DNA of 64,000 bases from Bacillota bacterium (GTDB lineage: Bacteria > Bacillota > Clostridia > Saccharofermentanales > DTU023): positions 1 to 64,000 of the forward strand of contig JAKPXB010000021.1 of NCBI GenBank assembly GCA_029570375.1. Reading direction: 5' to 3'. Made by a program: the position numbers and the translations under genes. The first letter of the stretch is position 1, and each line of letters starts with the position of its first letter. The notes under the pieces are model-generated. The model was not told the origin of the DNA and did no database searches. It worked only from the letters and a program-made list of their open reading frames with translations. Of this stretch, positions 1 through 64,000 are shown in pieces.

Positions 1-1
1 T

Positions 2-787
2 AACGATAATCCCAACGTCAATGAAGACGGCAGCGTCAAGCACAAAAATGTTATCTCTGTTATCTTCAATATAAATGAATCGTCGTATCTCGCGGGCTAT
101 CTTTATTGTCTTGTTAACGAAAACCACGACAAGCTCTTTGATTCCTCTTACAAGTTCGTTCCGACAGACGAAGCACGGGCAGCCGGTTTCGTCGGCGGCA
201 CAAATTCAAATGGTATTCTCGTCTGTTCTTACGCTTTTATTCAGGGAATCAATGACGCAGCAACTGAGTTAAATGTTTCCTATGATTATTACGCAAAGAG
301 TGATGCCGGCTTTACAGATTCTGCTCTCGGCAGTACGGTTGCCGGTACCTTCTTTGACAACAAAGCGAACGTCGTCTTTGCTGTCGCCGGTACAGTTGGT
401 GACGGCATTACATCAAAAGCAAAAGAAGTTGGCCGTCTTGCTATTCAGGTTGATGCCAATCTGGATGACCAGCAACCGGGTTTCGTTCTTACCTCTGTCT
501 TGAAACTGACGGATGCTCCCGGTGAATCCATCATGAAAGCTTATCTCGATGGCAAAATCAGTGAATTAGATAACCTTCAGACTTTCGGGATTAAGACTGG
601 CGCGACTGATATAACGGATTTGTCTGTGATCGGGAAATTTATTCAGGATGCTGATTTGTGGAAGGAAATCATAGATAAGACAAACGCTAAAAAACAAGAG
701 ATTATTAATGGCACATTGAAAGTAATCGATGCTCAGGCGGGAGAGACATTCGATGCTGCGGCCTATCCTCATGTTAACGTTAAATGA
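2..787 (+). CDS. BMP/PnrA-family nucleoside-binding lipoprotein, C-terminal part
   Basis: The frame is open from the left edge to the TGA at 785-787, giving about 261 residues with no start codon in the window, so the N-terminus and any lipobox lie outside. The content fits the C-terminal two thirds of a basic-membrane-protein (BMP/PnrA) solute-binding protein: a 'GFVGG' segment followed by a 'GINDA' helix, a 'VFAVAG' strand, then 'AIQVDANLDDQ' and 'VLTSVLK', the usual order of the second lobe. In this family the protein sits outside the membrane and hands nucleosides to an ABC permease. The ATPase and two permeases follow directly. The substrate is inferred from the family and neighbours only. 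Confidence 0.85.
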   Translation, partial: NDNPNVNEDGSVKHKNVISVIFNINESSYLAGYLYCLVNENHDKLFDSSYKFVPTDEARAAGFVGGTNSNGILVCSYAFIQGINDAATELNVSYDYYAKSDAGFTDSALGSTVAGTFFDNKANVVFAVAGTVGDGITSKAKEVGRLAIQVDANLDDQQPGFVLTSVLKLTDAPGESIMKAYLDGKISELDNLQTFGIKTGATDITDLSVIGKFIQDADLWKEIIDKTNAKKQEIINGTLKVIDAQAGETFDAAAYPHVNVK

Positions 788-800
788 TTGAATCAGGACA

Positions 801-827
801 GCGGTGCCTTCGGGCACCGCGTCTTTT
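801..827 (+). terminator. GC-rich hairpin after the binding-protein gene
   Basis: A perfect 8-bp stem (gcggtgcc / ggcaccgc) closes a TTCG tetraloop and is followed by gtctttt. It lies between the binding protein and its ATPase. It probably works as a partial terminator or 3'-end stabiliser, so that more binding protein is made than membrane components; this role is inference. Confidence 0.6.
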
Positions 828-842
828 CCTCCGGGTGTTGAT

Positions 843-2393
843 ATGGAGACAATTCTAAGTACGAAAGCGTTAACGAAAAAATTCGGCGGTTTCACAGCCA
901 ACGATCAGATATTTCTAACAGTTCATGAAGGTCAGATCAAGGCGATTGTGGGCGAAAACGGCGCGGGCAAGACGACGCTGATGAATATGCTTTACGGTGA
1001 ACTTCAGCCAACATCAGGTGAAATTTTTCTGAGGGGTGAAAAAGTTGAATTCAGTTCTCCGCGCGATGCGATCACTAAAGGCATTGGAATGGTACATCAG
1101 CATTTTATGCTGGTACCGAGCATGACGGTCTATGAGAACATTGTGCTCGGCGCAGAAATTCCCGGAGAGCACTTGAAGTTTTTGATTGACCGGAAAGAAG
1201 AAAAGCGTCGCTGCCAGTCTTTAACAGAAAAGTACGGTTACGATCTGGATCTCAATGAGAAGATTTCCGAACTGTCAATAGGAGAACAACAAAAAGTTGA
1301 AATATTAAAAATGTTGTACCGCGATGTCGATATTTTGATTCTTGATGAACCGACATCGGTGTTGACACCACAGGAAGTAGATGAGTTCTTAAAGCAGTTA
1401 GTTGATTTAAAGGCAAAAGGCAAGACAATTATACTAATTAGCCATAAGCTCCGCGAGATCATGGGTGTCAGTGATGAGATTACAGTTATCAAACGCGGCA
1501 AGACGATCGGTAACGTAAAAACGGAGGAGACCAGTGAGCCCGCATTAGCTCAGATGATGGTTGGACGGAAAGTATTGCTGACTGTCCAAAACCAATATAA
1601 GCCAACGGATAACAAGCGTGTCATGTTGCAGGTGAAGAACCTGCAGACAAATGATCGCCTTGGGAAGTTAGCTGTGGACCATGTCAGTTTTACGATTCAT
1701 AGCGGTGAAGTCTTTGGTATAGTCGGCGTTGATGGCAATGGACAGACGGAGCTGGTTAAAATACTCTCCGGTATGATGGAGGCGACAGGCGGCACCGTTG
1801 AATACAATGGACAGGAAATAACAAATTGTCTGTCTGATCAGCTGCGTAAGAGCGGCATAGGCATTATTCCTGAGGACCGCTATGGTGAAGGGCTTTGTCA
1901 GGAAATGTCGCTTTGTCAGAATGCGATCGCCGGAGCCGTCACATCCAAACCCTTCAGCCGACACGCAGTATTTAATCGAAAACAGATTAATGAGTACTGT
2001 CAGCATTTGATTGACGCCTACCAGATTCACATTGCAGATTTTAATGGCAATGTTTCACAGCTGTCCGGAGGTAATGCTCAAAAACTTATTGTGGCACGAG
2101 AAATGGAAGGCGAACCCAGGCTCCTTATCGCTTGTCAACCGACGCGGGGAGTAGACATCGGAGCGATTGAGTTTATCCATCGGCAGATTATCGATTTTCG
2201 TGATAGAGGTGGAGCTGTTTTGCTAGTGTCATCAGAATTGAATGAAATCCTGAGTTTGTCAGACAGAATTGGCGTTATGTACAAGGGGAAGATTATCGGC
2301 GAGGTAGATCCGCGTACGACAACTGAGACAGAGATTGGCCTTCTGATGGCGGGGATGGTTCCGGATTTGGAGAACGGAATCAGGTCAATCTAA
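843..2393 (+). CDS. Nucleoside-type ABC transporter ATP-binding protein (two ATPase domains)
   Basis: A protein of 516 residues with two fused ABC ATPase domains, as in the NupO/RbsA group that energises nucleoside or sugar import. Domain 1 has Walker A GENGAGKT (37-44), signature LSIGEQQ (144-150) and Walker B ILILDEP (164-170). Domain 2 has a degenerate Walker A (GVDGNGQTE), an intact LSGGN signature and an atypical Walker B (ACQPTRGVD), the asymmetry normal for this family. I chose ATG 843 because the protein then begins a few residues before the first ATPase strand; the GTG at 804 lies inside the upstream hairpin. No strong Shine-Dalgarno site precedes it, so it may depend on transcription and translation from upstream. 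Two permease genes follow. Confidence 0.9.
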   Translation: METILSTKALTKKFGGFTANDQIFLTVHEGQIKAIVGENGAGKTTLMNMLYGELQPTSGEIFLRGEKVEFSSPRDAITKGIGMVHQHFMLVPSMTVYENIVLGAEIPGEHLKFLIDRKEEKRRCQSLTEKYGYDLDLNEKISELSIGEQQKVEILKMLYRDVDILILDEPTSVLTPQEVDEFLKQLVDLKAKGKTIILISHKLREIMGVSDEITVIKRGKTIGNVKTEETSEPALAQMMVGRKVLLTVQNQYKPTDNKRVMLQVKNLQTNDRLGKLAVDHVSFTIHSGEVFGIVGVDGNGQTELVKILSGMMEATGGTVEYNGQEITNCLSDQLRKSGIGIIPEDRYGEGLCQEMSLCQNAIAGAVTSKPFSRHAVFNRKQINEYCQHLIDAYQIHIADFNGNVSQLSGGNAQKLIVAREMEGEPRLLIACQPTRGVDIGAIEFIHRQIIDFRDRGGAVLLVSSELNEILSLSDRIGVMYKGKIIGEVDPRTTTETEIGLLMAGMVPDLENGIRSI

Positions 2394-2460
2394 TCAACGC
2401 CGGTTTGTGCTTTTTTGTATGACTGTTGGCTGATCCGCGCCTCAGGATAAGGACGATAGC

Positions 2461-3540
2461 ATGAAAAGAATAAAATGGAAAAATCTCGCTAATTCAGTTT
2501 TACCCGTGTTCTTCGCGCTCCTCATTGGTGCCGTTATTATGCTTGCTATGGGGCATAATCCTCTGAATGCTTACCGGATAATGTTTGAACGTCCCCTGTT
2601 TACTCTTCGCGGATTGACTAATACGCTGCATATTGCCGGGCCGCTCCTGCTCGCAGGTTTAGCCATTGCTGTTACATTCCGATCTAATTTGTACAATATG
2701 GGGGTGGAAGGACAGCTGATCTTTGGCGGGTTTCTGGCCGGTCTGGCAGGCGCTTATCTTCATATTCCGAATCCATTCTTACATAAATTCGTATGTCTTG
2801 TTGTTGGAATAATCGCGGGCATGATGTTTGTTCTCATTCCAGCCATTCTTCGCGCTTTTCTTCGTGTCGATGAGATGGTCGTTACGCTGACGCTGAACTA
2901 TGTAATGATGACGGTTCTTGAGTATTTGTCCTCCGGTCCTTTTCGCAATCAGGGAGCTGGATACGTCTCGACTAATACCATTGATAAAACGGCTATGTTT
3001 AACAGAATAGGGAAAACACGGCTGACTCCGTTTTTTATCATCGCTTTCCTTGTTTTTCTGCTGTTCTTTTTTATGCATAAAAGAATGGTCTTCGGCTATC
3101 GCGGAGAGGCTGTGGGGAAAAATCCGGAATTTGCGGAAGCTACCGGTCTTAGAGTCCGTCGGCATATTGTGCAGGTCATGATCATCAGCGGAGCATTGGC
3201 AGGGCTGGCCGGTGCCGGTCATATGATGAGCCATGAGTTCAATTACACACTCTCATTCTCCGGTACCCCCGGTATTGGCTGGGATGGTATGCTGATTTCG
3301 TTGCTAGGCGGACATTCGCCAGCAGGTGTTCTGATTGCCGCTGTTTTCTACAGTGCGCTTAAAACGGGATCTGATAACATCAACATGTATACAGGCATAC
3401 CCAAAGAGATTGTCGCCATAATCCAAGGTTTAATCGTCCTTTTTCTTTCCATCAGGTTTATCAATGACCGCTTCGGTTTAACTAAAAGGTGGAGAAACAA
3501 GCGGAATATGAAAGGAACTGTTCATGGCACTTTTGAATAG
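2461..3540 (+). CDS. Nucleoside ABC transporter permease 1 (NupP-like)
   Basis: A 359-residue integral membrane protein with about ten hydrophobic segments. It carries the branched-chain/BMP permease motifs 'NLYNMGVEGQ' near residue 80 and 'GEAVGKNPEFAEATGLRV' near residue 215, the cytoplasmic coupling loop that contacts the ATPase. It starts at ATG 2461 after a modest 'aagga' site. Its 3' end overlaps the next permease by 17 bases, which indicates coupled translation and a heterodimeric channel. Substrate assignment to nucleosides rests on the BMP-type binding protein and the downstream phosphorylase and kinase. Confidence 0.9.
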   Translation: MKRIKWKNLANSVLPVFFALLIGAVIMLAMGHNPLNAYRIMFERPLFTLRGLTNTLHIAGPLLLAGLAIAVTFRSNLYNMGVEGQLIFGGFLAGLAGAYLHIPNPFLHKFVCLVVGIIAGMMFVLIPAILRAFLRVDEMVVTLTLNYVMMTVLEYLSSGPFRNQGAGYVSTNTIDKTAMFNRIGKTRLTPFFIIAFLVFLLFFFMHKRMVFGYRGEAVGKNPEFAEATGLRVRRHIVQVMIISGALAGLAGAGHMMSHEFNYTLSFSGTPGIGWDGMLISLLGGHSPAGVLIAAVFYSALKTGSDNINMYTGIPKEIVAIIQGLIVLFLSIRFINDRFGLTKRWRNKRNMKGTVHGTFE

Positions 3541-4432
3541 GATACTTTACGATGCCATTTACCACACAACACCGATACTCTTATGTGTCATCGGCGGCTT
3601 GTTTGCCTACAAGGCAGGTGTTCTTAATATTGCTTTAGAAGGAATGATGCTGGCCGGTTCATTTGTGGCGGTGCTGGTTGCCGTAAATTCGCAAAGTGTT
3701 TGGCTCGCTTACTTGAGCGCTATCGCCGTCAGTCTCATATTAGGGTTAGTTTTCTCCTACATGTCTGTGAATCGAAAAGGTAATGTTATTATTATCGGAC
3801 TCGCGATTAATATGATTGTTCCCGCTGTGGCGGGATTTGTTCTTCAGTCGATGGGTGTGCCAAACTTAACGGCGAAATGGATCAATCCGGTCATATTCCG
3901 AGTCCATCTTCCCGTTGTTGAAAGAATTCCTGTTCTTGGCAGTTTGTTGAGCGGGCATCCGATAGGGACATATATCAGCTTTTTAGTGATCTTTCTGGCA
4001 TATGTCTTACTTTACAAAACGAAATTTGGCATCTATACCCGTGTAGTAGGTGAAAGTCCTGAGACCGCAAAGAGCCTTGGGATTAAAAGCAACTACTACG
4101 CGACGCTTGCCATTCTTATCGGCTCCCTGTTATGTGCCGTTGCCGGAGTCAACCTCGCCTATGAACGTCTGGGAATATTCACAAATAACATGACTGCCGG
4201 TCGGGGTTTTATCGCAATTGCTGCCATTTACTGCGGGAAAGGGGAACCTTTAAAAAGTTCACTGTATGCTTTCATTTTTGGTCTCGCAAGAGCTCTGGCT
4301 GTCAACTTAAGTATTTATGCCGGCAATGTCGCTGCCCTGTTTGATATTATTCCCTATTTCGTTATGATCGCGATACTTGCGGTCAATGCGGGATACTCCA
4401 ACCGTAACTTGCGTATGCGAACGTATTGGTAG
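3524..4432 (+). CDS. Nucleoside ABC transporter permease 2 (NupQ-like)
   Basis: A 302-residue membrane protein with roughly eight hydrophobic segments, the shorter partner of the preceding permease. Family motifs are visible: 'AGVLNIALEGMMLAG' near residue 30 and the coupling loop 'VVGESPETAKSLGI' near residue 180. It starts at ATG 3524 inside the end of permease 1. With the binding protein and ATPase it completes a BMP-type importer. About 125 bases separate it from the catabolic genes. That gap contains an AT-rich stretch with a -10-like gataat but no convincing -35, so an internal promoter is possible but unproven. Confidence 0.9.
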   Translation: MALLNRILYDAIYHTTPILLCVIGGLFAYKAGVLNIALEGMMLAGSFVAVLVAVNSQSVWLAYLSAIAVSLILGLVFSYMSVNRKGNVIIIGLAINMIVPAVAGFVLQSMGVPNLTAKWINPVIFRVHLPVVERIPVLGSLLSGHPIGTYISFLVIFLAYVLLYKTKFGIYTRVVGESPETAKSLGIKSNYYATLAILIGSLLCAVAGVNLAYERLGIFTNNMTAGRGFIAIAAIYCGKGEPLKSSLYAFIFGLARALAVNLSIYAGNVAALFDIIPYFVMIAILAVNAGYSNRNLRMRTYW

Positions 4433-4558
4433 CAGTTTCACAGGAGAAGACGGTGCTCAACAATCGTTTAGTAACTTTTTCAAGCGGTTTACTTTTTGAT
4501 AATAGAATAAAAGCCACGGCATAAAACACAGTGAGTTTCAGATGAAGGAGGAAAAATA

Positions 4559-5230
4559 ATGAGTAAAAACGCCTTGCTCGTCGTGGATATGGTGAAAGAT
4601 TTTACAGATCCTGAAGGCCTAACATTTTATCCGCAAAACAGGGTAATACTACCTTTTATCAAAAGGGTCATCGACTATTTCCATGCGACAGGACAGCTCG
4701 TGGTCTTCCTCCGCCACTCTTACCGGGCAGGGAAATTTGATCGCAACCTTGAGACAATGCGCCCAACATGTATAGAAGGAACAGATGGCGATGAAATTGA
4801 TCCGATGCTGCCGGTTTTTGATCAGGATTATCAGGTTTTCAAGCGGCGATACAGTGGTTTCTATGGAACGGATCTTGATTTAATTCTTCGGGAAAATGCG
4901 GTAGATCGTGTCATAATTGTAGGGACAAAAACAAATTGCTGCATCCGTGCGACGGCGACAGATTCCTATAATCTTAATTATGAAACCGTCGTACTTGCAG
5001 ACTGTGTCGCGACAGATTCAGCCGAAGTCAACAATGTTCATCTGAAAGATATTGACAAGTATATCGGCATTGTTATGGATTCTGAAGCTTTTATACGCGA
5101 GGATTCAGCGGCATCTAACCATGTCGATTCGGGAAGAATTGGCCAGACGGGCTCAGGGGAGAGCTTGCGAGACAATTCACTTCCGGCTAATCCTGATGAT
5201 TCTGCGCCTGCTACACTCACAGTATGCTGA
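4559..5230 (+). CDS. Isochorismatase-family cysteine hydrolase (nicotinamidase-like)
   Basis: A 223-residue protein of the isochorismatase/nicotinamidase fold. The catalytic triad is visible as Asp10 (VVDMVKDF), Lys95 (VFKRRYSGF) and Cys128 (TNCCIRAT), with the cis-peptide region GTKT just before the cysteine. Members hydrolyse amides such as nicotinamide, ureidoacrylate or biuret. ATG 4559 follows a strong aaggagg at 4545-4551. The last ~45 residues are a polar extension rich in Ser, Asp and Pro that is not part of the core fold. It lies between a nucleoside importer and a kinase/phosphorylase pair, so it probably processes the base or an amide released from an imported nucleoside. The exact substrate is not readable. 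Confidence 0.85.
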   Translation: MSKNALLVVDMVKDFTDPEGLTFYPQNRVILPFIKRVIDYFHATGQLVVFLRHSYRAGKFDRNLETMRPTCIEGTDGDEIDPMLPVFDQDYQVFKRRYSGFYGTDLDLILRENAVDRVIIVGTKTNCCIRATATDSYNLNYETVVLADCVATDSAEVNNVHLKDIDKYIGIVMDSEAFIREDSAASNHVDSGRIGQTGSGESLRDNSLPANPDDSAPATLTVC

Positions 5231-5246
5231 ACAAGGAGAACATTCT

Positions 5247-6185
5247 GTGACAAAAAAAATCGATTTTATCATAAGCGGTTACAATAGCTTTGATCACATG
5301 ATCACCCTAAAATCGGACATTCTGGTGGGTAAGACTTCACTGGTGAAAAACGCAACCTGTTTGAAAGCACATTGGGGAGGATGTTCTGTAAACGTCGCTG
5401 TCGCTTTGCAGCGTCTCGGTCTTAAAGCTGCGCCGATTCTTCGCGTAGGAGATGATTTTGAAACATCCGGATTTCGTGAATTCTTACTGACAGAAGGAAT
5501 CAGTTTGGAAACGATTTCTTCCGTCGAATCTGACATTTGTTCCTTATCTTTTATGATTCAACAGCCGGATGGTGAACATGTTACGTTATTTTACCCTGGC
5601 GCCATGGATGAGAAATACGCCATAAAACCCCCCTTATCCTGGTTCAGAGAAAGCAAAGCAGCTTTGATGACAGTCGCGTCGCACCAAGACAACGTATTTT
5701 TCCTGGAGAGAGTGAAACAGGCAGGTATTCCATTATATTTTGGTATGAAGGGTGATGCGGATGCATTCCCATCCGAATTTCTGGAAGATGTTTTTCGACA
5801 TAGCCGTATCATCTTCATGAATGAAGCGGAATCAAAACAAATATGTCATGCGTTCAATCTTGATCATATCAGGTTTCTTTCCGGCAAAGGGGAAACGGAA
5901 GTGGTGGTCATCACGAAAGGTAAGAATGGCGCGGTATATTTCACAGCGGATGGACGGTCCGAATCTGTCCCTGCATATAAAGTTCGTGAAATTGTAAGCA
6001 CAACGGGAAGCGGTGATGCATTCATAGCAGGTTTTTTGTATGCCTTATCACAAAACATGCCGTACAGACTATGCTGCCGCTGTGGGGCGGCGGTCGCTTC
6101 TTTTGTTCTTGAAGCTGAAGCCTGCACATCTAATTTACCTGCTAGGAGCAAGCTTTATACGCGGTTTAATTATCATAACGAATAG
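5247..6185 (+). CDS. PfkB-family (ribokinase-like) sugar or nucleoside kinase
   Basis: A 312-residue PfkB-fold kinase. The N-terminal motif GGCSVNVA (44-51) and the C-terminal signature TTGSGDAF (252-259) with catalytic base Asp257 are intact. GTG 5247 is chosen because it follows aaggagaa (5233-5240) at good spacing and gives a protein beginning directly at the first beta strand; the same frame extends upstream over the end of the hydrolase gene without a ribosome site. Members phosphorylate ribose, nucleosides, fructose or related sugars. Between a nucleoside importer and a nucleoside phosphorylase, a ribose or modified-nucleoside kinase is the natural reading, but the specificity is inferred. 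Confidence 0.88.
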   Translation: MTKKIDFIISGYNSFDHMITLKSDILVGKTSLVKNATCLKAHWGGCSVNVAVALQRLGLKAAPILRVGDDFETSGFREFLLTEGISLETISSVESDICSLSFMIQQPDGEHVTLFYPGAMDEKYAIKPPLSWFRESKAALMTVASHQDNVFFLERVKQAGIPLYFGMKGDADAFPSEFLEDVFRHSRIIFMNEAESKQICHAFNLDHIRFLSGKGETEVVVITKGKNGAVYFTADGRSESVPAYKVREIVSTTGSGDAFIAGFLYALSQNMPYRLCCRCGAAVASFVLEAEACTSNLPARSKLYTRFNYHNE

Positions 6186-6242
6186 ATTATCCCAGAAGCG
6201 CGATACCCCGCAATTGGGATTCCAGAAGTGAGGAGGTTTGTC

Positions 6243-7004
6243 TTGTCAACGCTATATATGAAAGGTGAGCCGGAAGCGATCAGCAAGTATGTTATTTTTT
6301 CTGGTGATCCATGGCGTGTGACCATCTTCGAGTCAATTTTTGACAGTTACCGGAAGGTGGCATTCGCAAGGGAATTCAACACAATTACCGGCATTTACAA
6401 AGGTGTACGTGTAACGGCGACCTCGACTGGAATAGGAGCTCCATCGGCCGCTATCGCTATGGAAGAAATGTTTGAGTGTGGGATGGAAGTCGCGATCCGA
6501 ATGGGAACTGTCATGGCTCTCGATAGCCGTATGGTCGGCAAGTTTTTGATCCCTTTAGGTTCTGTACGTCGTGAATCGACAAGCGATCATTATGCTGAGA
6601 AAGGCTACCCGGCTATTGCCGACTTTGATCTCGTGCAGATTCTCAATGAGGCGGTGAGGGCACAAGGTTACAAACCGGTTAACGGTATTCACAGTACGCT
6701 TGACGGGTACTATATGGACATGAAACAGTCACGCTATTCCAAATCACGCGGAATCAGCCCTGAAAAAACGATGCAGGAGTTGGCAGAAATCAATATTCTC
6801 GGTGTCGATATGGAATCAAGCGCCATGCTTGTGATCGGAAGATTGATGGGGGTCCGCACAGCTGTCATCACTTTGGCAACAGTTTCCAAAAATCTTGAAA
6901 CTGCTTTGTTAGAAAAAGAACGAACCGAGATGGAACGCGCGCTGTGCATTATTACACTTGAAGCGATTGCTGCGTTCGATCGGAGAGTGAGAGGTGAACA
7001 GTAA
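6243..7004 (+). CDS. Nucleoside phosphorylase (uridine phosphorylase-like)
   Basis: A 253-residue protein of the PNP/UDP phosphorylase family that splits nucleosides with phosphate into base and pentose 1-phosphate. Visible motifs are the phosphate-binding GDPWRV (21-26), 'STGIGAPSAAIAMEE' near residue 60, 'RMGTV' near residue 87 and the ribose-binding DMESSA near residue 180. The start is TTG 6243, which follows a full aggaggt at 6231-6237; the upstream in-frame GTG 6228 would sit on top of that site. It belongs with the importer and kinase. The base specificity cannot be decided from the sequence, and the uridine-phosphorylase label is only the closest family. Confidence 0.87.
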   Translation: MSTLYMKGEPEAISKYVIFSGDPWRVTIFESIFDSYRKVAFAREFNTITGIYKGVRVTATSTGIGAPSAAIAMEEMFECGMEVAIRMGTVMALDSRMVGKFLIPLGSVRRESTSDHYAEKGYPAIADFDLVQILNEAVRAQGYKPVNGIHSTLDGYYMDMKQSRYSKSRGISPEKTMQELAEINILGVDMESSAMLVIGRLMGVRTAVITLATVSKNLETALLEKERTEMERALCIITLEAIAAFDRRVRGEQ

Positions 7005-7166
7005 AACAACCTTCCATGACACTGCGAAATATGGCATGAGAGTGACACCGGATATACAATCCTCCGTCTTGCTTTTGTGGCGGCGATTTCGACAATGATC
7101 GCGAAGAATCTGACGATAGGGAGATAGCTGAATGGCATTCAGTATAAAGAAAATCGAGGTTACAAA

Positions 7167-7901
7167 ATGAAACTAATCGCTTATTTATCAAATGGATATC
7201 CTTCTTTGGATGACTCTCTGCAGCGTGGCATTGATTATGTCGGTGCAGGTGTCGATATCATTGAGGCTGACATTCCGTCACATGATCCTTATCTGGACAG
7301 TGATTACCTGAAAAAAAGGATTCTGTCGGCTCTTGACAGAGAACCGGATTATGAAAAATACATGGCGTCGCTGCTTGAGCTGAAAAAAGCTGTTCCGGAT
7401 GCTGGCTTTATGGTGAATATTTATGTCGAAACATTAGCCGGGATCGGTGTTGATAGGTTTTCCGCTTTTATGAATGATCTTGGTGAAAAAGAAGTGCTGT
7501 TAGTGGGGCCTGAATTCAAAGGTTTGCGCTCGGAACTGGAAACCCTGGGGTTTTACGCGAGCAGTTTTGTAACGCGTGAAATGTGCGAAGAGGATTTAGA
7601 GCTGGCGTCAAGGTCAAACGGATTCATCTATTTGGAAGGCTTTAATGATAATAAAAAATACAACCAGGAATATCCTGAGTTGAAGGATTGCGTGGCAAAG
7701 GTGCGCGAAATCATTGGTTATAAGCGCAATATCTATGTTGGCATCGGGGTGCATACGCCGGAACGTTTGGCTGAAGTTCGCGAATCCGGTGCGGATGGAG
7801 CATTTCTAGGAAGCATGGTTCTCAAAAAAGAGAATGACAAGGAAGAACAGTTGAAATTCCTGCGGCATCTGCGGCTGATAGCGGATGGAGCCCTTCACTG
7901 A
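7167..7901 (+). CDS. Orphan TrpA-like (beta/alpha)8-barrel lyase
   Basis: A 244-residue TIM barrel resembling the tryptophan synthase alpha subunit. Residues matching the two TrpA catalytic acids are present with the right spacing of 11: Glu33 (IIEADIP) and Asp44 (PYLDSD). The phosphate-site segment near the C-terminus reads 'GVHTPERL' followed by 'GADGAFLGSMV', as in TrpA. There is no trpB or other trp gene anywhere in the window. The gene is the last of a nucleoside uptake and catabolism cluster, about 160 bases after the phosphorylase, with a gaggtt site before ATG 7167. A retro-aldol cleavage of a phosphorylated sugar or nucleoside-derived compound is a reasonable hypothesis; true tryptophan synthesis is unlikely in this context. 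Confidence 0.7.
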   Translation: MKLIAYLSNGYPSLDDSLQRGIDYVGAGVDIIEADIPSHDPYLDSDYLKKRILSALDREPDYEKYMASLLELKKAVPDAGFMVNIYVETLAGIGVDRFSAFMNDLGEKEVLLVGPEFKGLRSELETLGFYASSFVTREMCEEDLELASRSNGFIYLEGFNDNKKYNQEYPELKDCVAKVREIIGYKRNIYVGIGVHTPERLAEVRESGADGAFLGSMVLKKENDKEEQLKFLRHLRLIADGALH

Positions 7902-7917
7902 AACATGATTTTCCGAT

Positions 7918-7978
7918 CTTCCCTTTGCAAGTAAAAGAGCCGATTTTTTTTTAACAAGCTTCAAGAAGAAAAGGGAAG
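7918..7978. terminator. Inverted repeat between convergent operons
   Basis: The 9-base arms cttcccttt (7918-7926) and aaagggaag (7970-7978) flank an interior containing a run of nine T followed by aacaag. It lies between the end of the nucleoside operon (+) and the end of the corrinoid operon (-). It may act as a weak bidirectional terminator. The long loop lowers confidence. Confidence 0.35.
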
Positions 7979-8064
7979 TTACGGTGTCGATCCCGACAAA
8001 GTCAAACGGTCGTTGAAAATAGTCAATACGTTAAAGGTTCAGTTATGTGGGGAAGTTTCTAATA

Positions 8065-8697
8065 TTAGTCTTCTTCCCGGGTGATTCCGTATAGAAGTGC
8101 GTTTATGATCGCGGCTGCCACCGTGCTGCCGCCTTTGCGCCCGCGGGCGACGATGGTGGGGACGCCGCTCTGCATAATCATTTCTTTAGCCTGCACGACA
8201 TTGACAAAGCCGACAGGCACACCGACGACAAGAGCGGGCGACAGCCTTTTTTCGCGGATCAGCTCGCAGATCCGTATCAGCGCCGTAGGTGCGTTGCCAA
8301 TCGCGAAGATCAGTGTACCGGCGAGGTCCGCCGCCTTATCGATGGAGGCTGAAGCGCGCGTGGTTTTTTGTTCCCGCGCCGCAACGGCGACATCCGGGTC
8401 GGCCATGAAACAGACCGCCCGACACCCCAGGGAAGCGAGTGCCTGACGGTTAATCCCGGCGCGCGCCATGTTGGTGTCGGTGACGATGGTCGCCCCTTCG
8501 CCGAGCGCTTTAAGCGCAAGCGGAACAGCATTTTCGGAGAAGAAGAGCGAGTCGGCAAACTCAAAATCCGCCGTCGTGTGGATCACGCGTTTGATGATCG
8601 GTGCGAGAGCGGGATCAAGCGGGTGGGGGAGCTCGCTTTCAATGATTTCAAAACTGCGCCGTTCGATGTCTTCGGGCAATACATTCTCCAGATTCAT
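8065..8697 (-). CDS. cbiC: Cobalt-precorrin-8 methylmutase
   Basis: A 210-residue CbiC/CobH protein that moves the C11 methyl group to C12 of the corrin ring to give cobyrinate. The family's catalytic histidine is visible as His40 in the segment IHTTADF, and the later 'GVPVGFVNV' and 'ARGRKGGSTVAAA' segments are typical of the fold. It is the last gene of the operon, 56 bases after cbiP. It makes cobyrinic acid, the substrate of CbiA encoded in the same operon. Length and motifs are normal. Confidence 0.95.
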   Translation of the reverse strand: MNLENVLPEDIERRSFEIIESELPHPLDPALAPIIKRVIHTTADFEFADSLFFSENAVPLALKALGEGATIVTDTNMARAGINRQALASLGCRAVCFMADPDVAVAAREQKTTRASASIDKAADLAGTLIFAIGNAPTALIRICELIREKRLSPALVVGVPVGFVNVVQAKEMIMQSGVPTIVARGRKGGSTVAAAIINALLYGITREED

Positions 8698-8753
8698 GGT
8701 TCTCCTCCATCAGACGCGGGATCCTGCCCGCGCATATCACGGCCGGTCAAAGG

Positions 8754-10244
8754 TTACAGCCCGGTGTCGAGAATAGCGTAGATCTTTTCCATATCGAGGT
8801 TATCGCGGACACCGCGGGCGAGCCGCTCGTACTGCTCCTGCTTGTACGCGTCTCGATCCTGCGGCGCTTCCCCGGGAAGGATGCCCTTCATAATGCACAG
8901 CGCTTTGACGAGGGCTTCCCTGCATGAGGCTGTATTGAAGAAGCCGTGAACGCCGCACCCGTACACATGGCTCTGCCAGCATCCTTCCGTGCTGCCGTCC
9001 TCCAGAAGAAGGAGCGGCCGGGCATGGTCTTCGGGAATCACGAGTTCCTTTTTGATCTGGTATCCTTCAATCGCCGCACCGGCGAGCGGGGCCCATACAC
9101 CGCCGACAGGCTGCACTTCGGCGGTGAAACGCGAGCGGTATTCCTCCTCCGCGGACACCGTCCTGACAGGGAGGAGTTCCATTCCTTTGATTTCACGGAT
9201 CGTACCCCGGCCGTCTTTCCCTGTAAGGACGGAACCGAGCATGTGATACCCGCCGCCGATACCGAAAACAACAGAACCGTCGGTCGCCGCCCTTTTGACA
9301 GCCGCTTCCAGACCGCCTGTGCGAAGCCATTGCAGGTCATCGACGGCGCTTTCCGTCCCCGGAAGGACAATGAGGTCGGGATGACCGAGCTCCTCGACGC
9401 GGTCGACATAGCGCAGACAGATATCCGGTGTCGCTTCGAGGGGGGCAAAATCGGTGAAATTGGAGATGCGCGGCATCCGGATTACGGCGATATCCAGCCG
9501 CCCGCCCGCCTCTTTCCGGCGGAGACGGTCGGACAGGCTGTCTTCGTCTTCGATATCGACGGAGAGAAAGGGGATAACACCGGCGAATGGCTTTCCCGAC
9601 AGTTTTTCAAATGAGTCGAGACCCGGACGCAGAAGGTTTATATCGCCGCGGAACTTATTGATGATGAGAGCACGCACCATCGCGCGCTCTGCCGGGTCGA
9701 GAAGCGCCAGCGTGCCGTACAGCTGGGCAAACACGCCGCCGCGGTCGATATCGCCGACGAGGAGCACAGGTGCTCCGGCGCGCTTAGCCATGCCCATATT
9801 CACCAGATCATCCTTCTTCAGGTTGATTTCCGCGGGGCTGCCCGCGCCTTCCAGCACAATAATATCGTTCGCCGCGGCGAGAGATTCGTAGGCGTGCATA
9901 ATGTCGGGGATCAGCGTATTCTTCATCGCGAAATACGCCGCCGCCTGCATGTGGCCGCGCACGTGTCCGTTCACAATGACCTGTGAACCTTCATCGGTGA
10001 CCGGTTTCAAAAGGATAGGATTCATGCGCACATCGGGTTCGATGCCACAGGCTTCCGCCTGGACAGCCTGGGCGCGGCTCATCTCCAACCCTTCGCGCGT
10101 GATGTGAGAATTGAGTGCCATGTTCTGGCTTTTGAAAGGAGCGACGCGATACCCGTCCTGCCGGAATACCCGGCATAGACCGGCGACAAGCAGGCTTTTC
10201 CCCGCTCCGGACATCGTTCCCTGAACCATGATTGCTTTAGCCAT
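8754..10244 (-). CDS. cbiP: Cobyric acid synthase with Cys-less amidotransferase domain
   Basis: A 496-residue CbiP/CobQ. The N-terminal P-loop ATPase domain begins MVQGTMSGAGKS, and a C-terminal class-I glutamine amidotransferase domain follows. It amidates four carboxylates of adenosyl-cobyrinate diamide. The start at 10244 follows ggaggt and overlaps the cobD end by 8 bases; the longer upstream frame lacks a ribosome site. The glutaminase nucleophile is absent: where the family reads GICGGYQML this protein reads GIGGGYHML, with Gly330 (codon ggc at 9257-9255). The downstream 'GVHGFF' histidine remains. Known family chemistry needs that cysteine to release ammonia from glutamine, so this enzyme probably uses free ammonia. 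Confidence 0.93.
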   Translation of the reverse strand: MAKAIMVQGTMSGAGKSLLVAGLCRVFRQDGYRVAPFKSQNMALNSHITREGLEMSRAQAVQAEACGIEPDVRMNPILLKPVTDEGSQVIVNGHVRGHMQAAAYFAMKNTLIPDIMHAYESLAAANDIIVLEGAGSPAEINLKKDDLVNMGMAKRAGAPVLLVGDIDRGGVFAQLYGTLALLDPAERAMVRALIINKFRGDINLLRPGLDSFEKLSGKPFAGVIPFLSVDIEDEDSLSDRLRRKEAGGRLDIAVIRMPRISNFTDFAPLEATPDICLRYVDRVEELGHPDLIVLPGTESAVDDLQWLRTGGLEAAVKRAATDGSVVFGIGGGYHMLGSVLTGKDGRGTIREIKGMELLPVRTVSAEEEYRSRFTAEVQPVGGVWAPLAGAAIEGYQIKKELVIPEDHARPLLLLEDGSTEGCWQSHVYGCGVHGFFNTASCREALVKALCIMKGILPGEAPQDRDAYKQEQYERLARGVRDNLDMEKIYAILDTGL

Positions 10245-11271
10245 GCAGTACCTCCGACAGGGCGCGGAGGAGTTTATTATTCTCTTCGCGCGTTCTGAGA
10301 CCGATGCGCATGAAGTTCTCGCCAAGACCTGTGAAATTGTCGCATCGTCTGACATATATCTTCTTCTTCATCAGCGCTGAGACGAGCGGGAGTGTGCTGC
10401 GGACGAGGAGAAAATTCGCGTCGCTCGGGTATACGAAAAGCCCGAGACTCGTGAGATTTTCCGTCATGTATTCCCGCTCGGCGCGCGCCGCGCTCCGTGC
10501 CGCCTCGGTCCAACCGCTCGTCCTGAGCGCGCTGAGTCCCGCCGTCTGTGCGACAGACGAAACGCTCCATTCGGGGATAAAGCGCGCGATGCGGGAGAGG
10601 ATGGCGCTCTGTCCGATCATAAAGCCCAGGCGGAGCCCCGCCATCCCGTATATCTTCGTGAACGCGTTTAGAATCAGCAGATGGGGGTGATTCGCCACGG
10701 CCGGGATCATCGATTGGCCGTCCGTAAAATCAATGAAACACTCGTCGATCACGAGATAAACACCGGCGGCTTCGCAGGCGTCTGCCACGGCGAGGCACAA
10801 GGAGGGGGAGGCCAGTCTTCCCGTCGGGTTGTTCGGGTTGCAGAGGAAGACGATATCGAGCTCGGGCGAAATCGCTTCGAGAATCGCTTCTGTCAACGCG
10901 AAGCCCGTCTCTTCGCAGAGAAGATGCTCGCGCGTTTCAGCTCCGAACAGCGCCGCAGCCCGTTCGTATTCGGAGAAAGTCGGCGCGAGTGTCAGCGTCT
11001 TTTTCGGGCGGATGCAGGAGCAGAGACTGTAGATCAATTCTGTCGCGCCGTTGCCGCAGAGGACCATATCCTCGCCGACATCATATCGTTCGGCCAGTGC
11101 CGCACGAAGGTTCCTGTACTTCGCGTCAGGGTAATGGGCAAACGAGTCGAGATCTCTGATAATCGCCTGTTTAGCATTCTCAGGCATCCCGAGCGGGTTG
11201 ACATTGATGGATAAGTCAAGTTCAATTTCCAGCTGGCTTCCCTGGTAGCCGCCGTGTTCATAGCGCTGCAT
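10237..11271 (-). CDS. cobD: Threonine-phosphate decarboxylase (aminopropanol phosphate for cobalamin)
   Basis: A 344-residue fold-type-I PLP enzyme related to histidinol-phosphate aminotransferase. The PLP lysine lies in the segment FTKIYGMAGLRLG, and 'CNPNNPTG' marks the substrate region. Its place between cbiB and cbiP, with 14- and 8-base overlaps, supports the CobD role: decarboxylating L-threonine phosphate to the aminopropanol phosphate that CbiB attaches. By sequence alone a HisC function could not be excluded; the operon context decides it. Confidence 0.9.
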   Translation of the reverse strand: MQRYEHGGYQGSQLEIELDLSINVNPLGMPENAKQAIIRDLDSFAHYPDAKYRNLRAALAERYDVGEDMVLCGNGATELIYSLCSCIRPKKTLTLAPTFSEYERAAALFGAETREHLLCEETGFALTEAILEAISPELDIVFLCNPNNPTGRLASPSLCLAVADACEAAGVYLVIDECFIDFTDGQSMIPAVANHPHLLILNAFTKIYGMAGLRLGFMIGQSAILSRIARFIPEWSVSSVAQTAGLSALRTSGWTEAARSAARAEREYMTENLTSLGLFVYPSDANFLLVRSTLPLVSALMKKKIYVRRCDNFTGLGENFMRIGLRTREENNKLLRALSEVLHG

Positions 11272-12217
11272 AGAGGCACCCCCTTAAGATCAGTGTCAGC
11301 GCCATCATGAGCGCTGAAGCGGCGTTCAGTAAATGGTGCGCCGCGAGAATATCCTGCGCGGAGACAGGCCGCGTATCGTCTCCGATAGTGGGCTTCTCGT
11401 GAAGAACTCCCTGGTAGACGGCGTTCCCCGCGAGCCTGACGCGCAGAGCCCCGGCCATGACCGATTCCGTTTGGGCGGCATTGGGACTCGCGTGCTTGCG
11501 CCTGTCGCGTTTCCAGATGCGGAAGGCGTTTTTCGCGTCAAGGCGGCAGAGGCGCGCTGCCGGGATCATCAGAAGGGCGCACAGCCTGGACGGGAGGTAA
11601 TTCAAAACGTCGTCCAGCCGCGCGGCGGCTGTGCCAAACGCTCCATACCGTTCGTTTCTGTAGCCGATCATGGAATCCATCGTGTTCGTCGTCTTATAGA
11701 GGCACCCGAGCGCCGCCCCTCCGAAAGCCATGTAAAACAGCGGCGCCATCACGCCATCCGAGGCGTTTTCGGCGACTGTTTCAACAGCGGCGCGTATGAC
11801 GCCCGCTTCATCGAGGTCCGCTGTGTCGCGGCCGACGATCATGGATAAGGCGCGGCGCGCTTTTGGGAGATCGCCCTGTTCAAGTGCGTCAAAGACAGCA
11901 CGGCTTTCCACCCGGAGGCTTTTTAAGGCGAGGAGCTGCCAGCAGAGGAGCGACTCAAGGATGAAGTAAGCCACCCACGACCATTTCCACGCCAGATAAA
12001 GAAGCCCGGCGGGGATGGCTGTGTCGGCGAGAATCGCCACGAGAACGAGAAGAGCTCCTCCAAGCCTCTTATTCTTCAAGGGATAGAGTATGCGTTCCAG
12101 GCGCGAAATCAGGGCGCCAAAGACGCGTACAATATGCGGCCATCCTTTTGGATCGCCGATGATCGTATCGAGAATGAAGCCGGTGCAGAGGGCGGCAGTC
12201 GATATGAGAATGATCAC
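11258..12217 (-). CDS. cbiB: Adenosylcobinamide-phosphate synthase
   Basis: A 319-residue membrane protein with several hydrophobic segments. The N-terminal family signature 'LDTIIGDP' is present near residue 20, and the conserved interior has 'ENASDGVMAPLFYMAFGG' near residue 150. CbiB couples aminopropanol phosphate to adenosylcobyric acid at the membrane. It overlaps cobD, which makes its co-substrate, and lies about 35 bases after cbiA. Nothing unusual was seen. Confidence 0.95.
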   Translation of the reverse strand: MIILISTAALCTGFILDTIIGDPKGWPHIVRVFGALISRLERILYPLKNKRLGGALLVLVAILADTAIPAGLLYLAWKWSWVAYFILESLLCWQLLALKSLRVESRAVFDALEQGDLPKARRALSMIVGRDTADLDEAGVIRAAVETVAENASDGVMAPLFYMAFGGAALGCLYKTTNTMDSMIGYRNERYGAFGTAAARLDDVLNYLPSRLCALLMIPAARLCRLDAKNAFRIWKRDRRKHASPNAAQTESVMAGALRVRLAGNAVYQGVLHEKPTIGDDTRPVSAQDILAAHHLLNAASALMMALTLILRGCLYAAL

Positions 12218-12252
12218 AGTTAATCTCCTAACCTGTTTTCCTGAAAGAGGGT

Positions 12253-13587
12253 TTATCGATGCAACTGTTGATATTGTACCGCCTTTTTAATAAAACGACG
12301 CGCCGGCTCTTCGTCTGACGGGAAGTAAAAGTGTGGGAATCCCGCGTAGAGCGACTCGGCCGCGTGACAGCTGCGAAATACCTGTCCGTTCGAAGCCTTC
12401 CTAAGAGAAAAATCTTCGCCGCCGTTCCCGCTCTGACAGTAGTGGAACTCCTGTGCGCGCAGAATGCCGCCTCTTTCGCAGAGGAGATTGTCTTTTTCCG
12501 CCGTGAGCGTCATATAGCCGAAGCGCTGCAGCCGATCGGATTTCCACGCATCTCCCGCGATGGCTCCCGCCATGGGGAACCCTTCCAGCGATTCGTGGAG
12601 ATAGAGGAAACCGCCGCCTTCGGCGATAGTCGGCAGCCCGTCCGCGATCGCCGCGGATATGGCCGCGCGCATGGCGCTGTTTGCGGACAGGGCTTGTGCG
12701 TATAGCTCGGGGTATCCGCCGGGCAGGTAGAGTCCGCCGATGTTCTCCGGCAGCGACTGGTCATCCAGCGGGCTGAAAAAACAGAGTTGGCCGCCAAGCG
12801 ATTCGAGGATGTTCAGGTTTTCCTCGTAGAGAAAGAAGAACGCCCGATCGCGCGCGACGGCGATGCGCACGTCCGCCATCGGGTGGGCTTGCTTTTCCAT
12901 TCTCCGGATTTCAGGCGCGGAAGAGGCGATCCTCAGGACACCGTCGATATCGATATGCGCGTTGGCCAGTTCTTCCAGTGCGCACAGGGTGGTCCGCAGG
13001 TCAGTCAATTCATCGGAAGTCATAAGACCCAGGTGGCGGCTGGGGATGGTGAGCCGCGCGTCGCGCGGGAGAAAGCCGAGCGGTTCAACACCCGCTTCAC
13101 GCGCCACCTGATCCAGTCCTTTCGCCGAAGAAGGATGCGCGCCGTTGAAAATGACGCCGCGTATGCGGTTTTCCGGGCGGAACGCAAGGAACCCGCGGAT
13201 AATCGCGCCGGCCGATGTGTACAACCCGCTCGCGTCAATGACCAGAATGACGGGGGTTTCAGTCGCGCGCGCGACATCATAGGCGCTGGCCTGGCCATCC
13301 GCGCCGATGCCGTCATAAAAACCCATGGCGCCTTCGATGACAGAGAGTTCCCGCGCTTTTTCCGCCAATAAGCCGCGGAGCACCTGCCTGTTACAGAAGA
13401 ACGGGTCGAGGTTGTATCCGGGTATGCCGAGTATCTCCCGGTGGAACAGGGGGTCGATGTAGTCAGGACCGCATTTGAAAGAGGACAGCGGTAATCCTCT
13501 CGCTCTGAACACGGAGAGCAGGGCGGAAACGACCGTCGTTTTTCCACAGCCTGAACGCGTGCCTGTGATGAGGATTCTCTTATGCAT
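12253..13587 (-). CDS. cbiA: Cobyrinate a,c-diamide synthase with Cys-less amidotransferase domain
   Basis: A 444-residue CbiA/CobB. It has an N-terminal P-loop ATPase (ITGTRSGCGKTT), a central 'VIEGAMGFYDG' and a C-terminal amidotransferase domain. It amidates carboxylates a and c of cobyrinate. The normal nucleophile motif AECGG reads AEGGG here: Gly324 (codon ggc, 12618-12616) replaces cysteine, as in CbiP of the same operon. The late histidine region 'AGFPHFYF' is kept. The ATP and substrate parts look intact, so an ammonia-driven enzyme is more likely than a dead one. The start overlaps the end of cbiET by 8 bases. Confidence 0.94.
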   Translation of the reverse strand: MHKRILITGTRSGCGKTTVVSALLSVFRARGLPLSSFKCGPDYIDPLFHREILGIPGYNLDPFFCNRQVLRGLLAEKARELSVIEGAMGFYDGIGADGQASAYDVARATETPVILVIDASGLYTSAGAIIRGFLAFRPENRIRGVIFNGAHPSSAKGLDQVAREAGVEPLGFLPRDARLTIPSRHLGLMTSDELTDLRTTLCALEELANAHIDIDGVLRIASSAPEIRRMEKQAHPMADVRIAVARDRAFFFLYEENLNILESLGGQLCFFSPLDDQSLPENIGGLYLPGGYPELYAQALSANSAMRAAISAAIADGLPTIAEGGGFLYLHESLEGFPMAGAIAGDAWKSDRLQRFGYMTLTAEKDNLLCERGGILRAQEFHYCQSGNGGEDFSLRKASNGQVFRSCHAAESLYAGFPHFYFPSDEEPARRFIKKAVQYQQLHR

Positions 13588-14767
13588 GCCCGCCTCCGCT
13601 GATAATATAGATTGGGTTCAGCGCCGTCATGAGGTGGCTGTTCCCTGCAGGTCTCGCCCTCGATGCACTGATCTGAACGACATCCGCGTCCACACCCTGA
13701 GCCTTGAAAGCTTCCAGCGCTTCGTGCAGCGTTTCCAGTGTGATCGCGTTGAGGACGATGCGGACGCCCGCGTTGTTCCTGAAGAGAGCGGCGATGATTT
13801 CCCGGATCCTGCCGCCGCTTCCACCGATAAAAGCCACTGAGAGAGCGGGGAGCGAAGCGAGTGCGTCCGGTGCGCTTTCCGGGATCACAGTTACGTTTCC
13901 GATGTGGAAGGCGGCGGTGTTTTCGCGCACAAGGCGGACAGCGTTCTCGTTCGGCTCAATCGCGTACACACGCCCCCGGTACGCGGCGAGGGCCATCTCG
14001 ACGGTGACGGATCCCGTGCCTGCGCCGATATCGCCGCAGATGTCGTCCGGCGCGACAGCGAGCAGACTCATGCTGACGGATCGGATTTCCGCTTTGGTCA
14101 TCGGCACATCGCCCCGGATGAATTCCTCATCCGGGATGCCCGTCCGTACGCGCGGATCGGAGTAGGGGTTCTCGACGAGCAGGACACACAGCCCTTCCTT
14201 ACCGGCTTCCGCGAGTGAGGAAGCTGTGTATTCGTCCAGACGTTCATCGTCCGACCCGAGATTCGCGCCGACTGTGACGGACAGATGTCCGTATCCCGCC
14301 GTCACCAGCTGTGCGGCCATTTCGCGGACATTGGAGCCTGTCAGGGCGAAGGTCAGTTTGTGGCGTCGGACGGTATCGACGAAATTGGCCTCCCGTCCAT
14401 GGCAGCTCACGAGCGCCGCGTCCTGCCAGGATTTTTTCATTCTGGCGAAAAAATAACTGAGAGACGATATGCCCGGAATAAAGGCAACAGAAAATTCGGA
14501 CAGGGCGGCGCCCAGCTTCTCGGCCGCGCTGTAAAAGCCTGTGTCGCCGGACACCAGCACCACAAACCGTTCGGCAGGTGTCGATTCGACAGCCATTCTG
14601 ACGCCATCCGGCGTGTATTCCGCGCATGTCGGCTTATCCCCGGACGAAAATGACTGTAACAGCCGGCAGGCACCCAGAAGCATATCGGCCTGCCGGATCG
14701 CTTCCCAACCCTGGCGGCTGACCGTAGCCGGTCCCATCCCGGCGCCAACAATCGTAATGCTTTTCAT
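13580..14767 (-). CDS. cbiET: Fused cobalt-precorrin-7 C5-methyltransferase / C15-methyltransferase-decarboxylase
   Basis: A 395-residue fusion equivalent to CobL. Residues ~1-200 are a CbiE-type tetrapyrrole methylase starting with 'ITIVGAGMGP'. Residues ~210-395 are CbiT, with the SAM-binding motif DIGAGTGSVTVE. Together they methylate C5 and C15 and decarboxylate the acetate side chain at C12. The fusion replaces separate cbiE and cbiT genes. It overlaps cbiJ by 4 bases and cbiA by 8 bases. Confidence 0.95.
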   Translation of the reverse strand: MKSITIVGAGMGPATVSRQGWEAIRQADMLLGACRLLQSFSSGDKPTCAEYTPDGVRMAVESTPAERFVVLVSGDTGFYSAAEKLGAALSEFSVAFIPGISSLSYFFARMKKSWQDAALVSCHGREANFVDTVRRHKLTFALTGSNVREMAAQLVTAGYGHLSVTVGANLGSDDERLDEYTASSLAEAGKEGLCVLLVENPYSDPRVRTGIPDEEFIRGDVPMTKAEIRSVSMSLLAVAPDDICGDIGAGTGSVTVEMALAAYRGRVYAIEPNENAVRLVRENTAAFHIGNVTVIPESAPDALASLPALSVAFIGGSGGRIREIIAALFRNNAGVRIVLNAITLETLHEALEAFKAQGVDADVVQISASRARPAGNSHLMTALNPIYIISGGGHA

Positions 14768-15525
14768 ATCTCTCCTTTTTCGATCATCGTTCTGATTTCT
14801 CCGAGTGTCACACCCTCGCTTTCGCGAGGCCGCTCAAGCACTGCTACTTTCATGCCGCACAGCCGCGCCGCTTCCAGCTTCTGGGGAAAACCGCCCTCCG
14901 GCCCCGATTCTTTTGTAATAAGAACAGAAGCTCCCGATTCTTTAAACATGGCGGCATTCAGTTCGGTAGAGAAGGGTCCCTGCATACAGATAATGTGACG
15001 GGGAGAAAAACCCGCCGACAGGCAGGCGGCGAGACCGCCGGCGGATGGAAGTATCCTGAGCCAGAGCCGCTCGGAGAAACAGCGGACGGAGGTCAGCGCC
15101 GCGGCTTCTTTCGCTCCGAGCGTAGAAAAAACTGTGTCGGATGTCGTATTCAACCAGCTGATGAGCGCTTCCATATCAGGGAACAGAAGGGACTCTTCTT
15201 CCTCTGTACGCTGTATGCGCTCTCTTCTGATACGCGCGTAAGGCACGGAAGCGCCCAGGCACGCCGCGTAAATATTGCCGCTTGCCGTGGACGCGTAGGG
15301 GTGAGTCGCGTCGATCACGAGGCGCGGTTTCTCGGCGTGCAGCAGATCGACAATAGCGTTTTCATCCATTCTGCCCGTTCGGACATCGAGGTTCTCTCCG
15401 GTCGGCAGCAGCGTCCGGCCGTAATCCGTCGCCACACATACCACCGCGTGTAAGTGTCTGCTGACAAGCATGTCCGCGATGAGCCGCCCTTCCGTTGTAC
15501 CTCCGAACAAGATGACGTCAGCCAA
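14764..15525 (-). CDS. cbiJ: Cobalt-precorrin-6A reductase
   Basis: A 253-residue CbiJ/CobK protein. The N-terminal nucleotide-binding start 'VILFGGTTEGR' and the signature 'VIDATHPYA' near residue 70 are diagnostic. It reduces the macrocycle double bond before CbiET acts. Translationally coupled overlaps with cbiH (8 bases) and cbiET (4 bases) place it in the same transcript. Confidence 0.94.
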   Translation of the reverse strand: MADVILFGGTTEGRLIADMLVSRHLHAVVCVATDYGRTLLPTGENLDVRTGRMDENAIVDLLHAEKPRLVIDATHPYASTASGNIYAACLGASVPYARIRRERIQRTEEEESLLFPDMEALISWLNTTSDTVFSTLGAKEAAALTSVRCFSERLWLRILPSAGGLAACLSAGFSPRHIICMQGPFSTELNAAMFKESGASVLITKESGPEGGFPQKLEAARLCGMKVAVLERPRESEGVTLGEIRTMIEKGEI

Positions 15526-16252
15526 GCTGATACCCCCTCGGCGTGACCATTTTCCCGTTGATCACCTTTGTCATGCTGTTCCCGATGAAAACGACGGTGA
15601 CCATATCCACTTCGGTTGACTGAAGCTCTTCAAGCGTCAGGACGGCTTTGCTCTCATCTTCGCGGCCGACATTGCGCGCGTAACCGCAGACGGTGTCGGG
15701 GCTTTTCCCGTGTTCCATCAAGATTCCGCACGCCCATTTGAGATGATCCCGGCGCTTTCTGCTGGCGGGGTTGTAGAGGGCGATGCAAAAATCACCCTCC
15801 GCGGCGGAAGCGAGGCGTCTGCCGATGATTTCCAGCGGTGTCAGGAGATCGCTGAGGCTGACGACGGCGAAATCGTGAGCCAGCGGAGCGCCAAGGGCAG
15901 CCGCTCCTGAGAGGGCTGCAGTGACACCGGGGATCACTTCCACCCGGAGATCATTTTTCCCCTCCGCGAGTTCGAGTATCAAACCGGCCATCCCGTAGAC
16001 GCCCGCGTCACCGCTTGAGAGAACCGCGACACATTTTCCTTCTTCCGCGAGGGCAATCGCTTTTTTGCATCGCTCCGTCTCTTCGCGCATCGAAGTGGTG
16101 TAAACAGGTTTCTCCGGGTACAGAGGATGGACAAGCCTGGCATATGTTTTGTAACCGACAAAGATATCGGCTTTTTCCAGCGCATGGCGGCATTCGTATG
16201 TCATGTGCCCGGGATCCCCCGGGCCGATGCCGACGACAAATAGGCAGTTCAT
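15518..16252 (-). CDS. cbiH: Cobalt-precorrin-3 C17-methyltransferase
   Basis: A 244-residue tetrapyrrole methylase. Family features are 'VVGIGPGDPGHMT' at the N-terminus, 'LSSGDAGVYGMA' near residue 80, and 'LYNPASRKRRDHL' near residue 155, which separates CbiH/CobJ from other corrin methylases. It methylates C17 with ring contraction. It is a single-domain CbiH, not fused to CbiG or a reductase as in some Bacillota. Confidence 0.94.
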   Translation of the reverse strand: MNCLFVVGIGPGDPGHMTYECRHALEKADIFVGYKTYARLVHPLYPEKPVYTTSMREETERCKKAIALAEEGKCVAVLSSGDAGVYGMAGLILELAEGKNDLRVEVIPGVTAALSGAAALGAPLAHDFAVVSLSDLLTPLEIIGRRLASAAEGDFCIALYNPASRKRRDHLKWACGILMEHGKSPDTVCGYARNVGREDESKAVLTLEELQSTEVDMVTVVFIGNSMTKVINGKMVTPRGYQLG

Positions 16253-17268
16253 TGCGTTTCTCCGTTCTGTTGAAATTGTAAGGGAAAGGGTGATACGGCG
16301 AGCGCCATCGTTACCCCGTGAAAAGCTGTCCGCCGCACAAGCAGTTTCCCGCCTTCGCCGCTCCCGAGCACGGCGCTCCGTTCGCAGACGTTATCTACGC
16401 CTGTGACAGACCGGACGAAATCGGAGCTTGTAAAGTCCCCCGGTACCCGGGCGAGGGCGTCAGCTGAAAACGTGTGAAAGGGAAGCGCGCGGCGCCGGCA
16501 GAAAGCCAGAATACCCGGCTCATCGCTTTTCAGATCAATGCTGCAGACCCCCCTGATGGAAGCGGAGTGCACGTGCTCCTGTTCGAGCAGCCGCTGAAAG
16601 GCGGCGTCGATGGCATCAGCCCCGATTCCTTTTTTTGTCCCGATGCCGAGCGTGACGGCAGGGGGTACAAGCCGGAGAGCCCCTTCATCTCCTGCACTCA
16701 GACAGGTTATGACAACGTCGCACGGGCCGTCTGTCTGGATCAAGCCCTCTGGCAGAGGTTCCGACAGTGAAAACAGGCTCTTCACGGCGATCGGTTCGCC
16801 GGCGAGCAGACGGGCGGAGACACGTTTGATGAGTTCGGGGTTCGCGACCGTCAGCCCCCGGCTGACCGCCCAGGTGTCAACGGCGAAAGTCCCATGCACA
16901 TCGGTCGCTGTCGTGATGACAGGGACGGCGCCAATGCGAAGCGCGAGCTTTTCGGCGAACGCGTTGGCGCCTCCGATATGGCCGGAGAGAAGCGCGATAC
17001 AGAATCTGCCGGCCTCGTCGACAACGACAACGGCGGGATCGGATGTTTTGTCTTTCAGATGCGGGGCAATGGCGCGGACGGCGATTCCGCATGAGCCGAT
17101 GAAGATCAGCCTGTCGTCCCGCGTGAAGTGTTCACGCGTCCAGACCGCGAGGCAGCCGGCCTCGCAGCGTGTAAGTGAAACGCGGCTGTCGTCTGCGGAG
17201 AGGCTATCCGCGATGCTTTTCCCGAGAGCCATGCCGGTTTCGCTGAAGGCGATCAGACCTGTTTTCAC
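16249..17268 (-). CDS. cbiG: Cobalt-precorrin-5A hydrolase
   Basis: A 339-residue CbiG. The 'FIGSCGIAVRAIAPHLKDK' segment near residue 60 and 'LLSGHIGGAN' near residue 95 are characteristic, and the C-terminal domain starts near 'TLGIGTKKG'. It opens the delta-lactone and releases the extruded C20 unit as acetaldehyde in the anaerobic route. Its presence, with CbiD, shows the oxygen-independent pathway. It overlaps both neighbours by 4 bases. Confidence 0.94.
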   Translation of the reverse strand: MKTGLIAFSETGMALGKSIADSLSADDSRVSLTRCEAGCLAVWTREHFTRDDRLIFIGSCGIAVRAIAPHLKDKTSDPAVVVVDEAGRFCIALLSGHIGGANAFAEKLALRIGAVPVITTATDVHGTFAVDTWAVSRGLTVANPELIKRVSARLLAGEPIAVKSLFSLSEPLPEGLIQTDGPCDVVITCLSAGDEGALRLVPPAVTLGIGTKKGIGADAIDAAFQRLLEQEHVHSASIRGVCSIDLKSDEPGILAFCRRRALPFHTFSADALARVPGDFTSSDFVRSVTGVDNVCERSAVLGSGEGGKLLVRRTAFHGVTMALAVSPFPLQFQQNGETQ

Positions 17269-18026
17269 GATTTGTCCGCTCCTTTTCGATAAGCTGTGGT
17301 GAACGCGGGGTCGTAGAGGCAGGAGCGCTCGTACGTATCGCCGAGGAAATCCCCGACGATCACAAGCGCCAGATTGGAAATGCCGTTTTCCGAGGCGGAG
17401 GCGTGCAGGGTTCCGACGGTGCAGCGCACGATTTTCTCATCAGGCCAGCTCGCCTTGTACACGATGGCTGCCGGCGTCTCTCCGGCGTAACCGCCCGCGA
17501 GCAATTCCTCCTGAAGCTTCTCTGTCATGCCGGCGCTCAGGAAAATCACCATCGTCGCCCGGTGCGCGGCAAACGCGCGGATGCTCTCACCATCGGGAAC
17601 CGGCGTTCTCCCTGCCATGCGGGTGATGACGACGCTCTGGCTCACTTTCGGAAGCGTGTACTCGGCTTTCAGCGCGGCGGCGGCTCCTGCAAAGCTAGAA
17701 ACGCCGGGGCAGATGTCAAAGGCGATCTTCCGGGCGTTAAGTTCGTCCATCTGTTCGCGTATCGCCCCGTACAGGGAAGGATCACCCGTATGGAGCCGGA
17801 CGGTCAGTTTTCCTTCTTTTTCCGCGAGAACCATCACGCTGATGACATCTTCCAGTGTCATCGCCGCGCTGTTGTACAGGGTACAGCCCTGTTTCGTGTC
17901 ATCCAGAAGGGCGGGGTTGACAAGCGAGCCGGCGTAGATGACCACATCGGCGGATCGCAGCAGTTCCGCTCCGCGGACGGTAATCAGGTCAGGCGCGCCG
18001 CAGCCGGCGCCGACAAAATGAATCAT
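17265..18026 (-). CDS. cbiF: Cobalt-precorrin-4 C11-methyltransferase
   Basis: A 253-residue tetrapyrrole methylase of the CbiF/CobM type. Motifs are 'FVGAGCGAPDLITVRGA' at the N-terminus, 'VRLHTGDPSLYGAI' near residue 78, and 'PGVSSFAGAAAAL' near residue 105. It methylates C11. The gene has 4-base overlaps with cbiG and cbiD and is complete. Confidence 0.95.
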   Translation of the reverse strand: MIHFVGAGCGAPDLITVRGAELLRSADVVIYAGSLVNPALLDDTKQGCTLYNSAAMTLEDVISVMVLAEKEGKLTVRLHTGDPSLYGAIREQMDELNARKIAFDICPGVSSFAGAAAALKAEYTLPKVSQSVVITRMAGRTPVPDGESIRAFAAHRATMVIFLSAGMTEKLQEELLAGGYAGETPAAIVYKASWPDEKIVRCTVGTLHASASENGISNLALVIVGDFLGDTYERSCLYDPAFTTAYRKGADKS

Positions 18027-19162
18027 TCTCTTTTCCTCCAGCGCGCCATCAGCCGTGGCGCATTTTCACTCTGAGCCAGGATGCCCGAAATCCCCGGCGC
18101 GTTTGTAAAACAGATAAAGCCTATCCGGACGGATTCCGGAACACGCCTGGAGAGACAGGCGTCGATGCGATTTTTAAGAACCTCCATGATACTTTGGAGG
18201 AGACCGGCTTTGCTGATCTCCGCCAGGGCGCTGTCTGTCGTGACACTGTCCAGAACGGCACGCAGCAGCGGTAATTCCGCCCCCGCCTGCACAGCGCAGG
18301 CGGCCAGTGTTTCCATCCGGCCGTCTCCGTTCGCGGAGTGTGTATTGGTGACGCCGATGCCCAGCTTGACCATCTTGCCGATGTGCCCGATGAGGAGGAT
18401 GTTGCGGAAACCGTTTTCCACCGCGGCATCGATGGCGTCGCCGATGAAGTTTGAACAGAGAATGTGAGACTCCATGGAAAGTCCCAGTTTGTCAGAAGTG
18501 AAGGATTCGCCGTAATTGCCAGACGTGAGGAGGATGTCTTCCGAGCCTTCTGCCGCGAGCTGCTTGATTTGGAGGCGGATGGTGTCGATAAGCGCTTTTG
18601 AGCTCATCGGTTCGACAATCCCCGAGGTTCCGATAATGGAAATTCCCCCTTCGATGCCCATGCGCGGGTTGAATGTCTTCCGGGCGACGGCTTCTCCACC
18701 CGGTACGGAAATGGTAACGGAGAGCCCCCCGCCATAAGCGTAAGTATCGCAGACACTCTGTACCGCTTCCGCAATCATCCTGCGCGGTGTGGAGTTGATC
18801 GCGGCGGCTCCGACAGGCTGATCGAGCCCGGGTTTAGTCACTCGCCCGACTCCTTCTCCGCCGTCGATTTGAATGCCGCGTTCTGCTTTTCCGACTTTCG
18901 CGTAGACGAATAAGCCGTCTGTCGCGTCGGGATCGTCGCCGGCATCTTTCCTCACGGCACAGGAAACGGAATCTTCCCGCTGTTGGATGTCGGCTATCTC
19001 TAATGATAACGATATGCCGGCCGGTGTTCTGATGTCTGTCCGATATACAGGAGATCCGGAGAGAAGTGCGGCAGCCGCCGCCTTAGCAGCCGCGGCGGCA
19101 CAGGTACCTGTGGTGTAACCGCACCGCAATAGAATCCCGTTCACATTTCTCGAAAAACTCAT
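18023..19162 (-). CDS. cbiD: Cobalt-precorrin-5B C1-methyltransferase
   Basis: A 379-residue CbiD, first gene of the corrinoid operon. The N-terminal 'RCGYTTGTCAAAAAKAA' and the mid-protein 'GGISIIGTSGIVEPMS' are strong family marks. It methylates C1 in the anaerobic pathway. ATG 19162 is taken as the start, although only a weak ribosome site precedes it; the in-frame GTG seven codons later is an alternative. The weak site fits translational control by the riboswitch-like leader just upstream. Confidence 0.94.
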   Translation of the reverse strand: MSFSRNVNGILLRCGYTTGTCAAAAAKAAAAALLSGSPVYRTDIRTPAGISLSLEIADIQQREDSVSCAVRKDAGDDPDATDGLFVYAKVGKAERGIQIDGGEGVGRVTKPGLDQPVGAAAINSTPRRMIAEAVQSVCDTYAYGGGLSVTISVPGGEAVARKTFNPRMGIEGGISIIGTSGIVEPMSSKALIDTIRLQIKQLAAEGSEDILLTSGNYGESFTSDKLGLSMESHILCSNFIGDAIDAAVENGFRNILLIGHIGKMVKLGIGVTNTHSANGDGRMETLAACAVQAGAELPLLRAVLDSVTTDSALAEISKAGLLQSIMEVLKNRIDACLSRRVPESVRIGFICFTNAPGISGILAQSENAPRLMARWRKRE

Positions 19163-19228
19163 CGCTCATACTCAGATGCGTTACGCTTTTCTTCTCTATC
19201 GAAAGGAACGACAGATGCGCTGAAATAG

Positions 19229-19330
19229 ACCATATTCTTCGGTGACCGCAAAGCAATATGAAGAATGGTATCCCGGCTTTAACGGTAACGCACTTGCGAG
19301 GGACTTTCACCCTGCTTCCCCTATGATTTT
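19229..19330 (-). promoter_or_regulatory. Cobalamin riboswitch (compact type) in the cbi operon leader
   Basis: Read on the - strand, the leader has ggggaagcagggtgaaagtc followed by cgcaagtgcgttaccgtta, which matches the cobalamin-aptamer core order GGGAA / GGTGaAAgTCC / CxxGTxCGxxACxGT. Next comes agccgggatacc at about 19279-19267, close to the B12-box. A hairpin (19268-19230, arms ccattcttc / gaagaatatgg) follows directly and could be the P13 kissing stem. The peripheral P7-P11 arm seems absent, as in short aptamer variants. No U-tract terminator follows, so control may be at translation of cbiD. Confidence 0.7.
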
Positions 19331-19334
19331 TTTT

Positions 19335-19364
19335 ATGGTACGTCTTCCTTATACGCTGTGTCAA
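19335..19364 (-). promoter_or_regulatory. Candidate promoter of the cbi operon
   Basis: On the - strand, TTGACA (19364-19359) is followed after 18 bases by taccat (19340-19335). The expected transcript would begin just before the riboswitch core. The -35 is a perfect match and the -10 is moderate. Confidence 0.55.
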
Positions 19365-19452
19365 GGTTCCGGGTAACCGCACATCTCCTCTCATCCGTCG
19401 CCCAAACACCCAAATATAAATGTCGTTGATGTCGTTGATAGCCGTTTCGCAT

Positions 19453-19481
19453 TTGACATATTGAAGATGGAGGCCTATGCT
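19453..19481 (+). promoter_or_regulatory. Candidate promoter of the cbiK-importer operon
   Basis: TTGACA (19453-19458), a 17-base spacer, then tatgct (19476-19481). Transcription would start near 19488, exactly where the cobalamin aptamer's first stem begins. Confidence 0.65.
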
Positions 19482-19489
19482 TCTAGTCG

Positions 19490-19668
19490 AAGAGAACAGG
19501 CGATGGAAGTTGGTGTGAATCCGACACAAGGCCGTTGCTGTGAGCCGTTGATATTTCCGGCGGGAAGCCACTGAGAGAGATCTTGGGAAGGCGCCGGAGC
19601 CCGCGTGTAAAAGCGCGGGCGGCGAGTCAGAATACTTGCCTGCTCTCCGGCCGCGGGTTAATCCGCGG
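19490..19668 (+). promoter_or_regulatory. Cobalamin riboswitch upstream of cbiK
   Basis: The core gttggtgtgaatccgacac (19509-19527) with 'gctgtga' after it, the gccactgag arm (19567-19575) and the B12-box agtcagaatacttgcc (19625-19640) occur in order. P1 can form between gagaacaggc (19492-19501) and gcctgctctc (19639-19648). The hairpin ccgcgg-gttaat-ccgcgg (19651-19668) is placed as P13. This is a full-length aptamer with the large peripheral arm. It precedes the terminator at 19761 and the cbiK gene, so cobalamin should switch off the chelatase and importer genes. Confidence 0.9.
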
Positions 19669-19760
19669 TACGCGTTCAGTTCTGCGGACCTCCGGAACAG
19701 TGAACAAGGACGGACCATCACCCTTCCATATGAAGATTCTTCCTTTACTGTTTTATGACC

Positions 19761-19787
19761 GTTCGCGAACTGACGCGAACGTTTTTT
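19761..19787 (+). terminator. Riboswitch-controlled intrinsic terminator
   Basis: The stem gttcgcg / cgcgaac is followed by gtttttt. An alternative pairing of cgcgttcag (19671-19679) with ctgacgcg (19770-19777), with one bulged T, would disrupt it and is a plausible antiterminator. The cbiK start lies about 70 bases downstream. Confidence 0.8.
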
Positions 19788-19859
19788 ATTGTTCCGCCGC
19801 GCGGTGACAAGAGGCCGGTCGCATGATGAGGCGGACAAACATAAAGGAGGTTATTTACC

Positions 19860-20831
19860 ATGCAACCATTCAAAACCATTCTGGCAGCTGTTCTGGTGCT
19901 GTTATTGGTGCTGTCGGCAGTCAGCTGCGCACCATCGGAAACCGGCAAGCCAACGGAGCCGGAAAAGCAGACTGATCCCGTCGATTCAACGGAGCCGGAA
20001 CCGGAACCGTCTGATACGACCCCGGACGAGAGCGAAGAACCCGCGAAAAAGCCTGTGCTTCTGGTAGTCAGCTTCGGAACAAGCTACAACGACAACCGGG
20101 AGGCGACCATCGGCGCTCTTGAGAAGGCACTTACAGACGCTTATCCCGACTACGAAGTCCGCCGCGCTTTCACAAGCCAGATTATTATCGACAAGCTCAA
20201 GGATCGTGACAAGCTTGAAATCGATAACGTGACGGAAGCGATGAACCGTCTGGTAGCCGATGGTGTAAAAGATGTCATTATTCAGCCGACACATGTGATG
20301 AGCGGTTTTGAGTACGACGATGTCGTTAAAGAAACATCTGCTTTCAAAGACAAATTCACAACATTCAAGATCGGCAAACCACTGCTTACCTCAGACGCCG
20401 ATTTTGAGAAAGTCGCCGCGATTCTGGCTGAGCAGACAGATAGCGAGAATAAAAAGGAAACGGCTTTTGTGTTCATGGGGCACGGCACGGAGCACGCGGC
20501 CAACGCCACATACGCGCGTATGCAGAAAGTGATGACTGATGCCGGACACAAGAATTTCTTTGTGGGGACCGTGGAAGCGGCGCCTACTGTGGAAGACGTG
20601 CTCAAGATGGTCAAAGACGCGGGCTTCAAAAAAGTTCAGATGCGTCCCCTGATGATTGTCGCCGGCGACCACGCCAACAATGACATGGCCGGGGACGAAG
20701 ATGATTCCTGGAAATCAATCTTTGAAAAAGCGGGCATGGAGGTTGAATGCGTTCTGGAAGGTCTCGGACAGTATAAGGGAATCCAGGAGATCTTCAAGGA
20801 TCACGTTGCCGATACGATCGCCGGGAAATAA
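19860..20831 (+). CDS. cbiK: Lipoprotein sirohydrochlorin cobaltochelatase
   Basis: A 323-residue protein. Residues 1-22 are a signal peptide ending at a lipid-modifiable Cys23. Residues 24-62 are a Pro/Glu/Thr-rich linker, and residues ~63-323 are a complete CbiK-type class-II chelatase. The metal/tetrapyrrole site is intact: Glu151 (SGFEYDD), His208 (MGHGTEH) and His271 (AGDHANNDMAGD). It normally inserts cobalt into sirohydrochlorin in the cytoplasm; here it should be tethered outside the membrane. Exported CbiK is known from Desulfovibrio (CbiKP). ATG 19860 follows aaaggaggt at proper spacing. It leads a riboswitch-controlled operon with an importer, which suggests a role in metal or tetrapyrrole uptake. 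No cytoplasmic CbiK or CbiX is in the window. Confidence 0.9.
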   Translation: MQPFKTILAAVLVLLLVLSAVSCAPSETGKPTEPEKQTDPVDSTEPEPEPSDTTPDESEEPAKKPVLLVVSFGTSYNDNREATIGALEKALTDAYPDYEVRRAFTSQIIIDKLKDRDKLEIDNVTEAMNRLVADGVKDVIIQPTHVMSGFEYDDVVKETSAFKDKFTTFKIGKPLLTSDADFEKVAAILAEQTDSENKKETAFVFMGHGTEHAANATYARMQKVMTDAGHKNFFVGTVEAAPTVEDVLKMVKDAGFKKVQMRPLMIVAGDHANNDMAGDEDDSWKSIFEKAGMEVECVLEGLGQYKGIQEIFKDHVADTIAGK

Positions 20832-20881
20832 GTGACGGCGATAATAAATTCCGCGCGCTGACGCGCGCCATGATTCGGGAA

Positions 20882-20923
20882 AAACCTTGTGCGCGAAGCG
20901 GTATGGTTTCGCGCACAAGGTTT
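20882..20923 (+). repeat. Perfect 16-bp inverted repeat in the cbiK-lipoprotein gap
   Basis: The arms 20882-20897 and 20908-20923 are perfectly complementary with a 10-base loop. It forms a strong hairpin followed by only three T, so it may be a weak terminator, a processing or stability element that sets the cbiK to importer ratio, or a binding site. A smaller hairpin (gcgcg-ctga-cgcgc) lies at 20853-20866. Confidence 0.6.
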
Positions 20924-20967
20924 ATGCCCGATTTCCGATAATATAAATAGCTGAGGAGAGAAGCCCC

Positions 20968-21900
20968 ATGAGAAAAATAATCGTCATTCTTCTGGCACTT
21001 GTCATCGCTGTTACGGCTGCCGTGGCTTGTACCGACAATCCGACTGGAACCGATCCTTCCGGATCACCTTCTGCCCCTTCCGGAGAGACATCTCCGGATA
21101 ATCCGGAGCCTTCTCAGACAGATGCTCCCGGACAGGATTCTACCCGGAATACAGACACGACGTCCCCGTCCGAGAGCACGAATAGTGAATCGGCGCCGCC
21201 CGTATACGCGCGCCAGATCGCCGAAGGGACTTATAAGATTGATGTGTCGTCAAGTTCTTCCATGTTTCGGATTGTTGACGCGCAGCTGACGGTCCGTGAC
21301 GGCGCTATGACTGCCGTCCTCACCATGTCGGGTAAAGGGTACGGAAAGCTCTACATGGGGACCGGAGAGCAGGCCGAAAAGGACAGAGAGGATAGCTATA
21401 TTCCTTCTGTTAAAGACGAGAGCGGTGCGGTAACATTTACTGTTCCTGTGGAAGCGCTGAATCTGGAAACAAATTGCGCGGCGTGGAGCATCAAGAAAGA
21501 AAAATGGTACGACCGCGTACTCGTGTTCGAATCCGCCCTGATACCCGAAAATGCGCTTACCGCAGCCTCTCCGGTGGACGGACAGTATAGTGTCGAAGCG
21601 ACGCTCACCGGAGGTTCCGGCCGGGCGCACATTGAATCGCCGCTCAAACTCCGGGTCAAAGATGGCAAAATGACGGCCACGATAATCTGGAGCAGCCCGA
21701 ACTACGAGCTCATGGTTGTCGGGGGCGTTTCTTATGATCCCATTCAAACTGAGGGAAATGCCACGTTTGAAATTCCGGTGGCACTGGATACCGATCTGCC
21801 GTTTACGGCGCGCACGATTGCGATGAGCAAGCCGCACGACATTGAGTATGTGCTGCGTCTGAATGCCGCGACGCTGGTTCCCTGTGGAGATACGCCGTGA
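20968..21900 (+). CDS. Lipoprotein with two copies of an unnamed beta-rich domain
   Basis: A 310-residue exported protein. A signal peptide ends at Cys21, and residues 22-80 are a Ser/Thr/Pro-rich linker. Two homologous modules follow, at about 85-195 and 200-305. Each has an 'ADGTY-like' start, then 'RDGAMTAVLTMSGKGY' or 'KDGKMTATIIWSSPNY', a glycine-rich turn and a 'F-x-I/V-P-V' strand. I do not recognise the family with certainty; a NEAT-like or other immunoglobulin-type ligand-binding fold is possible. Its position between cbiK and a BtuF-like gene, under a cobalamin riboswitch, suggests it captures corrinoid, tetrapyrrole or cobalt at the surface. The stop overlaps the next start (gtga). 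Confidence 0.75.
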   Translation: MRKIIVILLALVIAVTAAVACTDNPTGTDPSGSPSAPSGETSPDNPEPSQTDAPGQDSTRNTDTTSPSESTNSESAPPVYARQIAEGTYKIDVSSSSSMFRIVDAQLTVRDGAMTAVLTMSGKGYGKLYMGTGEQAEKDREDSYIPSVKDESGAVTFTVPVEALNLETNCAAWSIKKEKWYDRVLVFESALIPENALTAASPVDGQYSVEATLTGGSGRAHIESPLKLRVKDGKMTATIIWSSPNYELMVVGGVSYDPIQTEGNATFEIPVALDTDLPFTARTIAMSKPHDIEYVLRLNAATLVPCGDTP

Positions 21901-23072
21901 GATCGGCCCGGAGGCAGCTGATCGCCCTGGCGCTTTTGGCAGCTGTCGTTCTCGCGTCTCTGTCCGGCTGTTCCGGAAGTTTGCCGGCCGGCCCTTCCAG
22001 TTCTGCCATTTCGCGTGTCGAGCGCCGGATGGAACTTCAGTTCGCGGAGCATTTTTCTGTGGATTATCTCGAGGACGGGCTCAAGATGATCACACTCTCG
22101 GACGGGAGCCGGTTTCTGGTCGTTCCGGAAGGGGGGAAGAAACCGGACAATCTGGAAAGTGGCGTTACGGTGCTTTCCCAGCCCATCCGCGCTATTTATC
22201 TCGCGGCAACTTCGGCGATGTGCCTCTTCGACACGCTGCATTCGCTCGACGCCGTCAGTCTTTCCGGGACGAAAGCGGACGGCTGGTATTGTGAGAACGC
22301 CCGCAGAGCGATGGAGGAGGGGCGGATACAATTTGCCGGCAAGTACAGCGAACCGGATTACGAACTGATCCTTTCATCAAAATGCGGGCTGGCCGTTGAA
22401 TCGATGATGATCAGCCACGCGCCCGCGGTGAAAGAAAAACTTATGGAGCTCGGCATCCCCGTTCTCGTCGACCTCTCCAGTCTGGAGCCGCACCCTCTCG
22501 GGCGGACAGAGTGGATCAAGCTTTACGCGGCACTCCTCGACAAGGAGGAAGAAGCGGAGCGTTTTTTTGACGAACAGGCGGCATTTCTGAACGAAGCAGG
22601 CCGTGTGCCGAATACGGGCAAGACGGTTGCCTTTTTCTTTATCAGCGCTTCGGGGCGCGCGGTCGCGAGAAAATCCGGCGATTATGTCACAAAAATGATC
22701 GCACTGGCCGGAGGTCATTATATCTTTGAGCATCTGGGCGACCCGGGGAAAGCGACCTCGACGGTCGCCCTGGAAATGGAAAAATTTTACGCGACTGCCA
22801 GAGAGGCGGATATTCTGATTTATAACAGTACGATCGGGGGGGAGCTGGCTACGCTCGACGAATTGATCGCTAAGAACGCGCTCCTGTCCGACTTCAAAGC
22901 GGTGAAAAGCGGCGATGTCTGGTGCACGGGGAAAAATCTGTTTCAGGAGACAACCCAGCTCGGTCGCATGATTCTGGAGATTCAGCATATCCTGTCGGGA
23001 ACCGGCGCCGACGATGACCATCTGATGTTTTTCTACAAGCTGAAAAGAGCCTCTGAATCGAGGGAGGACTGA
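21897..23072 (+). CDS. BtuF/FecB-type ABC substrate-binding lipoprotein
   Basis: A 391-residue periplasmic-binding-protein-like lipoprotein with signal peptide and lipobox LSGC (Cys25). The body has the two-lobe class-III pattern: 'ATSAMCLFDTLHSLDAVSL' in lobe 1, a long central helix near 'AALLDKEEEAERFFDEQ', and 'LIYNSTIGGELATLDELI' in lobe 2. Such proteins bind cobalamin, heme or siderophores. GTG 21897 overlaps the upstream stop. Riboswitch control and the chelatase gene favour a corrinoid or tetrapyrrole ligand, but specificity is inferred. Confidence 0.85.
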   Translation: MRSARRQLIALALLAAVVLASLSGCSGSLPAGPSSSAISRVERRMELQFAEHFSVDYLEDGLKMITLSDGSRFLVVPEGGKKPDNLESGVTVLSQPIRAIYLAATSAMCLFDTLHSLDAVSLSGTKADGWYCENARRAMEEGRIQFAGKYSEPDYELILSSKCGLAVESMMISHAPAVKEKLMELGIPVLVDLSSLEPHPLGRTEWIKLYAALLDKEEEAERFFDEQAAFLNEAGRVPNTGKTVAFFFISASGRAVARKSGDYVTKMIALAGGHYIFEHLGDPGKATSTVALEMEKFYATAREADILIYNSTIGGELATLDELIAKNALLSDFKAVKSGDVWCTGKNLFQETTQLGRMILEIQHILSGTGADDDHLMFFYKLKRASESRED

Positions 23073-23079
23073 GAACACG

Positions 23080-24117
23080 GTGAGCGGCAAGGGGACAGAC
23101 AGCAGCGGGCGGCTCCTGCGTTATGGTACGGTCATCGCGTCGCTCGCGGTTATGTTTCTCGTTCTGATCGGTCTCAATATTGTCATCGGCAGCGTCCGTG
23201 TCCCTCTCCGCGAACTTCTCCACATTCTGTTTACGGGAGGAGGCGGCGATACATGGCAGGGGATCATCTGGAAAATCAGGCTTCCCCGTTTGTTCGAGAG
23301 CGCGCTACTCGGCGGCGCGCTGGCGCTTTCCGGATTCCTCCTTCAGACATTCTTCAATAACCCCATCGCCGGGCCTTATGTCCTCGGCATATCGTCAGGA
23401 GCCAAACTCACCGTGGCGGCGGCCATGATTACCGCTTTTGGCGCGCAGCGCTCCCCCGGCTCGTGGTTTCTTGTCAGTGCCGCGTTTCTCGGCGCGCTGA
23501 TGTCGATGGGAGTGGTACTGCTTGTCGCCCGCAGGGTCAGGCGGTCGGCCACATTGATTGTCTGCGGCGTGATGATCGGCTATATCTGTTCCGCGATCAC
23601 GGATTTTCTCATCACTTTTGCTGACGACGCGAGTATTGTAAACCTGCACAATTGGACGCGCGGCAGTTTTTCCGGTGCGACATGGGATGATATCAGGGTG
23701 ATATCTGTCGTCGTTCTCTCCGCTTCTGCCGTGGTATTCCTGCTTTCCAAACCGATAAGCGCCTACCAGATGGGGGAATACTACGCGAAAAATATGGGTG
23801 TCAATGTGCAGGTGTTCAGGATCGTCCTCGTCCTTCTGTCCAGCGTGCTCTCCGCCTGCGTGACGGCTTTTGCCGGGCCGGTATCATTCGTGGGGATCGC
23901 GGTGCCGCATCTCGTCAAGGCGCTGCTCAATACATCGAAGCCAATTGTCGTGATCCCTGTCTGTTTTCTCGGGGGATCGGTTTTCTGCATGGCGTGCGAT
24001 CTGATCGCCCGGACAGCCTTCGCGCCGCAGGATATTTCAGTGAGTTCCGTCACGGCTGTCTTCGGGGCGCCGGTGGTGATTGCACTCATGATTAAAAAGC
24101 GCGGCAGGGAAATGTAA
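23080..24117 (+). CDS. FecCD/BtuC-family ABC transporter permease
   Basis: A 345-residue integral membrane protein with about nine to ten hydrophobic segments. The family coupling and channel motifs are present: 'RLPRLFESALLGGALALSG' near residue 70, 'NNPIAGPYVLGISSGAKL' near residue 95, and 'AGPVSFVGIAVPHLVK' near residue 265. It starts at GTG 23080, 7 bases after the binding-protein stop, and its stop overlaps the ATPase start by one base. It is the membrane part of the cobalamin-regulated importer. Confidence 0.92.
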   Translation: MSGKGTDSSGRLLRYGTVIASLAVMFLVLIGLNIVIGSVRVPLRELLHILFTGGGGDTWQGIIWKIRLPRLFESALLGGALALSGFLLQTFFNNPIAGPYVLGISSGAKLTVAAAMITAFGAQRSPGSWFLVSAAFLGALMSMGVVLLVARRVRRSATLIVCGVMIGYICSAITDFLITFADDASIVNLHNWTRGSFSGATWDDIRVISVVVLSASAVVFLLSKPISAYQMGEYYAKNMGVNVQVFRIVLVLLSSVLSACVTAFAGPVSFVGIAVPHLVKALLNTSKPIVVIPVCFLGGSVFCMACDLIARTAFAPQDISVSSVTAVFGAPVVIALMIKKRGREM

Positions 24118-25235
24118 TGGATATCTTTCTCTCTACACGCGATCTCGCCGTCGGATACAATGGCAAAGCATTGATCCACGGCATCGATATCAATCTCCGC
24201 CGCGGGACGATCCTGACGCTGATCGGTCCGAACGGGGCGGGTAAATCTACCATACTCAAGACGATCGCCAAATACCTCAAAACGATCTGTGGGGCCATCT
24301 ATATCGACGGGCGGTCCATCGACGACATGAACGAGCGCGATATGTCTTTTCTGCTGTCCGTGGTGCTGACGCAGAGACTCCGGACAGAGCGCATGACGTG
24401 TGAGGAGATTGTGGGAACCGGCCGCTATCCGTTTACGGGCATGCTCGGCATTCTCTCAGAGGAAGACAAAGCGCAGGTCAGGGAATCGATGGAACTGACG
24501 GATGTGTGGGATCTCCGCGAGCGCGATTTCATGCAGATCAGTGACGGGCAGCGGCAGAGAATACTCCTGGCGAGAGCGATCTGTCAGCAGCCGAGCGCGA
24601 TTGTGCTGGACGAACCCACGTCTTTTCTCGATATCCGCTACCAGGTTGAATTCCTTCAGATACTGCGCGATATGGCGCGCGAGAGAGGAATCGCGGTGAT
24701 TATGTCGCTGCACGAACTGGGGCTCGCGGAACGTATTTCGGACGATGTGCTGTGTGTCAAAGGCGAGACGATTGAGGATTACGGCCGCGCGCGGGATATT
24801 TTTACCCGGGAACGGATCGAAAAACTCTACGACCTGAAGGAAGGAAGCTATAACCCGCTCTTCGGCAGCCTGGAGATGAAGCGTCCGAATGGCGAGCCGC
24901 GGCTGTTTGTCATCGCCGGCGGGGGGACGGGGACGGGAGTCTACCGCGAATTGCAGAAGATGGACTGTCCCTTTGTAACCGGCATTCTGCATGAAAACGA
25001 CATCGATTACCCTGTGGCGAAGGACCTTGCCTCCGAAATGATCACCGAACGCGCCTTCATGCCCGTTTCCGACGAGACATATGCGCGCGCTCTGGAGGCG
25101 CTTCGCCGATGCGACACCGTACTCAACTGCCTTTCCTCATATGGAGAAGCGAACGCCAGAAATCAATCGCTGGCGGAGGATGCCAAAACACTGGGGCTGC
25201 GCGTCATCGCGCACCCGGAGGATTATTCTCAGTAA
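24117..25235 (+). CDS. BtuD/FepC-type ABC ATP-binding protein with extra C-terminal domain
   Basis: A 372-residue protein. Residues 1-255 are a standard ABC ATPase: Walker A GPNGAGKS, signature region 'QISDGQRQRI' (Asp replaces the second Gly of LSGGQ) and Walker B 'IVLDEPTSFLD'. Residues ~261-372 form an additional domain beginning 'LFVIAGGGTGTGVYRELQ', which looks like a Rossmann-type nucleotide-binding segment and is absent from BtuD or FepC. It could be a regulatory or ligand-sensing module. The gene ends the riboswitch-controlled operon. Confidence 0.9.
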   Translation: MDIFLSTRDLAVGYNGKALIHGIDINLRRGTILTLIGPNGAGKSTILKTIAKYLKTICGAIYIDGRSIDDMNERDMSFLLSVVLTQRLRTERMTCEEIVGTGRYPFTGMLGILSEEDKAQVRESMELTDVWDLRERDFMQISDGQRQRILLARAICQQPSAIVLDEPTSFLDIRYQVEFLQILRDMARERGIAVIMSLHELGLAERISDDVLCVKGETIEDYGRARDIFTRERIEKLYDLKEGSYNPLFGSLEMKRPNGEPRLFVIAGGGTGTGVYRELQKMDCPFVTGILHENDIDYPVAKDLASEMITERAFMPVSDETYARALEALRRCDTVLNCLSSYGEANARNQSLAEDAKTLGLRVIAHPEDYSQ

Positions 25236-25618
25236 ATACCGTTGTTTACCGTGTAAAAAGGATATTGCTATGCACCTGACACCGGGTGGAATGAAGCTTC
25301 CCGCGGTTGGTATTTTCGCAGCTCCCGGGAACAGCGCGATGACGCCTGATACTGCATTCATTTAATTTATTCAGAAGATCGTATTTTATTCATATTTAAG
25401 ATCGTGCCGGCAAATTTCGGGCAGAGCGGTAGGCGGCTGAGCATCCCATTTTCGCATCGGGGACGGAAGCACAGCCGCTTGTCCGGTTTCCCTGAAAAAA
25501 CGCGGCAAAAGTCATGGATTTGCACAAGTACGTCTGATATATCTGCCATTTTCTGGTGAAATCTGTTATCCTTTAACCATAGAATTTACAGAACTTTTGT
25601 ACTGTAGGAGGACTAGTT
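25236..25618. other. Intergenic region with a possible structured leader
   Basis: No supportable gene was found. A promoter-like AT-rich stretch at about 25360-25400 precedes a GC-rich segment (25405-25490) that can fold: gcggctg (25433-25439) pairs with cagccgc (25472-25478) around an inner catccc / ggggac arm, and ccgg occurs on each side. It lies upstream of the nucleotidase gene on its sense strand. I could not match it to a riboswitch class. The ribosome site tgtaggagg sits at 25603-25611. Confidence 0.4.
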
Positions 25619-27349
25619 ATGAGGAGTTTTCGTAATCTGATCATTGTCGCCGTCATTTTCGCGATGGCGGTCATGATGCTTCCCGCCGCGCTTGTGTTTG
25701 CAGAGGATGGAACCGTTGTCATCTTCCACACAAACGATGTGCACGGAAGAGCAGAAGGGGACAGCGCCACGGATAAGGATGGCAATCCGGTCGAGTCCGG
25801 TGCGATCGGCTACGCGCGTTACAAAGAGATACTCGATGAGGAAAAAGCACTTCACCCGAATCAGGTCTTCGCGTTCGACGCGGGCGACGCGCTCCATGGG
25901 ACAAACTTCGCCACGCTTTCAAAAGGTGAAAGCATGATTGAGCTGATGAATATGGTCGGGATCGACGCGATGACGTGCGGCAACCACGAATTCAACTACG
26001 GCCCCGAACAGTTAAAAGTCCTTGAGGGCAAAGCGTCGTTTCCGATCATGGGTGTCAATATCACGAAAGAAGATAAGTCAACGTTCTTTCAGGTGAACAC
26101 CAAGACATTCGACGCGGCACCGAGCGTAAAACTCGGGTTGGTCGGCATCACGACGCCTGAGACAAAGGTGAAGGCGGATCCGAAATATACAGCCGGCCTT
26201 TCATTCGGCGCCGGCCCGACAGAAGAGGATCTCAATGCCCTCGTTCCGGTGGTTCAAAGCGCCATTGACGGGCTGAAGAGTGAGGGAGCCGGTTTTGTCG
26301 TTCTCATGGCGCATGTCGGCGTGGACAAAGAATCCAAAATCAGGACGGATCTTCTCATCCCGAAGCTGAAGGGTGTCGGTCTTGTGATCGACGGCCACAG
26401 CCATACTGCTCTCGAAAAGGGGACGCTCATCAAGGACGCCGATGGCATTGATGTGCTGCTCGTTCAGACGGGTTCCTATTTTGCCAATATAGGCAAAGTG
26501 ACACTCAAATTCGCAGGCGGTGTTCTGGAATCCAAGGAAGCGGCGCTGATTCCTTTCGCGGATGTCCGCGACAAAGAGGGTGACGCGGCCATCAAACAGA
26601 AAATCGAGGAATTCAATACTGCCAATGAAGCCGTGCTCAGCCAGGTCATCGGCGAGACCGCGACGGAGCTGGACGGCTTGCGTGAACACGTGCGTGCCGG
26701 AGAGACGAATCTCGGCGATTTGATCGCGGATTCGATTCTCAAGGCATCCGGCGCGGATGTCGTTTTGACAAACGGCGGCGGTATCCGCGCGAGTATTCCC
26801 GCGGGGAAAATCACGATGGGAGACGCGATGACTGTACTGCCATTCGGGAACTTAGTCACTGTCATCAAAGTAACAGGACAGGATATCCTGGATGCGCTGG
26901 CGCACGGGGCGAAGAGCTACCCGGAACCGGCAGGGGGCTTTCCGCATGTCGCGGGGATGACCTTTACCATTCTGACGGATGCTGAGGGGAAATTCGCGGG
27001 CATCGGCAAGGTCACCGTCGGGGGGCAGCCGATTGACCCCGCCAAAACGTATACCCTCGCAACGAATGACTTCATGGCGGGCGGTGGCGATGGCTATGAC
27101 ATGTTCGGTGGGAAAGAACAGGTGACGCTCCTTGGCCTTATGCTCGATATATTCGTCGACGAGATCAAGGCACTCAGCAAAGACGGTCCCTTCACGGTGG
27201 CAACAGACAACCGTCTTATGACGGAGGAGGCTCCTAAAGAGGATATGCCGATCACGGGAGAACCCGCCCTTTACCTTCTCGCGGGCTCGCTCTTGCTTAT
27301 GACCGCAGTCACCTTTGTTGCCATACGCCGCAAAATAGCGGAAGGGTAA
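25619..27349 (+). CDS. Wall-anchored 5'-nucleotidase / 2',3'-cyclic phosphodiesterase
   Basis: A 576-residue secreted UshA-type enzyme. It has a signal peptide (1-28), then a calcineurin-like metallophosphatase domain with FHTNDVHGR, DAGD, CGNHEFNYG and DGHSHT. The C-terminal nucleotidase domain has 'LTNGGGIRASIPAG' and ends in 'NDFMAGGGDGYDMF'. The tail carries MPITG (543-547), a hydrophobic helix and RRK, which is a sortase-type sorting signal with Met in place of Leu. The enzyme would release nucleosides from extracellular nucleotides, feeding the nucleoside importers of the window. A terminator follows. Confidence 0.93.
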   Translation: MRSFRNLIIVAVIFAMAVMMLPAALVFAEDGTVVIFHTNDVHGRAEGDSATDKDGNPVESGAIGYARYKEILDEEKALHPNQVFAFDAGDALHGTNFATLSKGESMIELMNMVGIDAMTCGNHEFNYGPEQLKVLEGKASFPIMGVNITKEDKSTFFQVNTKTFDAAPSVKLGLVGITTPETKVKADPKYTAGLSFGAGPTEEDLNALVPVVQSAIDGLKSEGAGFVVLMAHVGVDKESKIRTDLLIPKLKGVGLVIDGHSHTALEKGTLIKDADGIDVLLVQTGSYFANIGKVTLKFAGGVLESKEAALIPFADVRDKEGDAAIKQKIEEFNTANEAVLSQVIGETATELDGLREHVRAGETNLGDLIADSILKASGADVVLTNGGGIRASIPAGKITMGDAMTVLPFGNLVTVIKVTGQDILDALAHGAKSYPEPAGGFPHVAGMTFTILTDAEGKFAGIGKVTVGGQPIDPAKTYTLATNDFMAGGGDGYDMFGGKEQVTLLGLMLDIFVDEIKALSKDGPFTVATDNRLMTEEAPKEDMPITGEPALYLLAGSLLLMTAVTFVAIRRKIAEG

Positions 27350-27401
27350 TTGCCCGGTGATCACATCGTTTTGAATAAGTTCTGTTTAAGGAAATTGATC
27401 G

Positions 27402-27435
27402 GGAGAGGGCGTCGCAACCCTCTCCTTTCATTTTA
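27402..27435 (+). terminator. Intrinsic terminator of the nucleotidase gene
   Basis: An 8-bp stem (ggagaggg / ccctctcc, 27402-27409 and 27418-27425) is followed by a T-rich tract, tttcatttt. Confidence 0.85.
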
Positions 27436-27568
27436 TTTACAGGAATTTATGTGCCTGCCACTCCTTTTCGCTTTTCCTTTGAGCGTCCGTTGGGTAGTAT
27501 ATTTTATGCGGCGATAAATACATTTGACGCTAATGCATAAGACAAGATGCAAGATAAATCAATATATG

Positions 27569-27597
27569 TTGACAATTAATCATTATTATGATATTTA
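27569..27597 (+). promoter_or_regulatory. Candidate promoter upstream of small lipoprotein
   Basis: TTGACA (27569-27574), a 17-base spacer, then tattta (27592-27597), in a strongly AT-rich 427-base gap. The leader to the ATG at 27815 would be about 200 bases; I saw nothing else definite in it. Confidence 0.55.
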
Positions 27598-27814
27598 AAA
27601 TATGACGAAGTATGTTGATGCATTCGAATAGGACGAAGGGGGTCTTGAGTTAAATCAATTTGGCATCTGCATATTTAGTCGAAGCTCAGATTAGTTGCAC
27701 AAGCAGAGGTTCTTCCCAAGCCCCATCTGTTCGGAAACAGAACATTTCTTAGAATAAGCCGACAGAAAAAGTGAGATGATCATAGATCAGGTAAACGAAA
27801 GGAGGATCGAAGAC

Positions 27815-28390
27815 ATGTCAAAAAAATATCTCATTGTTGTTGCCGCACTTCTCGCCATAGGCATTTTGATGATCAGCGCGTGTCACGACAACAGGGCAAT
27901 CCAGTCAGCCGACGAAGCGCCTGCGCCAGCCGTTAAAATGATTGATGATCAAATACCAGAGGAGATCGACATTCCTCTTGATATCGAAGTCGATGCTTGT
28001 TATAGTGACGGATACTCTGACATGCTATCACTTGCCAGAGACGCATACCTCGTTGCAACCGGAACAGTGATCTCCCAGGAAGATCACCCGTATGGTTTTT
28101 CTGTGATTTCGAAAGTTCGCGTGAAAGAAGTGATTAAAGGCGTCACGGAAGATAACGTCATTGATGTCGTTCAATTGAAAGATATTGGGCTTCTTGAAGT
28201 AGGAAAATCATACGCAATTTTCTTAGGTGACCAGCCCTATGCCGATTGGTATTACGTCCTGGGCGCGGGTTGTCAGGGAATTTTTGATCTGCGGGGCGAG
28301 CGGATTTTCGTATCGAATGAAGAAAACAGAACTTTTATCGAATCAAGCCAGGGAATGGAACTTACAGAGCTTCGCAAACTATTTGGATAG
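27815..28390 (+). CDS. Small lipoprotein, possible OB-fold domain, unknown function
   Basis: A 191-residue protein with a signal peptide and lipidation cysteine (LMISAC, Cys22). ATG 27815 follows aaaggagga; an in-frame ATG at 27776 lacks such a site. The mature part has alternating strands: 'AYLVATGTVISQED', 'VRVKEVIKGV', 'SYAIFLGD' and 'YYVLGAGCQGIFDL'. This pattern recurs in uncharacterised Bacillota lipoproteins and resembles a netrin/TIMP-like OB barrel. The function is not known. It is a single-gene unit with its own promoter and terminator. Confidence 0.75.
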   Translation: MSKKYLIVVAALLAIGILMISACHDNRAIQSADEAPAPAVKMIDDQIPEEIDIPLDIEVDACYSDGYSDMLSLARDAYLVATGTVISQEDHPYGFSVISKVRVKEVIKGVTEDNVIDVVQLKDIGLLEVGKSYAIFLGDQPYADWYYVLGAGCQGIFDLRGERIFVSNEENRTFIESSQGMELTELRKLFG

Positions 28391-28414
28391 TACTGAAGTT
28401 ATCTGAACGAAATG

Positions 28415-28457
28415 AAACTCCCCGCCGATACTGAGAAGAGAAGCGGGGAGTTTTTTA
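28415..28457 (+). terminator. Intrinsic terminator after small lipoprotein
   Basis: An 11-bp stem (aaactccccgc / gcggggagttt, 28415-28425 and 28443-28453) is followed by ttt. Confidence 0.88.
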
Positions 28458-28499
28458 ACCTTTCTCCCTGAACCCTGCGAACCTTCAAACTTTCCGGAA

Positions 28500-28528
28500 T
28501 TGACAAATTATAGTTGCATATTTATAAT
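28500..28528 (+). promoter_or_regulatory. Consensus promoter of the DUF3798 transporter operon
   Basis: Perfect TTGACA (28500-28505), a 17-base spacer and perfect TATAAT (28523-28528). Transcription would start about 120 bases before the binding-protein start codon. Confidence 0.85.
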
Positions 28529-28655
28529 AAACCAAACTTCTCTTTGTAGAAGCGGTTTTTATTACGTTCACCCGCTTTCGGTGGAGCTTTCTTTCTTGTT
28601 ATTCTGATTGAGGGCAGATATCCGAATAAGGATGAACAACAATTGGAGGAAAATT

Positions 28656-29855
28656 ATGACAAGGAAAGTTCTCGTAGCGTTGTTTGCTTTATTGATGCTA
28701 TTTTCTGTTGTCGCCTGCCGTGGAGGCAGCGAGACTCCGGACGCATCAAAATCTGAACAGCAAGGCACGGAACCCGGCGGCAGTGAGGCAGATTACAAAA
28801 TCGCGATTTATACCGGCACTGTCTCGCAGGGTGAAGAAGAGTATCAGGCGGCTATGAAACTGAAGGAACGCTATGGCGACAAGATCGTCACCGCGACCTA
28901 TCCCGACAACTTCACATCAGAGGTTGAGCAGGTTATTCAGGGTGTTCTGCAGTTAGCGTCAGATGAGAAAGTGAAAGCAATCGTTTTCGTTCAGGCTGTT
29001 CCCGGTGCTGCTGCCGCGATCGACAAAGTGCGTGAGACGCGCCCCGATATGCTGTTCATTACGGGCGTCTGCGCCGAACCGCCGGATGTCATGGCCGCGA
29101 AAGCTGATATCAGCATGCTTGTTGATGAATTGTCCATGGGAACCACAATCCCGACCGAAGCGGCGCGCATGGGAGCCAAGCGCCTCCTGCATTATTCCTT
29201 CCCGCGCCACCTCGGCTATGAGACCATCGCGGCACGCCGCCAGATCATGATCAAAACATGCAAAGATCTCGGCATTGATTTTATCGACGTGGAAGCTCCC
29301 GATCCGACGGGTGACGCCGGTCTTCCGGGCGCTCAGCAATTCATCGTGGAAGATGTGCCGAAAAAAATCGCTGAGTACGGCAAGGATACGGCGTTTTTCT
29401 CGACCAACTGCGGTCTGCAGGAACCTCTGATCCGCGAGATCCTCAAGGGCGGAGCCATCTACCCGCAGCAGTGCTGTCCCAGCCCGTACCACGCCTACCC
29501 CGCCGCCCTCGGCATTGAAGTCAAAGGCCATGAGGGAGACGTGAAGTACATGCTCCAGTCCATCCGCGAGAAACTGATGGAAAAAGGTCAGGAAGGCAGA
29601 ATGTCTACATGGGGCGTTCCCGCCAACATGCTGATGGTCGGCGCCGGTGTCGAATACGCGATTGAGTTCTGCGAAGGTAAGTTCACGGAGCGCCACGATC
29701 CTGAAGCGTTTGCCCGCGCGATCAAGAAAGTCTCTGATGAGTACAAGGTTGGCGATATCAAGATCTCGAACTATGTGACAGGCAGCGGTGAAGAACTGAA
29801 GAACTTCTATCTGCTTCTCGCCCCCTTCGTCGATTTCAGCAAACCCATCGAGTAA
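28656..29855 (+). CDS. DUF3798-type substrate-binding lipoprotein
   Basis: A 399-residue lipoprotein (signal peptide to Cys21, 'FSVVAC') followed by a short Ser/Glu/Gly linker. The mature part starts 'YKIAIYTGTVSQGEEE' and contains 'TATYPDNFTSEVEQVIQGV', an open type-I binding-protein-like fold that I recognise as the DUF3798 group, distant from BMP/PnrA. ATG 28656 follows ttggagga; the upstream in-frame start at 28608 has no such site. It heads an operon with a double ATPase and two permeases, so it should be the ligand receptor of that importer. The ligand is unknown. Confidence 0.82.
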   Translation: MTRKVLVALFALLMLFSVVACRGGSETPDASKSEQQGTEPGGSEADYKIAIYTGTVSQGEEEYQAAMKLKERYGDKIVTATYPDNFTSEVEQVIQGVLQLASDEKVKAIVFVQAVPGAAAAIDKVRETRPDMLFITGVCAEPPDVMAAKADISMLVDELSMGTTIPTEAARMGAKRLLHYSFPRHLGYETIAARRQIMIKTCKDLGIDFIDVEAPDPTGDAGLPGAQQFIVEDVPKKIAEYGKDTAFFSTNCGLQEPLIREILKGGAIYPQQCCPSPYHAYPAALGIEVKGHEGDVKYMLQSIREKLMEKGQEGRMSTWGVPANMLMVGAGVEYAIEFCEGKFTERHDPEAFARAIKKVSDEYKVGDIKISNYVTGSGEELKNFYLLLAPFVDFSKPIE

Positions 29856-29910
29856 TCGAGTAATGGAAACAACGCAGTTAATGCGCTCAGTGATCGGACA
29901 CTGAGAATGG

Positions 29911-29950
29911 AGCGCGCCGGCTCCCGTCGGGGTCGGTGCGCTTCTTTGAA
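29911..29950 (+). terminator. Hairpin between binding-protein and ATPase genes
   Basis: An 11-bp stem with two G-U pairs (29911-29921 with 29932-29942) is followed by tcttt. It occupies the same relative position as the hairpin at 801-820 in the first importer operon, fitting partial termination or mRNA 3'-end protection after the binding-protein gene. Confidence 0.55.
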
Positions 29951-30013
29951 AAGAGAAATATTCACGTGAAACCGCTTATTCAGCGTGGCGCGCAGGGTCA
30001 AAGGAGATCGCAA

Positions 30014-31633
30014 ATGGAGGGGCCGCCTATCTTATCCATGAAAGGGATAAGCAAAGAATTCTTTGGCAATCAGGTTCTGAAGAATGTTGATTTGATTGCC
30101 AGACCGGGTGAAATTCACGCGCTTGTCGGGGAGAACGGCGCGGGAAAATCAACGCTCATGAACATTCTTTTCGGAATGCCCGTGATTCATTCGACGGGAG
30201 GGTTCAAGGGTGAAATTGAAATCGGAGGCGAAAAAGTCACGATCGCCAATCCGCACGAGGCGATGAATCACGGAATCGGCATGGTTCACCAGGAGTTTAT
30301 GCTGATACCGGATTTTTCGATTACGGAGAATATCAAGGTTGGACGGGAAATCGGAAAGCCGACGATGCTGTCAAAATTCCTCGGTTCTTCGATGGATATT
30401 CTCGACCGGAGGGCTATGAGCAAGGACGCGCAAAATGCCTTGTCGCGTATCGGGATGAGTATCGAAGATTACGTGAAGGTAGCCGGTCTTCCGATCGGAT
30501 ACAAACAATTCGTTGAGATTGCGCGTGAGATTGACAAGACAGGCATCAAGCTTCTTGTTTTTGACGAGCCGACCGCGGTGCTGACAGAGAGCGAGGCAGA
30601 GCGTCTGCTCGATATTATGAGACGGATTGCCCGGCAGGGGATCGCGATTATTTTTATCACGCACCGCCTCGACGAAGTGCTTGCCGTCGCGGACAGCCTC
30701 ACGATTCTCCGCGATGGCGAACTTATCGAGCGCACCATGACGAAAGACATGACGGTGGTTGAAATCGCGGGCAAGATGATCGGCAGAAAAGTCGAACGCC
30801 TCGTCGATGTCGCGGATACCGTCCGGGAGCTTGACGATGACACGGTGGCGCTGGAACTTCGGAATTTTTCCGTCGCAATGCCGGGTGAACAGGTCAGCCA
30901 GATGGACGTAAGCGTCAAAAAAGGCGAAATTTTCGGTTTCGGCGGGCTTGCGGGACAGGGGAAAATCGGTATCATCAACGGCATCATGGGGCTGTATCCG
31001 TCTGAAGGCGACGCCCTCGTGTTCGGCAAAAAACTTCAGCTCGACCGCCTGGGAGACGCGCTGCGCAACGGGATGGCTTTCGTGTCAGAAGACCGGCGAG
31101 GGGTTGGCCTTCTTCTCAATGAGTCAATCGAGCGCAATATCATTTTCTCGTCGATGCAGATCCATAACAAATTCCTTTGGAAACGCGGTCCCTTTTCAAC
31201 GCTTAACAGGAAACAATCGAAAGAGCACGCTCTGAAGATGATCCGGCTTCTCGATATACGCTGTACGGGTCCGAATCAGAAGAGCCGCAGTCTGTCGGGT
31301 GGGAACCAGCAGAAAGTCTGCCTGGCGAGGGCGCTGACGATGGACCCCAACATTCTTATTGTCGCGGAACCGACGCGCGGCATTGATATCGGCGCGAAGA
31401 AACTCGTTCTGGAACACCTTGTCAAGCTGAACGCAGAAAAGGGTGTGACTATCGTTATCATCAGCTCGGAACTGGTAGAGCTTCGCTCTGTATGCGACCG
31501 CATCGCGATCGTCGCCGAAGGGAAAGTGTCGCAGATATTGCCGCCGGATGCTTCCGATGCCGCTTTCGGTCTCGCGATGTCCGGCATGTCGATCCATGAC
31601 GCGGAAGGGGAAGGGGAGGTTCACCATGAGTAG
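30014..31633 (+). CDS. Sugar/nucleoside ABC transporter ATP-binding protein (double ATPase)
   Basis: A 539-residue RbsA/NupO-like protein. Domain 1 has Walker A GENGAGKS (39-46), 'LPIGYKQFVEIAREI' in place of the LSGGQ signature, and 'LLVFDEPTAVL'. Domain 2 has a degenerate P-loop 'FGGLAGQGKIG', an intact LSGGNQQK and 'ILIVAEPTRGIDIG'. ATG 30014 follows aaaggaga; upstream in-frame codons lie in the hairpin region. Its stop overlaps the first permease start. With one clean catalytic site it is typical of sugar/nucleoside importers. Confidence 0.9.
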   Translation: MEGPPILSMKGISKEFFGNQVLKNVDLIARPGEIHALVGENGAGKSTLMNILFGMPVIHSTGGFKGEIEIGGEKVTIANPHEAMNHGIGMVHQEFMLIPDFSITENIKVGREIGKPTMLSKFLGSSMDILDRRAMSKDAQNALSRIGMSIEDYVKVAGLPIGYKQFVEIAREIDKTGIKLLVFDEPTAVLTESEAERLLDIMRRIARQGIAIIFITHRLDEVLAVADSLTILRDGELIERTMTKDMTVVEIAGKMIGRKVERLVDVADTVRELDDDTVALELRNFSVAMPGEQVSQMDVSVKKGEIFGFGGLAGQGKIGIINGIMGLYPSEGDALVFGKKLQLDRLGDALRNGMAFVSEDRRGVGLLLNESIERNIIFSSMQIHNKFLWKRGPFSTLNRKQSKEHALKMIRLLDIRCTGPNQKSRSLSGGNQQKVCLARALTMDPNILIVAEPTRGIDIGAKKLVLEHLVKLNAEKGVTIVIISSELVELRSVCDRIAIVAEGKVSQILPPDASDAAFGLAMSGMSIHDAEGEGEVHHE

Positions 31634-32732
31634 AACAAAAGATTTTGTCATGCGCATCGGATGGCCGCGGCTGATTATCGGGCTGTTCTTCGTCCTTCTG
31701 ATCGTTGTTTCTCCCTTTATGGGATTGAAGCTGACCGATGTGTTCAGCGATGTGCTCCGCCGCTGGGCGATGTTCGGAGTACTGGTACTTGCGATGGTTC
31801 CCGGTGTCCAGAGCGGAATCGGACTGAATTTCGGTGTTTCGCTCGGCGTAGTCGCGGGGCTTATCGGCAGTACCTCAGCGATCGAGCTGTCGTATCGCCA
31901 GGGCGTCCAGCGTCCCTGGGCAGATCTCGGATTTGCGCTTCTGATCGCCATACCGCTCGCCGCCATACTCGGTTTTCTGTACGGGCTGCTGCTGAACAGG
32001 GTCAAGGGATCCGAGATGACGGTGTCAACCTATGTCGGCTTTTCGGCGATTGCCTTTTCAAATATTATCTGGCTGTCGCTGCCATTCAAATCAGGAGTGC
32101 TTGTCTGGCCGATCGCGGGGGAAGGCATGCGTAATACCATCAATCTGGAGCAGAGCTTCGGCGGGCTGATGAGCAATCCCGCGGTCGTGGCCGGACTGCC
32201 CCGGGGTTTGAGATGGCTCGCTTTTGAGGTTGGCGGGGTGGTGATTCCGCTGGGGGTTATTCTCTTCTTCCTCGCGATGTGTTTTCTCAATTGGCTTTTC
32301 CTTCGCAGCAAGAAGGGCATCGCCATGTCCGCAGCCGGCGAGAACACGCTTTTTACGCGTTCCAACGCGATCAACGTCGACCATATGCGGATTCTCGGCA
32401 CGATGATTTCAACCGTTTTAGGAGCGGTCGGCATCATTATGTACGCGCAGATCTTCGGCTTCTTACAGCTTTATAACGCGCCGCTGATGATGGGATTCCA
32501 GTGCGTCGCGGCCGTGCTGATCGGCGGCGCGACGACAAGGCGCGCGACGATCACGAACGTGCTCGTCGGTACGCTGTTGTTCCAGGGGATTCTGACGACA
32601 GCTCTGCCGGTTATCAAGCGGCTGATGCCTTCGGGGAGCACTTTGTCCGAAGTGCTGCGCATTATCATCTCCAACGGAATTATTCTGTACGCGCTGTCGA
32701 AAACGAAAGGAGGGAACCAAGTTGAAAAATAA
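31626..32732 (+). CDS. RbsC-like ABC transporter permease 1
   Basis: A 368-residue membrane protein with about eight to nine hydrophobic segments. The family coupling loop appears as 'GIAMSAAGENTLFTRSNAI' near residue 240, followed by 'LGTMISTVLGAVGIIMYAQI'. ATG 31626 overlaps the ATPase stop, preceded by ggggagg. It pairs with the next permease to form the channel for the DUF3798 system. Confidence 0.88.
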   Translation: MSRTKDFVMRIGWPRLIIGLFFVLLIVVSPFMGLKLTDVFSDVLRRWAMFGVLVLAMVPGVQSGIGLNFGVSLGVVAGLIGSTSAIELSYRQGVQRPWADLGFALLIAIPLAAILGFLYGLLLNRVKGSEMTVSTYVGFSAIAFSNIIWLSLPFKSGVLVWPIAGEGMRNTINLEQSFGGLMSNPAVVAGLPRGLRWLAFEVGGVVIPLGVILFFLAMCFLNWLFLRSKKGIAMSAAGENTLFTRSNAINVDHMRILGTMISTVLGAVGIIMYAQIFGFLQLYNAPLMMGFQCVAAVLIGGATTRRATITNVLVGTLLFQGILTTALPVIKRLMPSGSTLSEVLRIIISNGIILYALSKTKGGNQVEK

Positions 32733-34218
32733 AGAAGATCAACGTTCTCAAAGCACTCCTGTGACGGAGGTGGCGCTGCCGGATGAATCCAGGTCCAGAA
32801 AAGTGTTAAGCTGGGTGTTCGACAACAAGGTCATGCTGCTCTTCGGCATCCTTTGTATCGGCGCGGTTGCCGTATCCGGCAATTCCACGAGTTTTGTCGT
32901 TGAGAATATTTTCATTCGCTTCGGACGGAACGGTTTTACTGTTTTATCACTTCTTATTCCCGTTCTCGCGGGCATGGGATTGAACTTCAGTATCGTTATC
33001 GGAGCGATCGCCGCGCAGGTCGGCCTCTTTTTCGCGGTCGACTGGGGCATGGCCGGTATGCCGGGCATGCTGGTCGCTTTCGCGATCGCGACGCCGCTGT
33101 CTGTTCTCTTCGGCTTTGGTGTCGGCCGTCTCTTCAACAAGATGAAGGGGGCCGAGATGATTGCAGGATTGATCCTCGGTTTCTTCGCGGACGGTCTTTA
33201 CCAGCTTTTTTTCCTTTATATTCTCGGCGGTGTTCTGCCTATCCGGTCGGAGAATCTGGGTATCCCGGGAGGGATCGGCATTAAAAACACCATCGACCTG
33301 ACGGGAAACATGAAGTACGCGCTCGACCGCGTCAAAATGATCGACCTCGTGCTCGTCCTCTTTATCGTGATCGCGCTTCTGTCGGTGATCAGAATCATCA
33401 CGCATCTGAAAAACAAAAAGACATTTCCTGTTGGCGCGGCGGTACTGCTGATCGGCTCCGCTGTTCTGTACGGTCTGACCTATATCCCGGCGATTGAGCA
33501 GTATCTGATGGCGGACCAACTAGCCGTCATAGACGCCATTGGTATCGTGTGTCTGCTGACTGTTCTTCGCTCTGTCTGGAAACTGGCAGAGAACAAACGG
33601 CACCCGGACGCGCACTTCAGGACAAGACGCCACATAATCCTGATCGCCGGAGCTGTAGTGGTCTATGCGGCCACTTATATTCCCTTTGTCCGTGATATTG
33701 TGCTGAGTGCAAAGATTGCTGTTCTGCCGTTTGCTCTGGTAGCCGGGCTTTGCGTGTTTAATCAGGCTTTCCTGTCGACACGCCTCGGGCAGAATATGAG
33801 AACAGTCGGCCAGAGCCAGGTGATCGCGAACGCCTCGGGAATCCATGTGGACCGCGTCCGTATACTCGCTATGATCATCTCCACTGTTCTCGCTTGCTGG
33901 GGCCAGCTGATCTATTTACAGAACCTCGGCACATTCGCGACCTACGGAGCGCATCTCCAGGTCGGGCAGTTCGCCATCGCGGCGCTGCTCGTCGGCGGCG
34001 CTTCTGTTCAGAAGGCGACGAACAAGCAGGCGATTACCGGCGTGATCCTGTTCCATACGCTGTTTATCGTCGCGCCGGAAGCGGGGAAGGCGCTGTTTAA
34101 CAACGCTATGATCGGCGAATACTTCCGCGTATTCGTCTCCTACGGCGTCATCGCCCTCGCGCTCGCGATGCACGCCTGGCAGAGAAAGGTAAAGCCTCAG
34201 CTCGAAATGCCCCGGTAG
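32722..34218 (+). CDS. RbsC-like ABC transporter permease 2, enlarged
   Basis: A 498-residue membrane protein that starts at TTG 32722 after aaaggaggg and overlaps permease 1 by 11 bases. It is longer than the usual ~320-350 residues because residues ~225-345 hold an extra region with several additional hydrophobic segments and charged loops ('HLKNKKTFPVGAA', 'NKRHPDAHFRTRRH'). The coupling loop 'QNMRTVGQSQVIANASGI' follows near residue 360. The insertion could mean extra membrane helices, perhaps a docking site for the DUF3798 receptor. A strong terminator follows. Confidence 0.87.
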   Translation: MKNKEDQRSQSTPVTEVALPDESRSRKVLSWVFDNKVMLLFGILCIGAVAVSGNSTSFVVENIFIRFGRNGFTVLSLLIPVLAGMGLNFSIVIGAIAAQVGLFFAVDWGMAGMPGMLVAFAIATPLSVLFGFGVGRLFNKMKGAEMIAGLILGFFADGLYQLFFLYILGGVLPIRSENLGIPGGIGIKNTIDLTGNMKYALDRVKMIDLVLVLFIVIALLSVIRIITHLKNKKTFPVGAAVLLIGSAVLYGLTYIPAIEQYLMADQLAVIDAIGIVCLLTVLRSVWKLAENKRHPDAHFRTRRHIILIAGAVVVYAATYIPFVRDIVLSAKIAVLPFALVAGLCVFNQAFLSTRLGQNMRTVGQSQVIANASGIHVDRVRILAMIISTVLACWGQLIYLQNLGTFATYGAHLQVGQFAIAALLVGGASVQKATNKQAITGVILFHTLFIVAPEAGKALFNNAMIGEYFRVFVSYGVIALALAMHAWQRKVKPQLEMPR

Positions 34219-34246
34219 AATAGGGGGCTGACAGCTATCAGTGACA

Positions 34247-34296
34247 AGGGCGGTTCTTTCGTATAAAAGATATAAGAGCCGCCCTGTTGCTTTTTG
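34247..34296 (+). terminator. Intrinsic terminator of the DUF3798 transporter operon
   Basis: An 11-bp stem (agggcggttct / agagccgccct) closes a loop of about 17 bases, with gttgcttttt after it. Confidence 0.85.
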
Positions 34297-34434
34297 CGGC
34301 TGTGCCGGCGCCCTGCTCCCCTACGTGGAAAAATCGCTTCAACGATTTCGCTGAAGCGTGTGCAAAAATGCCCGGTCGTGATATAGTTGGTAAGGACTAA
34401 ATGGCGGTGCGCTGTCGGTTCCCGATGGAATCGG

Positions 34435-34581
34435 ATGGATCATGATTTGTCCGCAAATCAATTGATTGAAATGTTCTCGTCAGGGCGGACGCTCCGCCGC
34501 CTTTATGCAAATACAGACTTTGATGAAAAGCGGTTTAGTGCGCGGCTGACAGGTGATCGGATAAAACGAAATAGAAATTGA
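34435..34581 (+). CDS. Possible small protein or leader peptide upstream of pyrG
   Basis: A 48-residue frame from ATG 34435 begins 'MDHDLSANQLIEMFSSG' and ends with a basic tail. The amino-acid composition looks protein-like, with a plausible amphipathic helix. There is no clear ribosome site. It also spans a short hairpin (ggcgga-cgc-tccgcc, 34484-34498) that could have an attenuator role. It ends 11 bases before the pyrG start. Low confidence: it may be only leader RNA. Confidence 0.25.
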   Translation: MDHDLSANQLIEMFSSGRTLRRLYANTDFDEKRFSARLTGDRIKRNRN

Positions 34582-34592
34582 AGGAACAGGAA

Positions 34593-36239
34593 ATGGCGAC
34601 GAAGTATATCTTTGTGACAGGCGGTGTGGTATCTGGACTGGGAAAGGGGATCACGGCGGCGGCGCTCGGGCGGCTGCTCATCGCGCGCGGGCTGAATGTC
34701 CGCATTCAGAAATTCGATCCCTACATCAATATCGATCCCGCTCTGATGAGTCCCATACAGCACGGCGAGATATTTGTGACAGAGGATGGAGCGGAGACTG
34801 ACCTCGATATCGGCCATTACGAGCGGTTCGCCGATGTCAATCTCACGAGTGAAAGCGATATTACATCGGGCCGGGTTTATCTCAATGTCATCAACCGTGA
34901 GCGCTCGGGGGGTTACAACGGCGGTACGGTTCAGGTTGTTCCTCACATCATCAACGAAATTAAAGCGCATATCTATATGGTCTCAGAGGGCGGAGCTGTG
35001 GATGTCGTCATCGCGGAGATCGGCGGGACGATCGGCGATATGGAGGGACAGCCTTTTATCGAGGCGATCCGCCAGATCAGCTATGAAGTCGGACGCGAAA
35101 ATTGTCTTTTTATCCACGTGACACTGCTTCCGTTCCTGAACAAACCGGGAGAACTGAAGACGAAACCGACCCAGCACAGTGTCCAGAAGCTGCTCTCTTT
35201 CGGGATTCAGCCCGATATTCTCGTGTGCCGTACGGAACGCCCCCTCGACAGGAGTATCCGTGAAAAACTCGCGCTTTACTGCAATGTCCGCTACGATTCG
35301 GTCATTCAGAATATCGACTGCGATTCTGTTTACGAACTTCCCCTGATATTTGAGAAGGAGGGACTTGCGCGCGTCGTCTGTGAGCGATTCTGTCTCCGGC
35401 ACGCCGAGCCCGATCTCGAAGACTGGGAACTTCTCGTCGAGAAAGCCCGCGCGGAGCGAGAGGTGTTGAAAATCGCGCTCGTCGGGAAATACACGGAACT
35501 TCAGGACGCGTACTACAGCGTTCTGGAAGCATTTAACCACGCAGGGATCGCGCTCGGTGTACTCCCTGAGATTGACTGGATTCCGAGCGAAGAACTGGAA
35601 GGCATTACGAACGAAGCGGTTGATAAACGCCTCGCGGACGCGGACGCCGTCATTGTACCCGGCGGTTTCGGCGCGAGGGGCATGGAAGGCATGATCACCG
35701 CCAGCCGGAGCGCGCGCGAACAGGGCATACCTTTCTTCGGTATCGGGCTCGGCATGCAGCTCGCACTCGTAGACATCGCGCGCCATGTCGCGGGTCTTTC
35801 CCGGGCGCATACAGATGAATCGGAGATGGAGGACTGTCAGGATATATTCTATTACGCGAATCTGACATCTGCGATGAAAGAGAATATCGAATGTATTCCG
35901 TTCAGCGAACGCCCGATGAGAAGAGGCGCGTATCCGATGCAGCTTGAAGAGGGCTCGATGCTCCGGGATATCTATGGCAAAGAGGAAGTCTCCGAGAGGC
36001 ACCACCACCGCCGTGAGTTTAATCCGGCCTATTCAGGCGTTCTCGCTGCGACCGGCCTGCGATTCTCCGGCATGTCTCCGGACGGTCAGTGGGTAGAGGC
36101 ATTTGAGTGGCCTCATCATCCGTTCTTTATCGGTATTATTTCAAACCCTCAGTTCAAATCGCGGCCTACGCGTCCTCACCCGCTTTTTTTGGCGTTCCTG
36201 GAAAAAGCGATCGAGCGGAAACGCTTAAGGGGGGCATGA
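34593..36239 (+). CDS. pyrG: CTP synthase with degenerate glutaminase domain
   Basis: A 548-residue PyrG that converts UTP, ATP and ammonia to CTP. The synthetase domain is intact from '[17 protein letters not shown]', with '[11 protein letters not shown]' and '[12 protein letters not shown]'. The C-terminal class-I amidotransferase domain is full length but has lost the whole triad. The nucleophile motif GICLGMQ reads GIGLGMQ (Gly385), and the FHPEF motif reads SNPQF, so His becomes Asn518 and Glu becomes Gln520. These align with E. coli Cys379, His515 and Glu517. The enzyme should not hydrolyse glutamine and must use free ammonia. ATG 34593 follows aaggaaca. guaB follows after one base. Confidence 0.96.
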
Positions 36240-36240
36240 G

Positions 36241-37749
36241 ATGGGCAGAGTAATCCCCGGGGTTTCCCGCACATTTAACGAATATCTGCTTGTTCCGAAC
36301 CTGACAACGCGTGAATGTACGCCGGAAAGAGTCAGCCTGAGCACGCCTCTGACACGGTACCGCCAGGGGGAAGAAGCGTGCCCTGTTTCACTCAACATTC
36401 CGCTCGTCTCCGCGATTATGCAGGCGGTGTCTGATGACCGCATGGCGATTGAGCTCGCGAGACAGGGCGGCCTGGCGTTTATCTTCGGGTCGCAGCCTGT
36501 CGACCGCCAGTGTGAAATGGTCCGGAAGGTGAAGAAGTTCAAAGCCGGTTTTGTACCGAGCGACAGCAATCTGAAGCCGGATGATAAGCTGTCCGATATT
36601 ATCCGCCTGAAACAGTCCACCGGCCATTCGACCGTCGCGATTACGGACGACGGCAGTGCCTCCGGTTTTTTGCGCGGCATTGTCACGAGCAGGGACTACC
36701 GCGCGTCGCGCACCGATCTCGATACGCCGGTGAGCGAATTCATGACACCGATTGAAGAGATCGTATTCGGCCGCGAAGGGATCTCTCTTTCTGAGGCGAA
36801 TGACATCATCTGGGACCACAAACTGAACCAGCTGCCTATTCTGGATGAGAAAGGGCGGCTCGTGTCGCTCGTGTTCAGGAAGGACTACGATCAGCACAAA
36901 GAGAACCCCGACGAAATGCTGGATGACCATAAGCGCCTTCTCGTCGGAGCCGGCATCAATACGCGCGACTACCGGGAACGCGTACCTGCGTTGCTTGATG
37001 CGGGCTGTGATATCTTGTGCATCGACTCTTCCGACGGGTTTTCCGACTGGCAGAAGGATACCATCCGGTTTGTCCGGTCGGCATATGGGGAGGATCTGAT
37101 CCTCGGCGCGGGTAATGTCGTCGATGAAGATGGCTTCCGCTTTCTGGCCGAAGCCGGCGCGTCTTTTATCAAGGTCGGCATCGGCGGCGGCTCGATCTGT
37201 ATTACCAGAGAGCAGAAGGGGATCGGACGCGGCCAGGCATCGGCGCTGATTGAGGTCGCGGAGGCCAGAGACCGCTGGTTTGAAGAGACGGGGGTCTATA
37301 TTCCGTTATGCTCAGACGGCGGCGTCGTCTACGATTACCACATGGCGCTCGCGCTCGCGATGGGGGCGGATTTCCTTATGTTAGGCCGCTACTTTGCCCG
37401 GTTCGATGAGAGCCCGACGCGGAGGGTGCTCCTGCAGGGAAGCTATGTCAAGGAATACTGGGGAGAGGGTTCAAACCGCGCCCGCAACTGGCAGCGATAC
37501 GACGACGGCGGGGCAGCCGGGCAGATGCATTTCGAAGAAGGCGTCGATTCCTATGTGCCCTATGCAGGGAAGCTGGCGGACAACGTCAGTGTAACGCTCG
37601 CCAAGATCCGCGCGACGATGTGCGCGTGCGGGGCTGTCGATATCGCGGGATTTCAGGAGAAAGCGCGGTTTGTTGTCGTGTCGCCGACAAGTATTGTCGA
37701 AGGCGGCGCTCACGACGTGATCCGCAAAGAGAGCCAGATGGAAGGCTAG
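36241..37749 (+). CDS. guaB: IMP dehydrogenase
   Basis: A 502-residue IMPDH with the CBS pair at about residues 95-210 inserted in the TIM barrel. The catalytic cysteine is present as Cys320 in '[15 protein letters not shown]', and the '[21 protein letters not shown]' and '[11 protein letters not shown]' segments are family marks. It oxidises IMP to XMP for GMP synthesis. It lies one base after pyrG, so CTP and GTP synthesis are co-transcribed. The intact Cys320 shows that catalytic cysteines are not generally lost in this genome. Confidence 0.94.
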
Positions 37750-37778
37750 AATAAATTGAATTGAAGGAAACGGGAAAA

Positions 37779-38273
37779 ATGGCAGAGACAGTCTATAAAA
37801 TGACATACGGCAAGATCCGCGAGTACCAGGAAGAACTGGAAGACCGCAAAACACGCGTTGCGGCAGAAATCGCTGAACGGCTGAAAGAGGCGCGTTCTCA
37901 CGGAGACGTGACAGAGAATTCCGAGTTCGACGACGCCAAACAGGCGTATGCCGACAACGATCTCCGCATCATGGAGATTGAGGAGATCCTCAAGAACGCG
38001 AAAGTGATCGATGAGAAAGATATCAGCCGGACACGCGTGACGCTCGGCGGAAAAGTTCTGCTCCGGCACGACCTCACGGGCGAGGAAGTGGAGTACATGA
38101 TCGTCTCAGCAAAGGAAGAGGATATCTTCATCGGCAAACTGTCCAGTGATTCACCTGTCGGGCAGGCGATTCTCGGTAAGCGAAAGGGCGATACCGTGGA
38201 GGTCACCACGCCTGTTGGCATTTACAGCTATACGATTTTGAAGATTTCGAGACCAAAAGGGACAGACGAATGA
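37779..38273 (+). CDS. greA: Transcript cleavage factor GreA
   Basis: A 164-residue GreA. The N-terminal coiled coil (about 1-75) bears the acidic tip motif '[15 protein letters not shown]', and the C-terminal FKBP-like domain ends with '[20 protein letters not shown]'. It enters the RNA polymerase secondary channel to rescue backtracked complexes. ATG 37779 is chosen by alignment to the usual N-terminus. Its stop overlaps lysS by 4 bases, a pairing common in Bacillota. Confidence 0.95.
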
Positions 38274-39775
38274 CAGATCAAATCAGGCAGGCGGAGCAGG
38301 CAGGATTAGTTTCGGAGCAGATGAGCTTCCGGATCGAAAAGCTGCGCGCGCTGAAGGAGAGCAACCGGGATCCTTACCTCATCACGACAGCAAAACAGAC
38401 GCATCACGCCGCGGATATTGCGGCAGGCTTTGAGGAGCTGGAAGGTGAAACGGCGACCGTCGCGGGGCGGCTGCTCGCCCGCCGCGGCATGGGGAAAGTG
38501 TCTTTTTCCGATCTTCTCGACCGCTCTGGCAGCATTCAGATTTTCAGCCGGCTGAATAATCTGGGGGAAGAGTCGTACGCCGCCTGGCAGAATCTCGATA
38601 TCGGCGATCTCGTTGAAGTCACCGGTGAGGTTTTCCGGACAAAAACGGGCGAGGTTTCCATCCGCAACAGGGAATGGCGGCTTCTCTCCAAATCGCTTCG
38701 CCCTCTGCCGGAGAAATACCACGGACTCCGCGATACCGATACGCGCTACCGGAAACGCTATCTCGACCTGATCGTCAATCCCGAAGTGCGCGAAACCTTT
38801 GTCAAACGCAGCAGGATCATCAGCTTTTTCCGGGAGGAGCTGAACAGGCGTCAGTACCTCGAAGTGGAGACACCGCTTCTCAACACGATCGCGGGCGGCG
38901 CCGCGGCGCGTCCCTTTGTGACGCACCACAACGCGCTCGACATCGATCTGTATCTCCGCATCGCGCCGGAGCTCTATCTGAAGCGGCTGATTGTCGGCGG
39001 CTTCGAACGCGTGTACGAGATCGGCCGCAACTTCAGGAACGAGGGGATGAGCAACCGCCACAATCCCGAGTTTACGATGCTTGAGCTCTACGAGGCGTAC
39101 GCCGATTACCACACGATGATGGATCTGACAGAAGCCCTTGTCGCAGGCGCCTGCATGGAAATCAACGGCACATACGAGATTGACTATCAGGGAACCGCGC
39201 TGTCGCTCGCTCCGCCCTGGCGCCGCATGACGATGATCGAAGCCGTCCGCGCTTACGCGGGACTCGATTTCGACCAGATCAAAACAGATGAAGAGGCGCG
39301 GGAGGCCGCCCGCGGGCGCGGACTGGAAGAGGTTCCCGCGTCGATGACCTGGGGAGAAGCGCTCAGCAAGTGTTTTGAAGCGTTCGCGGAAGAACATCTC
39401 ATCCAGCCGACATTTCTGATCGACTACCCCATCGAGATTTCACCTCTGACGAAGATCAAGCCCGGCACCGGCGGACGTCTCACCGAGCGCTTCGAGGTCT
39501 TTATCTACGGGCGCGAGCACGGGAACGCGTACACGGAGCTGAACGATCCCATGGATCAGGCGCGCCGTTTCGCCGATCAGCAGCGCAGACGCGAGGCGGG
39601 CGACGAGGAGGCGACCCTGCCCGACAACGATTTCGTCGAAGCCCTTGAAGTCGGGATGCCGCCCACAGGCGGACTCGGCATCGGGATCGACCGCGTCGTC
39701 ATGCTTCTCACCAACCAGCCGACGATCCGCGACGTGCTGTTGTTCCCGACCATGAAGCCGGTGGACAAGGATTGA
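38270..39775 (+). CDS. lysS: Lysyl-tRNA synthetase, class II
   Basis: A 501-residue class-II synthetase. It has an N-terminal OB-fold anticodon-binding domain with '[17 protein letters not shown]', motif 1 near '[16 protein letters not shown]', motif 2 near '[21 protein letters not shown]' and motif 3 '[13 protein letters not shown]' at the end. It charges tRNA-Lys. The start overlaps greA (ATGA). Length is normal. Confidence 0.96.
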
Positions 39776-39832
39776 GTTACCGGAAAACATTTTAGGCCTG
39801 CGGGTGGTTTCGGCGCAGGAATTTATCTGTTC

Positions 39833-39935
39833 CGCCGCCCGTTCGGCGGCGCGGATAATCGGACATGATAGCTTCAACGGAGACGTCAGCTTCAACGGAA
39901 GGAATCATCATGTCTATTTCGCCGCCCGTTCGGCG
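39833..39935. repeat. Partial duplication of the pepT 3' end plus short tandem repeat
   Basis: The 16-base cgccgcccgttcggcg occurs at 39833-39848 and again at 39920-39935, with similar flanks. Read on the - strand both encode 'IIR-x-AERAA', the last residues of PepT, so the copy beyond the stop looks like a duplicated tail. Between them gcttcaacgga occurs twice (39871-39881 and 39889-39899). Confidence 0.6.
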
Positions 39936-41146
39936 ATGCGGATGATCAGCCGGACGGCATCCAGCAGGCTGTCAACGGGAATCAGCTCGTAACGGCCATG
40001 GAAGTTGTACCCGCCGGTGAAGAAATTCGGACAGGGAAGACCGCGGAAGGAGAGCTGGGCGCCGTCTGTGCCTCCGCGGATCGGCGTGACGACTGGTTCC
40101 ATGCCGAGATCGCGCATCGCTTCCCGGCAGAGCGCGATCACCTCCGGTTTGTCCCGGAACAGCTCGACCATATTGAAATAAGTGTCCTCCATCGTCAGGT
40201 TCAAGCGATTCCCATATTTCTCGTTGAGGAAAGCGACGATTTTTGTGAGAAGCGCTTTTTTCTCTTCAAACAACCTCATGCTGTGATCGCGGATGATGAA
40301 TTTCATCGTCGCTTCTTCGACGGCGGCGCGGAGGTCTGTCAGCAGGAAGAACCCTTCGTACCCATCGGTCGCTTCCGGGCGCATGGCGGCGGGAAGCATG
40401 CTGAAAAGCTCCATGCCGATCAGCCCGGCGTGAATCATTTTGTTCTTCGCGCTGCCGGGGTGTACATTGCGTCCCTGAATGCGGATCACAGCGCTCGCCG
40501 CGTTGAAGTTCTCGTATTCCATCGTCGCGCGTTTGCCTCCGTCAACCGTATAGGCGAAGTCCGCGCCGAGGCGTTCCAGATCAAGCAGGGACGCGCCGTG
40601 GCCGATTTCCTCGTCCGGCGTGAAACAGAGCGCCAGGGGGCCGTGCTTTATATCGCGGTGCCGGAGGATCGCTTCGAAAGCTGAGACGATGGCGGCGATA
40701 CCGGCCTTGTCGTCCGCGCCGAGCAGCGTCGTGCCGTCCGTGGTAATCAGCTCCCTGCCTTTCAAATCTTCAAGAAAGGGGAAATCCCTGACCGCGACGC
40801 TGTAGTCTTCATTCAACTCGATATCGCCGCCCCGATACACAAACTGGCGCGGGTTGACGCATTTTCCGTCCAGATCGGGCGCCGTGTCCAGGTGGGCGAT
40901 GAAAGCGATGGCAGGAAGCGGTTTATCCGTGTTGGCGGGCAGTTTCGCGTAGACATAGCAGTGCTCCCCGTCGAGATAAACATCAGAGAGGCCGATGCGC
41001 TGAAGCTCATCGACAAGAAGGCGGGCGAGATCGAGCTGGCCTGCCGTGCTGGGCGTGTTTTCGCTGTTGTCCGGGTCGGATTTCGTATCGATGGCGATAT
41101 AGCGTTTGAAACGCTCGATTATATTTTCTTTGTTCAAATGAATCAT
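39914..41146 (-). CDS. pepT: Peptidase T (tripeptide aminopeptidase)
   Basis: A 410-residue M20-family zinc peptidase that releases N-terminal residues from tripeptides in the cytoplasm. Metal and catalytic motifs are visible: 'FIAHLDTAPD', 'LGADDKAGIAAI', 'TPDEEIGHGA', 'YTVDGGKRATME' and 'GGTDGAQLSF'. ATG 41146 with an upstream aacggag gives the standard N-terminus; the frame stays open for 101 further codons upstream with no family similarity. It is on the strand opposite to lysS and the DNA-repair genes. Confidence 0.94.
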   Translation of the reverse strand: MIHLNKENIIERFKRYIAIDTKSDPDNSENTPSTAGQLDLARLLVDELQRIGLSDVYLDGEHCYVYAKLPANTDKPLPAIAFIAHLDTAPDLDGKCVNPRQFVYRGGDIELNEDYSVAVRDFPFLEDLKGRELITTDGTTLLGADDKAGIAAIVSAFEAILRHRDIKHGPLALCFTPDEEIGHGASLLDLERLGADFAYTVDGGKRATMEYENFNAASAVIRIQGRNVHPGSAKNKMIHAGLIGMELFSMLPAAMRPEATDGYEGFFLLTDLRAAVEEATMKFIIRDHSMRLFEEKKALLTKIVAFLNEKYGNRLNLTMEDTYFNMVELFRDKPEVIALCREAMRDLGMEPVVTPIRGGTDGAQLSFRGLPCPNFFTGGYNFHGRYELIPVDSLLDAVRLIIRIAERAAK

Positions 41147-41544
41147 CTTGACGCTCCGTTTGATCTGGACGCCGAAAAGGCGGGCTGGGTGGTAACTATT
41201 CCCGATTATCATACCGCATAGACGGCATGAATCGCGAGCGGTTGAGCGTCTGTTGAGATATGTATGATCGCGATTTCGCCGCTGCCGGTCGGTCGAAGTG
41301 CGAACGCTTCCGTGTCTGTGAGGACGCGCCGCGCGGCGATCCCTCCGCGGCTTGCCGGAAAGAGTGCGGGAGTTTATGGTCTGCGCGGACGCGCGGAGAA
41401 GTGTCGTCGCTTGCAAATACGATTTGAGTTGACCTATTATGAAATTCACATCGGATGATCCGCACAGGCCGGTCTTGACGCTGCCGCGGGTGTGATGCGG
41501 CCGCCGCGGCTGTCGTTCCCGCTTGCCGGATTCTCGGAGGGACG
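41147..41544. other. Divergent intergenic region, pepT / uracil-DNA glycosylase
   Basis: Four hundred bases with no gene that I can support. A tatgataat element on the - strand (about 41205-41215) could serve pepT as a -10 region, but its -35 is poor. Several short GC palindromes occur, such as cgccgcgcggcg. No known RNA element was recognised. Confidence 0.4.
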
Positions 41545-42138
41545 TTGAAACTCATGACTTTTGAAGAACAGTGGAATCAGTTTGTCGATAAATGCCTGCA
41601 TTGCCGGGCGTGCGATCTCGCGGATTCGCGGCAGCACGTGGTCGTATGGCGCGGCGGGATCAGAGCGCCGCTCATGATTCTGGGCGAAGGCCCCGGCGCG
41701 GACGAAGACCGGCTGGGCAAACCGTTTGTCGGGCGTTCCGGGAAGCTTCTCGATCTTTTGCTTTCCAGTTTTGGGTTTGAAGAGAAGGATTACCATATCT
41801 GCAACATTGTCAAGTGTCGTCCGCCGGGGAACCGCGTGCCGACGCAGGAGGAGGCCGCCCGGTGCCGTTCGCTTCTCGCCGAGCAGCTGCGGCTTGTCCG
41901 GCCGTCCGTATATCTTTTGATGGGCGGCACGGCGTATAAATACTTCACGGGGTCTGATCTCGGGATTACAAAAGTCCGCGGTCAATGGATCGAGACGAAC
42001 GGCTGTTATGTCCTGCCGACGTTTCATCCGGCATTTGTGCTCCGTGATCCGCGGAACAAAACACTTCTCTGGCAGGATTTCGCCGCTGTGCGCGCCAGGC
42101 TTGAGGAACTTGGATTCCTGCCTCCGCTGAAAGTATAG
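41545..42138 (+). CDS. Uracil-DNA glycosylase, family 4 (iron-sulfur type)
   Basis: A 197-residue protein of the family-4 UDG/phage SPO1 polymerase-domain type that removes uracil from DNA. It has the N-terminal '[11 protein letters not shown]' cluster cysteines, motif A '[21 protein letters not shown]', '[12 protein letters not shown]' with further cluster ligands, and the C-terminal '[11 protein letters not shown]'. The start is ambiguous between TTG 41545 (4 bases after ggagg) and ATG 41554; either gives a complete enzyme. uvrB follows after 7 bases, giving a small DNA-repair unit. Confidence 0.92.
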
Positions 42139-42145
42139 AATAGCC

Positions 42146-44197
42146 ATGATGGATCGGCCGCCGATAATTCAGCCAAAAGATGCGAAACTACCGGGCTTTT
42201 TCCGGCTTCGCACCGACATGACGCCGAAAGGCGACCAGCCGGAGGCGATCGCGCGGCTCGTCCGCGGCCTGGAGCGCGGAGACCGCGGCCAGACGCTGAT
42301 GGGCGTGACCGGGTCGGGGAAGACGTTTACGATGGCGAGCGTCATCGAGAGGACGCAGCGGCCGGCGCTGGTGATCGTGCACAACAAGACGCTCGCCGGC
42401 CAGCTCTGCGCCGAATTTATGAATCTGTTTCCGGACAACGCCGTCGAATTTTTTGTCAGTTATTACGACTACTATCAGCCGGAAGCGTACGTGCCTTCCC
42501 GCGATCTCTATATTGAAAAAGACGCCTCCATCAATGACGAAATTGACCGGATGCGCCACAAAGCGACTTCTTCGCTGCTGGAGAGACGCGATGTCATCGT
42601 CGTCGCGTCTGTCTCTTGTATCTACGGCCTGGGCGACCCGGAGGACTACAAAAACCTGATGGTCAGTCTGCGTCCCGGCATGGTCCGAAGCCGTGAAGAG
42701 GTCATCGAAGATCTCGTGCGTATACAGTACGTGCGCAACGATTTTGAGCTGAAGCGCGGGACTTTCCGCGTGCGCGGCGATACGCTCGATATTTTCCCCT
42801 CTTCGGAGGAGAACAGGCTGACGCGCGTCAGTTTTTTCGGCGATGAAATTGAAGAAATCCGGGAAGTCGACGCGACGAGCGGGCGGTCTGTCACCGGCAG
42901 AAATTATGTGGCGATTTTTCCCGCGAGCCACTACGCGACGACGACGGAAAAGATGAAGCGCGCGGTGACCGCCATCGGAAGCGAATTGGAAGAAAGACTC
43001 GCGGCGCTCCGGAGCGAGGGGAAGCTTATCGAAGCTTACCGGCTGGAGCAGCGCACGCGCTATGACATGGAGATGATGCTGGAGACAGGTTTCTGCAAGG
43101 GGATCGAGAACTACTCCCGCCATCTGACGGGGCGGGAAGAGGGGCAGCCGCCGTTTACGCTGATGGATTTTTTCCCGGAGGATTACCTGCTTTTTATCGA
43201 CGAATCGCATGTCACCGTGCCGCAGATCGGCGCGATGGTGAGAGGCGACCGTTCCCGGAAGGAATCGCTCGTAGACTACGGGTTCAGGCTGCCGTCCGCC
43301 TTCGATAACCGCCCGCTTTCCTTCGACGAATTCAGGGCACGGGCGGGGCAGACGCTCTATGTCTCCGCGACGCCGGCCGCCTACGAGCTCGGCCAGTCGA
43401 CGCAGGTTGTCGAGCAGCTGATCCGGCCGACCGGTCTGCTCGATCCGCAGGTGTTTGTGCGGCCGGTCGAAAATCAGATCGAGGACCTGTCGGCGGCGAT
43501 CCGCGAGACGACGAAGCGCGGCGAGCGGTCTCTCGTCCTGACGTTGACAAAACGCTTTGCCGAATCGCTGTCGGAGTTTTTCAAGGAAGAAGGGATGCGC
43601 GTGGAGTACCTGCATTCCGATATCGCGACAGTCGAACGGCTCTCTATTCTCCGCAAGCTTCGCAGGGGAGAATTCGACGTGCTGGTAGGGATTAATCTCC
43701 TGCGTGAAGGCCTTGATCTGCCGGAGGTTTCGCTCATCGCGATTCTCGACGCGGATAAGGAGGGGTTTCTCCGCTCGACCACGTCGCTCGTCCAGATCAT
43801 CGGACGCGCGGCGCGGAACGTAAACGGACGCGTCATCCTGTACGCGGACGAAGTGACGGAGTCAATGGAAAGAGCAATCAGTGAGACGAACCGGCGCCGG
43901 GACATTCAGGACGCATTCAACAAAAAGCATGGGATCACTCCGACGACAATCAAAAAAGAGCTCCGCGACCTGACGGATACCTCATTCGAACTCGTCGCGG
44001 ATGAACCATTCGAGACAGCCGGTGAGATCGAAACTTTTGAAAAGGAACTCGCGAAGATGACGTACCCTTCCCTTCTCAAGCTGGCAAAACGCACAGAGAA
44101 AGAGATGAAGTCTGCCGCCTCACGCCTCGATTTCGAACTCGCCGCCGTACTCCGCGACCAGCTGATTGTCATTAAAGGCCAGATGAGCGGGCAGTAG
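42146..44197 (+). CDS. uvrB: Excinuclease ABC subunit B
   Basis: A 683-residue UvrB, the damage-verifying helicase of nucleotide excision repair. It has Walker A '[10 protein letters not shown]', the beta-hairpin region '[13 protein letters not shown]', '[10 protein letters not shown]', helicase motifs '[15 protein letters not shown]' and 'QIIGRAARN', and a C-terminal UvrC-binding UVR motif near '[19 protein letters not shown]'. It lacks a clear ribosome site and is probably coupled to the glycosylase gene upstream. No uvrA or uvrC lies in the window. Confidence 0.96.
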
Positions 44198-44369
44198 CCT
44201 TTTCGTATTATGATGATCCGATCCATGCTGATCTGCCTGTTGTTCAAAAGCGTTTCGTATCGGCGATTTACTTTTCTCCGGCTGAAAGAGATCGGTTTTG
44301 TGCCATCGAATCTTCACCCTGTGATAGACTGAATACATTAAAATCACTTTATTCGGCAGGGAGATTATT

Positions 44370-46133
44370 ATGTCTGTTTCACGTGCTCAATCTGTTTATC
44401 AAAGCTGGCTGGATAATCCGGCGCTCGACGCGGAGACACTGGCGGAACTCGTCGCTGTCGCGGACGATCTGACGGAAATTGAGGACCGTTTTTATCAGGA
44501 TCTTCAGTTCGGAACGGCCGGACTGCGCGGGATCATGGGCGCCGGTACGAACCGCATGAACCGCTACACGGTCGCGCGCGCGGCGGAAGGATTCGCACGT
44601 CATCTTAAGTCACTCGGTGAAGAGGCGTGCCGGCGGGGTATCGCGATCTCCTATGATTCGCGCAACCGTTCGCGTGAATTTGCCGAATTGACGGCAGCTG
44701 TTTTTGTCACGAACGGCCTCTGCGTTCATTTCTCGGATGAACTCAGACCTGTCCCGCTTCTTTCATTTGCGATACGCCATCACCAATGTGTCGGCGGTGT
44801 GATGATGACGGCGAGCCACAATCCGAAGAAATACAACGGCTTCAAGGCGTACGGGGCCGACGGCGCGCAGCTTGGCCCGGAGGACGCGAGCCATGTCGCG
44901 GAGGTGATGAACAGCGTGACCGATCTCACAGGGGTCCTTGAGAAAACGCTCACGTTTGAGGAAGCGAGCCGTTCGCCGCTCTTTCACCGGATGGGCGCGG
45001 CGCTCGATGAAGCGTACGACGCCATGGTTCTCGGTCTGGCGCTCAACAGGCCTCTCGTCCTGAAGCATCATGACATCCCGATCGTCTACTCGCCCCTGAA
45101 CGGAACGGGCAACAAACCCGTTCGCCGTATTCTGAAAAAGCACGGTTTTTCCAATGTGCAGGTGGTGCCGGAGCAGGAGCTTCCGAACGGCGATTTTCCG
45201 ACGACGCCGACGCCCAACCCTGAACTCGCGGAGACGCTCGAACTGGCCATCGCCCAGGCGAAGAGAAGCGGCGCGGCGCTCGTGCTCGCAACCGATCCCG
45301 ACGCCGACCGGGTTGGCGTCGCCGTCCGGACGGAGAGCGGCGAGTACGTGCTGTTGTCCGGTAACGAGATCGGACTTCTGCTGATGGACTATATTCTCGG
45401 GACGAAAGCGGGGCGGGGCGAGCTTGCGGACGGTTCCTTCTGTGTATCCACCGTGGTCTCCTCGCGGTTAACGGAAGCGATCTCTGAGCGCTACGGCACC
45501 GATCTTTATCTGTCGTTGACGGGGTTCAAGCATATCGCGCATGAAATTCACAAACACGGTGATCTCGAAGGGGGATCATTCGAATTCGGCTATGAGGAGA
45601 GCTTCGGCTATCTCGCCGGACGCGATGTGCGCGACAAGGACGCCGTCGTGAGCTGCCTGCTGATCGCCGAAATGGCGGCCGTCTCCGCGGACAGCGGCGA
45701 AACAGTCGCCGACCGCGTGGAGAATCTGTACCGCCGGTACGGTTTTGCCGCGGAGAATACCATTTCCATCTACCGGGAAGGGAAGGTCGGTCTGGAGAAG
45801 ATCGCGCGCGCGATGGCGCATCTGCGCGCGAATCCCGTCGCCGGATTTGCATCGCTCGGTGTTCAGAAACTTTTGGATTTCCAGACGGGTACGGTTCTGC
45901 ATCTGGCGTCTGGCGAAAAAAGGACGCTCGATTTCCCGGAGAGCAATGTCCTGCTCTATCAGCTGGACGGCCATGACTTTATGTGTGTCCGGCCTTCGGG
46001 GACAGAACCCAAGATAAAGGTGTATTTCGGCTGTTACAGTGACGACCGGGAGGCGGCGCGTGACCGCCAGAGTCGATTCGAAAGGGTTGTTCTCGACCGC
46101 GTGAACCGTCTGCTCGAAGATGGAGAGCGATGA
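44370..46133 (+). CDS. pgcA: Phosphoglucomutase / phosphomannomutase
   Basis: A 587-residue alpha-D-phosphohexomutase of the long PgcA type. The phosphoserine loop is 'MMTASHNPKKYNGFKAYG', the metal loop 'ATDPDADRVGVAV', the sugar-binding loop 'GSFEFGYEESFGYL' and the phosphate-binding loop 'CVRPSGTEPKIKVYF'. It interconverts glucose 1- and 6-phosphate, linking the glycogen operon 7 kb downstream to glycolysis. ATG 44370 follows a ggcaggga site. Confidence 0.94.
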   Translation: MSVSRAQSVYQSWLDNPALDAETLAELVAVADDLTEIEDRFYQDLQFGTAGLRGIMGAGTNRMNRYTVARAAEGFARHLKSLGEEACRRGIAISYDSRNRSREFAELTAAVFVTNGLCVHFSDELRPVPLLSFAIRHHQCVGGVMMTASHNPKKYNGFKAYGADGAQLGPEDASHVAEVMNSVTDLTGVLEKTLTFEEASRSPLFHRMGAALDEAYDAMVLGLALNRPLVLKHHDIPIVYSPLNGTGNKPVRRILKKHGFSNVQVVPEQELPNGDFPTTPTPNPELAETLELAIAQAKRSGAALVLATDPDADRVGVAVRTESGEYVLLSGNEIGLLLMDYILGTKAGRGELADGSFCVSTVVSSRLTEAISERYGTDLYLSLTGFKHIAHEIHKHGDLEGGSFEFGYEESFGYLAGRDVRDKDAVVSCLLIAEMAAVSADSGETVADRVENLYRRYGFAAENTISIYREGKVGLEKIARAMAHLRANPVAGFASLGVQKLLDFQTGTVLHLASGEKRTLDFPESNVLLYQLDGHDFMCVRPSGTEPKIKVYFGCYSDDREAARDRQSRFERVVLDRVNRLLEDGER

Positions 46134-46207
46134 GTTCTCCTGCCTGATATTTATTAAAACGGCGGCATCCGGAGGATACCGCTCATCAACTGGAAGAATC
46201 ACAGCCC

Positions 46208-49200
46208 ATGGCGTTTACACATCTTCACCTTCACACAGAATACAGCCTCCTCGACGGTGCGAACCGCATCAGGGAACTCCCGCAGCGCCTGAAAGAGATG
46301 GGGATGAATGCGTGCGCGATCACCGATCACGGCGTGATGTACGGTATCCTCGATTTCTACAGGACAATGAAAGCGAACGGCATTCACCCGATCATCGGCT
46401 GTGAAGTCTACGTCGCGCCGCGGAGCCATAAGGAAAAAGAGGGCGCGGTCGACCGCGAACCGTCACACCTTATCCTGCTCGCGGAGAATAACGCGGGATA
46501 CCACAACCTGATCAAGCTCGTGTCGGCGGGTTTTGTCGACGGGTTTTATTATCGTCCCCGTATAGATAAAGAACTTCTGCGGCAGTACAGTAAGGGCCTG
46601 ATCGCTCTGTCCGCGTGTCTCTCAGGTGAAGTGCCGCGCCTTATTCTCGAAGGACAGCGGGAAAAGGCCGTGGCAGCCGCCCTGGAATACCGCGACCTCT
46701 TCGGGCCCGGCCAGTATTACCTGGAGATTCAGGGGAATGGTCTCCCTGAACAGTCGATCGTGAACCAGGAGCTGATCAGAATAAGCCGCGAAACGGGTAT
46801 TCCGCTCGTGGCGACGAACGACTGCCATTACCTTAACAAAGAGGACGCCTTCGCCCATGAAGTCCTCCTGTGCATGCAGACAGGCAAGACCATCAATTCG
46901 CCTGACCGGATGAAGATGGATACCGACACGCTCTATGTCCGCTCGCCTGAGGAGATGGAGGAGATATTCAAATCAGTACCGGAGGCGCTGACGAATACAT
47001 CTGTGATCGCGGAGCGCTGTCAGGTGGAGCTCGAGTTTGGGAAGCTGTCGCTCCCTCGTTTTGAACCGGACGAAGGGGAAACCAGTTACGAAATGCTGCG
47101 CCGTCTCTGCTTCGAAGGGCTCGACCGGCGCATGGCCGTCCGGAAAACGGGCATCCCGCGTGAGAAATATGTCGAAAGAATTGACCACGAGCTGGAAGTC
47201 GTCCATTCCATGGGCTATACCGATTATTATCTGATCGTCTGGGATTTCATCAGACACGCCAGAGAGCAGGGTATCATGGTCGGGCCAGGACGCGGATCCG
47301 GAGCGGCTTCGCTAGCCGCCTATACGCTTTTCATAACCGATATCGACCCGCTTAAATACGATTTGCTGTTCGAACGCTTTCTCAATAAGGAGCGCGTCAG
47401 CATGCCGGATTTTGATGTCGATTTCTGCTACGAACGGCGCGGAGAAGTGATCGACTATGTCACGGAAAAATACGGCGCTGATCACGTCTGTCAGGTGATC
47501 ACCTTCGGCACCCTGGCCGCCCGCGCCGTCATCCGCGATGTGGGGCGCGCACTCGACCTGTCGTATGCGGAGACGGACCGTATTGCGAAGATGGTCCCCA
47601 ACCAGCTCAAGATGACCATCGATAAGGCGCTTGAACTCAACCCGGATCTCAAGAAGCTCTACGCCGAGGATCCGGTCACGAAGCGCGTGATCGATCTCGC
47701 CAAGCGATTTGAGGGGATGCCGCGCCACGCGTCAACACACGCGGCAGGCGTGATCATCGCCGGTGAGCCCGTCTGTGAGCTGGCTCCTCTGGCGAGAAAT
47801 GACGAATCCATTGTCGTTCAATTCACAAAAGACGATATCGAGAATGTCGGCCTCCTGAAGTTTGATTTTCTCGGGCTTAGAACGCTGACAGTTCTGCAGG
47901 AGACGTCGAGGCTTGTCAGGGAAAAGACAGGGAGGGGCATCAATTTCGATTCGATGACATACGATGACCCGCATGTCTTTGAGATGATCAGCCGCGGCGA
48001 TACACAGGCGGTATTCCAGCTCGAAAGCGGGGGCATGACGCAGTTCATGCGCGACTTAAAGCCGGAGACCTTTGAGGACATCATCGCCGGCATATCGCTT
48101 TTCAGACCGGGTCCGATGGAGCAGATTCCGCGATATGTCGAAGCGCGCCACGACCCGCGTAAGATCAAGTACGATACACCTTTGCTGCAGCCTATTCTCG
48201 AAGTGACCTATGGCGTCATGGTTTACCAGGAGCAGGTGATGCGGACGGTGCGTTCGATCGCCGGTTTCTCTATGGGACAGGCCGATAATGTGCGCCGCGC
48301 CATGGGGAAGAAAAATGAAAAACTTCTCCAGAGTCTGCGCGTCCTGTTCATCGAGGGCGGGGTTGACGAAAAAGGCCGCAAGGTTCCGGGGGCGATCGCG
48401 AACGGTGTCCCGCGCAAAGTCGCCAACAAATTATTCGAGGACATCAGAGCTTTCGCAGGATACGCGTTCAATAAAGCCCACGCCGCTCCCTACGCGGCCG
48501 TCGCCTACTATACGGCCTGGTGTAAGCATTATTACCCGGTGGAGTTCATGGCGGCGATTTTGAATTCTTACCTCGGTGATCTGGACAAGGCGAGCCGGTA
48601 TGTCGCCGCTACGGAGGCGATGGGAATTCGGGTGCTCCCACCGGATATCAACAAAAGTATCGCGCGATTCGCACCGGAGGGGGATGCGATCCGGTTCGGG
48701 CTCGCCGCCGTCAAGAACGTCGGCCGCGAAGCGATTGAAGCGCTCGTCTCGGAGCGGAAGACAAACGGCGCATTTAAGACATTCGGCGATTTCCTGCGCC
48801 GCATGTGCGATACCTCCATGAATAAAAAAATGGTGGAGAGCCTCGTCCGGTCATCGGCGTGTGACGCCTTCGGGATATCCCGGTCGAAAATGATCGCCGT
48901 GATTGAACCTTTCAGCGACAGTATCCACGCGGCGAAGAAGAATACGATGGAGGGGCAGGTTTCTTTCTTTGATATCGCGTCGGACAAATCGTTTTCGCAG
49001 CCGGACGAACCGGATTATCCCGATGTGCCCGATTTCCCTTTGCTCGAACGCCTTGCGATGGAAAAGGATATGACGGGGCTCTACGTAACGGGGCATCCGC
49101 TCAGTTCTTATCATGCCGCACTGCAGGAACTCCCGCTTGTGCGAAGCGATGAGCTGCGGCAGGAGGAAGAGGATGAAGGCGCCGGTGTCGATATCGGCGA

Positions 49201-49987
49201 GGGGCGAAAGCATCCCGCTTTGAATATGAAAGATCGCGATCAGCTGATCATGGCGGGGCTGGTGACGAGGCGGCGGGATCTGTTCACAAAAAAGAATGAG
49301 CGCATGGCTTTTATCGGGCTGGAAGACGACGGAGGCGTTTTTGAGGTTGTCGTTTTCCCGAAAGCTTACGAAAAATATCACCATCTTCTCGATGATTACA
49401 GCGTGCTTATAGTGGCGGGGACGATTGATCTCCGCGATGAAGAACCGAAGCTGCTCGCGGAGGTGATGGCTCCTCTCACGCGCGATACGCGGGAGCTGCC
49501 GGCGGAGATGACTGACGCGGGGTTTACCGAACGGCATGCGAAAGGAAAAAACAAAGGCAACGGAAATAACCGCAGCCGTTCCGACAACCGGGGAAGCCAG
49601 AAGTCCCGTGCGGGCGAGCGTACGCTTTCACGCGGTGATCAGATGAACGGGGACAAGGATCCTTATGCGGCAGCCGCTCACGAAACGTCGGAAACGCCAT
49701 CGTACGGATCGCGCGGGAGTATAGCCGGTGCAGGCCGGTCCCGGGAGCCGTCAGGCTTTAACCCGAAGATGATTGTGATCAGAGTGCCTGCGGGGTCGGA
49801 TCCGGGGTTATTCACTTCTGTGCGGTCGGCGATCCTCTTTTTCGCAGGGGATATCCCCGTACGTATTTACGATGAGCAAAAAGAGTGTCTGCTTCCGAAC
49901 GAAAGTGATTGGCGGATCGAGTGGACCCGAGAGACATCCGCGCTGCTCATGGAACGATTCGGAGTCGAAAACTTCGGGGTTCTGTAA
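46208..49987 (+). CDS. dnaE: DNA polymerase III alpha subunit
   Basis: A 1259-residue DnaE. It has an N-terminal PHP domain ('THLHLHTEYSLLDG'), a catalytic core with 'GPGRGSGAASLAAYTL' and the acidic 'MPDFDVDFCYERRG' (about residue 400), the tandem helix-hairpin-helix region, and an OB-fold near 'LIMAGLVTRRRDLFTKKN'. Between the OB-fold and the last domain (residues ~1105-1180) lies a low-complexity Gly/Asn/Ser/Arg-rich linker not seen in ordinary DnaE; the conserved tail resumes at 'KMIVIRVP'. The start precedes the usual PHP residues by two codons. Confidence 0.95.
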   Translation: MAFTHLHLHTEYSLLDGANRIRELPQRLKEMGMNACAITDHGVMYGILDFYRTMKANGIHPIIGCEVYVAPRSHKEKEGAVDREPSHLILLAENNAGYHNLIKLVSAGFVDGFYYRPRIDKELLRQYSKGLIALSACLSGEVPRLILEGQREKAVAAALEYRDLFGPGQYYLEIQGNGLPEQSIVNQELIRISRETGIPLVATNDCHYLNKEDAFAHEVLLCMQTGKTINSPDRMKMDTDTLYVRSPEEMEEIFKSVPEALTNTSVIAERCQVELEFGKLSLPRFEPDEGETSYEMLRRLCFEGLDRRMAVRKTGIPREKYVERIDHELEVVHSMGYTDYYLIVWDFIRHAREQGIMVGPGRGSGAASLAAYTLFITDIDPLKYDLLFERFLNKERVSMPDFDVDFCYERRGEVIDYVTEKYGADHVCQVITFGTLAARAVIRDVGRALDLSYAETDRIAKMVPNQLKMTIDKALELNPDLKKLYAEDPVTKRVIDLAKRFEGMPRHASTHAAGVIIAGEPVCELAPLARNDESIVVQFTKDDIENVGLLKFDFLGLRTLTVLQETSRLVREKTGRGINFDSMTYDDPHVFEMISRGDTQAVFQLESGGMTQFMRDLKPETFEDIIAGISLFRPGPMEQIPRYVEARHDPRKIKYDTPLLQPILEVTYGVMVYQEQVMRTVRSIAGFSMGQADNVRRAMGKKNEKLLQSLRVLFIEGGVDEKGRKVPGAIANGVPRKVANKLFEDIRAFAGYAFNKAHAAPYAAVAYYTAWCKHYYPVEFMAAILNSYLGDLDKASRYVAATEAMGIRVLPPDINKSIARFAPEGDAIRFGLAAVKNVGREAIEALVSERKTNGAFKTFGDFLRRMCDTSMNKKMVESLVRSSACDAFGISRSKMIAVIEPFSDSIHAAKKNTMEGQVSFFDIASDKSFSQPDEPDYPDVPDFPLLERLAMEKDMTGLYVTGHPLSSYHAALQELPLVRSDELRQEEEDEGAGVDIGEGRKHPALNMKDRDQLIMAGLVTRRRDLFTKKNERMAFIGLEDDGGVFEVVVFPKAYEKYHHLLDDYSVLIVAGTIDLRDEEPKLLAEVMAPLTRDTRELPAEMTDAGFTERHAKGKNKGNGNNRSRSDNRGSQKSRAGERTLSRGDQMNGDKDPYAAAAHETSETPSYGSRGSIAGAGRSREPSGFNPKMIVIRVPAGSDPGLFTSVRSAILFFAGDIPVRIYDEQKECLLPNESDWRIEWTRETSALLMERFGVENFGVL

Positions 49988-50140
49988 ACAGGTAACAAAC
50001 AATACGGGGAGGGGCGCCGTTGAAATGGGCAGTTATTTTGAAGAGATCATGATATATTGAGTGGAGCGGTTGGCAAGGCCAGAAGACAGAAGGGCGCCTT
50101 TTTACATCGGAGTCATCATTGTTGAGGGTGGAAGAGCTGG

Positions 50141-50854
50141 ATGATTACATCGAATGAATCCAAAATTGATCAATTAAACAAGTCGGACGCAGACACGATT
50201 TCCCCGAGTTCAAAGAATCTGCCCCATGAGAATAAGGACAGCGATACATCCCCCCCGCAGGCTCCGCAGAGCATGAGCGAACCGGTGAGCGTTCGATTTG
50301 TCGTGAATATTCCGAACATCCTGACGGTCATCAGGTTGCTGGCGGTTATCCCGCTGGCGATTCTAATTTCGTATTGGCCGGAGAAGCGGATGGTCACGGT
50401 TATTCTATTCGCTTCGATCTGGATGACGGATTTTCTCGACGGTTTTATCGCGCGTCATTTTCAAATGATCACCGAATTCGGGAAACTCTTCGATCCGTTT
50501 GTCGACAAGGTTTTCCAGGTGGTGACTATCGTGATGCTCTTTTCCGCGGGGATCATACCCCTGTGGGTTCCCCTGTTTTATGTTCTTCGCGAATCTGTCA
50601 TGCTGTTTGCCAGTACGCTGTTGCTCACGAAGCACCATGTCGTCGTTTATTCTGATCACTTCGGAAAAATCTCGACTTTCCTTTTTGTGCTGGCGGTCGG
50701 CGTGCTTTACCTGGTCCCGACAGATAAGGAATGGGTCAGAAATGTCGTGTTTATCCCGCCGATTCTCATGTCTACCGCCGCTACCATCCATTATGCGTTC
50801 ACACAGGTTCAGGCCATGCGCGTCACGAATGGCCATGCTCAGCACAAGGAATAA
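50141..50854 (+). CDS. CDP-alcohol phosphatidyltransferase (PgsA-like)
   Basis: A 237-residue membrane enzyme. Residues 1-50 are a polar Ser/Asp/Pro-rich extension, followed by about five to six hydrophobic segments. The CDP-alcohol phosphotransferase motif is complete: 'DFLDGFIAR' with 'GKLFDPFVDK' downstream, matching DxxDGxxARxnGxxxDxxxD. The closest role is phosphatidylglycerophosphate synthase, but other CDP-alcohol transferases share this motif. The stop overlaps mutS2 by one base. Confidence 0.85.
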   Translation: MITSNESKIDQLNKSDADTISPSSKNLPHENKDSDTSPPQAPQSMSEPVSVRFVVNIPNILTVIRLLAVIPLAILISYWPEKRMVTVILFASIWMTDFLDGFIARHFQMITEFGKLFDPFVDKVFQVVTIVMLFSAGIIPLWVPLFYVLRESVMLFASTLLLTKHHVVVYSDHFGKISTFLFVLAVGVLYLVPTDKEWVRNVVFIPPILMSTAATIHYAFTQVQAMRVTNGHAQHKE

Positions 50855-53256
50855 TGGTTTCAAGATCGCTCGAAAAGCTTGAATACAATGCAATTATGGC
50901 GCTTCTGTCCTCACGTGCGGCCACATCGATCGGCCGTGCGCTCTGCACCGGTTTGCGCCCGGCTTCCTCGCTTTCTGAATCGTGCGCCTGGCTGTGCGAG
51001 ACAGACGAGGCTGTCCGGCGGCTGCTGAAGTGGGGCGATCTGCCTTTCAGCGGCATCGACGATATCCGCCCGGCGGTCAAGCGGGCTTCCGCGGGGGCTG
51101 TTCTCACGTGCGGGGAATTCCTGCGAATCGCTTCTTTTCTGCGAGCGGTCGACAGGATGCTCGCGGCGGTCGCTGACTGCCTTACGGAGGAATCATCGGG
51201 CGAATTGCCACTGCACCGGAAGGTGCGCTTATTGGAACCGCTGCCCGGATTTGTCCGGCGCCTGGAACAGTCTGTTGCCGGAGAGGATGAACTGTTCGAT
51301 CACGCGAGCGAAGAGCTTTTTTCGATCAGGAGGAGGCTGCGGGATACGCACGATGCGGTGAGGAGAGAACTCGATAAAGTGGTGACAAGGCAGTCCGGCG
51401 CACTTCAGGAAAACCTTATCACGATGCGCAGCGGCCGCTATGTGGTGCCCGTCCGCTCGGACCGTAGAGCTTCAGTTCCCGGACTCGTCCACGATACCTC
51501 CTCCAGCGGTAATACTTTATTTATCGAGCCGATGGCAGTCGTGGAGCTCAATAATAAAATCCGCGAGCTGGAAGCGGCGGAGAAGCATGAAATGCTCGCC
51601 ATCCTGAAGGAGTTGTCCGGCATAGCCGCGGCTCAGGCGGATGTCCTGATCGCCGACACCGCCATTCTGGCGGAACTCGATTTTGCGATGGCAAAAGCCC
51701 GACTGGCGCTCGACATGAATGCCATCTGTCCTGTGATGAATGATCGCGGGGCGATTGTCCTGAAAAAAGCCAGACATCCGTTAATTCCCGGAGATCAGGT
51801 GGTCCCCATCGATTTTGAACTCGGCCGCTCATTCAGAACGCTCGTCATCACCGGCCCCAATACGGGCGGAAAGACAGTGTCGCTGAAGACATGCGGTTTA
51901 CTCACGCTCATGGCCATGGCGGGGTTATTTATCCCGGTAGAATCGCCATCCGAGATATCCTGGTTTCAGAATATTGAAGTTGATATCGGCGATGAACAGA
52001 GCATTGAACAGAATCTTTCAACTTTTTCATCCCATTTGCGTGAAGTCATCCGTATTACCGAGTCTGCGAAAGAAGGCACTCTGGTGCTCCTCGACGAACT
52101 CGGGGCGGGAACGGACCCCTCGGAAGGAGCTGCCCTGGCGATCGCCATTCTGGATTATCTGAGGATGGCCGGCTGCCATACCGTGGCTACGACACATTAC
52201 CGCGAACTGAAAGGTTACGCGATGAATGAAGAAGGTGTCGAAAACGCATGCTGTGAATTCGATACGGAGACGCTGCAGCCGACATACAAACTTCTGATCG
52301 GCGTCCCCGGTGTGAGTAACGCTTTTGCCATTTCGAGCCGTCTTGGGCTTAATCCCGCGATTATCGACAGTGCGCGCGCGCTTGTGTCAGACGAAGGCGC
52401 GCGTTTCGAGAGCCTTGTCTCGGCGATCGAGCAGAGTCATCGCGAAGCGCGCGCGATGGAAAGCGAAATTGAACGTCTGCGCGCGGATATCCGGCATGCG
52501 AAGGAAGCGCTTGAGTCGGAACGGGAAAACCTTCGCGAAGAGCGCGAGCGCCTTCTGGCAAAGGCGAGAGAAGAAGCGGCGGGACTGCTTGAAGAGGCGC
52601 GCACCGAAGTTGACAGGCTTCTGGAAGAAATGAGAAATGAAGCGGAGCACGGGCGGGCGCGTGATCACCGCGTCGAATCGGAAGCCAGAGGCAGGCTGGC
52701 GGCGATCGGGAAGCGATTCAATGTCAGACAGGCGGGAAAAACGGAAGAATCCGGCGTGTCCGCAGATACTGCAACGCTGGTGCCGGGAGAGTATTACGAG
52801 ACAAGAACGCTGGGCGTATCAGGTTTTCTCCGGGAACTTTCCGGTTCAAAAGATCAGGTTGTGCTGGAGTCCGGTTCGTTCCGGGTGACCGTCCCCATCT
52901 CGGAACTTAAGAGAGTCAGACGGAAACCGCCGGAAGACCTGCGCAGAAAAAGAGCGAATGCGGAGCCGTCATCCGCCCTGAGGTCCAGTATTGTCATGCG
53001 GGCAGCGGCTGAACTCGTTCTTCTCGGGAAACGGGTGGATGAAGCGCTGGGTGAGATCGATCAATTCATAGACGACGCCGTGCTTGCCGGTCTCTCACCG
53101 GTTCGTATTGTCCACGGTAAAGGGACCGGTGCTCTTCGCAAAGCGACGCATGAATACCTATCGCGCGATAAACGCGTCTTATCTTTCCGCCTGGGGGGCG
53201 ACGGCGAAGGCGGTGACGGCGTCACCGTAGCCGAGCTGCGACCGGATCGGCCGTAA
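50854..53256 (+). CDS. mutS2: Endonuclease MutS2
   Basis: An 800-residue MutS2. The core and clamp region has 'LEYNAIMALLSSRAATSIG' at the start, the ATPase has 'ITGPNTGGKTVSLKTCGL' and 'LVLLDELGAGTDPSEGAAL', a long charged coiled coil covers about residues 500-620, and a C-terminal Smr nuclease domain ends 'RIVHGKGTGALRKATHEYL'. It acts in ribosome-collision rescue or recombination control in Bacillota. ATG 50854 overlaps the previous stop. Confidence 0.94.
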   Translation: MVSRSLEKLEYNAIMALLSSRAATSIGRALCTGLRPASSLSESCAWLCETDEAVRRLLKWGDLPFSGIDDIRPAVKRASAGAVLTCGEFLRIASFLRAVDRMLAAVADCLTEESSGELPLHRKVRLLEPLPGFVRRLEQSVAGEDELFDHASEELFSIRRRLRDTHDAVRRELDKVVTRQSGALQENLITMRSGRYVVPVRSDRRASVPGLVHDTSSSGNTLFIEPMAVVELNNKIRELEAAEKHEMLAILKELSGIAAAQADVLIADTAILAELDFAMAKARLALDMNAICPVMNDRGAIVLKKARHPLIPGDQVVPIDFELGRSFRTLVITGPNTGGKTVSLKTCGLLTLMAMAGLFIPVESPSEISWFQNIEVDIGDEQSIEQNLSTFSSHLREVIRITESAKEGTLVLLDELGAGTDPSEGAALAIAILDYLRMAGCHTVATTHYRELKGYAMNEEGVENACCEFDTETLQPTYKLLIGVPGVSNAFAISSRLGLNPAIIDSARALVSDEGARFESLVSAIEQSHREARAMESEIERLRADIRHAKEALESERENLREERERLLAKAREEAAGLLEEARTEVDRLLEEMRNEAEHGRARDHRVESEARGRLAAIGKRFNVRQAGKTEESGVSADTATLVPGEYYETRTLGVSGFLRELSGSKDQVVLESGSFRVTVPISELKRVRRKPPEDLRRKRANAEPSSALRSSIVMRAAAELVLLGKRVDEALGEIDQFIDDAVLAGLSPVRIVHGKGTGALRKATHEYLSRDKRVLSFRLGGDGEGGDGVTVAELRPDRP

Positions 53257-53292
53257 CTTTATTTCTGATGCAACGAACGAATACTCCTCGTG

Positions 53293-53298
53293 TATAAT
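53293..53298 (+). promoter_or_regulatory. Candidate -10 element of the glycogen operon promoter
   Basis: A perfect TATAAT lies about 90 bases before glgB in the only sizeable gap before the operon. The -35 match is poor (tgcaac at 18 bases), so an activator or alternative sigma use is possible. Confidence 0.5.
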
Positions 53299-53386
53299 AG
53301 ACATAACCCGGACATCTTTTTATGGCCGCCATAGGAGACTGCCGCGGGGAGAACGATGATCAGATGGCCGGAAAGAGATAATACCG

Positions 53387-55399
53387 ATGAATCAGGCCTG
53401 GCTCTTCAATCAGGGAAAAAACTACCAAAGCTACAGGATGCTTGGTGCACACCCCGCTGTTTCACCGGAAGGTGATCACGGCTACCGGTTCGCTGTGTGG
53501 GCTCCGAGAGCACAATGTGTCAGCGTCGTCGGCGATTTTAACGGCTGGGATCCGCGTTCTCACTTTTTACAACCCTACGGAACAACCGGAATATGGCATG
53601 GATTCGTGTCCGGCGCCCGCGACTGGCAGCGCTATAAATACGCGGTGAGTACGCGGTCCGGACAGGTGCTGCTCAAAGCTGATCCTTTTGCGCGGCATGC
53701 GGAGACGCGCCCCGGAACGGCGTCTATTCTCTATAACTATGAGAATGATTACGCGTGGGGCGACGGTGACTTCATGGCCGGCCGCCGTGACGCGCTTGAA
53801 GCGTCGCCTCTGAATATCTACGAGGTGCACCTAGGGAGCTGGCGGCGCCACGCCGACGGGAACATCTTCAGCTATCGTGATATCGCGTGGCAGCTCGCGA
53901 AGTATGTGACGGACATGGGCTACAACGCGGTTGAATTCATGCCGCTCACGGAATATCCCCTTGACGCGTCTTGGGGATATCAGGTGTCGGGATATTTCGC
54001 GGCGACATCACGATACGGGACACCGGCGGATCTCAAGTTTCTGATCGACACGCTGCATCAGGCGGGCATCCGCGTGATTCTCGACTGGGTTCCTTCGCAC
54101 TTCCCCCGCGATTCCTTCGCGCTCGCACGTTTCGACGGTGAACCGCTCTTTGAAGATCCTGATACGCGCCGGGGGGAGCATAAGGACTGGGGAACACTCG
54201 TTTTCAATTACGGATTGACCGAGGTCCGCTCTTTTCTTTTGTCGAGCGCGTGGTTCTGGATTGATGAATTTCATGCCGACGGACTCCGTGTCGATGCCGT
54301 CAGCAGCATGATCTATCTGAATTTCGGACGGCCCGACGCGGAACCGAATAAGTGGGGAACATTTGACCATCTCGAAGCCATCGACTTTATCAAAGCGCTG
54401 AACAGTATGGTGCGCGAGCATTTTCCTCACTGCATTGTAGCGGCGGAGGAGTCATCGCCCTATCCCGACGTGACGACACCTGTCAGCGAGGGAGGGCTCG
54501 GCTTTACGCATAAATGGGATATGGGGTGGATGAATGACACGCTCTCCTATATGGAGGCTGATTACTACGCGCGCGGCCAGTTCCATGACAAAATAACGTT
54601 CTCGATGGTCTACGCGTTCCGGGAAAATTTTATTCTTCCTTTCTCACACGATGAAGTTGTCCACGGCAAGAAATCCCTTTTGGGCCGTATGCCGGGCGAT
54701 CAATGGCGCCAGTTTGCGTCATTGCGGGCTTGTTATATGTATCAGATGTCCCATCCCGGCGCGAAGCTGAACTTCATGGGCAATGAGTTCGCTCCCTTTA
54801 TTGAATGGCGGTACTACGAGGAGCTTGAGTGGTTTATGCTCCAGTATCCGCGTCACCGCGAGATGCAGGCGTTCTGCCGCGATCTGAATCATTTATACAG
54901 GGAGAAGACGCCCTTTTGGGAAATTGACCGCTCATGGGAGGGTTTTCAGTGGATTGATCCCGATGATCGGGAGAACAGTGTTTTTTCTTACGTCCGCGTC
55001 AATGGCGGCCAAAAGGAAATGATAGTCGTCCTTCTCAATATGACACCGGCTTCTTTTGAATCTTACCGCGTGCCGGTTCCGAAAGCCGGTAATTACCGGC
55101 TTCTGCTGAACAGCGACGATCTCCGCTACGGCGGCAGCGGATACGGCGGACTTGAAAGCGGGCACACGGTCTTTCACTCGTTTGCAGCCGCCGGTTCCGG
55201 CGCAGGCGGCGCTTCTGACCGGCAGGGGGAAGCCTGCTGTACGGAGGGCGGCGTCCGGGGAGAAACAGGGAGTCACGATCACGACGCGTATCCTCCCTCG
55301 GATGGACTGCAATCCCGGCCTCAGCCGGCTCAGGTGATTGACCTGCCGCTCCCTCCGCTGGCGGGGTTGTATCTGCTTTACGAGGGGCACGGCGGATAA
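53387..55399 (+). CDS. glgB: 1,4-alpha-glucan branching enzyme
   Basis: A 670-residue GH13 branching enzyme. It has an N-terminal CBM48 module ('FAVWAPRAQCVSVVGDFNGWD') and a GH13 barrel with nucleophile region 'HADGLRVDAVSSMIY', acid/base 'VAAEESSPYPDVT' and 'PFSHDEVVHGKKSL'. The C-terminal beta domain is interrupted at about residues 599-650 by a Gly/Ser/Asp/His-rich low-complexity insert before the final strand 'LAGLYLLYEG'. It introduces alpha-1,6 branches into glycogen and leads the glg operon. Confidence 0.95.
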   Translation: MNQAWLFNQGKNYQSYRMLGAHPAVSPEGDHGYRFAVWAPRAQCVSVVGDFNGWDPRSHFLQPYGTTGIWHGFVSGARDWQRYKYAVSTRSGQVLLKADPFARHAETRPGTASILYNYENDYAWGDGDFMAGRRDALEASPLNIYEVHLGSWRRHADGNIFSYRDIAWQLAKYVTDMGYNAVEFMPLTEYPLDASWGYQVSGYFAATSRYGTPADLKFLIDTLHQAGIRVILDWVPSHFPRDSFALARFDGEPLFEDPDTRRGEHKDWGTLVFNYGLTEVRSFLLSSAWFWIDEFHADGLRVDAVSSMIYLNFGRPDAEPNKWGTFDHLEAIDFIKALNSMVREHFPHCIVAAEESSPYPDVTTPVSEGGLGFTHKWDMGWMNDTLSYMEADYYARGQFHDKITFSMVYAFRENFILPFSHDEVVHGKKSLLGRMPGDQWRQFASLRACYMYQMSHPGAKLNFMGNEFAPFIEWRYYEELEWFMLQYPRHREMQAFCRDLNHLYREKTPFWEIDRSWEGFQWIDPDDRENSVFSYVRVNGGQKEMIVVLLNMTPASFESYRVPVPKAGNYRLLLNSDDLRYGGSGYGGLESGHTVFHSFAAAGSGAGGASDRQGEACCTEGGVRGETGSHDHDAYPPSDGLQSRPQPAQVIDLPLPPLAGLYLLYEGHGG

Positions 55400-55457
55400 A
55401 CTGACAGACAGATAGACGGGAACGATTATCTGCAATCGAAAGGAAAAGGTTTGAACG

Positions 55458-56735
55458 ATGGCTAAACAGGAGATTATCGCCATGATTCTGGCCGGAGGCC
55501 AGGGGTCAAGACTCGGTGTATTGACTGAGCTAGTCGCAAAGCCGGCTGTCCCGTTTGGAAGCCGGTACCGCATCATCGATTTCCCGCTCAGCAACTGCAC
55601 CAACTCCGGTATCGAAGCGGTGGGCGTTTTAACGCAGTATCAGCCGCTCGAACTCAACTCGTATATCGGAAACGGACATTCCTGGGATTTAGATCGCAAT
55701 AAGGGAGGAACCTATATCCTGCCGCCTTATCTCAGCCAGGCGGGTAATGAATGGTATAAGGGAACGGCGAACGCGATCTACCAGAATATTCCTTTCATCG
55801 ACAGCTATGAACCCAAATATGTTCTGATTCTTTCCGGTGACCATGTCTACAAGATGGATTATCTGAAAATGGTGGAAGCGCATATCGAAAAGAAAGCGGA
55901 AGCGACGATCGCGGTTATCGAAGTCCCCTGGGAGGAAGCATCGCGCTTCGGGATCATGAATACCGATGAGACGGGGCGCGTGGTCGAATTTGAGGAGAAG
56001 CCGGCTAACCCGAAAAGCAATCTGGCTTCGATGGGTATCTACTGTTTTTCCTGGAAGGTTCTCAGGGAGAGCCTAATCAAAGACGAAGCCAATCCTGATT
56101 CAAAAAATGACTTCGGAGGGGATGTGATCCCCGCCATGATTGCGGACGGACACGACGTGTTCACATACGCTTTTGACGGCTACTGGAAGGATGTCGGTAC
56201 GATTGCGTCGCTTTGGGAGAGCAACATGGATCTTCTGACAGATCCGACTCTAATTAATCTCCGCGATACAAAGTGGACGATCTACTCAAAGAACCCGCAC
56301 CGGCCATCGCACTATTTCGGCCCTGATTCAGAAGTCGAAAACACCGCCATCACGGATGGTTCTGAAATTTTCGGCGAATGCCGCGGGACGATTGTCAGTT
56401 ATAACGTCGTCGTTGAGAGTGGAGCGGTTGTCAGGGATTCCATCCTGATGCCCGGATCTTATGTGGAATCGGGAGCTGTTCTGACACGGTGTATTGTCGG
56501 TATGGATACGAGGATTGAACGCGATGTGCGGGCGACCCCGGAAGAGGATGGCCTCACCTGCTTTATCAACAACAGGCTTTGTCAGGGAGGCATTACAGTC
56601 TTCGCTCCCAATCTGATCATTAAGGAGGGGACGAGGATTGCCGGGAATTCCATGATTGGACCGGAACAGGCGCGCGAGTATCCGCAATATGTGGCAGAGG
56701 TGCCGCACTATTCGAGGATGGAGGGACGGCTATGA
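55458..56735 (+). CDS. glgC: Glucose-1-phosphate adenylyltransferase, catalytic subunit
   Basis: A 425-residue GlgC that makes ADP-glucose. Its N-terminal nucleotidyltransferase has '[26 protein letters not shown]', with the activator and substrate residues and '[11 protein letters not shown]'; the C-terminal left-handed beta helix follows near '[19 protein letters not shown]'. It overlaps glgD by 4 bases. The GlgC/GlgD pair is typical of Bacillota, where GlgC carries catalysis. Confidence 0.95.
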
Positions 56736-57841
56736 TCACTGATGCCATGGGGCTCATTCTGGCGGATAACCGCCGCATACACCTGGGGGCATTGACGGAG
56801 CCGAGGGCGATCGCGGCGATCCCTTTTGCGGGGCGTTTTCGTCTGATTGATTTTACGCTCTCCAATATGGTCAACAGCGGGATCAAACGCGTCGGCATAG
56901 TCGCCCTGACAAAGTACAAGTCGCTGATGGACCATATCGGTACAGGCGCGCCATGGGACCTTGACCGCATGCGTCAGGGGCTGTTCCTGATCCCCCCCTA
57001 TATAAACCCTATCACGCGCGAACCGGACAGAACAGATGCGCAGAGTATTATTGATTACGTGAAAACGGGCGACCAGAGCTACGTGATCATTTCGAGCTGT
57101 GACTATATCACGAACACCTCTTACAGGCCGCTCCTCCAGGCGCACATTGAATCACAGGCCGATATGACCATCTTGTACCACCAGGAGGGGCCTATTGAAG
57201 GAGCTCCCTCAATGGCGATTGAACTCGACGAAAAGGGTTTTGTGTGCGATATGATGGTGGATTATCCACACCCCGCCAGTCAGAAAAATGCTATTGGCCT
57301 GATCATCATTTCCCGCGATCTGCTTTTGCAGCTGCTGATGGAAATGATGGCGCGCGGGGTTGCCGATTTTTCTATTGTGGGGATCCTGCAGAATTATAAG
57401 AGGATGAGGATCTATGCGGTCGAGCTGCAGGATCCTGTTCTCCGGATCCACAGTGTGGCCAGTTATTTTGATGCCTCGATGAGAATTCTCGGTACGGACA
57501 TACGCCGCATGCTGTTTTCGGCTGAAAGACCGATCTACACGAAAGCGAAAAACAGAGCGCCGTGTATTGTCTGGCCGGGGAGCGGCGTCGTCAGGAATGT
57601 GCTCGCTTCCGACGGCTGTGCCATTATGGGCGAAGTGGAAAACAGCGTTCTGTTCCGCGGCTGTGTCATCGGACGAGGGGCGCGCGTCACAAACAGTGTG
57701 CTCTTTCAGGATGTGCAGATTTCAGACGGCGTGATACTCGATCACGTGATCATTGATAAAAACAGTGTAGTCAGAATGGACGGAAGACTTCTCGGGCATC
57801 CCGGCTTCCCGATCGTTATCGAGAAGAACGCGATCGTGTGA
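56732..57841 (+). CDS. glgD: Glucose-1-phosphate adenylyltransferase, GlgD subunit
   Basis: A 369-residue GlgC homologue with degenerate catalytic motifs. The GGxGxRL loop is replaced by '[25 protein letters not shown]', and 'LSGDH' becomes 'ISSCDYI'. The beta-helix repeats remain at the C-terminus ('[15 protein letters not shown]'). GlgD proteins modulate GlgC in a hetero-oligomer. The 4-base overlap with glgC supports coupled synthesis. Confidence 0.94.
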
Positions 57842-57885
57842 TCCATGCGAGCCTTTGACGGCAGAAAAAGAAGGAGTTGATGCGT

Positions 57886-59337
57886 GTGAAAGTACTGTTT
57901 GTCTCATCCGAAATGAGCCCTCTCGCTTCGACCGGCGGTCTCGGCGATGTCACCGGGTCACTGCCCGAAGCTCTGCGCCGCGAGGGTGTCGATGTGCGCG
58001 TGATCATGCCCCTGTACAAAAGAATCAAGCAGTCCTGCGCGTCTCAGCTGAGATTTCTGCGGTGGTCGATGATCCGGCTCGGATGGCGCACCATGTACAG
58101 CGGCCTGTTCATGATGGAAGTCAATGGCGTACCGGTCTACCTGATCGATAATGATTTTTATTTCGGGCACGACAGCATTTATATTGACTATTCTTTTGAT
58201 ATCGAACGGTTTTCTTTTTTTCAGCGGGCTGTGCTGGAAGCCATGGGTGAGCCGATGGGGTTCGATCCCGACATTATCCATTTGAATGACTGGCAGACGG
58301 GCATGATTCCCATTTTGCTGGAAGCCCATTACCAGAGCCACGGGTACCACCGGCAGACGCGGTGCCTGATCACGCTGCACAATCTGAAATACCAGGGGAT
58401 CCACGGGCGGGAAGTCGTACAGGATCTCATGGATCTCCCTGATTCCTATATGTCGGAGACAGCCGCCCTGAAGGACGGTGTACCAAATTTCCTGAAAGCG
58501 GGCATCGCGTGGTCGAGCCGTGTCACAACTGTTTCGCCGACTTACGCGCGTGAAATCATGTCAGAGTACTTTGGCGAGGGGCTGGACGAGCTTTTGAAGG
58601 CGCATCAGTGGAAAGTGAAGGGGATCCTGAACGGTATCGACGTAGATCTCTACAACCCCGCGCGCGACCCTGAAATCGCCGCGGCTTATTCCCCCAAGGC
58701 CTGGATAAGGGGGAAGGGAACGTGCAAAAAAGCGCTTCAGGAGGAGTTGGATCTGCCAAAGCTTCCGAAGACACCTCTTTTCTCGATGGTGACGCGTCTC
58801 GATTCTCAGAAAGGGATTGATCTCCTGCTCCACGTGATTGACGAACTGCTCGCCGAGGACGTGCAGATTGTCGTTCTCGGAACAGGCGACCCCTCGTATG
58901 AAAAACGCCTGCAGGATGTCCAGGGGAGGCACCCGGTCAATATGCGGTCGATGATCCAGTTTGACCGCCATCTCGCACGGAGAATCTACGCGGGGTCCGA
59001 TATCTTTATGATGCCTTCTATTTTTGAGCCTTGCGGTCTGTCGCAGATGATTGCGATGCGCTATGGAACACTCCCGATTGTACGGCAGACGGGCGGGCTC
59101 GCCGATACAGTCAAGCCGTGGAATAAGTTTGAGCAGACGGGGACAGGTTTCGGGTTCCTCAATATTAACGCGCATGAGCTCCTGTATACTGCCAAAGAGG
59201 CGGCGGCATTGTACCGAAATGAAAAGGCGAGCTGGTCAAAAATGGTCGTTTCCGCTATGCAGGGCGATTATTCGTGGAACCGCTCGGCGGAGGAGTACAA
59301 AACACTCTACCGGGAGATCCTGGATGAAGCGAGGTAG
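57886..59337 (+). CDS. glgA: Glycogen synthase (ADP-glucose dependent)
   Basis: A 483-residue GT5 enzyme with N-terminal 'VLFVSSEMSPLASTGGLGDVTGSL' and C-terminal 'IFEPCGLSQMIAMRYGTLPIVRQTGGL'. GTG 57886 is preferred since aaggag (57871-57876) is 9 bases away; the in-frame TTG 57877 and ATG 57880 are too close. The lysine usual in KTGGL is Ser here, a substitution at an ADP-glucose-contacting position. I cannot say whether it is common in this group. It extends alpha-1,4 chains from the GlgC/GlgD product. Confidence 0.93.
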   Translation: MKVLFVSSEMSPLASTGGLGDVTGSLPEALRREGVDVRVIMPLYKRIKQSCASQLRFLRWSMIRLGWRTMYSGLFMMEVNGVPVYLIDNDFYFGHDSIYIDYSFDIERFSFFQRAVLEAMGEPMGFDPDIIHLNDWQTGMIPILLEAHYQSHGYHRQTRCLITLHNLKYQGIHGREVVQDLMDLPDSYMSETAALKDGVPNFLKAGIAWSSRVTTVSPTYAREIMSEYFGEGLDELLKAHQWKVKGILNGIDVDLYNPARDPEIAAAYSPKAWIRGKGTCKKALQEELDLPKLPKTPLFSMVTRLDSQKGIDLLLHVIDELLAEDVQIVVLGTGDPSYEKRLQDVQGRHPVNMRSMIQFDRHLARRIYAGSDIFMMPSIFEPCGLSQMIAMRYGTLPIVRQTGGLADTVKPWNKFEQTGTGFGFLNINAHELLYTAKEAAALYRNEKASWSKMVVSAMQGDYSWNRSAEEYKTLYREILDEAR

Positions 59338-59340
59338 CGC

Positions 59341-61338
59341 TTGATTACTATTTCGCACGATGTCACCTCGGCATTCTACCGGTCACCGTCAGGAGCTGTG
59401 CCGACGGGAACGAAAATAAAGTTCCGCGTTACGTTATCGGAGATTACGGTAAATGTACACGCAGTCCGCCTGTTTTATATGTACGGTCTTGCTTCTTTCA
59501 GCGGGAGCTATGTTCTCATGCAGCCTGAAGAGGCCGGAACCGGCTTTGGTCTTACCGGCGGAATAAACTTGCCGCCGGACGCCTCCGTCTATTCAGCGGA
59601 CATCCGTATGAGCGATGAGCCGGGTTTATTCTTCTACTGGTTCGAGATCAGGCTGGAAGACGGCTGCTACCGGTGGGGATTCCCAGACGAATCAGCGGAA
59701 GGGCTGACCGCGGAGACACTGAAGTTCAGCCCGCCCTTTCTCTCTGACGGGAGCGAGCGTATCCCCGGTTTCCAAGTGACTGTCCACACGGAAGACTTTC
59801 ACACGCCGGATTGGATGAAAGGGGCAGTCTGCTACCAGATTTTCCCCGACCGTTTTAATCGCGGGTCTCAGTTCAGCGAGGCAAAAGCGCTTGATCTGAT
59901 GCGTTATCCGGAACGCATATGGCATCATGACTGGAACGAAGAAGTCGATTTTGCCGGCAAAGATCCCGAAGGATATGAAGCGTGCGATTTCTTTGGAGGG
60001 ACGCTCGGCGGCGTGATTGAAAAGCTTGCCTGTCTCGCGGAAGCCGGTGTGACCGCCCTTTACTTGAATCCTGTCTTCAAAGGCAGATCGAACCACCGCT
60101 ATGATACCGGTGATTACCTCTCGGTTGATCCTTTGCTCGGGACAAATGACGACCTGACAGAACTATTCAGAAAAGCCGGTGAAGTCGGAATTCATGTTAT
60201 TCTTGACGGTGTTTTCAGCCATACCGGCGCGGACAGCCTGTATTTCAACCGCTATGACCGCTATGATTCTGTCGGCGCGTGGCAGGAAAAGCGTGATGAC
60301 ACGCCTTCCCGTTATACGTCGTGGTACCGGTTTTATGATGATAAGCGAACGCCACGTTCTTCCGCAGGAGAAGGCGGGCATGCCGGCGAGACAGCGCCAT
60401 ACGAGTGCTGGTGGAATTTCCCCTCACTTCCAAACGTGAATGAAGACGAGCTGACATACCGGGAGTTCATCTGCGGCGACGGCGGCGTGCTCGCCCAATG
60501 GCTCAAAGCCGGGTGCTCTGGTTTCAGACTCGATGTATCCGATGAACTGCCGGATGCTTTCCTGCGGCTTCTGAGAAGGCGTGTCAAAAAAGAAAACCCC
60601 GAAGCCTGCGTGATTGGAGAGATTTGGGAGGAGCCGACCGCAAAAATCAGCTATGGTCATCACCGCGATTTTCTTTTTGGACGGACGCACGATGCCGTCA
60701 TGGGTTATGCTTTCCGCGCGGATGTGGTCGATTTTCTGAAGGGTAATATGGACGCGAAGAGGCTGCGCCGCTGTTTTGACCGCCTCTGCGCAATTACACC
60801 CCTTGAATCTCTTTACAGTCAGATGAATCTGCTCGGGAGCCACGACACGGCGCGTATTATCACAAAACTGGCAGGCGCTCCGCAGCCTGCCTCGAGACTG
60901 GAGCAGTCTAAACTCACGCTGACAGAATCTCAGCGGGAGAAGGGGGAATTGCTCGTGCTCGCCGGCGTGCTCCTTCAGATCGGGTTCCCGGGGATGATGG
61001 CCGTATACTATGGGGACGAGCGCGGGATGGAGGGATATGATGATCCGTTTAACCGCCGCACCTACCCCCGGGATGAAAAAGAGAGTGTTTTTACGGCCCG
61101 CATGCTGTCGCTGATGCGGCTGCGGTCATCAACACCGGTGCTCAGAACCGGCGGCTTCCGCATTATTGAAGCGGACGATAACTCCATTGCCATCTGCCGC
61201 TTCCTTCTGGGGGACGGATCAGACGTATTCGGGCGCCGGGTCGACGGCCCACGGGAAGCGGTTATCCGGGTCAGACGCGACGGAAACGGCGCGGAAGGGG
61301 AGGTCGCTTTCGACGGATCGCCTGTATTCTCCTTCTGA
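59341..61338 (+). CDS. GH13 alpha-glycosidase (neopullulanase/cyclomaltodextrinase-like)
   Basis: A 665-residue GH13 enzyme. An N-terminal beta-rich module (about 1-145) is followed by the barrel, with 'CYQIFPDRFNRG', 'DGVFSHTG', nucleophile 'GFRLDVSDELP', acid/base 'VIGEIWEEP' and 'NLLGSHDTARI'. Such enzymes hydrolyse maltodextrins, branched oligosaccharides or cyclodextrins in the cytoplasm; no signal peptide is present. The start is TTG 59341, 3 bases after glgA and preceded by gaggt. It probably handles glycogen turnover products. Confidence 0.9.
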   Translation: MITISHDVTSAFYRSPSGAVPTGTKIKFRVTLSEITVNVHAVRLFYMYGLASFSGSYVLMQPEEAGTGFGLTGGINLPPDASVYSADIRMSDEPGLFFYWFEIRLEDGCYRWGFPDESAEGLTAETLKFSPPFLSDGSERIPGFQVTVHTEDFHTPDWMKGAVCYQIFPDRFNRGSQFSEAKALDLMRYPERIWHHDWNEEVDFAGKDPEGYEACDFFGGTLGGVIEKLACLAEAGVTALYLNPVFKGRSNHRYDTGDYLSVDPLLGTNDDLTELFRKAGEVGIHVILDGVFSHTGADSLYFNRYDRYDSVGAWQEKRDDTPSRYTSWYRFYDDKRTPRSSAGEGGHAGETAPYECWWNFPSLPNVNEDELTYREFICGDGGVLAQWLKAGCSGFRLDVSDELPDAFLRLLRRRVKKENPEACVIGEIWEEPTAKISYGHHRDFLFGRTHDAVMGYAFRADVVDFLKGNMDAKRLRRCFDRLCAITPLESLYSQMNLLGSHDTARIITKLAGAPQPASRLEQSKLTLTESQREKGELLVLAGVLLQIGFPGMMAVYYGDERGMEGYDDPFNRRTYPRDEKESVFTARMLSLMRLRSSTPVLRTGGFRIIEADDNSIAICRFLLGDGSDVFGRRVDGPREAVIRVRRDGNGAEGEVAFDGSPVFSF

Positions 61339-61340
61339 TC

Positions 61341-62579
61341 TCAGCCGAGGATTTTCTTCAACCGCGCGAAACGGGGGAGACCGTTCTCATGTGCCTGATA
61401 GGGATCGCCCTGGATGAGAGGGAGCGCATAGTCAATGAATGCCTGTGTCACGTAATTACCGGCGCTGTTGATCCATTCGCGTGGAACGGTCTTTTCTTTG
61501 TTGGCTGTCTCTCCGAGCGGAACATGGGTGATTTCACAGCGATAGGGCTCTGCCGCGGGGCGGTTAAACGCGATCATGACGCCGCTTGTCCCCTGTAAAG
61601 CCGCTTTGACGCCTGATCGGCCGGCAAGGACAGCCTCTTCAATATCAACGCCGGAAGCGGCGTGAGCGGCGCAGCGCTGAAGGAGAGAGAACTCAATTCC
61701 GCGGACTTTCAGGCCGAGCTGATCAGCGAGCTGATTAGCGAGAAGCGCCGCGACACCGCCCAGCTGTTTATGGCCGAACGAATCCGTCGCGCGGCTTGAC
61801 AGCTGTTCGGCGACGAGAGCGCCGTCTTCCGTTCTGATTCCCTCCGAGACGCTGATAAGGACGACATTGCGCTTTTCGAGTACTTTGCGGGCGTCCTCGA
61901 CCATCCGATGGATATCAAAAGGTACTTCCGGAAGGTAAATGAGATCCGGGCCGTGGCCGATAACCCCGGCGAGCGCGGAAGCGCCGGTCAGCCATCCGGC
62001 GTGGCGGCCCATACACTCGAAGACGATCGCCATGGGCGTACGATAGGAGCGGGCGTCATGCCAGACTTCCGCTATCGAAGTCGCGAGGTAGCGGGCGGCC
62101 GATCCGAACCCCGGACAATGGTCCGTTCCGTACAGGTCATTATCGACTGTCTTCGGGATCCCGATGACACGGCATTCGTATTCTTTTGCCTCAAGGTAGC
62201 GTTTTACTTTCAGACAGGTGTCCATGGAATCGTTACCGCCGTTATAAAAGAAATAGCGGATATTGCGTTTGGCCAGAACTTCGTGGATGCGGCGCAGATC
62301 CGTTTCATCTTTGTCGGGGGAGGCGATTTTATAGCGGCACGTGCCGAGGATTGAAGACGGTGTTCCCATCAGGTACTCAAGTTCTTTCCTGTCCTCCCGG
62401 CCGATATCAAACAATTCGTCACGGAGGATGCCTTCGATGCCATGGCGCATTCCGTAGATATTCTGAATGACGTCCGGGTGAGCCAGCGCTTCGAGGAAAA
62501 CGCCCGCGGCGCTTGAATTGATCACTGAGGTCGGTCCTCCGGACTGGCCAAATACGAGATTGCCGATTAGTTTTGTCAT
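61341..62579 (-). CDS. pfp: PPi-type 6-phosphofructokinase
   Basis: A 412-residue phosphofructokinase of the long PPi-dependent type. Features are 'VFGQSGGPTSVINSS' at the start, the phosphoryl-donor loop 'NGGNDSMDT' with Asp where ATP enzymes have Gly, 'GIPKTVDNDLYGTDHCPGFGSA' with the Lys of PPi enzymes, and 'ECMGRHAGWLTG'. These two residues are the established markers for pyrophosphate use. A strong aaaggag precedes the ATG. It converges with the amylase gene, with only two bases between the stops. Confidence 0.9.
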   Translation of the reverse strand: MTKLIGNLVFGQSGGPTSVINSSAAGVFLEALAHPDVIQNIYGMRHGIEGILRDELFDIGREDRKELEYLMGTPSSILGTCRYKIASPDKDETDLRRIHEVLAKRNIRYFFYNGGNDSMDTCLKVKRYLEAKEYECRVIGIPKTVDNDLYGTDHCPGFGSAARYLATSIAEVWHDARSYRTPMAIVFECMGRHAGWLTGASALAGVIGHGPDLIYLPEVPFDIHRMVEDARKVLEKRNVVLISVSEGIRTEDGALVAEQLSSRATDSFGHKQLGGVAALLANQLADQLGLKVRGIEFSLLQRCAAHAASGVDIEEAVLAGRSGVKAALQGTSGVMIAFNRPAAEPYRCEITHVPLGETANKEKTVPREWINSAGNYVTQAFIDYALPLIQGDPYQAHENGLPRFARLKKILG

Positions 62580-62671
62580 AGGAAAGCTCCTTTGCTTAAC
62601 AGAATATTTTCAGATTGCATTCGCGTTGATCCATATGGCGTTGATAGGTTACCTTTATTGTTCCCATTATG

Positions 62672-64000
62672 TCAGAGTTCAATCGTTTGGAACAGCCGTC
62701 TGGCGGTATTTCTCACCAGATATGACATCAAAGCGGCGCTTATGACATAAAAGGCGAGGACAATGAATCCTGTGACGACAGGATCCCTTCCGGTCAGCGA
62801 CCGCGCCAGAAAGGCAATCGCCACAGAAAGGCCGATGTAGACGAGGTTTCCAAGCGAGGAGACGAGTGATGCGCGCGTGTTCTTCACGGCTTCCATCTCA
62901 TGGCTCCAGTGAAGAGCGGGGGCCTTCATGTCAGTCCAGAACCCGAGCAGCTGAATAAAATAGGTGTTGACGGTGACGATGAAAAAAATGATCAGGGCGA
63001 GATAGAACGGCATGCGCAGGAGAATGGCGGCGCTCGTCGTCAACGCGATCCAGATAAAGACTGTCAGGCTCATTCCCGGCGTAAGCCAGGCGAGAACCTG
63101 CGTGCGGAGGGGAACCGGTATCAGTTTTGAATATTGAAAGGCCGCCCCCTGTCTTGAAATGGCGGACGCCGAGACCAAAGTCAATCCGCTCATAAATACC
63201 GCGAAGCTACCCACGGCCAGGACGAGAATCCAGAAGGAGTCCCACCATGCGCCCGCAGCAATCCAAAGGCGCAGAAAGGCGATCGGGTTAAAACGGATTC
63301 CCGAGGGTCCGTTTATTCGCGAAAAACTGACGGAGAACGACACGATCATGACCAGTGGCATGAACAGTGCCGAGAAAACAGTCTGGACAAAAAACGCCGG
63401 TGTTCTCAGGAGAAGCTTCCACTCTTTGCTGACAAGCGCGCGGTAAGCGCTTCTCGGTGCGAGTTGTTTCACTGTCTCTGATGCCGTCAGCGGTTTGGCT
63501 CTTTTACTTCCGCTGAGATCCAGAACGCCGCGTATATATATTCTGTCAGCGACAAAGAGCAGAATTGCGACAGCCAGTCCATTGATTCCCAGTGAGATGA
63601 GACCGTAAACTACCGTATTCCATGTGTCTGCCCTGATCAGCATCGCCGCACTGAACGCCGAGGCAGGGAAAAACCGGACCAGTCTGTTCAGAAGAACGCC
63701 GGTCGCGGGATCGGCAAAAATACCGCCGCCCTCAGAGGATCCGGATGTCTGCAGATTGGCGGCGAGCGAAAAAGCTACGACCAGCAAAACGGTGACAATG
63801 GATGTAATCAGCTGGAATCTGTCCTTGTTGCGAGCTAATTTAGTATAGCGCATCATTATCAGGACGAACACTGCCGTGATCGCAAAAGGGGCGACGGTGA
63901 CAAAGAGCATAAACGGCACTGTCTGCGCGTAATAGCTCCACGGCCGGGAAGTGATGACGCCGTGCACGATAAGGGCAGGGTAACAGAAAATGGCGGTGAT
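62672..64000 (-). CDS. ABC-2-type exporter permease, partial at right edge
   Basis: The frame is open on the - strand to the window edge, giving 442 residues of the C-terminal part of a polytopic membrane protein with about ten to twelve hydrophobic segments. The segment 'ALVSKEWKLLLRTPAFFVQT' in mid-protein, a cytoplasmic stretch before a helix, is typical of ABC-2 exporter permeases. The N-terminus and the expected ATPase partner lie outside the window. No substrate can be inferred. It lies about 90 bases from the phosphofructokinase and may form another operon. Confidence 0.8.
   Translation of the reverse strand: MTAIFCYPALIVHGVITSRPWSYYAQTVPFMLFVTVAPFAITAVFVLIMMRYTKLARNKDRFQLITSIVTVLLVVAFSLAANLQTSGSSEGGGIFADPATGVLLNRLVRFFPASAFSAAMLIRADTWNTVVYGLISLGINGLAVAILLFVADRIYIRGVLDLSGSKRAKPLTASETVKQLAPRSAYRALVSKEWKLLLRTPAFFVQTVFSALFMPLVMIVSFSVSFSRINGPSGIRFNPIAFLRLWIAAGAWWDSFWILVLAVGSFAVFMSGLTLVSASAISRQGAAFQYSKLIPVPLRTQVLAWLTPGMSLTVFIWIALTTSAAILLRMPFYLALIIFFIVTVNTYFIQLLGFWTDMKAPALHWSHEMEAVKNTRASLVSSLGNLVYIGLSVAIAFLARSLTGRDPVVTGFIVLAFYVISAALMSYLVRNTARRLFQTIEL

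Follow-up and report, generated by a model that had tools for sequence, protein, structure and literature searches.

TrpA, the alpha subunit of tryptophan synthase, is a textbook enzyme and has, to our knowledge, a single reaction in bacteria. Its Asp60 binds the indole NH, and its chemistry expels indole rather than cleaving a ketose by an aldol mechanism. Routes that do break down nucleoside sugars in the latter way have been described with other folds. In haloarchaea, the ribose of nucleosides gives rise to a triose phosphate plus a C2 alcohol through the action of a Urdpase-family phosphorylase and a PfkB-family kinase, whose genes lie in operons, followed by R15P isomerase, a HAD phosphatase, a FucA class II aldolase and a terminal aldehyde reductase (PMC9700705). 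The DHAP shunt, which disposes of 5-deoxyribose, employs a phosphorylase or kinase, an MtnA-type isomerase, a FucA-type aldolase and an alcohol dehydrogenase, and in it a phosphorylase can stand in for a nucleosidase plus a kinase (PMC6079011, PMC10986504). Canonical nucleoside operons with a BMP-ABC importer pair the importer with a phosphorylase, and their lower half encodes DeoC and DeoB or an amidohydrolase.

The locus described here shares parts with each of these systems, and no published pathway that matches it was found in the open-access literature, nor were publications on its gene set, on its TrpA-like proteins or on catabolic roles of BtpA/SgcQ proteins. The window, that is, the whole stretch of DNA analysed, comprises the first 64,000 nucleotides of contig JAKPXB010000021.1 from a Bacillota bacterium, and the relevant features are as follows.

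2..787, forward strand: 3' part of a gene for a BMP-family substrate-binding protein, truncated by the contig start (open frame from base 2 to the stop; matches the BMP proteins of the operon)
804..2393, forward strand: double-domain ABC transporter ATPase of the BMP/nucleoside type (Pfam ABC_tran 3.6e-54; top NCBIfam model NF047930, score below cut-off)
2461..3540, forward strand: ABC permease 1 (BPD_transp_2 5e-37)
3524..4432, forward strand: ABC permease 2 (BPD_transp_2 7.5e-31)
4559..5230, forward strand: isochorismatase-family cysteine hydrolase (Pfam isochorismatase 2.6e-36)
5247..6185, forward strand: PfkB-family kinase, GTG start (Pfam PfkB 4.3e-40)
6243..7004, forward strand: NP-I family nucleoside phosphorylase, TTG start (PNP_UDP_1 1.6e-28)
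7167..7901, forward strand: TrpA-family enzyme (TrpA-like), not tryptophan synthase (PF00290 Trp_syntA 4.6e-17)
7902..8064, forward strand: intergenic stretch where relatives have BtpA, with a weak, non-significant likeness to the BtpA C-terminus

Starts were read by eye, GTG at 5247 being likely for the kinase and TTG at 6243, with AGGAGG upstream, for the phosphorylase. The first-pass annotation had named an importer, a kinase, a phosphorylase and a TrpA homologue at 4559-7901 and upstream, and Pfam confirmed these families. For its "amidohydrolase-like" enzyme, isochorismatase-superfamily cysteine hydrolase is the better name; the Asp-Lys-Cys triad (D10-K95-C128) is invariant in 20 aligned members.

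A chance neighbourhood can be ruled out, since the arrangement repeats in 41 loci with the TrpA-like gene, spread across three phyla. The association of kinase, phosphorylase and hydrolase with this gene, which the first-pass annotation had proposed to look for in other genomes, is nearly unchanged among them. An identical set of 11 genes was seen in 29 of the 41 loci, in the near-fixed order GntR, BMP, ATPase, permease, permease, hydrolase, PfkB, phosphorylase, BtpA, iron-containing alcohol dehydrogenase (Fe-ADH) and TrpA-like, and most of the other 12 are interrupted by contig ends. Every complete copy contains the phosphorylase, and the only conserved genes 3' of it are BtpA, Fe-ADH and TrpA-like. 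Rhizobial plasmids keep GntR, BMP-ABC, hydrolase, PfkB and phosphorylase and carry a SIS isomerase and an aldehyde dehydrogenase in place of the last three. Because all three are swapped together, BtpA, Fe-ADH and TrpA-like look like one module, and the rhizobial variant once more places an isomerase and an aldehyde-redox enzyme downstream of the phosphorylase. No plasmid-borne copy with a TrpA-like gene was found, the plasmid matches being canonical trpA only. Relatives of the phosphorylase elsewhere in Bacillota occur in BMP-ABC-phosphorylase operons that continue with the retro-aldolase DeoC.

The TrpA-like protein resembles TrpA in fold, in its paired catalytic acids and in its phosphate-binding motifs. 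An AF2 model (pLDDT 93) adopts the TrpA fold with Z 26.9 and an rmsd of 2.1 over 229 residues. Glu33 and Asp44, pointed out in the first-pass annotation, align to E49 and D60 of E. coli TrpA; E33 is conserved in 45 of 45 aligned sequences, and position 44 is acidic in all 45 (D in 8, E in 37); E is also what canonical TrpAs from the same order have at the place of D60. The phosphate-site residues, including the glycines, are conserved, and the tyrosines at the positions of TrpA Y102 and Y175 are invariant. Unlike TrpA, however, the protein has an invariant D35 where TrpA has glycine and lacks the N-terminal stretch, beginning at TrpA residue 17 in the structure comparison. It shares 18-26% identity with canonical TrpA from the same order, and the window protein scores 54.8 bits against the trpA equivalog TIGR00262, under the cut-off of 102.35.

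Nor does the gene keep the company of trpB, which lies within 10 kb of 0 of the 41 TrpA-like loci but directly adjoins the gene at all 28 canonical trpA loci that were checked. The first-pass annotation had seen no trpB, and a profile search of the window genome found none above cut-off, nor IGP synthase, deoB or a second trpA; IGP synthase was absent from genomes G000 and G090. Six clostridial carriers have a separate canonical TrpA and IGP synthase besides the TrpA-like protein. We therefore reject the reading of the gene as an orphan trpA of a tryptophan operon. In a midpoint-rooted FastTree phylogeny from which rows L022 and L029 were left out, the 16 canonical TrpA rows formed one clade (support 1.0), with the TrpA-like side, free of trpB linkage, as a clade of low support (0.29).

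The operon differs from the described routes in gene content. It has the phosphorylase, PfkB kinase and terminal aldehyde reductase of the haloarchaeal pathway, whereas genes for R15P isomerase, RuBP phosphatase and a FucA-type aldolase are missing from its conserved set, which has BtpA and TrpA-like and, in addition, the hydrolase and importer. An MtnA-type isomerase and a class II aldolase are also absent among the conserved genes, and the DHAP shunt in turn includes no BtpA, TrpA-like, PfkB or isochorismatase-family gene. Canonical BMP-ABC operons share the importer and phosphorylase type and do not continue with PfkB, BtpA, alcohol dehydrogenase and TrpA-like.

By analogy with the DHAP shunt or with the haloarchaeal non-carboxylating pentose bisphosphate pathway, and with an unrelated isomerase and aldolase, we suggest that the operon, of which the window holds a shortened copy, serves nucleoside uptake and catabolism, a reading to which we give somewhat less than an even chance. 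The BMP-ABC importer, judging by its family, would bring a nucleoside into the cell, and the phosphorylase, whose phosphate site is intact (R25, R43 and R86 invariant and T89 nearly so in 20 aligned members), would split it into base and sugar 1-phosphate. The PfkB kinase, with its invariant GxGD aspartate, would phosphorylate the sugar or the nucleoside, and the hydrolase may open an amide or ureido linkage, probably one within the base or within a side chain. Where the operon is complete, isomerisation of the phosphorylated pentose would fall to BtpA, a TIM barrel that binds phosphate, and the TrpA-like enzyme, with its pair of acids, would carry out the retro-aldol step to triose phosphate and a short aldehyde. 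Fe-ADH, which is closest to the alcohol dehydrogenase domain of AdhE and to lactaldehyde reductase, enzymes of short aldehydes, would then reduce the aldehyde to an alcohol and regenerate NAD+ in fermenting hosts. Whereas the content and order of the genes, their conservation, the intact catalytic residues and the independence from trpB are observed, we infer each reaction as well as the sequence of phosphorolysis, phosphorylation, isomerisation, retro-aldol cleavage and aldehyde reduction.

Among the carriers tested, 7 of 8 have DeoC and 7 of 8 have DeoB, so the usual enzymes would suffice for ordinary ribose or deoxyribose, and the substrate must be special. A special sugar, however, need not obey the proposed scheme, which also leaves the hydrolase without an account and asks of a TrpA fold a cleavage that differs from expelling indole; moreover, a simple DHAP shunt would not need both a kinase and a phosphorylase, and no member has a known activity. 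We considered nicotinamide riboside, pseudouridine, queuosine, vitamin B6 and oxidised-purine nucleosides as possible substrates, and none accounts for all the genes.

The TrpA-like enzyme could instead act on the base side, where, after phosphorylation, it would split the C-C bond that joins a heteroaromatic ring to a sugar phosphate whose own ring is open. The substrates would then be C-linked or otherwise unusual ribosides, with the hydrolase finishing the base. The retained acids and both tyrosines recall TrpA acting on indole-glycerol phosphate, and kinase and hydrolase are conserved together with the enzyme; yet a phosphorylase with an intact site in every complete copy argues for an N-nucleoside, and the pseudouridine kinase model matches the kinases weakly, so we regard this as unlikely.

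The phosphorylase itself bears on a second alternative. Operon phosphorylases, the rhizobial variant included, have a near-invariant Tyr at the place of uridine phosphorylase His8, which we take to bind the ribose 5'-OH. This would suit nucleosides modified at the 5' position, for instance 5'-deoxyadenosine or methylthioadenosine, broken down by an analogue of the DHAP shunt: BtpA would isomerise the resulting 5-modified ribose 1-phosphate, TrpA-like would release DHAP and (methylthio)acetaldehyde, and Fe-ADH, with its likeness to acetaldehyde/ethanol enzymes, would reduce the latter. The step order would be that of the published shunt (PMC6079011, PMC10986504). We nonetheless find this improbable, as it leaves the kinase and hydrolase without a job and the window phosphorylase is nearest uridine phosphorylase (TIGR01718, 1.1e-44, under cut-off), not an adenine-specific enzyme. 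Putative equivalents of Gln166 and Arg168, presumably the uridine specificity residues of E. coli Udp, showed no conservation by eye in an alignment that did not contain E. coli Udp.

We find it equally improbable that the operon follows the haloarchaeal route through ribose 1,5-bisphosphate, in which the phosphorylase would yield ribose 1-phosphate, PfkB would be a ribose-1-phosphate kinase, BtpA (or SIS) would yield ribulose 1,5-bisphosphate and TrpA-like would cleave it. All 19 kinases examined match the ribose-1-phosphate kinase model NF053626, but far under its cut-off; the kinase also matches ribokinase and nucleoside-kinase models below cut-off, and NF053626 is outscored by two other models in the case of the window kinase. 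DeoB would already handle ordinary ribose 1-phosphate in most of the carriers tested, and the operon has neither a phosphatase nor a known R15P isomerase.

Overall, we consider it nearly an even chance that the operon encodes an undescribed bacterial pathway for specialised nucleosides, in which TrpA-family and BtpA/SgcQ-family TIM barrels replace the known isomerase and aldolase. If so, TrpA would have a bacterial function beyond indole chemistry and BtpA a first catalytic role, no established activity for BtpA/SgcQ proteins having been found in the open-access literature. By tying both proteins to a nucleoside importer, to a kinase and a phosphorylase and to an aldehyde reductase, the operon limits what they may do to a small number of testable reactions. 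Since it occurs in gut, rumen and digester fermenters, it would add a nucleoside route into fermentation, and standalone "tryptophan synthase alpha" annotations may be unrelated to tryptophan.

The first-pass annotation's idea of a dedicated nucleoside route with a TrpA-family lyase is well supported as a hypothesis, whereas its proposals of a modified nucleoside and of a hydrolase that works on an amide are still inferences. The linear route that it imagined was drawn from an incomplete gene set, and the four window enzymes probably do not make up the pathway by themselves, because BtpA and Fe-ADH are present in nearly all other copies; both are absent from the window operon, which that annotation had missed. 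BtpA was not found in the window genome (a draft assembly of about 96% completeness), nor was an operon-type alcohol dehydrogenase, the best candidates being 38-41% identical, and the window contains no remnants of the latter. Either the pathway is in decay in this genome or other enzymes complete it. Decay, with BtpA and alcohol dehydrogenase lost and the pathway non-functional, is a serious possibility that we rate below even; it is compatible with any of the other readings. The missing genes fit it, as would the BtpA-like tail 3' of TrpA-like, a likeness that 12-16% of shuffles reach, whereas the incompleteness of the draft, the full length and retained catalytic residues of the other window genes and the absence of BtpA from one other operon, that of Sporolactobacillus (L057), speak against it. 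BtpA may be dispensable or replaced. The window hydrolase, whose closest PDB sequence is 3hb7, is extended at its C-terminus by about 36 residues that its relatives lack, which is likewise in keeping with decay.

The first-pass annotation had proposed a possible new nucleoside catabolic route around a TrpA-like lyase, and the gene neighbourhood of that protein does recur in other genomes. Among 85,000 species genomes scanned, a TrpA-like gene occurred at 41 loci, in Bacillota, Chloroflexota and Mycoplasmatota. When all of their ORFs were compared with the operon reference proteins, 29 of the 41 held the full set of 11 genes, listed here in their operon order: GntR, BMP-family binding protein, ATPase, two permeases, isochorismatase-family hydrolase, PfkB kinase, nucleoside phosphorylase (NP), BtpA, iron-containing alcohol dehydrogenase (Fe-ADH) and TrpA-like. 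Ten further loci are mostly interrupted by contig ends, the Sporolactobacillus operon (locus L057) is without BtpA, and that of locus L086 is without permease 2, hydrolase and kinase. In the latter (Lachnospiraceae bacterium A2, L086:7284-8019) the phosphorylase is also truncated, and the losses together look like a single internal deletion or an assembly fault. A 152-aa VOC gene (glyoxalase-like, by eye) lies directly 3' of the operon at L059:10753-11211 and L062:10809-11267, and a gene of roughly similar size occupies its place in the related gut loci L058, L065, L067, L069 and L075. The same-order sample contained one other genome with a close TrpA-like relative (71%), the other matches being much more distant (19-31% identity) and adjoined by trpB in all 28 fetched as loci; the same-class sample had the protein in six further genomes (38-41%), and the phylum sample in the window genome only. 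No published description of the operon was found in the open-access literature.

The window operon comprises the following genes.

2-787, plus strand, BMP-family binding protein (open frame, cut by the window start)
between the BMP gene and 4559, same strand, ABC ATPase, then two permeases
4559-5230, same strand, isochorismatase-family hydrolase
5247-6185, same strand, PfkB kinase
6243-7004, same strand, NP
7167-7901, same strand, TrpA-family protein

From 8065 onward the genes lie on the opposite strand, with CbiC first by Pfam. A cobalamin biosynthesis run (8065-14767, minus strand; all but CbiC judged by eye only) thus adjoins the operon. BtpA and ADH are missing from the window operon, though the contig extends well past it, and a BtpA-like tail 3' of the TrpA-like gene was weak and not significant. 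Two Chloroflexota loci (L047 and L048) have the same NP-TrpA-like order with BtpA next, and their TrpA-like proteins (53-54% identity) group with the window copy. The window genome, a 1.73-Mb draft in 51 contigs, has deoC; at about 96% completeness, it yielded no second TrpA, IGP synthase (IGPS), deoB or BtpA, and no trpB above the model cut-off.

By sequence, TrpA-like is a lineage separate from canonical TrpA and, as first annotated, is not linked to trpB, which was found at 0 of 41 TrpA-like loci versus 28 of 28 canonical ones. Identity is 30-99% among TrpA-like proteins and 18-26% between them and canonical TrpA of the same order, and a long branch divides the two in the tree. Six clostridial carriers hold canonical TrpA (near 300 bits), TrpA-like (near 100 bits) and IGPS together. 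The two catalytic acids noted earlier hold across the family: all 45 aligned proteins have E33 where E. coli TrpA has Glu49, and D or E where it has Asp60. At the phosphate site (E. coli TrpA numbering), the glycines G192, G194 and G215 do not vary and S216 hardly does. Y86 and Y155 correspond to Tyr102 and Tyr175, and all 45 proteins carry Asp (D35) in place of the TrpA glycine at position 51. The structure was predicted with confidence (pLDDT 93) and matches the TrpA barrel with Z 26.9 and an rmsd of 2.1 over 229 residues; it begins at TrpA residue 17, the N-terminal stretch being absent. The family therefore has the acid pair that a retro-aldol step would use, in an altered pocket.

Among the partner enzymes, the hydrolase keeps its Asp-Lys-Cys triad in 20/20 aligned members, and its nearest curated models, RutB and biuret hydrolase, are both far under cut-off. 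The window hydrolase carries about 36 additional C-terminal residues that are absent in relatives. The NP phosphate site is kept in the alignment. The position of the uridine phosphorylase His that binds the ribose 5'-OH is Tyr in the operon NPs and the rhizobial variant, and His in an ordinary relative (L093). Models for ribokinase, nucleoside kinase, IolC and ribose-1-phosphate kinase all match the kinase below their cut-offs; among solved sequences it lies closest to the sugar kinase MJ0406 and to a putative ribokinase (3b1n/3b1r). The nearest matches to Fe-ADH are lactaldehyde reductase and the alcohol-dehydrogenase domain of AdhE. BtpA belongs to PF03437, and its nearest solved sequences, HisF and TrpA, resemble it weakly. 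DeoB and DeoC are both present in most tested carriers, so an ordinary nucleoside is an unlikely substrate.

The operon shares its logic with two known pathways. The haloarchaeal non-carboxylating pentose bisphosphate pathway converts guanosine ribose to DHAP and ethylene glycol through a phosphorylase, PfkB-type kinase, isomerase, phosphatase, FucA aldolase and glycolaldehyde reductase (PMC9700705), and the DHAP shunt converts 5'-deoxynucleosides to DHAP and an aldehyde through a phosphorylase or nucleosidase plus kinase, an isomerase and a FucA-type aldolase (PMC6079011, PMC10986504). However, the isomerase and aldolase of either pathway are absent; therefore, the operon is a member of neither, and may by analogy work like both.

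Variant operons bear on the genes after NP. Rhizobial plasmid operons (Agrobacterium vitis L090, Rhizobium lusitanum L092) begin with GntR-BMP-ABC-hydrolase-PfkB-NP but continue with genes for a SIS sugar isomerase and an aldehyde dehydrogenase, and lack BtpA, ADH and TrpA-like. Those three are thus replaced as a unit by an isomerase and an enzyme that oxidises aldehydes. Elsewhere in Bacillota, NP relatives belong to BMP-ABC-NP operons that also carry DeoC, DeoB or an amidohydrolase (partly judged by eye). Taken together, these replacements suggest that the post-NP module breaks down the sugar through isomerisation, cleavage of a carbon-carbon bond and redox conversion of an aldehyde. In the Acetoanaerobium BMP-ABC-NP operon (L093:5652-7720), a disulfide oxidoreductase-like flavoprotein (by eye) replaces hydrolase and kinase. 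A second conserved BtpA cluster, on rhizobial plasmids L094, L095 and L097, combines a ribose-type ABC importer, phosphotriesterase, glutamine amidotransferase, PfkB kinase, BtpA, sometimes TenA, and Zn-dependent hydrolase, and may encode another, novel route for ribosides.
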